A stretch of DNA of 39,781 nt from a virus. The notes below the pieces were generated by a model. It did not search any database. It was not told the origin of the DNA and was given only the letters and a program-made list of their open reading frames with translations. This document shows, in pieces, positions 1-39,781 of this stretch (its first letter is position 1; each line of letters starts with the position of its first letter). Both the position numbers and the translations under genes were made by a program. The stretch spans positions 1 through 39,781 of IMG/VR virus record IMGVR_UViG_3300044612_002254, one strand, 5' to 3'.

Positions 1-127
1 TGTTGCCCCTGAAACCAGCTTTACGCCAGCCTCTACAGCATTTCCAAGGTTTCCAGTTAAAAGTGAACCGACAAGGTTTGCGCCTTCCGTGCCGTTTCTG
101 CTTAGCCATGCGCCTACGTCCTTCCAT
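1..127. repeat. 127-bp direct repeat, left copy
   Basis: These 127 bases are identical to 39655-39781. The minus-strand holin-like gene reads through without interruption only when the two copies are merged, so the contig closes into a circle of 39,654 bp. The length equals a common maximum assembly k-mer, so the repeat is most simply an assembly overlap of a circular or circularly permuted genome. Confidence 0.97.
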
Positions 128-135
128 GTACTCAT
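1..135 (-). CDS. 3TM holin-like protein, 5' part (continues at 39781 to 39274)
   Basis: This is the first 45 codons of a 171-residue protein cut by the contig break. The ATG at 135 overlaps the TGA of the preceding gene (ATGA), which suggests translational coupling. The joined protein starts [15 protein letters not shown], has a long charged helix in the middle, then an RSTRPGMAW stretch and two hydrophobic segments at about residues 120-138 and 143-159. That arrangement, with an Arg-Pro before the membrane segments, resembles GTA_holin_3TM proteins (PF11351). It lies just downstream of the lysozyme gene, so an inner-membrane pore role in lysis is likely. The family call is by eye. Confidence 0.7.
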   Translation of the reverse strand, partial: MSTWKDVGAWLSRNGTEGANLVGSLLTGNLGNAVEAGVKLVSGAT

Positions 136-437
136 AGTTTCATGCCTTTCCCGTATTCCCTTAACCCTGAAAATTCTCTCATTTTATCAATGTTTCTTTC
201 TTGTTCACGGCGGATATATTGAGCAAGATCATCTGTAAATTCAATAATATCCTCTAAGGTTTCCCTCTTTTTTTTGTCCACATCCTCCAAATTAAGACGC
301 ATAGCATGGGCAATTTCTGGCAAAATATAGTGCATTGCTTTTAGCATTTTATTCAAATCCACGCACAGCCAATGCACATTTGTTTCGCCCATAAAGTTGT
401 CTCTTTTTTCATATTTATTTAAATCAGGTCTCGCCAC
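132..437 (-). CDS. Hypothetical helical protein in the lysis operon
   Basis: A protein of 101 residues with no family I recognise. It starts with GTG at 437, preceded by GGGAGA seven bases upstream, inside the last codons of the lysozyme gene (19-bp overlap). An ATG at codon 16 is an alternative start. The sequence is strongly charged and helical (residues 50-90 rich in E, K, R and D) and has no membrane segment. It sits between lysozyme and the 3TM holin and ends ATGA-coupled to the holin, so it is probably translated with the lysis genes. A lysis-regulating role is possible but unsupported. Confidence 0.7.
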   Translation of the reverse strand: MARPDLNKYEKRDNFMGETNVHWLCVDLNKMLKAMHYILPEIAHAMRLNLEDVDKKKRETLEDIIEFTDDLAQYIRREQERNIDKMREFSGLREYGKGMKL

Positions 438-886
438 TTTAAGTCTCCCATAAACATCAAAGATTCTGCCTTTCTGCGTCTGCGAAGGCCGTTAGAGGGG
501 ATTTTGTTTATATAAATCCAGCGTTCAAATTCTCTGGCTGCTCCGTCAATTCTTCCTTCATTCACCATGCGACGAAGGGTGGATTGTTCAAGGTTCCTGC
601 GCCCAAGGTTAAAGGTGAAGGACACAAGCGCATCAAATTGCCCTTGGTTTATGGGATAAAAAATCAAATCCCGAACAGAGTTTTCTTTCTTTGCCGCATC
701 TTTTAAAAACAAAGCATCCGCTTGTTCTTGAGTGATTCCGTTTTGGAATTGAGGTATTTCCTCTGGCCATACTCTGTGACCCCACCCAATGGTGTCAATG
801 CCAGCAGAATCCTTGTAAATCTTTAACACGCACCCTTCAAAAGCATGGATCAGGTCAATTCCATCTTGAGAAAGAGTTAGCATCAT
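419..886 (-). CDS. Endolysin: T4-type lysozyme (GH24)
   Basis: This 155-residue muramidase should cut the glycan strands of peptidoglycan at the end of infection. The GH24 signature is clear: E17 in HAFEG, D26 in YKDSAG and T32 in DTIGWGH, with the spacing of T4 lysozyme E11/D20/T26. A further conserved-type stretch, FDALVSFTFNLG, lies near residues 85-97. There is no N-terminal signal-anchor or signal peptide, so the enzyme should be cytoplasmic until a holin opens the membrane. The start is ATGATG at 886, overlapping the stop of the upstream membrane gene, with AAGGGG as ribosome site. Length is normal for the family. Confidence 0.95.
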   Translation of the reverse strand: MMLTLSQDGIDLIHAFEGCVLKIYKDSAGIDTIGWGHRVWPEEIPQFQNGITQEQADALFLKDAAKKENSVRDLIFYPINQGQFDALVSFTFNLGRRNLEQSTLRRMVNEGRIDGAAREFERWIYINKIPSNGLRRRRKAESLMFMGDLKWRDLI

Positions 887-1128
887 TTAGCCCCTTGGTT
901 AGCGATAAGGGTTGGGATGGCGTTTTCGATATTGGTAACGCGCTCTTCGAGTTTGGCAAAATCGGATTGTTCATCTTCTTTTTTCATAATCGCCACCATT
1001 ACGGCAAGGTTTTTATCCATGTCCGCTTGCGTTTTCAGAAAATAGGTTCCAGCCCCCGCAATGGTGGCGATGACAATACCAATAAGCGTTATAAGCAATT
1101 TGGTATTTGTATTGCTGCTGTCATCCAC
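883..1128 (-). CDS. Small single-TM protein, holin-like
   Basis: A protein of 81 residues with a short polar N-terminus, one hydrophobic helix at about residues 11-30 (LLITLIGIVIATIAGAG) and a charged, coiled-coil-like C-terminus. It is immediately upstream of and overlapping the lysozyme, the usual place for a holin or accessory lysis protein; the coiled-coil tail is also reminiscent of XhlA-type proteins. The start is GTG at 1128 with AAGGG upstream; the nearby ATG is out of frame. It could act with, or antagonise, the 3TM holin at the end of the operon. The family is not certain. Confidence 0.7.
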   Translation of the reverse strand: MDDSSNTNTKLLITLIGIVIATIAGAGTYFLKTQADMDKNLAVMVAIMKKEDEQSDFAKLEERVTNIENAIPTLIANQGAK

Positions 1129-1139
1129 AACAGGGGCCC

Positions 1140-1427
1140 TTAGTTTCCCTGTTGCACGTGTGCAACAATGGATTTGGCTTGGTTAGCAAAATTTTGCTGA
1201 TCGGAAGCAGCAAACTGAATCAGTTGTTGCCCTTTTTCTGCGCTAATTTTACTCATCTCAGGACAATTGATAATGCGAAAAGCCATAGAAATCAGGTTTT
1301 GCGACAGATCAAAATAAGATTTTTTGTAAATTTCATCAATAGCGGCTAAGTGTTGTTGAACTTCAGACATGGGGTCTTCCTTTATTTGGGGTTTTTTAGG
1401 TTTAGAGAGTGAAAAAAAGAACCTCAC
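1140..1427 (-). CDS. Hypothetical helical protein with two possible starts
   Basis: A protein of 95 residues from GTG at 1427, which has an excellent AAAGGAGA site seven bases upstream, or 76 residues from ATG at 1370, which has its own AAAGGA site. Both are in frame, so two products are possible. The shared part, beginning MSEVQQHLAAIDEIYKKS, is all-helical and amphipathic. It faintly recalls phasin-type helices, but I would not assign that family. The extra N-terminus of the long form is basic and phenylalanine-rich. It lies between the AAA ATPase and the lysis genes. Confidence 0.65.
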   Translation of the reverse strand: MRFFFSLSKPKKPQIKEDPMSEVQQHLAAIDEIYKKSYFDLSQNLISMAFRIINCPEMSKISAEKGQQLIQFAASDQQNFANQAKSIVAHVQQGN

Positions 1428-1459
1428 TTCATCTCTCCTTTGGCAGGTTTTACATAACT

Positions 1460-2374
1460 TTATACACCATTGTCTTGATTTTCAAATGGTTTTTCCAGTT
1501 TATTTACCATTTCAAAGTACACGGGGTTGATAATGTCCATAATCACTTGGTTGTCTTTGTATTTTTCTTCTGCTTTTTCCATAGCGGCATTCAGGTCTTT
1601 CTCGGTTTCCATAGCGCGTAGACGTTCTGCCATAGCTTGTGCAATGCGTTCTGGCGGCAATGTTTTTTTCTCAAGTTCTTGCCCAGAGTTAAGCCAACCT
1701 AAAATCCCTGAACACAGCGCTTCATCAATGGGAAATATCTTCCCAGAAAAGAATCCTGTTCTATCCTTAGAAGAGGAAGCCATAAAGTTCCCGCCGCCAG
1801 GAAGATCAAAGACAAGTGTAAATTCATAGTCCATGCCTTCCCGTTGGATAGGGGCTAGTCCTATTTTTTCTGGCATTTTTTTACCATTTTTCTCAACAAG
1901 CGCATATTCTTGTTTGGCCCGCATTGTTGCAATAATGTGACATTTAGAGGCTAAAATAGCGTCGATAAAGGCTTGGTGTTTTGGCGTTACGTTTTTCCAT
2001 GACGTGTAGCTATTTTTTGACGATGAAGCATTTGTCACGGTGTCCACCATTTCTAGGCATCCGCCTTGTCCGTTCCACTCATGGCTTATGCTGTCAATGA
2101 TGATAACATCCGCCCCAAATGCTTCTGCCTCTTTAATACGCTTTATATAAGCCTCAGGGGCATACGGAGGCGAAAACTGAGATACATAATACTCAGGAAA
2201 TTTATCGCTATAGAGTTCCGCAGAACCATGCTCAGTGTCAATAACGCAAACCTTGGCATCCTTCCCAAAAATGCCAAAAGCCATTGTAAGCGCGGAATAC
2301 GTCTTTCCACTTCCCGATGGCCCTGTTAAGGCAAGTCTCAATTTCTGCTTTTTCTTCTCGGCTTTTGTAAACAT
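1460..2374 (-). CDS. RecA-like AAA ATPase (AAA_24 / Sak4-like)
   Basis: A 304-residue P-loop ATPase. Walker A is GPSGSGKT at about residues 18-25 and Walker B is DVIIIDS at about 89-95, followed by SHEW. Residues 40-48 (KVCVIDTEH) match the usual second strand of AAA_24 (PF13479) proteins, which include phage Sak4-type recombination or annealing ATPases. It likely handles single-stranded DNA in phage recombination or replication. The neighbouring nuclease upstream supports this. The start is the ATG at 2374, with AAAGGAACC upstream; a TTG further upstream would lie inside the promoter. It has its own promoter at 2398-2433. Confidence 0.85.
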   Translation of the reverse strand: MFTKAEKKKQKLRLALTGPSGSGKTYSALTMAFGIFGKDAKVCVIDTEHGSAELYSDKFPEYYVSQFSPPYAPEAYIKRIKEAEAFGADVIIIDSISHEWNGQGGCLEMVDTVTNASSSKNSYTSWKNVTPKHQAFIDAILASKCHIIATMRAKQEYALVEKNGKKMPEKIGLAPIQREGMDYEFTLVFDLPGGGNFMASSSKDRTGFFSGKIFPIDEALCSGILGWLNSGQELEKKTLPPERIAQAMAERLRAMETEKDLNAAMEKAEEKYKDNQVIMDIINPVYFEMVNKLEKPFENQDNGV

Positions 2375-2397
2375 ATCATGGTTCCTTTGTGTTGATG

Positions 2398-2433
2398 TGT
2401 GTAAACAATACACAACAAAGCAAACCAAGTCAA
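2398..2433 (-). promoter_or_regulatory. Promoter with operator-like dyad for the ATPase gene
   Basis: On the minus strand TTGACT (2433-2428), a 17-bp spacer and TATTGT (2410-2405) form a sigma70-type promoter. The dyad TGTGTA-N5-TACACA (2398-2414) covers the -10 box. The same kind of dyad is found at other promoters of this genome. The start of the transcript resembles the others too (ACACATCAACACAAAGGA). Confidence 0.7.
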
Positions 2434-2436
2434 CGT

Positions 2437-2829
2437 TTATTTTATCTGGTTATTGACAAACAGAATCCAGTCTTCGGTTATCATGACTTGTGTAAGGCGG
2501 TAGACTTTCCAGCCCATAAACTGCGCTTGATTGTATTTCTCACAGTCCTTTGAGTATCCCACAAGCGTCTGGTGACGGCCCATTTTGTGCGTATTGATGC
2601 CCTCAATCTCGATGGCTATTTTGCTTTTGGGGTGCGCGTAGTCAAACCGCCATTTTCTCACAGGGTGAAACTTGTATTCCTTTTCCAGTTTGTGCCTTGA
2701 AAGCATTTCCCAAAGATAAAGAAACTTGCATTCAAGTCCCGAGGATTCCTCAATGCTTTTGACTTTAGGTGCTTTAGCTGCCTTAGGTGGTTTTTTGCCT
2801 TTAAAAAAGGCTTTTGGCAAGCGTATCAT
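2437..2829 (-). CDS. PD-(D/E)XK endonuclease-like protein
   Basis: A protein of 130 residues with a lysine/proline-rich N-terminus and a restriction-endonuclease-like core. D63 (RFDYAHP), then E74 and E76 (IAIEIEG), then a conserved GRH...D.EKYN...GWKVYRLT stretch, match the small phage endonucleases of the DUF559/VSR-like kind. It probably nicks or cleaves branched or foreign DNA during recombination or packaging. The ATG at 2829 overlaps the stop of the tiny membrane gene upstream. The promoter of the ATPase gene lies in its last codons, so the two genes can be expressed together or separately. Confidence 0.8.
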   Translation of the reverse strand: MIRLPKAFFKGKKPPKAAKAPKVKSIEESSGLECKFLYLWEMLSRHKLEKEYKFHPVRKWRFDYAHPKSKIAIEIEGINTHKMGRHQTLVGYSKDCEKYNQAQFMGWKVYRLTQVMITEDWILFVNNQIK

Positions 2830-2984
2830 TCCACAGGCACCGTTTCAGAATCCACAACCATAGACACCATTTTATCTTTCAGGCGGCCATAATCAAAACA
2901 CACCTTTTGATCGTCCAGCACTATCAGAGACACCAAAGCCAGCACCGTGACAATCAAAACAAAACAGGCGGCTTTAAGAATCAT
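2826..2984 (-). CDS. Tiny membrane protein (52 aa)
   Basis: An ORF with ATG at 2984 and TGA at 2826-2828. The N-terminal half is one hydrophobic helix (CFVLIVTVLALVSLIVL), followed by a short polar tail. The start overlaps the upstream stop and its stop overlaps the next start (ATGA on both sides), which strongly supports a real, translationally coupled gene. The N-terminus could be a signal anchor. No function can be assigned. Confidence 0.65.
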   Translation of the reverse strand: MILKAACFVLIVTVLALVSLIVLDDQKVCFDYGRLKDKMVSMVVDSETVPVE

Positions 2985-3127
2985 TGTTTTTTATTGAAAG
3001 ATTTTAGGGCTTTGAAAAAAAAGTACACACTAATCGGTGCAAGAAAGGCAAGAAACGCCTCATACAACGTAAACTCTACGTCGATTCCCACAACTGCGTT
3101 TCCATAATAATTAAAAAAATCAATCAT
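2981..3127 (-). CDS. Tiny membrane protein (48 aa)
   Basis: An ORF with ATG at 3127, overlapping the end of the upstream gene by 8 bp, and TGA coupled to the next tiny gene. It begins MIDFFNYYGNAVVG. A hydrophobic segment (LYEAFLAFLAPISVYFFF) occupies roughly residues 21-38, followed by a lysine-rich tail, so it is probably an inner-membrane protein with the C-terminus in the cytoplasm. It pairs with the next tiny membrane gene in an unbroken chain of overlapping genes. Function unknown. Confidence 0.65.
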   Translation of the reverse strand: MIDFFNYYGNAVVGIDVEFTLYEAFLAFLAPISVYFFFKALKSFNKKQ

Positions 3128-3368
3128 CACACGCTCCATCTATTTCGCTTGCCAGCATTCTCAGGTAATTTGAGATTGTTTTTGGGTTTTCCTTGTTTTC
3201 AATCCTTTGCGATACCGCTTCCCAAATCAAATCTACAAGGGTGCATTCAAAATGGGCATCAGATTCGTCTGGGAAGGGATGGAACGTGATGACAAAACTG
3301 GCTGTGGGAAAGACATTAAAATCAATATCCACTTCAGCGTCGTCTAAAAAATTCTCATCCCTTATCAT
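3120..3368 (-). CDS. Hypothetical acidic protein (82 aa)
   Basis: An acidic soluble protein starting MIRDENFLDDAEVDIDFNVF. The ATG at 3368 shares one base with the upstream TGA. A TTG one codon earlier is possible but less likely. I recognise no domain. It is the second gene of the operon started by the promoter at 3627-3664. Confidence 0.7.
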   Translation of the reverse strand: MIRDENFLDDAEVDIDFNVFPTASFVITFHPFPDESDAHFECTLVDLIWEAVSQRIENKENPKTISNYLRMLASEIDGACDD

Positions 3369-3601
3369 CAATGAGCGCCAAACGTGTCCACCAAAGAGTC
3401 TTCTTTTTGATCCTTTTTGCGCTTCTTGTGAACAAACGTCTGAACAACGCGGTCAGAATCAAGAGCAAGATTCGTGCTGTATAAAGACCATCCCTCACTG
3501 GCAGCCTTGTTAAGGTACTGGGTTACCTCTTCATCACTAATTTCGTCAACCTCAAAGGGAAAGCTCTTAAACACGAACTCAGACTTTAATTTTGCAATCA
3601 T
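3368..3601 (-). CDS. Hypothetical protein (77 aa), first gene of minus operon
   Basis: It starts MIAKLKSEFVFKSFPFEVDE and ends with a basic stretch (HKKRKKDQ). I chose the ATG at 3601, after AAGAAAGTG, because the longer frame from 3652 would begin inside the promoter's spacer and -10 region. The middle part, EVTQYLNKAASEGWSLYS, resembles short DUF4177-like proteins (LN..a.eGW.l), but the match is weak. It is divergent from the HTH-like gene at 3681 and shares its control region. Confidence 0.65.
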   Translation of the reverse strand: MIAKLKSEFVFKSFPFEVDEISDEEVTQYLNKAASEGWSLYSTNLALDSDRVVQTFVHKKRKKDQKEDSLVDTFGAH

Positions 3602-3626
3602 AAAAACACTTTCTTTTTGTGTGGGT

Positions 3627-3664
3627 GTGTGATATACATAACACTTAGACATAGATTAAGTCAA
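3627..3664 (-). promoter_or_regulatory. Promoter with dyad, between divergent genes
   Basis: Minus-strand TTGACT (3664-3659), 18-bp spacer and TATGTA (3640-3635). A dyad with GTGT and ACAC arms (3627-3644) overlaps the -10 box and is of the same kind as those at 2398, 6409 and 8336. The HTH-like gene at 3681 reads the other way, so this site could also control that gene. Confidence 0.6.
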
Positions 3665-3680
3665 GAAGAAAAAGGATGTT

Positions 3681-3959
3681 ATGCACAAAACGCTTTTAAG
3701 AAGTCGCAGGGAATCGTTGGGTTGGTCAAGGGGCCATGTTCTTGATTTGATGAAAGACTATGGTTTTTCAGGATCGGGTCACAAAATTCTTTTTATCGAA
3801 GACCGGCGCACAAAAAGTCAGGACGAAGCATTTTTACGTTGCCTTTGTAAAGTATTGGATTTAAATTTCGATGATGTGGCTAGAGAACTTGAGATCGTGC
3901 CGGAGAAGATTAAAAAAGCATACTTTGAGGGCAAGATTCAGTATGAGGAAGGTCATTGA
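3681..3959 (+). CDS. Putative HTH (XRE/Cro-like) regulator
   Basis: A protein of 92 residues starting MHKTLLRSRRESLGWSRGHV. The N-terminal layout (LRSRRESLGWSRGHVLDLM..YG, then KILFIEDRRTK, then FLRCLCKVLDL) matches the helix order of an XRE/Cro HTH domain, with the recognition helix partly degenerate. This is inference by eye. The position, divergent from a dyad-bearing promoter and alone on the plus strand with one partner gene, is typical of a phage regulator. The start is ATG at 3681 with AAAGGAT upstream. It is a candidate reader of the TTGTGT...ACACAA dyads. Confidence 0.55.
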   Translation: MHKTLLRSRRESLGWSRGHVLDLMKDYGFSGSGHKILFIEDRRTKSQDEAFLRCLCKVLDLNFDDVARELEIVPEKIKKAYFEGKIQYEEGH

Positions 3960-4200
3960 TCTTTTTGAGTATAAAAAGAAAAAGCAAGAGCCTTTAAAAA
4001 ACGTTCAGGACATAATCCTGAAAAACAATCACCTGAAGACGATAGAGTGTTTATGCCGTGTTGCGCGTTTCCATGCCAACACGGTAGATGATTACAACAT
4101 CAACGCATCTGTGCATTGCCTAGAGAGCATTAGGCAAGAGATTGACGATCTGCTGGATAGGGTTAAGGAGCAGGGTGGGTGTTTGGTTTTTGATCAGTAG
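3943..4200 (+). CDS. Hypothetical helical protein (85 aa), partner of the HTH gene
   Basis: The start MRKVIDLFEYKKKKQE at 3943 overlaps the HTH-like gene by 17 bp and has a GAGGG stretch upstream, so the two genes probably form an operon. The protein is helical, with C52 (TIECLCRVARFHANT region) and a C-terminal helix rich in charged residues (IRQEIDDLLDRVKEQG). Its last 38 bp overlap the end of the convergent minus gene, with no terminator between them. Function unknown. Confidence 0.65.
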   Translation: MRKVIDLFEYKKKKQEPLKNVQDIILKNNHLKTIECLCRVARFHANTVDDYNINASVHCLESIRQEIDDLLDRVKEQGGCLVFDQ

Positions 4201-4657
4201 GCAAGATCACTTCGTCCCACTCAATCAACGGTGCACGTTGTCCGTTGGGGTATGTTCTTCTTAGAATGTCAGTAATTTGATAGACGTTTATATCATGCTC
4301 TTCGGGATCAATGTCTGTTGAGGGATCGTCCTTAACCCAAAGTATATCCTCGTCATTTGGATCAATGCTTACAATGTTTGTTACTTTATCGCTACAATAC
4401 GGTGAAGTGTGATACTGGATTTTATCCCCTACCATCGGTACAGGACTTAGCAACTCTTGGTTGTCTTCGGTAACCATGACGCGCCACTCATCCGCACTTA
4501 AACAAAACCCAACAAGATGCCTTACACCCACCTCATCATCTGGATCAAAAAATGAGGCAAATTCTGTGCTAGATTCTGGAAACACATCAACAAAAAGTGC
4601 CGCTTGACTGAGCCGATGCGTTATAAGCTGTGTGCCTATAGGGTATAGTTTAGTCAT
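4163..4657 (-). CDS. Hypothetical acidic protein (164 aa)
   Basis: It begins MTKLYPIGTQLITHRLSQAA and is rich in D and E with many short strand-like stretches. No family recognised. Of the two in-frame ATGs (4663, 4657), the second has the correct distance from AAAGGAGA. It follows the tRNA gene and shares a 28-bp leader with the gene at 5093. It ends inside the convergent plus-strand gene. Confidence 0.7.
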   Translation of the reverse strand: MTKLYPIGTQLITHRLSQAALFVDVFPESSTEFASFFDPDDEVGVRHLVGFCLSADEWRVMVTEDNQELLSPVPMVGDKIQYHTSPYCSDKVTNIVSIDPNDEDILWVKDDPSTDIDPEEHDINVYQITDILRRTYPNGQRAPLIEWDEVILPTDQKPNTHPAP

Positions 4658-4682
4658 AATCATTCTCCTTTGCTTGTTGGTA
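4655..4682. repeat. 28-bp leader repeat, copy 1
   Basis: This stretch differs at one base from 5091-5118. It contains, in minus-strand order, the tRNA CCA end, a CAACAAGC linker, the AAAGGAGA ribosome site and the TGATTATG start context. The duplicate lies before the gene at 5093, which suggests that the two leaders come from one ancestral unit. Confidence 0.85.
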
Positions 4683-4753
4683 GTCCATCAGGGAGTTGAA
4701 CCCTATCCTCATGCGTTATGAGCGCAGTGTGCTAACCCGTACACTAATGGACC
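4678..4753 (-). tRNA. tRNA with CAT anticodon (Met, or Ile2)
   Basis: A full cloverleaf of 76 nt with an encoded CCA end. The acceptor GGTCCAT pairs with ATGGACT (one G-U). The D stem is GTGT/GCAC with a GG in the loop, the anticodon loop is CTCATAA, and the T stem is TAGGG/CCCTG around TTCAACT. The anticodon stem CTGCG/CGCAT has one mismatch at 27-43. The three G-C pairs of initiator tRNAs are absent, so this is an elongator Met tRNA or an Ile2 tRNA that would need lysidine. It lies between two protein genes of one operon, so it would be cut from a messenger. Confidence 0.93.
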
Positions 4754-4757
4754 ATGC

Positions 4758-5093
4758 TTAATTGTTTTGTTTTCCACAGGCACAAATCCGCTGTTTTTTT
4801 ACAGGGATAGCTTTCCCTCTCCTAAAAACAGGGATCACTTGGACAACCTCAAGGCTTTTAAGCCATTGCAAAGGATCGTCCATTTCACTTAACCAAGTGT
4901 TGTAACAAAAAGAATCTTCGTGAAAGTAAAACCTAACGTCGCCGTCTTTTTCATTTTTTTCTTCAAAAACAACTTCAAAACCATTCTTGTCCCATATCCT
5001 AAAATCCCCATGGTGCTTTTTATGCCCGTTATCCCTGCAAGTATACGAACGGTATAAATCCACCAGCTTCAGGCAAAGTTTATAGTGTCTCAT
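4758..5093 (-). CDS. Hypothetical protein (111 aa) upstream of the tRNA
   Basis: It starts MRHYKLCLKLVDLYRSYTCR at 5093, seven bases after GGAGAGTG; a longer frame from 5123 lacks a ribosome site. It has four cysteines, including a C-terminal CACG pair within a basic tail (KKQRICACGK) that could bind metal. Otherwise no domain is visible. It is the first gene after the structured leader at 5129-5208 and is followed after 4 bp by the tRNA. Confidence 0.7.
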   Translation of the reverse strand: MRHYKLCLKLVDLYRSYTCRDNGHKKHHGDFRIWDKNGFEVVFEEKNEKDGDVRFYFHEDSFCYNTWLSEMDDPLQWLKSLEVVQVIPVFRRGKAIPVKKQRICACGKQNN

Positions 5094-5118
5094 AATCACT
5101 CTCCTTTGCTTGTTGGTA
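5091..5118. repeat. 28-bp leader repeat, copy 2
   Basis: Near-identical (27 of 28) to 4655-4682. It carries the ribosome site and start of the gene at 5093. The similarity weakens further upstream, where copy 1 runs into the tRNA acceptor stem. Confidence 0.85.
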
Positions 5119-5128
5119 CTCAATCAAT

Positions 5129-5208
5129 AAAAAAACGGGGCTTCCCATCAACAAAGAAACCCCGCCAAGTTTTAAGTGGCAAGAAACCAAAACCACTTAG
5201 GAGCGTTG
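5129..5208 (-). ncRNA. Structured leader ending in an intrinsic terminator (attenuator or small RNA)
   Basis: Read on the minus strand, this leader starts at a promoter (5215-5242). It forms a 7-bp hairpin, TAAGTGG/CCACTTA (5173-5199), then CGGGG...CCCCG (5136-5164) followed by seven T (5129-5135), a standard Rho-independent terminator. The terminator loop contains GTTGATG, complementary to CATCAAC at the very start of the leader (5205-5211), so a long-range pairing could compete with termination. Because the terminator lies between promoter and gene, it could be an attenuator for the tRNA operon or yield an RNA of about 80 nt. Confidence 0.6.
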
Positions 5209-5214
5209 ATGTTG

Positions 5215-5242
5215 TTATGACACACACACCAACCATTGTCAA
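5215..5242 (-). promoter_or_regulatory. Promoter of the tRNA operon
   Basis: Minus-strand TTGACA (5242-5237), 16-bp spacer rich in GT, then TCATAA (5220-5215). Transcription should begin near 5208, just before the structured leader. A full operator dyad is not clear here. Confidence 0.55.
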
Positions 5243-5260
5243 GGGGTTCATGTATTTAAA

Positions 5261-5644
5261 TTATAATTCTCGTGGTTCATAATAAGGTTCTGTCCATTCT
5301 TCGGTATCAAAAACAAACTTTAATCCTTTGTAGTGGTCATCTGTTTCTTCCCCAACAAAATCACTGCACGTATCATGCAATCCACCTAAAAAGTCTTCAT
5401 ATTCATCACGGGTCAAAAGAAACTCTAAAGCACCTAAACAAACCGCGCCTTCTTGATCTTTTGATTTGATACGAAAAAGACTTTTGGAAAGATTATTTGG
5501 ATAAAAAACATAAGCAATTAAAGTTACGTCTTTTCCAATCAACTCTTCATCGCCAGAAAATGCAAGATACTCTAAAGTGTGCGTTGCTTTTGCGTCATAA
5601 TCCTCATACTCAAAAGGTCTTTTAAAGTCTGTTAGCGAAATCAT
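5261..5644 (-). CDS. Hypothetical acidic protein (127 aa)
   Basis: It starts MISLTDFKRPFEYEDYDAKA with AAGAAGGAAG upstream. Acidic, rich in D, E, F and Y, with no membrane segment and no motif I recognise. It is the last gene of the operon starting at 6388 and is followed by the promoter and terminator at 5129-5242. Confidence 0.7.
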   Translation of the reverse strand: MISLTDFKRPFEYEDYDAKATHTLEYLAFSGDEELIGKDVTLIAYVFYPNNLSKSLFRIKSKDQEGAVCLGALEFLLTRDEYEDFLGGLHDTCSDFVGEETDDHYKGLKFVFDTEEWTEPYYEPREL

Positions 5645-5670
5645 AAAGGCTTCCTTCTTTGTTGTATAGT

Positions 5671-5907
5671 TTACCGTCTTGTCGGTAGATGTGGTAAAAT
5701 TTGCTTTTTATTCGCATAAACCTTACGAAAAACAGATGCTTTTTTTTCACACTCGGTTAAATCATCACCCGTAAAATGAACCCGCATTGTTCTTTCGATA
5801 CCGCCGACCACAAACGATTTATAATCAGCCTGTAGTTTCTTTGCCTTCTTTTCAAAGGCTGGCAATTCATCTTTGTGAATCCCTGTGTAGTAGTAGGATA
5901 AAATCAT
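5671..5907 (-). CDS. Hypothetical basic protein (78 aa)
   Basis: It starts MILSYYYTGIHKDELPAFEK at the ATG following the recurring TGATT context; a longer frame from 5979 would run through the previous gene. Rich in lysine (FEKKAKKLQADYK). The ATG lies 2 bp after the previous stop, so it is in the same operon. Function unknown. Confidence 0.65.
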   Translation of the reverse strand: MILSYYYTGIHKDELPAFEKKAKKLQADYKSFVVGGIERTMRVHFTGDDLTECEKKASVFRKVYANKKQILPHLPTRR

Positions 5908-5909
5908 AA

Positions 5910-11962: not shown

Positions 11963-12396
11963 TTGTGGTGGTTCCTTTGGGGTTTTGATTCATAGTCGGG
12001 ATCGAGAAAAAAATCGGTGTAGGCTTTGTAAAGGCCAGACAAAAAGGCTGGTTCCATTTCCTTTCTTTTATCGGGTTCTGTGTAATACAAGTGGCTTTTT
12101 TGGTACACTTCTTTGACTTCGTGTGGTAATTTAATGACATAGTTTATTCCAGTTTCATCACTAAAATGTATTGTAAATGAATTGTAAACAATACTAGGCA
12201 AGGTCCATGTCAAGTGAAATTCAAAACCCCAACAGATTTTAGGATAAAGTGGTTCTCCCGTGCGGCTGTGATAATACAGCGGCAAAAGATTGCAGATCAC
12301 GTCTAGGGTTTCACGTTCTGTCTCAAAAAGATTGCGCTTAAGTTGTGCCTCTAGTTCGCTAAGGCAATGGGTTTTTAAGGGGTTTTCGTCGGTCAT
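11959..12396 (-). CDS. Hypothetical protein (145 aa)
   Basis: It starts MTDENPLKTHCLSELEAQLK after AAGGAAACCAACC. The N-terminal third is helical, the middle strand-rich (WGFEFHLTWTLPSIVYNSFT), the end acidic and basic by turns. No family recognised. It overlaps the XRE gene (ATGA coupling). Confidence 0.7.
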   Translation of the reverse strand: MTDENPLKTHCLSELEAQLKRNLFETERETLDVICNLLPLYYHSRTGEPLYPKICWGFEFHLTWTLPSIVYNSFTIHFSDETGINYVIKLPHEVKEVYQKSHLYYTEPDKRKEMEPAFLSGLYKAYTDFFLDPDYESKPQRNHHK

Positions 12397-12407
12397 GGTT
12401 GGTTTCC

Positions 12408-12788
12408 TTATTCTGGTGAATGATTTGTGATAGGGCCCAAAGTATCCTTATGTTTTTCTAAGACACCCTTTAAATCTTTAAGAAATTCGTTTGTTTTTTT
12501 ATCAATAGGGATTGTAATGGTGCGGGTTTTATCATGCCATGTGAAACGCAAACTACGTTCAGATATGAAAAGTTGACGGCCTTTTAAAAAAAACTGAACA
12601 ACTCGGTTTGGGTGTTTTTCTATGTGATTTTTTAATTTGTGATAGTTATACTCTCTTGATGCTTCTGGGTCTGGAATAAACTCTTCAAAGCACGAAAGGA
12701 ATTTAGAAAATTCTAGCTCGGCTTTTGCTTTTTCCAAGCTGTTTTCCAAGGATTCGATGTTGTCTTCTATGTTTTCGATGTTGGTCAT
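12408..12788 (-). CDS. Hypothetical protein (126 aa), first gene of XRE operon
   Basis: It starts MTNIENIEDNIESLENSLEK at 12788; the longer frame from 12830 would begin inside the promoter. A coiled coil of about 25 residues at the N-terminus is followed by a mixed domain with basic strands (SLRFTWHDKTRTITIPIDKK). No family recognised. The ribosome site is AAAAGGAAACC. Confidence 0.7.
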   Translation of the reverse strand: MTNIENIEDNIESLENSLEKAKAELEFSKFLSCFEEFIPDPEASREYNYHKLKNHIEKHPNRVVQFFLKGRQLFISERSLRFTWHDKTRTITIPIDKKTNEFLKDLKGVLEKHKDTLGPITNHSPE

Positions 12789-12818
12789 GGTTGGTTTCCT
12801 TTTGTTGATGATAGATAT

Positions 12819-12847
12819 ACAATACGGCAATAGTTGCAGGATGTCAA
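12819..12847 (-). promoter_or_regulatory. Promoter of XRE operon with GCAATAGTTGC operator
   Basis: Minus-strand TTGACA (12847-12842), 17 bp, TATTGT (12824-12819). The plus-strand dyad GCAATAGTTGC (12827-12837) sits between -35 and -10. The divergent promoter at 13079 has nearly the same 11-mer at the same place. A bound dimer would block polymerase. Confidence 0.8.
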
Positions 12848-13078
12848 GGAAGAAATTGCAGCTTCATTACATTTTTTTTATTTTAGGTTTTTGGGGGATT
12901 TTCTTTCGCCCTCCCTCCATTTTGCCGAGTACGCATTAAAAGATATATAAAATATCAGCAGAATATCATTAAATGACAAGCAATAATCAATACTACACTA
13001 GTCCAGTTTTATATAAAAAGGGCACAATATACAGAGAGATTTTTTTTGAAAAAATGAAAAAAAGATGCAATTTTTTCC
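12848..13078. other. AT-rich intergenic control region, possible origin
   Basis: This stretch of about 230 bp between two divergent strong promoters holds no credible gene. It has runs of T and A and two half-sites of the operator (AATTGCAG near 12854-12861, TGCAATTT near 13066-13073). The non-coding span from 12789 to 13165 is the longest in the genome. AT richness and position would suit a replication origin, but no iteron or DnaA-box array is evident to me. Confidence 0.4.
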
Positions 13079-13107
13079 TTGACAGGCTGCAATAATTGCA
13101 CTATTAT
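13079..13107 (+). promoter_or_regulatory. Strong promoter with GCAATAATTGC operator
   Basis: TTGACA (13079-13084), 17-bp spacer, TATTAT (13102-13107). The dyad GCAATAATTGC (13089-13099) is inside the spacer. It drives the ardC-like gene and probably the genes up to the terminator at 14274. Confidence 0.85.
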
Positions 13108-13165
13108 GGTTTTAATAAAACAAACTAACAAGCGTTTAACACTCAACACAAAGGAAACCAAGACC

Positions 13166-13951
13166 ATGAAACATGACTACGAAACAATACTAAATGAAGC
13201 CTTAGAGAATGAGGGCATCATGAATGAACAATTTACGGCCTTTCACGAATACAGCGTAGGCAATCAATTTATGGCGCGTTGCCAACTCAGAAAATGCGAG
13301 CCAATCAAAACCTTTAAAGGATGGCAAGCCCTAGGGCGCACCGTGAAGAAAGGAGAAAAGGCAATCTCTCTTTTGTATCCGTACATCTTCGCAAAAGACA
13401 AAGAAGACCCAAACGGAGAAAGCGTCACAGTCTTTAAACCGCGCAACCTTTGGTTTGGATTGTCACAAACAGAAGGCAAAGACTACAAACACGAATTGCC
13501 GCCAGAAGTGACTAAGGACCGCCTGAGAAAAATGATGATAAACCTGAACATCACAGGCGAACCCTTCGAACACATGAACGGCAACGTCATGGGATACGCA
13601 ACAGCAAAAAGAACCATTGCCATTAACCCACTGTGCAAGGATCCCTTGCCTGTCCTGTTTCACGAGATAGGGCACGTCCTGTTAGGACATCCTGAAGACA
13701 TACACGAATACAGGGCAACCAGAAACGTATGCGAAGCGGAAGCGGAAAGCGTGTCTTATCTCACCATGGCTTGCCTAGGACTACACACAGAAACAACCAA
13801 AGGGCATTCATCGCGCTATATCAAATCTTGGTTAGAAAACCCCAAAAACGATATGCGCCTGAATAAGGTTTTTAAGGCCGTAGACGACATTTTAAAAGCT
13901 ATGGCACAAGAACCTAAAGAACTACCTCAAACCCTCTTAATCGCAGCCTAA
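13166..13951 (+). CDS. ArdC-like antirestriction protein with zincin domain
   Basis: A protein of 261 residues. The N-terminal half follows the ArdC N-domain (PF08401) pattern, with FKGWQALGRTVKKGEKAISL at about 50-69 and NLWFGLSQT at 94-102; in this family it binds single-stranded DNA. The C-terminal half is a zinc metallopeptidase-like domain with HEIGH at 166-170 and a downstream CEAEAESVSY (189-198) that supplies the third ligand. ArdC proteins protect incoming DNA from restriction. The start is the ATG at 13166 with AAAGGAAACC upstream; the frame is open further upstream but crosses the promoter. It is tightly controlled by the operator-bearing promoter at 13079. Confidence 0.88.
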   Translation: MKHDYETILNEALENEGIMNEQFTAFHEYSVGNQFMARCQLRKCEPIKTFKGWQALGRTVKKGEKAISLLYPYIFAKDKEDPNGESVTVFKPRNLWFGLSQTEGKDYKHELPPEVTKDRLRKMMINLNITGEPFEHMNGNVMGYATAKRTIAINPLCKDPLPVLFHEIGHVLLGHPEDIHEYRATRNVCEAEAESVSYLTMACLGLHTETTKGHSSRYIKSWLENPKNDMRLNKVFKAVDDILKAMAQEPKELPQTLLIAA

Positions 13952-13963
13952 AGGAACACAATC

Positions 13964-14167
13964 ATGATCACTTTAATCATCCTCATCATCAACATGGCAA
14001 ACATCGAGCCACAACAAACAATCCACACGCAAAAATTCACAACAAAAGAACAATGCGAAAGCGTAGGGAAGGAAATTCTCCTGATGGAATATGAACAGCT
14101 ACAAAAACGAGGAGCATTGAACAAAGACAAGAAAAATTATCAGATCAGCTTTAAATGCGTAAAATAG
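13964..14167 (+). CDS. Small exported or membrane-anchored protein (67 aa)
   Basis: It starts MITLIILIINMANIEPQQTI after AAAGGAACACAATC, 12 bp behind the ardC-like gene. The hydrophobic first 11 residues may act as a short signal or anchor, although no positive charge precedes them. Two cysteines, in KEQCESVG and FKCVK, could form a disulfide outside the cytoplasm. Small phage proteins with this F.(T/S)KEQC...FKC pattern are common and uncharacterised. Confidence 0.7.
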   Translation: MITLIILIINMANIEPQQTIHTQKFTTKEQCESVGKEILLMEYEQLQKRGALNKDKKNYQISFKCVK

Positions 14168-14244
14168 GGAGAAAAAGCGAAAAGAAAGCGAAAAAAAGAC
14201 GTGAGAAAGAAGCGAGAAATAATCTCATAAAATTGTATCTTTAA
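14155..14244 (+). CDS. Candidate basic peptide ORF (29 aa) in a polypurine tract
   Basis: An ATG inside the end of the previous gene opens a short frame starting MRKIGRKSEKKAKKRR. The DNA from 14163 to 14216 is almost all purine, with recurrent GCGAAAA/GCGAGAA. A highly basic product or a structural DNA element are both possible. No ribosome site of note. Confidence 0.3.
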   Translation: MRKIGRKSEKKAKKRREKEARNNLIKLYL

Positions 14245-14273
14245 TTTCTTTCTGGTTTTTTTGACGAAAAATT

Positions 14274-14303
14274 GCCTTATGCTTTTGCATAGGGCTTTTT
14301 TTT
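14274..14303 (+). terminator. Rho-independent terminator
   Basis: GCCTTATGC (14274-14282), a TTTT loop and GCATAGGGC (14287-14295) form a 9-bp stem with one G-T pair, followed by eight T. It ends the ardC-like transcript, so the terminase and virion genes need a promoter of their own or readthrough. Confidence 0.88.
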
Positions 14304-14330
14304 GTTTTTGTTGTGTATTATATACATATA
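14302..14330 (+). promoter_or_regulatory. Possible promoter of the packaging/virion genes, with dyad
   Basis: TTGTTT (14302-14307), 17 bp, CATATA (14325-14330), right after the terminator. The dyad TGTGTAT-TAT-ATACATA (14312-14328, one mismatch) resembles those at the early promoters. The -35 box is weak, which may fit a promoter that needs activation. Confidence 0.5.
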
Positions 14331-14343
14331 AGAAAACCTAATT

Positions 14344-14751
14344 ATGGATTGCAAGATGGTATCAAAAACGCCCGAGATCACGCGCAGGGCTGGACGGCCT
14401 ACAGGCAGCACAAAGAAGAAATACTTAACGCCGCAACGTATGCAGGACGTAGAGGACACTCTCACACTGTTAACCGGCAAAGCATACGAGGACAGCCCGA
14501 CAGTGCCCAAAGGATGGGACGTTGAGAAATGGGCAGAGAGCGCTTGCTATAGAGCAACGCAGGTGGTGTGGAGCATTCTTAACGAAAAGGACTCTGATAG
14601 CCTCACAGCCGCCCAGATTATCTTTAGGCTTGCCAAGAAGCTAGAGAGCAAGAACGCATCCAGACAGGCCGTAGAAGACACAATAAACGCCCTTGCAGCA
14701 ATCAAGCATGTGATCGTAGATGCAAAAACTGACCAAAGCCAAAACAGCTAA
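14344..14751 (+). CDS. terS: Putative terminase small subunit
   Basis: A protein of 135 residues just upstream of and overlapping the large terminase by 32 bp. It starts MDCKMVSKTPEITRRAGRPT. A basic N-terminus (RRAGRPTGSTKKK) is followed by helices, with C68 in a WAESACYRATQVVW stretch. No clear TerS family signature is visible, so the call rests on position, size and helical, basic character. The ribosome site is poor. An ATG at codon 5 is an alternative. Confidence 0.6.
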   Translation: MDCKMVSKTPEITRRAGRPTGSTKKKYLTPQRMQDVEDTLTLLTGKAYEDSPTVPKGWDVEKWAESACYRATQVVWSILNEKDSDSLTAAQIIFRLAKKLESKNASRQAVEDTINALAAIKHVIVDAKTDQSQNS

Positions 14752-16045
14752 AGCACGCGCACCCAAGGCAGCGATGCCAAAGGTTGAAAAGATAACGGGG
14801 CGCACGCTTGATATACCCGTTGCCAGAGTGTTCCAGCCTCTCTTGCAGCCCGCACGATACAAAGGTATTCACGGCGGCAGGGGATCAGGTAAATCAACCT
14901 TTGCAGCACAGGCCGTGGTGACGCAGTGTCTTTTTCGTCCTGGATTGCGTGTGGTGTGTGTCCGTGAAACACAAAACAGCTTGAAGGAATCGGTTTACCA
15001 GTTGATTGTGGACCAGATAAACAAGCTAAGCGTTGCCTCAGCGTTCAACGTGCAATCGTCCCGCATCATTACACCCGGAAATGGATTGATTATCTTTGCA
15101 GGGATGCAGGACCACACTGCCGAAAGTATCAAATCTCTTGAAGGCTTTGACATTGCATGGTGTGAAGAGGCACAAACCATGTCAAGCCGTTCTCTTGAAA
15201 TACTGCGACCAACCATCCGAAAGATAGGCAGTGAGTTATGGTTTACGTGGAACCCAAGAAACGCCAGTGATCCCGTGGATCAACTCTTGCGGTGTGAGAA
15301 TCCACCAAAGGATGCCATTGTCATCAAGGCCAACTACAACGACAACCCTTGGATGCCCGATGTTCTAAACGAAGAGCGGCTTTATGACCAGCAATTCAAA
15401 CCAGACAGATATGGCCATATATGGCTTGGTGAATACGAACCGACAGCCGTAGGGGCTATATGGTCGCGACAGATCATCCATGAAGGTAGGCGATGGGAAA
15501 AGCCAGAAATGGAGCGTATCCTTGTCGCGGTTGACCCTAGTGTGACAGCGGGAGAACATGCAGACGAAAACGGTATTATCGTTGTGGGCAAAGGTACAGA
15601 TGGGCGCGGGTATGTTTTGGATGATGTGAGTTTGAAAGGCACACCTGCACAATGGGCACAAAGAGCCATAGCCGTATATGACCAGTATCAGGCCGATGCT
15701 ATTGTGGCAGAGGTGAATCAGGGTGGTTTAATGGTCAAGAATACCATCATGGCCGTGCGTCCTAACGTGCGTGTGATAGAGGTGAGAGCGTCAAAGGGTA
15801 AGCATGTAAGGGCAGAGCCTATCAGTGCCTTATACAACCTTGGCCGTATATCGCATGTTGGCACGTTTCCTGATTTAGAAGCGCAAATGTGCAAAATGAC
15901 GGCGGCGGGATATGATGGGGAGGGATCGCCGGACAGAGTAGATGCGCTTGTGTGGGGATTCTCACAGCTCTTTGAACAACTGGCCAAAGGTAAGCCGAAA
16001 TTTACAAAGCCCGTAGTACTTAACGCCAATTATAGGTTTTACTGA
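14720..16045 (+). CDS. terL: Terminase large subunit (PBSX type)
   Basis: A DNA-packaging motor of 441 residues. The ATPase half has Walker A GGRGSGKS (52-59) and Walker B FDIAWCEE (143-150), followed by the WFTWNPRN coupling stretch (174-181). The nuclease half has D272 (VAVDPSV), E331 (VAEVNQGG) and D405/D408 (SPDRVDA), as in Terminase_3/Terminase_6C proteins. The type is not that of T7 gp19. Such enzymes often package by headful cutting, which fits a circular assembly. The start is the ATG at 14720 inside the small-subunit gene. The lysine/alanine-rich first 25 residues are probably disordered. Confidence 0.95.
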   Translation: MQKLTKAKTAKARAPKAAMPKVEKITGRTLDIPVARVFQPLLQPARYKGIHGGRGSGKSTFAAQAVVTQCLFRPGLRVVCVRETQNSLKESVYQLIVDQINKLSVASAFNVQSSRIITPGNGLIIFAGMQDHTAESIKSLEGFDIAWCEEAQTMSSRSLEILRPTIRKIGSELWFTWNPRNASDPVDQLLRCENPPKDAIVIKANYNDNPWMPDVLNEERLYDQQFKPDRYGHIWLGEYEPTAVGAIWSRQIIHEGRRWEKPEMERILVAVDPSVTAGEHADENGIIVVGKGTDGRGYVLDDVSLKGTPAQWAQRAIAVYDQYQADAIVAEVNQGGLMVKNTIMAVRPNVRVIEVRASKGKHVRAEPISALYNLGRISHVGTFPDLEAQMCKMTAAGYDGEGSPDRVDALVWGFSQLFEQLAKGKPKFTKPVVLNANYRFY

Positions 16046-16551
16046 TGAGAAGCCTACGCATTAAACAGGAATTCTATTTAGTGTTTTTGCCTTTTGATAA
16101 GTCTGAATTTACCACACGATGGGACAGAATAAGGTTTAGGGCCTTGTCGTGGCTTTATGATAAAGGCAAAGGTGATTTTAATGACTTTGGGCATGTGTAT
16201 ATCTTTCTGAAAAAGGCGGATATGCACGTTTGCTTAAGTCGAACGCAATGGGGGTATTATTTGGACGCGCAGCGTATGGGGGCACTGTCTCAATCTCTTT
16301 TGTTAACAGAGCAAGAGGCCTTTGGGGTTGTTTTGAAAAAAGAATATCCACAAAGCAACGCCATTGTGTCCGTTAAGACAACAATATCGCCCAAAAGGTT
16401 TTACAAGAAGACGATACACAGCGGGAATTTATGTCATCATGTGGCTTGTAATGTCTTAGGTATTGCGGAAAAGATAAAAAGTCCTTATGGATTGTATAAA
16501 TACTTGGTAAAAAATGGGTCTTTTGTGGTTAAGGAGCATTCAAATGGTTAG
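16045..16551 (+). CDS. Possible permuted papain-fold (NlpC/P60-like) protein
   Basis: A protein of 168 residues that overlaps the end of terL (TGATG). It starts MRSLRIKQEFYLVFLPFDKS. H50 in DFGHVYIFL precedes C130 in GNLCHHVACNVLGI, then SPYGLYKYLVKNG. This His-then-Cys order with a small hydrophobic helix after the Cys is that of permuted NlpC/P60 (LRAT/YiiX-like) folds. Such proteins occur between terminase and portal in related phages, with unknown role. Peptidase activity is only a guess. Confidence 0.5.
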   Translation: MRSLRIKQEFYLVFLPFDKSEFTTRWDRIRFRALSWLYDKGKGDFNDFGHVYIFLKKADMHVCLSRTQWGYYLDAQRMGALSQSLLLTEQEAFGVVLKKEYPQSNAIVSVKTTISPKRFYKKTIHSGNLCHHVACNVLGIAEKIKSPYGLYKYLVKNGSFVVKEHSNG

Positions 16552-16819
16552 CAGTGTTTTGCCTTTGGCGTTTGGAGCAATCGCGGGCACTTATGCCGCC
16601 AAAAAACAAAAGAAAGTAGCCCAAAGTGCGGCCAAAGAACAAACTGTGGAACAGGACAAAATAGCGCAAGTGCAAGTGCAGCAAGAAAACACGTTAAGGG
16701 ACCAAGAAAGGGAACAAAAAAGACTGCGAGCCGAGCAATTAAGAGCATTGCGGGGCAGAAGCGGAGCGCGTTCTTTAATAGCAACGGGTGAAACTGGATT
16801 ATCAGGGTTAATGGGGTAA
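16544..16819 (+). CDS. Small membrane/coiled-coil protein (91 aa)
   Basis: It starts MVSSVLPLAFGAIAGTYAAK at 16544, after AAGGAGCATTCAA. A hydrophobic N-terminus is followed by a Q/E/K-rich coiled coil (about 25-70) and a RGRSGARSLIATGETGLSG tail. That glycine-rich tail pattern is typical of a small protein found before the portal in many T7-like phages of proteobacteria. It could be a minor virion component. Confidence 0.7.
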   Translation: MVSSVLPLAFGAIAGTYAAKKQKKVAQSAAKEQTVEQDKIAQVQVQQENTLRDQEREQKRLRAEQLRALRGRSGARSLIATGETGLSGLMG

Positions 16820-16822
16820 ATT

Positions 16823-17242
16823 ATGACAAGACCAATAACAAAACCTCTTACTAAAATTATTAAACCACTAACAAAACCAATAGAGAATATCCTTAAACCA
16901 GTTACAGGCATTTTAAAGCCTAAAATCCCACAGCCGCAACAGCCCATTATTGAAGCCCCGAGAGGGGATAGGAATGAACCAACAACAGCAACAACAGCAA
17001 CAACCGCAGACATAAAGCCAAATGATCCGCGTATGAATATGTCTGAGGGGCAGATTTTAGCGGAACGCACAAAATTTAGTCGGGTAAGAACGAAAGATAT
17101 AAAGCCAGATGACCCGCGACGCAGACTTTATGCGATGCCGGAACAATCTTTGTTGGTTGATAAACCTTTAGGAACACCTGTAAGTGGTGGCTTGAAAAGA
17201 CCACGCTTTAGAGGAATGACCGTAAAAAAATTGATTGGTTAG
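16823..17242 (+). CDS. Proline/lysine-rich hypothetical protein (139 aa)
   Basis: It starts MTRPITKPLTKIIKPLTKPI, with repeats of the KPLTK/KPVTG/KPKI kind, a threonine/alanine tract coded by ACAACAGCA repeats, and a second repeat unit (ADIKPNDPR and KDIKPDDPR). Probably disordered. It sits directly before the portal gene and may be a minor virion or assembly factor. Confidence 0.7.
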   Translation: MTRPITKPLTKIIKPLTKPIENILKPVTGILKPKIPQPQQPIIEAPRGDRNEPTTATTATTADIKPNDPRMNMSEGQILAERTKFSRVRTKDIKPDDPRRRLYAMPEQSLLVDKPLGTPVSGGLKRPRFRGMTVKKLIG

Positions 17243-17243
17243 C

Positions 17244-18845
17244 ATGTTAGACGTTGAAACAGTCTTAAAAAGACACCAAAAAGCCCAAGGCGAAAAAGAC
17301 GAAAACAGGTCTTTGTTTGAAGAGGTGATAAACTACGTTCACCCGTTCAAAAACACCTATAACAAAAACTCATCGCACGAAGCGAATCAATCAAACACCT
17401 TGCAGCATGACAGCACGCCGCTTGTGTCTGCTATCAATTTCATCAACACCCTTTCAAAGAAGTTTACGCCGCAGTTTACGCGATGGGTTGAACTTGAGGT
17501 TGGCCCTGGTATGCCTGATGAATACCGCAATACGTTTGATAGTGCCTTGGAAAAGCTAAACGAATTGATCTTTTCGTTTATTGAAACCAGCAATTATGCG
17601 GCGATTAAGCCAAGGGTGTATTTTGATCTTGGCATTGGCACGGGATGTTATGACATTATGCCAAATCCAAATCGCAATGAAAACCCTTTGCTGTTTTTGG
17701 ATCAGCCGCTTGTGGATTTAAGCCTTGTTAGTCGTGCCGATGGTTTTATCAGCATGAAATTTATTGATAAAACCGTCAAAAATTGTGACTTGAAAGCCAT
17801 TTATGGGGGCCAGTTAGATTTAACGGGGGAAATAGAGCGGAGCATTAAAGAAAAGCCTGATGTCAATATCAAGATTGTGGAGGCTGTCTATTGGTCGGAT
17901 GAAAAGAAGCTATGGTATTTTGAGGTTATTCACCACCAGCTAAAATATAAGATGCTTAGTATTCCTTATCGTGAGTGTCCGCGTATCACGCCGCGATGGT
18001 TAACGATACCAGGGCAATCGTTTGGTGTAGGGCCGTTCACGTTGGCTTTGTCAGACATTCGGCAATTAAACTCTTTGCGGATGTTGGAGCATCAATCGGC
18101 AGCGTTTAGCACGTTTGGGGCCTATACTGTGGCAGGTATGGACACCATGAATCCGACAAATTGGGTAATGCAGCCCATGTCATTCTTTCCTGTGGAGCGG
18201 AATGGTGGGCCAGATGGTCCAAGCATTGCGCCATTTCCAAATGTAGGGAATTTCCAGTCACAGGAATATATGATTTCGGGAATGCAAGATCAGGTTAGGC
18301 AGATTATGCTGGATCGCCGGTTGCCCCCTGAAACAGCGCAGCCCAAAACGGCTTTTGAGATTGCCGAGCGATTAAAAGAACTGGAAACAGACATTGGGGC
18401 AGCCTTGCCGCAGTTGTACTATGAGGATGTGATGCCAGCCACGCGCCGAATTGTTTCGATATTGCAAGAAAGCGGCCATTTAAACGGCATTTTGCAAAAA
18501 GAATTAGGGGCTATCAAGGGCATTAACCTTGCGGATTGGCTCAATGGTTATGCTTTAAAGATCAAAATCACCAGTCCTATATCGCGTTTGCAGTCTGTGC
18601 AGGATGTGCAAGCCTTTACACAAGGGTTTAGTATTTTGCAAGGCATGATGCCTGAAATATCTACCATGTCCCTTAATCTTCCTAAAACGGTGCATTGGAT
18701 TTTTGATAAATTGGGCGCACCAAATAATCTTTTATTATCAGAGGAAGCTTTACAGCAGTTACAGCAGCAGTTACAACAGGCGGCGGCGCAGGGTGCGGCG
18801 CAAATACAACAACAAAGTCAACCACAACCGTTAGGCGTTGCATGA
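17244..18845 (+). CDS. Portal (head-tail connector) protein
   Basis: A protein of 533 residues of the T7 gp8-like Head-tail_con family (PF12236). Recognisable stretches are the N-terminal region with SLFEEVINYVHPF, the SAINFINTLSKKFTPQFTRW segment, GQSFGVGPFTLALSDIRQLN and the LPPETAQPKTAFEIAERLKE helix. It would form the dodecameric ring through which DNA is packed and ejected. The last 30 residues are glutamine-rich. The start is the ATG at 17244; an in-frame TTG is three codons upstream. It overlaps the next gene by 4 bp. Confidence 0.95.
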   Translation: MLDVETVLKRHQKAQGEKDENRSLFEEVINYVHPFKNTYNKNSSHEANQSNTLQHDSTPLVSAINFINTLSKKFTPQFTRWVELEVGPGMPDEYRNTFDSALEKLNELIFSFIETSNYAAIKPRVYFDLGIGTGCYDIMPNPNRNENPLLFLDQPLVDLSLVSRADGFISMKFIDKTVKNCDLKAIYGGQLDLTGEIERSIKEKPDVNIKIVEAVYWSDEKKLWYFEVIHHQLKYKMLSIPYRECPRITPRWLTIPGQSFGVGPFTLALSDIRQLNSLRMLEHQSAAFSTFGAYTVAGMDTMNPTNWVMQPMSFFPVERNGGPDGPSIAPFPNVGNFQSQEYMISGMQDQVRQIMLDRRLPPETAQPKTAFEIAERLKELETDIGAALPQLYYEDVMPATRRIVSILQESGHLNGILQKELGAIKGINLADWLNGYALKIKITSPISRLQSVQDVQAFTQGFSILQGMMPEISTMSLNLPKTVHWIFDKLGAPNNLLLSEEALQQLQQQLQQAAAQGAAQIQQQSQPQPLGVA

Positions 18846-19126
18846 ATTTAGACAATCCTTTAAATTTTACCTTAAAAGGGCAAAAAGAAAACCCTATTTT
18901 ACAGCAACATAAAAGGCTGGCTTTGGATTTTTACCATGTGTTCAATTCCCCAGCAGGGGAAAGAGTTTTGGCATTCTTGAAATCAAAGACATTGGACCAG
19001 CCATGTTGGAATCCTGGTTATGGTGAGAATGCCGAAAGGACTGCCTATGCACGAGAGGGGCAGAATAATATCGTTCGTGAAATCATCAAAATGATACAAT
19101 TTGGAAAGGAAACACCCAATGAGTGA
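18842..19126 (+). CDS. Bbp19-like phage protein (94 aa)
   Basis: It starts MNLDNPLNFTLKGQKENPIL, overlapping the portal gene. The pattern FYHVFNSPAGERVLAFLKSK...YAREGQNNIVREIIKMI matches Bbp19-like proteins, small proteins usually encoded between portal and scaffold in podoviruses. The role is unknown, perhaps in head assembly. It overlaps the scaffold gene by 8 bp. Confidence 0.8.
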   Translation: MNLDNPLNFTLKGQKENPILQQHKRLALDFYHVFNSPAGERVLAFLKSKTLDQPCWNPGYGENAERTAYAREGQNNIVREIIKMIQFGKETPNE

Positions 19127-19964
19127 TGCTGAAAGTTTGTTAGGCGATGCGTCTTTAGCGGCCCCTGTTGCCACCACAGAAGGCCAAGAGCCTACTATTG
19201 TTACCCGTCCTGATAATATCCCTGAATCTTTCTGGGATGCAGAGAAAAACGCCCTTAAAACGGATGATTTGTTAAAATCCTATGATGATGCAGAAAAACG
19301 CGCCAAAGGATTGCGGGACAAACTGGCTAAAGGTTGGCAGAACGTGCCTGACGATGCCACAAAATATGCCTTTGAATTGCCAGACACTTTTAAGGAAACG
19401 TTGGCAGACGGTGAATTAAACGAAGAAATGGTGGATTTTGCCAAAGCAGCAGCGTTTGAGTCTGGCCTTTCTCAAGAGCAATTTAATAATTTTATGGGAA
19501 GAATTATTCCCCAGTTACATGAATACGGGATCAACTTAGATAACAGAGAGCCAACGCCTGAAGAGATTGAGGCCCAACAAAAAGAGATTGCCGAAGCCAA
19601 GCAAGCAGAATTTCAAAAATTAGGAGATGGCGCGGATAGAATTATTGCCAACGTAAGAGCCAACCTTCAAACCATTAAATCGCAGAACATCTTTACAGAA
19701 TCAGAGTTAGACTTGATTCAAAATGGCCTAGGGTCATCGGCGGATGGTGTGTTGGTTTTAGATAAGATGTTTACCAAGATGTTTGGGCAAAAGACGGCCA
19801 TTACGAATTTTGATGTGAAAGCATCGTCTTTTGGTGTTATCACGGAAGATGCTTTAAAAGATCGTCTTGATGATAGAAGAAACGCAACAAATTCAGCATT
19901 TTATCAAGAAACCCAACGAATGATAGAGCAATACGGGGAACAAAAAAAACGCATGCAAAAATAG
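19119..19964 (+). CDS. Scaffold (capsid assembly) protein
   Basis: A protein of 281 residues starting MSDAESLLGDASLAAPVATT. It is acidic and helical, with a central Q/E/K coiled coil (EEIEAQQKEIAEAKQAEFQK) and a basic C-terminus (QYGEQKKRMQK), like T7 gp9 scaffolds. It should guide assembly of the procapsid and then leave. It lies between the portal and capsid genes, the standard place. The ribosome site GGAAAGGAAACACCC supports the ATG at 19119. Confidence 0.85.
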   Translation: MSDAESLLGDASLAAPVATTEGQEPTIVTRPDNIPESFWDAEKNALKTDDLLKSYDDAEKRAKGLRDKLAKGWQNVPDDATKYAFELPDTFKETLADGELNEEMVDFAKAAAFESGLSQEQFNNFMGRIIPQLHEYGINLDNREPTPEEIEAQQKEIAEAKQAEFQKLGDGADRIIANVRANLQTIKSQNIFTESELDLIQNGLGSSADGVLVLDKMFTKMFGQKTAITNFDVKASSFGVITEDALKDRLDDRRNATNSAFYQETQRMIEQYGEQKKRMQK

Positions 19965-20050
19965 ATATTTACAAAGCGTTATTGTTGTTTTATGTTGATA
20001 AAAAAACGACCTATTTTTAGGCCCGCATCTTGCCCCTAATAAAAAAATAG

Positions 20051-20089
20051 CCCTCTCGTTGATCGTGAAAAATCAATTTAAAAAGAGGG
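20051..20089 (+). promoter_or_regulatory. Hairpin that can mask the capsid ribosome site
   Basis: CCCTCT (20051-20056) pairs with AGAGGG (20084-20089), with an inner TTGAT/ATCAA stem (20059-20063 and 20072-20076). AGAGGG is the ribosome site of the capsid gene at 20094. In this fold the site is closed; it may regulate or time capsid synthesis. The stem also resembles an RNase-processing site. Confidence 0.65.
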
Positions 20090-20093
20090 ACTT

Positions 20094-20975
20094 ATGTCGT
20101 CTTTACAGCAGGCCAATAACTTTGCTATTGAGTTTGATCTAAAAACAAAACTCGATGCAACATTAGAAGATACAAAATTACGGAAAATATGCCAGGTTCG
20201 TCAAGGTGTTGTGGGTTCAACCACCACGTTTAACAGAGTTGGTTTAATGACGACAAACCAGCGTACAGTGGGTGCTGGCCCGTTACAGGCTCAAGATGTG
20301 GCCCAAAGCCACGTTGTTGCGACTATTAGCGTGTTTGATGCCGTCACAATGCTTGATGACACGGAAATGGATCGTATTACATATGATTTGAAATCGTATT
20401 TGATTAAAGCAGCCAGATCAGCGGTGATTAACCGTATTGAACAGGTCATTGTCAATGCTATGAATGCGGGTGCAAGTGCCACAATTTCAGTGGGTGCGGA
20501 TGGTACAAACTGGACACTGGCAAACATGATTGAGTTGGCAAACATTTTTGACCGATTGAACATGCCACAGCAAGGGCGTTATTTTGTTGTTCACCCAAAC
20601 AGCTTAAAAGCGGCTTTGCAGCAAAGCACGGTAACAAGTGCTGATTTTAACACTTTGATGGCTCTTATGGGGTCCACAGGTGGTTTAACGGGCAAATCTT
20701 ACCTTGGTTTTGAGTTTATTGTCATGGGTAACTTAGATACACCGGAAGGTGGATTGCCGTTTAACGGTACAACAAACGTGCGGACAAACTTTGCTGTTTG
20801 TGCGGATCATGTAGGTCTTGCTTTTAACCGAGACATTCGCACAAAAGTGTCTATGATTGACCGTGAAGATTCATGGCAGATTATGGCTTCTGTTTCGGTA
20901 GGTGCTGTTGGTATCGGCAGTACGCAAGCTGGAAAAGAAGGAATTTACAGATACTTAATTGACGAAGCAGTTTAG
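20094..20975 (+). CDS. Major capsid protein
   Basis: A protein of 293 residues starting MSSLQQANNFAIEFDLKTKL. The layout (KTKLDATLEDTKLRKICQVRQG, then AQSHVVATISVFDAVTMLDD, then RYFVVHPNSLKAALQQ, then AFNRDIRTKVSMIDREDSWQIMASVSVGAVGI) is that of small podovirus capsid proteins with the HK97-type fold. No cleavable N-terminal scaffolding region is evident. It follows the scaffold gene and is controlled by the masked ribosome site upstream. Confidence 0.93.
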   Translation: MSSLQQANNFAIEFDLKTKLDATLEDTKLRKICQVRQGVVGSTTTFNRVGLMTTNQRTVGAGPLQAQDVAQSHVVATISVFDAVTMLDDTEMDRITYDLKSYLIKAARSAVINRIEQVIVNAMNAGASATISVGADGTNWTLANMIELANIFDRLNMPQQGRYFVVHPNSLKAALQQSTVTSADFNTLMALMGSTGGLTGKSYLGFEFIVMGNLDTPEGGLPFNGTTNVRTNFAVCADHVGLAFNRDIRTKVSMIDREDSWQIMASVSVGAVGIGSTQAGKEGIYRYLIDEAV

Positions 20976-20983
20976 GAGAACTT

Positions 20984-21316
20984 ATGCCTTATATCGCAAG
21001 AAATCTCGTTTCCGTTGGGGGCGAACACTCAGGAACATCAGTTATTACATCGGGCGTGGCTCGCCGCGCTCCTATGCAATTTACTTATGGAACATCGGAT
21101 TCTATTACCACATGTCGTGCCAGTGGATATTTTAACAATGCAGCTAATCTTCTTAGAAAGGGCGATCTAGTGACAATTACCAGTTACTCAGGTGCTGATT
21201 TTGAGACAAACGCTGCCGTTACTATTTCTGGTTATCAAAACATGGTTGTCTTAACGAGCGTCAACGGTGTTGTGGACTTATCGGACGGATCATCTATTGG
21301 TTTAACAAACACTTAA
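20984..21316 (+). CDS. Putative head decoration protein (110 aa)
   Basis: It starts MPYIARNLVSVGGEHSGTSV, 8 bp after the capsid gene, with TTAGGAGAA as its ribosome site. It is rich in serine, threonine and glycine and strand-like (SDSITTCRASGYFNNAANLL, DLVTITSYSGADF). Position and composition fit a capsid-associated decoration protein. No named family. Confidence 0.6.
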   Translation: MPYIARNLVSVGGEHSGTSVITSGVARRAPMQFTYGTSDSITTCRASGYFNNAANLLRKGDLVTITSYSGADFETNAAVTISGYQNMVVLTSVNGVVDLSDGSSIGLTNT

Positions 21317-21331
21317 TAATTTGGGCTTGTT

Positions 21332-21958
21332 ATGAGTTCGCGTGAAAGCATCGCATCGCAAGCCCTATCCCTTTTGGGGGCCAACACTATTTCAAGTTTT
21401 GATGAAGGCACCAATGAAGCCAACATCATAAACGATCATTATGACCAGTTTATTCGGAATATGTTTAGTGTATTTCCCTGGTCTTTTGCCACGCGCAAGG
21501 TGCAGCTAGAGCAATACAGCAGCAATCCTCTTAATGAATTTTCTTTTCAATATGTGCGGCCCGATCAGGCTTTGTATATTTTTAAGCTATTTAATTCCCT
21601 AGAATATCATGCTCAAGCCATTACAGATTTTGACACCCTAGAGGATTTTGTCCTTTGCAATTACGATGACCCCATTATAGCACAGTATTCTGTTTACAAA
21701 GAGGAAAATCTTTGGCCTGGCTATTTTGCGGAATTTGCCGTCAATGCCCTTGCAGCAACCATTGCCGTGCCTGTGACGCACAATGCTGATTTGGCAAGAT
21801 TGTATGATGAAAAAGCTTATGGTCCCCAGCAATCGGTAAGAAAGGGCGGATTATTTGCACGGGCGGTGGGTTCAGATTCCCGTCAAAAGCCCCCAGTTAT
21901 GCTTAATGGCAACCCTATTATTGCCTCTCGTTATGGGTGGCGAGGCTATGGTTATTAA
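21332..21958 (+). CDS. Tail tubular protein A (gp11-like)
   Basis: A protein of 208 residues starting MSSRESIASQALSLLGANTI. The pattern SIASQALSLLGA...INDHYDQFIRNMFSVFPWSFATRKVQL is typical of podovirus gatekeeper/tail tubular protein A. It should join the portal to the tail. It is followed at TAATG by the tail tubular protein B gene. Confidence 0.93.
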   Translation: MSSRESIASQALSLLGANTISSFDEGTNEANIINDHYDQFIRNMFSVFPWSFATRKVQLEQYSSNPLNEFSFQYVRPDQALYIFKLFNSLEYHAQAITDFDTLEDFVLCNYDDPIIAQYSVYKEENLWPGYFAEFAVNALAATIAVPVTHNADLARLYDEKAYGPQQSVRKGGLFARAVGSDSRQKPPVMLNGNPIIASRYGWRGYGY

Positions 21959-24297
21959 TGCCTGTCGTAAGAGTTGACCAAAGAAAATGGACCAAGGGTG
22001 AACTTGACCCTGAAATGTTGGGGCGTGGTGATGTTGAGCCCTATTACGGCGCATCCTCAAAGCTTTTAAACGTCTTTACGCTGCCTCAAGGTGGGGTACA
22101 GCGCAGTCCAGGGTTAAAATGGGTTGGAAGGGCCTTAAAACGCGTTACACGGGCCACGCCAACGCTTATCACTACGCCCAATGGTGGAACGGGAGCCAAT
22201 GCCAATGATGCCAATACGGCCACAGAGCTTGTGTCGACAACGAATATAGGGACGCAAAACCCTTATGTGTTTGTTCAGTATGATATTGGGGCTTCCATTC
22301 GTGTTGGTTATGTTCGTGTTACGGGCTTGCGGTGTTCCACGGGATCGGTTGCGGATGTTATTCTTCAGCGGAGTGTAGATGGTGTCGTTTGGACAAACAT
22401 TCGGACAGACACATTAACCACGTCTGATTTGAGTTATACGGCAAGAATCCAAACAAACGCGCGGTATATTCGTATTGCTCGCATTGGAACAACAAACTTG
22501 CCATCGACCACGCTTGCTATAGATGAATTAGAAGTTTGGAGCGAAGGGGCAGAAAGTGCTATTAAATACATAAATTTTGAGTTTAATACAGATGACACTT
22601 ATCTTTTGGTTGTAACGGAATTTAACATTGCTGTGTATCGAAACAGCGTGTATCAGGTGGATTTGTATGCCCCTCAACTTTTTAATTCCAAAATACCTTT
22701 TTTAAATTGGACGCAGAATGCAGACACTTTGATTTTGGTTGAGCAAACCTTGCAACCTTTGAAAATTACAAGATTTTCAAATACATCGTGGCTTATTGAA
22801 ACAATTACGTTTGATTATATTCCTAAATATGATTTTACGCAAACCGAGGCATTTCCAAATGCCACATTAACGCCTTCTGCTGTTTCAGGGAATGTGCGAT
22901 TAACATCGTCAGTGTCTGCCTTTGTTTCTGGTGATATAAATCAATACATTGATGGCAATGGAGGGTATGGCAGGATTGTGAAGTATATCAATTCTACAAC
23001 TGTCATTTGCTATATGGAAATTCCTTTTTTTAATACAGATGCCATGACAAGCGGCTCGTGGAGCATTGTGGGTGATTTTATTAACACATGGGGTGGCGGT
23101 AAAGGGTGGCCTAAAACTGCTGTTTTTTATGAGGGTAGGCTTTGGTTTGGAGGCTCTCAGGATAGGCCAAGAACAGTTTGGGGGAGTCGGGTCAATGATT
23201 ATTACAATTTTAATGCTGGCACGGCTTTAGACACGGATGCTATTACGATTGATGTCGCGGGTTCCAATAATGAGTTAAATTCTATAACGGGTATTTTTGG
23301 CGGTAGAGATTTACTGGTTTTTACCACGGGCGCGGCGTATGCGTTTACTAAAAATTTAGATGAAGTGATAACACCGACCAATGCTTATTTGCCCCCACAA
23401 ACCAACATAGGTGCGGCAGAAAATGTCCGGTTGGCGGATATTGAGGGAATTGTTTTTTATATTCAGCGCGGCGGGTCCAGTTTACGGCAATTTGTTTATA
23501 CAGACACCCAAGCCGCCTATACGTCTCCTATTGCATCACGATTAAGTTCCCATCTTTTAAAAAACCCTATTTCTATGGCTTTAAGAAAAGCTATATCTAC
23601 AAATCAAGGATCATATTTGCTAATTGTTAATGGCGATGGATCGTTGACCATTGCTAACATATCCACAGAAGAAGAAATCTTTGCTTTTTTTGAAAGAGAA
23701 ACGTCTGGTGGCTATTTTTTGCAAGCGGGGACGGTTTTTGATAAAATGTATGTAGCGATAAGAAGAGGCACAGAAGTTGAAATTGAGGAATTTAATTTTA
23801 ATCATATTTTAGATTCTTCGACGCGCATAACTACGGGTTTGCCGTCACAATCTTTTTCAGGACTGGACTATCTTAATGGCAAAACAGTCAAAGTGTGGGC
23901 GGATAACAAACTATTGCCTGATGTGACAGTAACCAATGGGATTGCGACAATATCGGCACCCGCATCCTCTTTTGTGGAATTTGGATTTGATTTTACGCCT
24001 ATAATAGAAGATTTACCATTGACAAAAGAAACCAGTGAGGCAAGGCTTGGCGTTAAAAGGCATGTAAATCAGATTCATATTCGTGTATATGATACAACAT
24101 CTATGAATGTGAATGGGAACGAGGTGAATTTCTTTAAAATCACCAACACGCCGACAACCAATGCTATATCTCCGTATACGGGGGTTGTTTCTGTTTATGG
24201 GAATAGAGGATGGGATAATGATGGGATTATTTCGATAACGCAAACAAAACCAGGTTCTATGGAAATTTTAGAAATTAGTAAATACGTAGATACATGA
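21958..24297 (+). CDS. Tail tubular protein B (gp12-like) with inserted sugar-binding-like domain
   Basis: A protein of 779 residues that forms the tail nozzle. The N-terminus (WTKGELDPEMLGRGDVEPYY, then LPQGGVQRSPGLKWV) is diagnostic. At about residues 70-195 an additional segment (YDIGASIRVGYVRVTGL, DVILQRSVDGVVWTNI, ARYIRIARIG, IDELEVW) reads like an F5/8 type C (discoidin) beta-sandwich, a fold that often binds sugars. The rest (GRLWFGGSQDRPRTVWGSR, GDGSLTIANI) is standard gp12-like. The start at 21958 shares TAATG with the previous gene. Confidence 0.92.
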   Translation: MPVVRVDQRKWTKGELDPEMLGRGDVEPYYGASSKLLNVFTLPQGGVQRSPGLKWVGRALKRVTRATPTLITTPNGGTGANANDANTATELVSTTNIGTQNPYVFVQYDIGASIRVGYVRVTGLRCSTGSVADVILQRSVDGVVWTNIRTDTLTTSDLSYTARIQTNARYIRIARIGTTNLPSTTLAIDELEVWSEGAESAIKYINFEFNTDDTYLLVVTEFNIAVYRNSVYQVDLYAPQLFNSKIPFLNWTQNADTLILVEQTLQPLKITRFSNTSWLIETITFDYIPKYDFTQTEAFPNATLTPSAVSGNVRLTSSVSAFVSGDINQYIDGNGGYGRIVKYINSTTVICYMEIPFFNTDAMTSGSWSIVGDFINTWGGGKGWPKTAVFYEGRLWFGGSQDRPRTVWGSRVNDYYNFNAGTALDTDAITIDVAGSNNELNSITGIFGGRDLLVFTTGAAYAFTKNLDEVITPTNAYLPPQTNIGAAENVRLADIEGIVFYIQRGGSSLRQFVYTDTQAAYTSPIASRLSSHLLKNPISMALRKAISTNQGSYLLIVNGDGSLTIANISTEEEIFAFFERETSGGYFLQAGTVFDKMYVAIRRGTEVEIEEFNFNHILDSSTRITTGLPSQSFSGLDYLNGKTVKVWADNKLLPDVTVTNGIATISAPASSFVEFGFDFTPIIEDLPLTKETSEARLGVKRHVNQIHIRVYDTTSMNVNGNEVNFFKITNTPTTNAISPYTGVVSVYGNRGWDNDGIISITQTKPGSMEILEISKYVDT

Positions 24298-24845
24298 CCT
24301 CTAGCTTTCTTCCTTCAATGACATCCATAGCGACAAATGTTGCGGGGCTTGTTGGCATTAAGCCACAAGGTGTTGGTGGGTTGACGGCCTTAAGCACATC
24401 GGGGTTTATGGCCAAGCAAAGTCTTTTATCAAACATTGCTAAACCTGCCTTGGTAGGATTTGGGGCGGGAAGTCAAATAGGCGCAGGATATGCTGAAAAA
24501 TACAGTTTAAAAACCCAAGCGCGAGATGCTGAATTGCAAGCCAAACAAGAAGAATTAAATGCTCTTTCTCAGCAGAATTTCTTTCAGCAAGCCTTGTCTG
24601 AGAATTTCGCTTCACAAACGGCAAAACTGGCGGCAAGGGGTATTCTTACAACGGGTCCATCTTCATTTGCGTTTGCCAGTCGTTCGGCGCAAAACACAAC
24701 GAAAGATATTGAGACGGCAAGAATATCAGGTTTAGTGCGTTCAAGTCAGGCAAAACGTACAGGCATGAGTTTAAAAAGCCAATCAAAACAAGCTGTAAAA
24801 AGTGGTTTTGGCAATGCGCTTTCGTTTTTGGCTGAGGCATTGTAA
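24294..24845 (+). CDS. Internal virion protein (gp14-like)
   Basis: A protein of 183 residues starting MTSSFLPSMTSIATNVAGLV, overlapping the nozzle gene (ATGA). It has a hydrophobic N-terminus, a coiled-coil centre (ELQAKQEELNALSQQNFFQQ) and a GILTTGPSSFAFASRS stretch of the kind seen in gp14-like proteins. It should be ejected first and form part of the envelope channel. Confidence 0.8.
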   Translation: MTSSFLPSMTSIATNVAGLVGIKPQGVGGLTALSTSGFMAKQSLLSNIAKPALVGFGAGSQIGAGYAEKYSLKTQARDAELQAKQEELNALSQQNFFQQALSENFASQTAKLAARGILTTGPSSFAFASRSAQNTTKDIETARISGLVRSSQAKRTGMSLKSQSKQAVKSGFGNALSFLAEAL

Positions 24846-24847
24846 AT

Positions 24848-26809
24848 ATGGTTTCTTTAATTCCTATTGAACAGCAAAGAACCCAAGGTCTTGTTGATTT
24901 GCCCAATGCGCCTAACGTTGAAATCCAAACGGGCATGGAAAGTTTTGCCAGAGCAGCTTTTGGGGCGGCGGGTGCCCTTGATAAAGCCAATGAAGAATCT
25001 CAGATACGCGCCCAAAGAGAATATGAACAAGAGTTAAAAATTCAGTCCATGCAATTAGAGACTGAAATGACAACGCAGATTTTTGAATTAAATAATAAAT
25101 ATACTTATGCCCCCGATGATTTAGGGCAAGCCATTGATGCCTACAAAAAAGACTTCATGAAAAACATTATTGATCCAGGGCAATACGCTGTTTTTGAAAA
25201 TGCTTTTGAAATGAAGAAAATGTCTTCGGTGAATGCCGCTTTGCAGAATTATAAAAAGCAAAACGTGCAGTTTACCGAATTGAACGCCCGTAAATTGGTG
25301 GATTCAAATTTAAATGCCATGAGCCAAACGGCATCTCAGTTTTTTGGGCAAGAGCAATCCGCACAAGTCACGAGTTCCATGGCTATTATGCAGGCTTACA
25401 ATGGTATTTTGCAAGCATACAATCAAACGGATTCCGACGGCAATTTGATTTTTACCCCGTTACAGATTGTTAATGGCATACAACAAGCGGACAAAAACCT
25501 AAATGAAGGCTTGTTTAATGGGTGGTTAAACAGCCAAACAAACGAAGAAGAGATTTTTCGTGTCCTTCAAAGCGGACAATTAAACGTGTTATTGCCGGAC
25601 GGACAAGGAGGAATAAACACTATCAATGTTTTATCTGGCATGGACCCCAATTATTTACAGAATGTCCAAGAAAAGATTATTGCCCGTAAAGAAGGGCAAT
25701 TAAACAAAATCAATACTGCTTTAGAAAAGAAGGAATTTTCTAAGTATTTTGCCCTGAAAGGCACGCCTATTCCGTCTTTGGATTTAGCAGACCCAGCATC
25801 TTTTGTGGAAAGAAAAAAGTTTTTTGACGACCAAAGCCAAAGCGATCCTAATCTTCGTGGTGTTTTTTTTCCTCTTTTAATGAGAGAGGAAGTAGATGGC
25901 ATTGCGTCGCAGGTGGAATCTTTACCAGCCAACCAACGCGGGGCGTTTTTATCGGAATTAACAGAAAAAAACTCTAACGCCATTAACGATGAAATTCTTT
26001 CTTCTCTTTTTGAAAAAGACCCTAACCTTGCTTTAGCCACAAGCTATTCCAAAATTGATGATGGCATCACCAACAACATCATTTTTGGTCAGGAATTGAG
26101 AAAATCAAAATCCGTAGAAATGGATGAAGCCGCAATTAAAAAAGATGCTATTGCAGACCTTAATGGCGTAGAAAACCCAGAGTTTAGGGAAATGGCCATT
26201 CAGGGAATCTTAAACATGGCCGCTGTAGAGGCTGCCAACGGAAAAGATATAGCCAATGATGATAGTGCTATAAAAGCTATCAAAGAAAAAATGGGCCTAA
26301 ACGTCTTAGAATACAAAGGAGGGCGCGTTCTTCCTTTTCGGAAAGATGGCAAATATGTCACACAAACAGAATTAAAAGATACTTTGAATACTTTGGATAA
26401 CACGTTCCTAAAAAGCATAGGCCATGCCGTACCTGGTTATTTTGACACTAAGCAAAAGAAGTTTGTCACCATTGACGTGGAAGATGTGCTGAACAAAGCC
26501 ACGTTAGGGACGTATTCTAATGGCATGTATAACGTAAAGGATTCCACTATTGAATGGGCAGCTTTGGATACTAACGGGCAGCCTCTTGTGGATGATTTTG
26601 GGGACGTTATGCCTTTTATGCTGAATATGATTCAGATTACCAAAAAAGATAATGTACAGCCTACAAAGCCACAGCCATTACAGCCTTCTAAAGTTCCGTT
26701 TAATATACCAAAAAATATAAATCCTTTTGAGGGATTGCCTACACAAGCAGAAAGAGAAGCCGAAAGTAATTCCATCATGGAAGATTTACAAAAAAGCCTT
26801 GGTTTCTAA
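24848..26809 (+). CDS. Internal virion protein (gp15-like)
   Basis: A protein of 653 residues starting MVSLIPIEQQRTQGLVDLPN. Mostly helical, Q- and N-rich, without cysteine-rich or membrane segments. Size, position between the gp14-like and gp16-like genes, and helical composition identify it as a gp15-like ejection protein. No enzymatic motif is visible. Confidence 0.75.
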   Translation: MVSLIPIEQQRTQGLVDLPNAPNVEIQTGMESFARAAFGAAGALDKANEESQIRAQREYEQELKIQSMQLETEMTTQIFELNNKYTYAPDDLGQAIDAYKKDFMKNIIDPGQYAVFENAFEMKKMSSVNAALQNYKKQNVQFTELNARKLVDSNLNAMSQTASQFFGQEQSAQVTSSMAIMQAYNGILQAYNQTDSDGNLIFTPLQIVNGIQQADKNLNEGLFNGWLNSQTNEEEIFRVLQSGQLNVLLPDGQGGINTINVLSGMDPNYLQNVQEKIIARKEGQLNKINTALEKKEFSKYFALKGTPIPSLDLADPASFVERKKFFDDQSQSDPNLRGVFFPLLMREEVDGIASQVESLPANQRGAFLSELTEKNSNAINDEILSSLFEKDPNLALATSYSKIDDGITNNIIFGQELRKSKSVEMDEAAIKKDAIADLNGVENPEFREMAIQGILNMAAVEAANGKDIANDDSAIKAIKEKMGLNVLEYKGGRVLPFRKDGKYVTQTELKDTLNTLDNTFLKSIGHAVPGYFDTKQKKFVTIDVEDVLNKATLGTYSNGMYNVKDSTIEWAALDTNGQPLVDDFGDVMPFMLNMIQITKKDNVQPTKPQPLQPSKVPFNIPKNINPFEGLPTQAEREAESNSIMEDLQKSLGF

Positions 26810-26812
26810 ATC

Positions 26813-28276
26813 ATGGACGGCATCGCCTCTTTTTTAAAACCTTATTCTCCCAGCAAGCCAGACATTGCTGTTGATTATAGCCCCGATTCCTTTTTAGAGA
26901 ATGCCCAAGCACAATTTTGGAGCATGGCCTCTAACGAAACCACCACCTATCGTGACTTGCGTCAAATGAGAATGGAATCCGACCGATTGGATGCACTGCG
27001 TCCCTATATTGGCGACAACCCTGATTATAGCAAAATGGCGGGATTTGAAACGCTAACAGAGGAAGACAAAGCCCTTGTGCGTGGGGATTTTTCTATTGAT
27101 TTTTCACCGCCCGAAGACCAAAACCTTTTCACGCTTCCCCGCATTGCCCCTGTAAGCAATTTTTTAAACCAACGTTCGCGTAGAAATGAATTAAGAAACA
27201 CGCTTCTTGATAACCTTGTAGATAAATTGCGTTCCCAAGGACAAGGGCAAAACCTAAAGACAACGAAAGAGATGCTGTCTACCATTGTTGAAGAAGCCAA
27301 AACCTACCAACAGGAGGCTAACGTCAAATTCCGTGGCTCAACAAATCTCAGTGCCATTGGGGGGCTTTTGGCAGGGGGTGCAGCGGGATCATTGGTGGAC
27401 CCCGTCAATGCAGTAGCCACCTTTATAGGGCCAAGCGCGGGTGTCAAGCTAGGCAAGGCACTATTGCAAGGATTTGCGCTCAATGCAGGTGTTCAGGCCG
27501 TCCAGCAAGAAACGGATGAGTTTCGAGAATGGAAGCAGCAACTAGGCGCGGAATGGGGCATAGAGGAGCGTCTTTCTAACATTGCTTTTGCAGGGTTTGC
27601 GGGTTCTGCCTTTGAAGGCCTTTATCGTGGTTTAAAAGCCCTGCCAAGTGTGTCCATGACGGCGGCGGAGCATTTATTCAGAAACAAAAAAGCCAGTGCT
27701 GGCGGCGGTATAAACACCCAAGCCTTGGCTGATGAATTGGCAATTAAAGCCAGACAAGCGCATATCATGGAAACGGCCCCTGATAATTCTATCAATGGGC
27801 TAAGAAATCATGAAGCGGCTTTGCGTGATTTGGATAATGGGAAGCTGGATGTCCCAAGTGTGGATAATCAGCGGTTTAAGGATGATATTATCAATTCTAA
27901 AAACATCATAACGGAGGATATGCCCAATTCCTATAGGGGGCTAAAAGAATCCATTAAACAAAACACCGCTGTGAATGTGGCGGCGGCAGACAATCAGTTT
28001 GACGTACAAAAAGAGTACGCTTTTTTCCCCAAGGCCAGAGAAGACTTTAATCCCCAACAAATAGTCAATCCACCACCGAAACAAGCATCATCCCCACAAA
28101 CAGAGATTGAGCGGGCCGCTGACCTTAAACTGAATGCTTTTGAAGGCATGGTAGAGCGTGACCCCGAGGCGTTTGTTGTGATTGACGGGAATGCAACGCG
28201 CGTAGCAGACATCTTGGAAACGGTGAGGGAATTTGATAACCATGTAAATGCGTTTAAAGCCTGTGGGATATTATGA
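26813..28276 (+). CDS. Internal virion protein, part 1 of gp16-like set
   Basis: A protein of 487 residues starting MDGIASFLKPYSPSKPDIAV. A glycine/alanine-rich hydrophobic stretch (SAIGGLLAGGAAGSLVDPVN, then the ATFIGPSAG region) near residues 175-220 could insert into membrane. No lytic transglycosylase motif (ES.G...GA.G.MQ) is seen. It overlaps the next, larger gene by 4 bp, so the two may form one functional unit. Confidence 0.7.
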   Translation: MDGIASFLKPYSPSKPDIAVDYSPDSFLENAQAQFWSMASNETTTYRDLRQMRMESDRLDALRPYIGDNPDYSKMAGFETLTEEDKALVRGDFSIDFSPPEDQNLFTLPRIAPVSNFLNQRSRRNELRNTLLDNLVDKLRSQGQGQNLKTTKEMLSTIVEEAKTYQQEANVKFRGSTNLSAIGGLLAGGAAGSLVDPVNAVATFIGPSAGVKLGKALLQGFALNAGVQAVQQETDEFREWKQQLGAEWGIEERLSNIAFAGFAGSAFEGLYRGLKALPSVSMTAAEHLFRNKKASAGGGINTQALADELAIKARQAHIMETAPDNSINGLRNHEAALRDLDNGKLDVPSVDNQRFKDDIINSKNIITEDMPNSYRGLKESIKQNTAVNVAAADNQFDVQKEYAFFPKAREDFNPQQIVNPPPKQASSPQTEIERAADLKLNAFEGMVERDPEAFVVIDGNATRVADILETVREFDNHVNAFKACGIL

Positions 28277-30735
28277 ATGATTTTTTAGATTGTTTAAAAG
28301 GCCAACTGCCTAACGACCTCTACAAACGGGCAGAAAGGGCTTATGAACAGAACCGTAAAGCCTTTGAATCCGAAATGGGATCAGAGGAAGCCAAAGTAAA
28401 GGCCACGCAGCGCACAACAGAGTTTTTTGACGAATATCTGAAAAAGCAAAAGAACAATCTCCTTACCACCGCACAGCGTTCTTTAGAGATGTGGGATGAG
28501 GTGAACCGTCTAAAGGGCAATAAAACATCCGATTGGGCCTATGCCAACGTCATTTTGGAAAGAATTGGGGACCAACAAGCCTACAATCGCGGCCTTGTTG
28601 CCAAAGTGATGAATGCGTTTATTGAGAAATACAAACCCCGTTTGGGTGTGTTTCGTCCTGCTGAAAACATATCCATGACAAAGCAAGTTTATCGGGAGAT
28701 GTTTTTAGAAAATACGGGCGATGTTGATGCTCATGGGTTTTACAAATCCTATAATGACACGCAAAATTATCTTATAGACCAACTTAATGCCCATGGGGCC
28801 TCTATCAACAAAAGGGCAAAACGCCAGCCAGGCCAGTTTCATGATAGTGAATTATTAAAATCTGTATCGCCTGAAGAATGGTGGAGCCGCATATTCCCTT
28901 TGTTGGATAGAACGGCAATGATTGATAAGAAAACGGGCGCACCTCTTGATGATGCAAACCTTAAAAGAATTTCTTTAAAAATATATGATGAAATTACAAC
29001 GGGTATTGGTGAAGGCAATCTTCTTCGTTTAAGCAGCGGCGATCCTGCTACGGTAAAACCCAAAAGCATTGTGGACCGATATTCTGATAAACGGTTTTTT
29101 GTCTTTAAAGATGCGGATTCATTCTTTGCCTATAACGATATGTTTGGCAGCGGAGACGAGGGCCTTTATAATTCCATGATTGATGAATTAGGCGGCATGG
29201 CAGAGGATTTGGCGGTGTTGCAAGTCATGGGTCCAAATCCCGAAGACGTGCACAAGTACATGATGAGCCGCATTTCTTTTGACCCAAGTAAAAGCAAAGA
29301 ATGGGATTTATACCGTGAAAAACAAACGGAAGGTGCGTTTAAATTGTTGACTGGCAAAGATTATGCGGTAGGAAATCCCCATTGGTCTATCAATACATAT
29401 TCGACAGGTCGCAATTTATTTACGGCAGCTAAATTAGGGTCTGCTGCTCTTCTTGCTTTATCGGATGTTATTTTTGCTGCAAACACATTAAAACTTAATG
29501 GGATGTCTGCTACAAAAGGATTTATTCGGTATTTTGGTGGTCTTAATCCATTAAAACAAAGCGACAGAACGCTTGCCGCAAATCTTGCTTTAGCGGGAGA
29601 TATTGTAACGGATGGATTTATTGCTGCCTCTCGATATGGTGAAATAGAAGCTATTGGAAAATCAAAAGCCGTGGAATTTTCACAAAAAACAGCATCGGCA
29701 ACAATTCATCTTTCGGGATTAAAAACACTAACAACGCACGCCAAAAAAATAACGGGGCTAGAGTTTTACGGGTATTTTGGGGCGCACATTAAAGCCCAAA
29801 CGCCATGGTCAGAATTAGACCGTGACTTATTAGAGGCTTTTAACCGATACAATATCACTCAAGACGATTGGGCAAAAACTCTTCAAACGGGCACACTATC
29901 ATTGGACGAGCAAGGCAACACAGCCTTTATGAACGTAACAGAATGGACAGATAAAGAGCTGGCTACAAAATATGGCACGTTTGCCGCAGAAATGATGCGA
30001 AAAGCAACCAACGAACCGTCCGTTATGTTACGCAGCGCAAGGACTGCATTTGGAGCCAATAAAAATTCTTTAAAACGTATGGCGGCTACAGATGCTTTTT
30101 TCTTAAAAAGTTTTGCTATTTCTGCTGCAATAAATCATGTCATACCAGCATTTAGTCGTGCTTTTAGACGCGGTGAATTTGGCAGCCTCGGCATCCTTGT
30201 TGTCGGCGGCACAATTATAGGAACCATAACTTCACAATTAAGAGAAGTCTTTAACCAAAAAGACATGAAACCTTGGGATGATTGGAGAACATGGGCAGGT
30301 GGTCTTATTTCAGCAGGTGGTTTGTCTATTATGGCAGATTTTTTATTTGGATCGTATGCAAGAAATGGACAAAAAATATCGGACCTTTTTGGCGGATGGT
30401 TAGGCAATACAGGACTTAGTATTTTTGATATTACAACTGGTGCTTTTGGAAAAACTTTGGACCCAGAAAAAGAAGCAAACTGGTTAAGAGATTTTTATAC
30501 TTACGCGCAAAATTTTATCCCCGCTAAAAACCTTTGGTATTCCAAAGCATTCACGGATCGCTTTATTTGGGATAACGTAGAAAGGGCTGTTGATCCAGAA
30601 TTTGATAAAAAATTTATAAGAGATGAAAGAAAACTTAAACGCCAAACAGGGCAAGGGTTTTGGTGGCCCAGAACATCCACATTGCCCACAAGAGAGCCTG
30701 TTGTAACCAAAGGAATACCCGATGTGGGCGGCTAG
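28273..30735 (+). CDS. Internal virion protein, large (gp16-like)
   Basis: A protein of 820 residues starting MNDFLDCLKGQLPNDLYKRA. A long helical N-terminal region is followed by hydrophobic segments around residues 390-405 (LGSAALLALSDVIFAAN), 635-660 (LGILVVGGTIIGTITSQL) and 680-695 (AGGLISAGGLSIMADFLFG), which fit channel-forming parts. It is likely ejected into the host to pull or guide DNA. No enzymatic motif recognised. Confidence 0.75.
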   Translation: MNDFLDCLKGQLPNDLYKRAERAYEQNRKAFESEMGSEEAKVKATQRTTEFFDEYLKKQKNNLLTTAQRSLEMWDEVNRLKGNKTSDWAYANVILERIGDQQAYNRGLVAKVMNAFIEKYKPRLGVFRPAENISMTKQVYREMFLENTGDVDAHGFYKSYNDTQNYLIDQLNAHGASINKRAKRQPGQFHDSELLKSVSPEEWWSRIFPLLDRTAMIDKKTGAPLDDANLKRISLKIYDEITTGIGEGNLLRLSSGDPATVKPKSIVDRYSDKRFFVFKDADSFFAYNDMFGSGDEGLYNSMIDELGGMAEDLAVLQVMGPNPEDVHKYMMSRISFDPSKSKEWDLYREKQTEGAFKLLTGKDYAVGNPHWSINTYSTGRNLFTAAKLGSAALLALSDVIFAANTLKLNGMSATKGFIRYFGGLNPLKQSDRTLAANLALAGDIVTDGFIAASRYGEIEAIGKSKAVEFSQKTASATIHLSGLKTLTTHAKKITGLEFYGYFGAHIKAQTPWSELDRDLLEAFNRYNITQDDWAKTLQTGTLSLDEQGNTAFMNVTEWTDKELATKYGTFAAEMMRKATNEPSVMLRSARTAFGANKNSLKRMAATDAFFLKSFAISAAINHVIPAFSRAFRRGEFGSLGILVVGGTIIGTITSQLREVFNQKDMKPWDDWRTWAGGLISAGGLSIMADFLFGSYARNGQKISDLFGGWLGNTGLSIFDITTGAFGKTLDPEKEANWLRDFYTYAQNFIPAKNLWYSKAFTDRFIWDNVERAVDPEFDKKFIRDERKLKRQTGQGFWWPRTSTLPTREPVVTKGIPDVGG

Positions 30736-31030
30736 ATTTTGGAGTAAACGGTTTTGGAGTGGCCGGTATTGGACACCCAGTGACACTGAGGAAGAAATTA
30801 TTTATGTTCATGTCTATCCCCCTATCAATGGGCAATTATTTGTTCCACCACCGCAAAAGACTTTTTTTATTCACAATTTGCCGTTAATAGGTAAAGTAAT
30901 TGTGAATACGCCTTTTAAAGCATTCTTTAGAAAAGAGTTTATCAATAAGGGACAAGTTCAATCTGAATTGAATGCCCGTACCCAAGTAGAAGGAATCAAA
31001 GGTTATGTCGGTAAAATCCCTACAAGTTGA
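30722..31030 (+). CDS. Tryptophan-rich small structural protein (102 aa)
   Basis: It starts MWAARFWSKRFWSGRYWTPS, with three repeats of an aromatic R(F/Y)W unit. Small proteins with such RFW.RRFW.RRYW starts are common before phage tail genes. The middle part is strand-like with PP motifs. It overlaps genes on both sides. Probably a minor tail component or assembly factor. Confidence 0.65.
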   Translation: MWAARFWSKRFWSGRYWTPSDTEEEIIYVHVYPPINGQLFVPPPQKTFFIHNLPLIGKVIVNTPFKAFFRKEFINKGQVQSELNARTQVEGIKGYVGKIPTS

Positions 31031-31409
31031 TTTTGGGTCGCCTGCCCCTATTCGCTTGGACTTCAATCTTGCCAGCGAGTTTCCAGGCAAATCTGCTTCA
31101 AACATTACAGAAGTGTATTGGTCTTTAAAACGTTCCGATAGAGATGCAGATAACAAGTATGTTTTAAAACAATTCACAACTGGCGGTGTGACCAAAGAGA
31201 ATATCACGGCTGAAAATGGGGAAAGCCTTGTAAGGTTTTCCGTGGTCCTTTTGCCGGCAAATTGGGCGAATTTATCGGTGGAAGAATACATCCTTGTAGT
31301 GGGATTTAAACTAGATAGCCAAGGACCAACGGAATTAAGTTACCTTTTGAAAGGAGATCAATACACCAAACTTCGTATTCTGTTTAGGCAGCGTGCGCTT
31401 ACCGCCTAA
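31005..31409 (+). CDS. Hypothetical tail-associated protein (134 aa)
   Basis: It starts MSVKSLQVDFGSPAPIRLDF, overlapping the previous gene by 26 bp. Strand-rich (LDFNLASEFPG, SVVLLPANWANLSVEEYILVVGF) like a small beta domain that links fibres to the tail. It ends in TAATG, coupled to the tail-spike gene. Family unknown. Confidence 0.65.
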   Translation: MSVKSLQVDFGSPAPIRLDFNLASEFPGKSASNITEVYWSLKRSDRDADNKYVLKQFTTGGVTKENITAENGESLVRFSVVLLPANWANLSVEEYILVVGFKLDSQGPTELSYLLKGDQYTKLRILFRQRALTA

Positions 31410-33505
31410 TGCCTATTATTGAAGTTCCTTTTAATGGATACTTTCAATCTAAGTTTGACACACTTGGGTTTCCGTTTAATATAGATTTACCTGAATTTGT
31501 TGCCAATTTTTTTAAGGAGCCTTTTTTGGCATTACCATTTATCACACGGCAAGATATAGGACTGGCAGGGGATGGTGTCACAGATGATTCGTTTCTTTTA
31601 AATAGAAAGATGCGGGAATTGTGGGATGATGGGCTAAGTGCTGTGTTCTGGCTAGACCCACAAGAGGGAAAATCATTCTATTTTAATGCCAGTGTGGACG
31701 TTCGCTCTAACCAATGGGTTATCTTTTCTAGCCGTTCAGAAAAAAACAATATCACTTTTGGTCCCAATGGAAGAATGCGGATTTTTGGCGGATTGGATGA
31801 AGACCCTGATGAAAACCTGCCTAAGTTAGGCGCAACGTCTACAGAAGGCAGCACAACGCTTTTTATGGGGCCTGAACCAGAAAGCAATGCCTCTTTATTT
31901 CAAGTGGGACAACGGATCATTATTCGTGGAAAAACGGATGCCAACGGCGTGGCTTTGCAAAAAGAAGACAATGTTGTAACGGCCATTAACACCAGCCTGA
32001 ACACCTTGACTGTTTTAAACCCTTTAGAGTTTACTTATTTGCCTGTGTATCCACCAGGGGACTTTGAGGCCAAGCAAGGGATACCCGATAGGTCGTTTGT
32101 CACGCGCTTAATCTCTTATGACCTGACGGCCAATACAACGGTCGGCAGCCCGATTATTTCTCTGGTATCTACAACAGGGTTGGCGGTTGGCGACTGGATG
32201 TATTTATTTGACGAAGGGGTGGCCAAAAATGTCGGAGGCACGTCTGGAAACTTTATTCGTCAAGAGGTGGGAAGAATTATTGCTATTAACGGTCTTAACG
32301 TTACTTTAAATCATGGTGTGTACCATCAATATCTTACCAGCAAAACAGCACGAGTTACCCGTTTGGATGCCGTAGGGAATGCTCGCATCACAAACGCTAG
32401 AGTATCATGGAACACGCCGTCATCGGAAAGAGATAATCATGCCTTTTTTGTGGGGTATGCTTATGATTCCATGATTGATAATTGCCATGTTTCTGATGAG
32501 GCAGGATTTGGAAACATTGGATCGTGTTTCCGTTTAGACATTGGTTATAATAACAAGATTCAAAATTGTTCTGGGCGGAATCCTTATCTTATCGGCCCTG
32601 GACTTGGGTATGGAGTTTCTATGTACGGTTCCACATCGTGCATTTCGGATAATTGCCACATGGACGGAATGCGTCATGGGTTTATTCTTTTTAAAGGAAC
32701 AGCGGGATGTTTGGTTACCAACACCACCATTGTTAATTCTACTATTTCAGACATTGATTTGCATGGGGCCAATGAAATTTACAATACGTTTCGTGGGTTC
32801 AAAATTGTTGCAGGACCTACAATTTCAGTTGATGCCAATGACAAAAGCGCAATTAAATTAGGAAATGAATTTCACTTAGCAGGGGCTTCCCACAACATTA
32901 TTGAAAACGGAGAAATTGATTTTTTTGATACTACCCATAATACCAATGGCATTGATATATTGCCTACCAGCAACTACAACATCGTTAAAAACGTCGTTAT
33001 TAAAAACGCTTCGACTGGCATTTTAATTATAGACCAAGATGACGATGCTTTGCCTGGAGACGCTAACTTAAAAGCAGAATTTAATAAAATTGAAAACGTG
33101 GATATTTATAATGCGTCCGACCGTGCTATGAGATTGCGCGGCAATGCTAATGGTTCAACAACCCGCATCATCAAAGATTTGGAGTTAATCAATATCAAAA
33201 TGTATGGATGCACGCGCCACATTGACCTTGTGCAAGCGGAAAACGTGTTGATTAAGGATTGCCAAGTGATACGTCCAGGGGACACGACAACTTATCCTTT
33301 TTGTGTAGATGCTACTAATGTGTTGGGGTTGAGAGTTTCTCAGAATTATTTTGAAAAAACGCAACGCGCTGTGAGGATTCAGGATTGCCCATCGGCCAGA
33401 ATTATTGATAATACGTTTGTGGATTTAATAAGCGTGTCTTCGGCAATTAATGACGTTTCGGGCAATACAAGTGCAACGCTAACTCCTAATACGGATATTC
33501 CTTAA
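31409..33505 (+). CDS. Tail spike with right-handed beta-helix (pectate-lyase fold)
   Basis: A protein of 698 residues. The N-terminal FITRQDIGLAGDGVTDDSFL (about 45-63) is the Pectate_lyase_3 signature. The long body carries regular coils (NKIQNCSGRNP, SDNCHMDGMRHG, NTTIVNSTISDIDLHGANE, and so on), as in trimeric tail spikes. It probably binds and may cut a host surface polysaccharide. The catalytic residues cannot be named from sequence alone. Confidence 0.88.
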   Translation: MPIIEVPFNGYFQSKFDTLGFPFNIDLPEFVANFFKEPFLALPFITRQDIGLAGDGVTDDSFLLNRKMRELWDDGLSAVFWLDPQEGKSFYFNASVDVRSNQWVIFSSRSEKNNITFGPNGRMRIFGGLDEDPDENLPKLGATSTEGSTTLFMGPEPESNASLFQVGQRIIIRGKTDANGVALQKEDNVVTAINTSLNTLTVLNPLEFTYLPVYPPGDFEAKQGIPDRSFVTRLISYDLTANTTVGSPIISLVSTTGLAVGDWMYLFDEGVAKNVGGTSGNFIRQEVGRIIAINGLNVTLNHGVYHQYLTSKTARVTRLDAVGNARITNARVSWNTPSSERDNHAFFVGYAYDSMIDNCHVSDEAGFGNIGSCFRLDIGYNNKIQNCSGRNPYLIGPGLGYGVSMYGSTSCISDNCHMDGMRHGFILFKGTAGCLVTNTTIVNSTISDIDLHGANEIYNTFRGFKIVAGPTISVDANDKSAIKLGNEFHLAGASHNIIENGEIDFFDTTHNTNGIDILPTSNYNIVKNVVIKNASTGILIIDQDDDALPGDANLKAEFNKIENVDIYNASDRAMRLRGNANGSTTRIIKDLELINIKMYGCTRHIDLVQAENVLIKDCQVIRPGDTTTYPFCVDATNVLGLRVSQNYFEKTQRAVRIQDCPSARIIDNTFVDLISVSSAINDVSGNTSATLTPNTDIP

Positions 33506-36500
33506 TGGCCAATCAGATTATCACAACGGGAACTCCTGCATCGCCGATCAATTACGATGATGCGTCGATTTCTGGTTTGCTGAACGGGGAGCTTATTACG
33601 ATTAACGGCGGCGCGTTAAGGATTGATTCTGACGTTCGCTGGAATCAACAGGCGGCGGTTTTGGGAAACATTACTGTTTCATCGACTCTTGGCGGTAGTG
33701 TTGCTATTGATGGAACGGCAATTTGGGAAGTGCCTTTTTCTGCGTCTACTGGAAACGTTCCTACGCAAACGGCTCTTGGTTCAAATGGTGTTACGGGTGG
33801 AACAAGTGGCGCAACAGGTGAATTGACTCGCGTTTGGGCAACTGGATCATTTAATCCTGCTGCGGCGGGTGGTGCTATGCCTGCAACGGGTTTTATCAAA
33901 CTACGATCTAAGACTGGCAACTTCCAAGCGGGTGAAACCATTACACTGACGGGTGGGGCCACGATTGTTGCCGCCAATGCGGGTAAACGGAGCTGGATTC
34001 ATGTTGTTGGTGAGGCGATTAAAGTTTTGCTTATGCCGCGCTTGGCAAATGTGCCAATCACGGGCGACTGGTACACCTTAGGCGCAACTAATGGCACAGA
34101 TAACCAAACAATCCAGATGCCTGTGCGGGATGAATTTCCGGCCGTGCAGATTGAGACATCGCCAGGGTCGGGTGTTTATGAATGGTGGGCCAATGCGGCA
34201 GACGCTTGGAACGGCTGGTATCCAAATAATGATAACTGGACTCTGACAAACGCAACCATTACGCGAAATGCAGTGGCAGGGCCGGCTAACTATCCGGCAA
34301 GCGACAGATTGCGAGAAACAACCGCAAACGGCAATCATTTTGTCAGCGGAATAAACTTGAGCGCCACGCAGATGGACACAGGATCGTACACGCATTCGGC
34401 CATTGTCAAATCTGATGGACGGCAATGGTGCGTAGTGCAAATTTCTACTAATGGCGGTACTGACCGTTATGGCGCACTTGTGGATCTTTCCGCTGGTACG
34501 ATTATTGCCAATCCTAGTGTCGGTAGCCCAACGGGCGTTTCATCATCAATTACTTCTCTTGGCGGTGATTATTATCAAGTTAATGTAACCCTTACCCATG
34601 CCACTGGTGATCTGAGAAGTTTTGTGGCAATTTCCGATTCGGCAACTCCAACCTATACGACTGGCTTGCCCACGTATATCGGTAACACGGCGCAGGGTAT
34701 TATCCTTGGGTTTTCGACTCTTAAGCAGGCTACGCATGCTTTTATTGCGACAGATGCTCGTGGCAAGTTTTTTTACTCGGACCCTTTTGCTGGGACCATC
34801 ACCCTTGCCAAACGCGGGGCAAACAACGCGGGATTAAAACCTGCAAGCGGGTGCGCTATTCGCATTCCAAATATTATCCTTGGATCATCATCGGCGGGCG
34901 ATTACACAGCACAACATTTGTCTTACACAACCGGATCAAACTCTGGGACTTCACGTTACGCCTTTGGAATAACAAACGCTGTTATAGATTTTGATAAAAT
35001 TTCTTGTAATTGGTCACTTAACGGCAATGCCCCGACTTCGTGGAAGATTCAAAATTCAGGTTGGAGCCTTGTGGCATCTTTGCTCAATTTTAACTCGGAA
35101 ATCAGAAACGTCTGCATCGCTCCGACGCTTTACACAAGACTGATAGCTAGTGGTGCATATTCCCATCAGAACGCCGCTAATGCATATATGTACGACAGTC
35201 GTATTGTGTCTCGTGGGCAAGGAATTGCAGCTTATACCGCTACTGCATGTGCCAATATCAACGCATACCGCACCAGTTTTGAGTCTATAGGTCCCAATCA
35301 AGGCAAGGCAGTTCGCAGCCCATTTCATGGAATCTCCGCGCAAGTGACATCCTCGGGCGGAGAGTTTGTGGATTGCAAATTTATCGGTGGTCAATCAACA
35401 TTTAACGCGCAAAACTTCCTTGTGCAAAACCCGACCTATTGCGATTATATGATTGGTACAACTACGGCTACAGCTTCAACGGCATTTGGGGTTCAAGGGA
35501 CAAACATCACAGTTGAAAACATACTTGCGTTTCCGGGGGTGGCAAACAACCATCCTTTTTCGCAATACGTGCTTGCGACCGGATTTATTGCCAACCTTGT
35601 CCTAAAGAATATTGGAAGCCCGACATCCCCGCTCGACCTTGGCACTGTAAATCCATGCGGATATGTGCTTGCGCAGCTTCCAGCGGGAACGACAGCCGAA
35701 TTGCGGCGGGTCTACACAATAAATCCCCGCCTTGGTGTAGTTTTAACAGCCGTTGCCAACCCTGTTTTGAATCTGTTTGATGTCTGGGGTGATGGAGCAA
35801 CTCCGCAAACCATGGCAACGGCTAACATCAACTCTCGTGGCGGTCGGTGGACAAACCAACGCGGGGCAAATGCTACGTGTACTGGATCACACTGGGATGA
35901 TGCTTATAACTCGACGACTACGGGTAGGATAACGATTAGTGCCAACGAACCATCTGTTGCTTCAGCGGCTCAGTGTTCTTTTACGCTTGGGCAAGGATCA
36001 GGTTTTAACGGTAATGGTTCTGTAGTGCTTTCACGATTGACCGACGTGGTGACTTGGACGACCCCTTATAAAATGTACGGCCACAATGCTTTTGCAGGTG
36101 GTTGCGCGGTTTTGGGCACTGATTGCCAAAATTTGATCTTCGAGTACAAGATCGACACCGGATCGGGCTTTGGTGGATCGTGGGCTTTTTTGGCAAACAC
36201 CGTGCGTCGCGCAAGTGGCGGAATAAGCGGAACTAACCTTGTCACGGTTACAACAGCCGATAGAACCGCTTTAACGCGCCAGCCCCAAGTTGGGGATTTT
36301 GTGCAAACGGGTTCTTTCAGGTTGCCCGCAAATACGACCGTTACAGCCATAGTTGGTGATCTTGTTACGTGTTCTAACAATTTTACGTCCAGCCTTGGAA
36401 CCAACGAGTTTGTTACCTTTTCGCCGGTCAACGTGGCGGTAACGGCGGCAAACGGGTATTCTTTGCAAGTGCGCACGTATCCGACCGTAGCGGCAACCAC

Positions 36501-36831
36501 AACGCTGCTAACGGCGTTTTCAATGTCAATTCAGACGGATGCAACAAATCAACAAATTCAACACCCTTTGCTAGGGTCTTTGGTCAACATCACCAACCTT
36601 GTGCCTCAGTCACGGGTCAAAGTGACGCGGGTGGACACAGGGGCATTGTTACAACAGGCATCTTGCGGCGCGGGCACAACACTCAACTTTGATTTTCAAT
36701 ACACAGGGTCTGTTGCCATAGAGGCAAGAAATGCCAGTGGCAACCCTGCTTATAAACCATGGCTTACCCAAGTTTCCATTTCACCAACGGCAACGACAAA
36801 CGTTGTTGCCCTTCAAGAATCCGATCAATAA
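33505..36831 (+). CDS. Large tail fibre/adhesin (1108 aa)
   Basis: It starts MANQIITTGTPASPINYDDA, coupled by TAATG to the spike. Strand-rich and rich in T, G, A and N. Residues about 245-410 (NDNWTLTNATITRNAVAGPA..., then GDYYQVNVTLTHATGDLRSF) read like a carbohydrate-binding jelly-roll module found in many phage fibres. The rest contains beta-helix-like coils (KISCNWSLNG, YMYDSRIVSRGQ) and Ig-like ends. It probably recognises a surface glycan. Its base usage looks more GC-rich than the core genes, which suggests recent exchange. Confidence 0.75.
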   Translation: MANQIITTGTPASPINYDDASISGLLNGELITINGGALRIDSDVRWNQQAAVLGNITVSSTLGGSVAIDGTAIWEVPFSASTGNVPTQTALGSNGVTGGTSGATGELTRVWATGSFNPAAAGGAMPATGFIKLRSKTGNFQAGETITLTGGATIVAANAGKRSWIHVVGEAIKVLLMPRLANVPITGDWYTLGATNGTDNQTIQMPVRDEFPAVQIETSPGSGVYEWWANAADAWNGWYPNNDNWTLTNATITRNAVAGPANYPASDRLRETTANGNHFVSGINLSATQMDTGSYTHSAIVKSDGRQWCVVQISTNGGTDRYGALVDLSAGTIIANPSVGSPTGVSSSITSLGGDYYQVNVTLTHATGDLRSFVAISDSATPTYTTGLPTYIGNTAQGIILGFSTLKQATHAFIATDARGKFFYSDPFAGTITLAKRGANNAGLKPASGCAIRIPNIILGSSSAGDYTAQHLSYTTGSNSGTSRYAFGITNAVIDFDKISCNWSLNGNAPTSWKIQNSGWSLVASLLNFNSEIRNVCIAPTLYTRLIASGAYSHQNAANAYMYDSRIVSRGQGIAAYTATACANINAYRTSFESIGPNQGKAVRSPFHGISAQVTSSGGEFVDCKFIGGQSTFNAQNFLVQNPTYCDYMIGTTTATASTAFGVQGTNITVENILAFPGVANNHPFSQYVLATGFIANLVLKNIGSPTSPLDLGTVNPCGYVLAQLPAGTTAELRRVYTINPRLGVVLTAVANPVLNLFDVWGDGATPQTMATANINSRGGRWTNQRGANATCTGSHWDDAYNSTTTGRITISANEPSVASAAQCSFTLGQGSGFNGNGSVVLSRLTDVVTWTTPYKMYGHNAFAGGCAVLGTDCQNLIFEYKIDTGSGFGGSWAFLANTVRRASGGISGTNLVTVTTADRTALTRQPQVGDFVQTGSFRLPANTTVTAIVGDLVTCSNNFTSSLGTNEFVTFSPVNVAVTAANGYSLQVRTYPTVAATTTLLTAFSMSIQTDATNQQIQHPLLGSLVNITNLVPQSRVKVTRVDTGALLQQASCGAGTTLNFDFQYTGSVAIEARNASGNPAYKPWLTQVSISPTATTNVVALQESDQ

Positions 36832-36843
36832 AGGACTATAATT

Positions 36844-38286
36844 ATGGCTATTCAGGACGATTTCCAAATTAGTGCCACAGGTGACATTCGTCGCCAAGCT
36901 GGGGCCAGCACAACCGTTTATTCAGTTTTGGCTTTACACGCGTGGCTTCAGGATTTAGCGGATGATTCATCTGCTACTGGCAATGACCTTGTGGATATTT
37001 TAGCCCCTAACCCATCACGTTTGGATGGTCCTCGGGATGCGGCTGTTGCGTCACGTCTTAACCTTTTGACCAGTGGTTCCATTATATTCAATTTGGATGA
37101 TACGGCGGCGCAATTTGTAAATTTTGGCTCTATTAAGCAAGACAGTGCAAACGTTCAATACTCTGGCCTAAAAACCATCGGTGGTATTGTTGCGGCATCG
37201 CCTGTTTATGTTGTGCAAAACGGATCAAAACTTACCACCTTTTGGTCTAACGGTCACATTCAGATTTTGGTAAAGGTGCGTACAGGTGGCACCCTGATTA
37301 ATTCAGGAAACGTGACGGCGTTTTCAAGAAAATGGGGACAATCGTACTCTCACTTTGACGTAAACCTTGCGGCGGGTGGTGAAAGCAATGCGGCTTTGTC
37401 AACGTCCCTTGATTCCAACATTGTGCTTTCTGAGGCCAGCGCGGCGGCTTTATCCAGCAAGGTCACGGTAACGTTTGGAGATACCAACCAAGATTTAGCT
37501 AACGGAAATGGATCAAAGCTCTATAAAGGCACCATTGCTTTAACCAGTTCCTGTACACTGCAAGAGGCGTATCAGTATTTGCAATACTTAACCAGAGAAA
37601 GCAGCGCAGCCACGCTTAACAGTATCCCAGGGTGGAGGTATAGGCTTTTAAATGCAGCTTACACGGAAATTCCTTCTGCCCCTTTCGGAACCTTCGCGGG
37701 GGGTACATTCTTTGTGGCTCAAGGGTGGTGGTTAACGGGTGTCTTGCCTGCGGAAAGTACCAAGTATCAGTTGATTGCCCATGATGGCACAACGCAGGTA
37801 CCGCCAACGCTTATTGGTGTTACTGTTGGAAACTTGGTGTCAGGGGATCGTGTTTTGGTGGCGCGTGATAATGGATCAGGGGCCTTATTAAAAGATGAAT
37901 ACACCCCCGTGGCGGCCAGTTCAGGGGCAACGTCATTGCAGGTGGTGGAAAGCATTAAAACCGATACCCCAGCCAGCGGCGTGATTCGCATTAAAAACCT
38001 TCGTTACACCTACACTGCCTTTAATGCGGGCACCAAAACCTTTACGGGTCTTTCGCCTGCTTTAGCCAGTAACATTGTCACGGCGGATGATGTGTTTGTG
38101 CCTTATATTGACAGGGCTGCAACGGGATCATCGGAAAGCGTGACGTTTATTTATGCCTCTAACTTTAATGCTCGCGTGGATGTACGAAATGGAAGTGGCG
38201 CATCACCGATTGTGCCTTTTTCTACCACGTTATCTGTGACCAACGCTGGGGCAAGTGTGAACGCAAGCCGAAACAGTGACGTGTAA
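36844..38286 (+). CDS. Structural tail-region protein (480 aa)
   Basis: It starts MAIQDDFQISATGDIRRQAG. The N-terminus (STTVYSVLALHAWLQDLADD) and the regular strand pattern are those of a protein type often encoded next to large fibres in podo- and siphoviruses. Probably a virion adhesin or fibre base. No enzymatic motif. Composition is similar to the fibre gene before it. Confidence 0.7.
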   Translation: MAIQDDFQISATGDIRRQAGASTTVYSVLALHAWLQDLADDSSATGNDLVDILAPNPSRLDGPRDAAVASRLNLLTSGSIIFNLDDTAAQFVNFGSIKQDSANVQYSGLKTIGGIVAASPVYVVQNGSKLTTFWSNGHIQILVKVRTGGTLINSGNVTAFSRKWGQSYSHFDVNLAAGGESNAALSTSLDSNIVLSEASAAALSSKVTVTFGDTNQDLANGNGSKLYKGTIALTSSCTLQEAYQYLQYLTRESSAATLNSIPGWRYRLLNAAYTEIPSAPFGTFAGGTFFVAQGWWLTGVLPAESTKYQLIAHDGTTQVPPTLIGVTVGNLVSGDRVLVARDNGSGALLKDEYTPVAASSGATSLQVVESIKTDTPASGVIRIKNLRYTYTAFNAGTKTFTGLSPALASNIVTADDVFVPYIDRAATGSSESVTFIYASNFNARVDVRNGSGASPIVPFSTTLSVTNAGASVNASRNSDV

Positions 38287-38289
38287 TCC

Positions 38290-38898
38290 ATGACCTATTA
38301 TGTGTCTCCGTTTACCTTTGATTTTGCCACATCAAAAATTGATGTTGACGTGGGATCGGTAAACATTGATTGCATTCTTTTGTATGATGCTATAAAAGAA
38401 GCTCAAGCCACAGAAGAGGGTATTCTTTATGAAAGAATTGGATCAGGTTCCGGACTTAATGTGCTCGGACCCGGGGTGCAAGTCGGTATCACCGTCGAAC
38501 TATTGGGGTCTTGGCAACTTCGGTTCCCAGCAGGAAACTACGTCGCCCGAGTCTCAGGAGGAAACCTTATCGGGGGACCAAGCGGAGACCCCATCGCATA
38601 CACCGCCGGAGTCCAAACCCTCTTAATCCAATCGGCGGCCTCCACAATCGTAACAGAAGGTGGCTCTGTCCCCACAGCAGCGCAAAACGCGGATGCTGTT
38701 TGGAATTACGCAATGGAAAACGCCATCACATCAAGTCAAATGCTCAAAGGTGTGGCAAGAACGCAACTGGCCAAAGTCAACGTCAACGAAACAACAGGTG
38801 ATGTGACAATTTATAAACTAGACGGTACAACCGTATTTGCACAAGCCTCAACGTCTCCCACAGGTGATAGAAATGCCCCAACCGTAGACTGGAATTAA
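38290..38898 (+). CDS. Tail-associated protein (202 aa)
   Basis: It starts MTYYVSPFTFDFATSKIDVD. The middle part (GVQVGITVELLGSWQLRFPA, then NYVARVSGGNLIGGP, then VTEGGSVPTAAQNADAVWNY) is a pattern common in small phage tail proteins next to fibres. Likely a beta-sandwich in the tail tip. Last sizeable gene of the virion operon. Confidence 0.75.
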   Translation: MTYYVSPFTFDFATSKIDVDVGSVNIDCILLYDAIKEAQATEEGILYERIGSGSGLNVLGPGVQVGITVELLGSWQLRFPAGNYVARVSGGNLIGGPSGDPIAYTAGVQTLLIQSAASTIVTEGGSVPTAAQNADAVWNYAMENAITSSQMLKGVARTQLAKVNVNETTGDVTIYKLDGTTVFAQASTSPTGDRNAPTVDWN

Positions 38899-38908
38899 AG
38901 GAGTTTTT

Positions 38909-38950
38909 ATGAAAAAGAAAAAAGGAAAAGGCGGCGGTAAAGGTTGCTAG
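38909..38950 (+). CDS. Candidate 13-residue Lys/Gly peptide
   Basis: After an AAAGGAG site nine bases upstream, ATG at 38909 encodes MKKKKGKGGGKGC and stops at TAG 38948-38950. The strong ribosome site right after the last virion gene speaks for translation. Very short, basic and ending in cysteine, it could bind DNA or a membrane. No precedent that I can name. Confidence 0.4.
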   Translation: MKKKKGKGGGKGC

Positions 38951-38978
38951 TCAATCGCTTTTGTGCCATAAAAATCAT

Positions 38979-39026
38979 GCGGGTGGTTTGCTTTCTAAGG
39001 CTAGACTGAACGACATCCGCTTTTAT
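38979..39026 (+). terminator. Possible late terminator
   Basis: GCGGGTG (38979-38985) can pair with CATCCGC (39014-39020), followed by TTTTAT. The loop is long (28 nt), so the call is weak. Position after the last plus gene and before convergent minus genes is right. Confidence 0.35.
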
Positions 39027-39277
39027 ACAGGTTCATATTTTTTGTGAAAAATACTTGGTTTACAAGGGTAAAATTCACCTTCCATGCCCTTAATGATAAA
39101 ATCATCTTTAGCGGCACGCATTCTCCCCTCTAAAGTTTCAATTTGAAATAACCCGTCATGGTGGTGGCACATTCTGAAAAAATCTTTACCCCAGTGGTTT
39201 ACCATTGCATTGTAGGACTCGTATGTCCCATCGTACTGCATGGCCTCAATTTCACAGGGTTTTGTTTTGTATTTCAT
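39023..39277 (-). CDS. Conserved phage protein of the [11 protein letters not shown] type (84 aa)
   Basis: It starts [20 protein letters not shown] and ends with a [16 protein letters not shown] stretch. This start (KPxxIEAxQYDG) and end ([16 protein letters not shown]...YE) define a small protein widespread in phages and prophages, function unknown. It overlaps the holin-like gene (ATGA) and is the last gene of the lysis operon. Confidence 0.8.
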
Positions 39278-39781
39278 GCTTTTGCTCTTAATGATGAAAA
39301 CTTATCAAACGTTCTCAGCCCCATGTAAATGTAGGGCAGCATCATAAGCCCATCAAATACCTTTTCATTGGGGCTGGGCATAAGAATAACATAAGCGATG
39401 CTTCCTAAGAGTCCTAGCCACGCCATTCCAGGGCGGGTAGAGCGCACAAAAATATCATCTGCTTTGTCCCCTGCCCTAATCGTGTCTTGCGTTTCTTTTT
39501 GCTCTAGTTGGGCATCCTGTAGCTGGATGCGTTCCATTTCCAGCAGGTGAGAGCGAATAGAGGCTTCATTCTCGTAAGCCATCTTTTTAAGCCGTTCTAG
39601 AGCCTGTGGATCGTTTTGCAGGACGGATAGTGCTTGGTCAGGCGTTGCATAGTATGTTGCCCCTGAAACCAGCTTTACGCCAGCCTCTACAGCATTTCCA
39701 AGGTTTCCAGTTAAAAGTGAACCGACAAGGTTTGCGCCTTCCGTGCCGTTTCTGCTTAGCCATGCGCCTACGTCCTTCCAT
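39274..39781 (-). CDS. 3TM holin-like protein, 3' part (starts at 135)
   Basis: This is the remainder of the gene split by the contig ends; its reading frame is open to the edge and continues exactly into 1-135 once the 127-bp repeat is merged (516 bp, 171 aa). It has a Q/E-rich central helix ([20 protein letters not shown]), then RSTRPGMAW and two hydrophobic segments. The resemblance to GTA_holin_3TM is by pattern. A shorter start at MAYENEAS (39582) is unlikely because the upstream frame is continuous and has a coupled ATG. Confidence 0.75.
39655..39781. repeat. 127-bp direct repeat, right copy
   Basis: Exact copy of 1-127. It shows that the assembly wraps around; count it once when measuring the genome. 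Confidence 0.97.

Follow-up and report, generated by a model that had tools for sequence, protein, structure and literature searches.

The two divergent promoters at positions 12819-13107 of the window, which is the complete stretch of 39,781 bases analysed here and represents an IMG/VR virus record of an uncultured phage, both carry a TGCAA-N3-TTGC(A) site in the spacer between the -35 and -10 elements. On comparative sequence grounds, these sites are very probably the operators of a 63-aa XRE protein, which would repress its own operon as well as an ardC-like gene. The sequence-only reading of this DNA had suggested autorepression by the XRE protein together with control of the ardC-like gene. 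This model is supported by the co-occurrence of operators and XRE genes, by DNA-first and protein-first searches and by a recognition helix resembling that of Aca1.

Protein scans revealed that the window encodes a large terminase, a head-tail connector and an endolysin. In phage and plasmid collections, no close relative of the phage was found, every TerL match being below 60% identity, and the XRE protein gave few and weak matches. The left operon is located on the minus strand and starts with a gene for a 126-aa protein (12408..12788), which is replaced by other small genes in relatives, followed by a gene for a 145-aa protein (11959..12396), the gene for the XRE/HTH protein (11771..11962) and more small genes. 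The domain and PHROG scans assigned no recognised function to the left-operon genes and identified no anti-CRISPR gene. The right operon on the plus strand comprises the ardC-like gene (13166..13951) and a 67-aa gene (13964..14167), which is probably cotranscribed with it. A terminator-like hairpin is present at 14274-14295 and the terminase genes come next. The 261-aa ArdC-like protein contains an ArdcN domain, which scores above the Pfam cut-off (34.4 versus 22.6 bits), as well as a HEIGH metallopeptidase motif, and it matches PHROG 7245 (anti-restriction protein; E = 3.4e-12). By its sequence, the protein may have antirestriction activity. Among the ArdC-carrying relatives, strong conservation is also seen for the non-coding stretch at 12895-13058 between both promoters (CCTCCATTTTGCCGAGTACGC and TAGTCCAGTTTT...GGCACAATATA), which lies close to the terminase genes and is perhaps a packaging or replication site.

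It had been noticed from the sequence that two similar plus-strand 11-mers occupy the same place in two strong promoters facing apart. A sequence search located GCAATAGTTGC at 12827-12837 and GCAATAATTGC at 13089-13099, exactly where they had been reported, and both begin 10 nt downstream of the first TTGACA base. The promoters are indeed the top two promoter-like sites between 10000 and 16000; both are sigma70-like with 17-bp spacers and both are kept in relatives. The promoter of the left operon (12819..12847, minus strand) matches the consensus at 10/12 positions, with TTGACA at 12847-12842 and TATTGT at 12824-12819. The promoter of the ardC-like gene (13079..13107, plus strand) shows 11/12 matches, with TTGACA at 13079-13084 and TATTAT at 13102-13107. 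The full sites turned out to be 12-13-mers. The left operator, TGCAACTATTGC(C) on the minus strand (12827..12838), is an imperfect palindrome, and the right operator, TGCAATAATTGCA on the plus strand (13088..13100), is a perfect 13-bp palindrome. The half-sites that had been described between the promoters are present as well (AATTGCAG at 12854-12861 and TGCAATTT at 13066-13073). Read in the direction of its promoter, the left one is likewise TGCAATTT (placed at 12853..12860, minus strand), and both start 22 bp before their operators. This spacing is kept in XRE-operon promoters, and 21 bp is found in many array-type promoters. The half-site is missing from several promoters, among them the ardC-side promoters of the contigs L054, L055 and L065, and is thus treated as auxiliary. 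Over about 60 bp, both promoter regions can be aligned with each other, which indicates that they are diverged copies of one module.

The counts in the window alone are not above chance, and the case against chance is comparative. GCAAN3TTGC was found five times versus 2.04 times expected, which is not significant because 7 of 100 shuffles reach five. The 21-bp composite TTGACAN3TGCAAN2ATTGC occurs twice exactly and three times with up to three mismatches, with 1.08 being expected for the latter. The further GCAAN3TTGC matches (21755, 22743 and 29578) are not part of any recognisable promoter and appear to be background.

In IMG/VR, a scan with the pattern TTGACA-N3-TGCAAYNATTGC retrieved 42 stretches. 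A separate search with the XRE protein uncovered 22 contigs, most of which were also in the list from the DNA scan. Promoters were then located by their leader sequences to avoid choosing them by the site itself. All 44 unique promoters obtained in this way contain the site, with 9/9 core bases in 42 and 8/9 in two of them, although these promoters are related by descent and the counts within the group are not independent. The site lies at a constant offset, whereas the adjacent spacer bases vary. Wherever a contig of the group includes this region, its XRE-operon promoter contains the site (16/16 unique promoters), as TGCAAGTATTGC in most contigs, as TGCAACTATTGC in the window and L047 and as TGCAAATATTGC in L065. 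Most contigs have one to three extra promoters with a site at equal offset, usually TGCAAT[A/T]ATTGC. The ardC promoter of L055, which was missed by the exact patterns, carries TGCAGGAATTGCA. TGCAA sites in L009, L027, L029 and L042 have no convincing -10 element and were set aside as likely chance matches. The XRE gene and the operator are found together throughout the phage group, which supports the XRE protein as the probable cognate factor. A phage found by DNA alone (L034) has an XRE gene of 42% identity further along on the same strand.

The operator promoters are either divergent with ardC, as in the window, L047, L054, L055 and L065, or form co-oriented arrays, for instance in L048, L056 and L057. 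They precede 21 sequence families of first genes, ardC included, most of which encode proteins without known domains, and ardC is present in only part of the group. In L054, the first gene behind a minus-strand operator promoter at 5107 encodes a protein of 223 aa that weakly resembles sliding clamps of DNA polymerase as well as RusA-annotated PHROGs. The XRE domain is also not always a separate protein. In L057 (6001-6618), L061, L062, L064, L030 and L063 it runs in frame into a pentapeptide-repeat-like C-terminal part, giving 206 aa in total, and in L065 it runs into a different 131-aa protein. The operators differ in symmetry: none of the 16 XRE-operon operators but 21 of the 28 accessory operators are perfect palindromes (p = 6e-7, uncorrected for relatedness).

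The link between operator and XRE genes was also recovered outside the phage group. A DNA-only scan for the operator plus the -10 element in 84,980 species genomes (257 Gb) yielded six matches versus about 0.2 expected from a uniform-base estimate. In five of the six, an XRE-type HTH gene is located directly downstream. In L069, L070 and L071 this gene encodes an NE0471-type HTH protein, and in L072 and its near-copy L073 it is an XRE-nucleotidyltransferase-like gene preceded by two operators in tandem. The sixth match, L068, has no XRE gene within the 8 kb examined. In L072 (3330-4200) and L073, which are Clostridia MAGs, two perfect TGCAA-N3-TTGCA operators are 32 bp apart, one of them in a promoter spacer, and a third half-site lies at the start codon. 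The same spacer operator also stands before the genes of a group in L069, L070, L071, L008 and L010, which we take to be DUF4160/DUF2442-HTH-like.

For the protein-first search, 299 genomes from a single phylum were searched with the mixed HTH profile A2, and 29 new loci were inspected. Between 700 nt before and 200 nt into the open frame, a site was present for 9/18 homologs in which both Arg29 and Tyr34 are conserved but for 0/11 others (Fisher p = 0.005), and within 300 nt for 7/18 versus 0/11 (p = 0.026). These p-values are indicative only because the Arg29/Tyr34 rule was derived from A2 and refined on the same 29 loci, and L097, which is counted among the nine positives, is a doubtful case. 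The other half of the Arg29/Tyr34 homologs (9/18) have no site. At the protein-first loci, a hexamer starting with TA follows 2 nt after the site in 9/11 cases. The locus of L067, whose XRE homolog shows 45% identity and carries Val instead of Arg29, lacks such a site, a single case that is consistent with the rule.

The AlphaFold2 model of the XRE protein (mean pLDDT 90.6) places Arg29 in helix 3, which spans residues 28-36. Arg29 is invariant in the operator-linked set (alignment A2), and its aligned counterpart in Aca1 is position 44. This residue, Arg44, is required by Aca1 to bind DNA. The Aca1 site also has the same spacing as GCAA-N3-TTGC: an Aca1 oligonucleotide contains GGCACAATGTGCC, with the site GCACAATGTGC corresponding to GCAC-N3-GTGC (PMC9410881). 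For Aca2, R30 on helix 3 has been reported to be necessary for autoregulation (PMC8434428).

According to the model that we favour, a dimer of the XRE protein would place its two recognition helices, each with an Arg29, on the GCAA half-sites and cover the spacer between -35 and -10, thereby blocking RNA polymerase. Because they are near consensus, both promoters should fire directly upon entry of the DNA into a repressor-free cell. ArdC and the proteins encoded first in the left operon would then be made in a burst, until enough XRE protein, the product of the third gene in this operon, has built up to shut both promoters. Since the ardC operator is perfect and that of the XRE operon is not, a tighter shut-off of ardC is predicted. 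As to order and timing, ardC would be shut first and hardest, and the XRE protein would stay at a low, self-limited level. The view of the sequence-only reading that the antirestriction protein is produced immediately on entry and its synthesis then stopped would fit this scheme by analogy to Aca repressors and the plasmid p576. In related phages, the same promoter-operator module would drive a changing set of small genes.

Several other explanations were considered. The operators might be read by a different phage or host regulator, the XRE gene merely adjoining them. Indeed, good operator promoters occur in L012/L024 (one contig), L038 and L068, for which no XRE gene is present in the stretches examined; here, either the repressor is encoded elsewhere or a host or prophage repressor is used. 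However, unrelated genomes and phages repeatedly combine operators with XRE genes, the XRE profile matched no further homolog in the window and none of the other window proteins scanned scored above Pfam's cut-off for another HTH family, which makes this explanation unlikely. We give even less weight to the idea that the shared 11-mer simply reflects the duplication of a promoter and does not act as an operator. The homology of the two promoters and the window counts would agree with it, but across diverged copies the flanking bases change while GCAA and TTGC stay, and the same arrangement is found in unrelated genomes. A functionless duplicate is therefore highly improbable.

The shared operators of the divergent promoters, and the presence of the 434 and P2 repressor folds among the matches, might also point to a CI/Cro-like switch, with the XRE protein as the immunity repressor of a temperate phage and the promoters in lysis-lysogeny control. 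This is improbable given that most relatives have co-oriented promoter arrays before unrelated small genes, that the window proteins scanned included no convincing integrase and that the XRE gene sits behind variable genes in its operon. It is similarly improbable that the left operon is a toxin-antitoxin module showing ordinary autoregulation by an MqsA/HigA-like antitoxin. The HTH part does resemble MqsA (TIGR03830, E = 2.7e-8, below the cut-off), and homologs with the same site lie beside DUF4160/DUF2442-like, nucleotidyltransferase and other toxin-antitoxin-like genes. Yet, the partner genes of the phage XRE gene differ from phage to phage, the searches revealed no toxin domain and separate promoters are controlled by the same operator. 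An assignment of the XRE protein to MqsA was rejected at 33.7 bits versus a cut-off of 61.8, with only the C-terminal HTH part of the profile (positions 65-124 of 127) being matched.

Beyond repression by the XRE protein, we tentatively suggest that the phages may possess an establishment regulon, in which the roughly 100-bp promoter-operator-leader unit would be a movable module for gaining and losing counter-defence genes. Following a burst, a single XRE protein would shut them all off, and operator symmetry would determine the order, with the accessory genes first and the repressor operon last. The small genes behind the operators may thus have a counter-defence role, and if the suggestion is true, they would mostly encode new anti-defence proteins. 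With six matches in 257 Gb when the -10 element is included, the operator in a sigma70-like promoter is specific enough to be used as a search query, and it may provide a DNA handle on candidate counter-defence genes that have no recognisable sequence. Moreover, the pairing of an Arg-containing recognition helix with a GCAx-N3-xTGC site is a testable specificity rule for widespread small XRE proteins.

Among known systems, the toxin-antitoxin-like HTH genes share the site. The NE0471 protein (2AUW), which is of the DUF2442-HTH type, matches profile A2 with E = 3.3e-19, and TGCAA-N3-TTGCA is located just before the -10 element upstream of such genes, as in the phage. Unlike these chromosomal or plasmid-encoded proteins, which have extra domains, the phage protein consists of the HTH alone. 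In the study on pYR4 higBA, the primer MS105 contains TGCAATTATTGCACTATTTT (PMC11429247). HigA2 from V. cholerae differs in that it reads TGTACGC-N5-GCGTACA (PMC11006873).

The phage system would also work like the repression of anti-CRISPR operons by Aca1, Aca2 and Aca10 (PMC9410906; PMC8434428; PMC9410881). In both cases, a small HTH protein with an Arg in helix 3 is encoded behind small variable phage genes, and one inverted repeat lies inside the strong core promoter of its own operon. This is an analogy of function; as to family membership, the matches diverge: Aca1 matches profile A2 (E = 6.7e-7) but the phage-group profile A3 alone with E = 0.084, and the XRE protein reaches 15.5 bits with Pfam Aca2_YdiL, for which the cut-off is 23.8. 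In contrast to Aca operons, the phage XRE operons have no identified anti-CRISPR gene, and the XRE protein is proposed to serve several separate promoters with the same operator, including that of the ardC-like gene.

In its working, the phage system may resemble the establishment regulon of the Bacillus plasmid p576, which comprises Reg and ardC, without being a member of it. On p576, one repressor controls its own promoter plus several copies of a strong promoter, one of them before ardC; the own promoter is less strictly repressed, and only ardC and reg are constant while the other genes vary (PMC8708921). Likewise, the ardC and repressor genes of the phage are each driven from a copy of one strong promoter containing the same operator, and from the difference in operator symmetry the same pattern is predicted, with the repressor's own promoter being less strictly shut. 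Reg is a ribbon-helix-helix protein that uses dual TTATCCC motifs upstream of the -35 element (PMC8708921), whereas the phage repressor candidate has an HTH fold and a different operator. The setting is phage infection rather than plasmid transfer, and ardC occurs in only part of the phage group. In the phage, an ardC-like gene would be linked to an Aca-like autorepressor, and on p576 ardC is linked to an unrelated repressor. The logic of burst and subsequent shut-off therefore seems to have arisen more than once.
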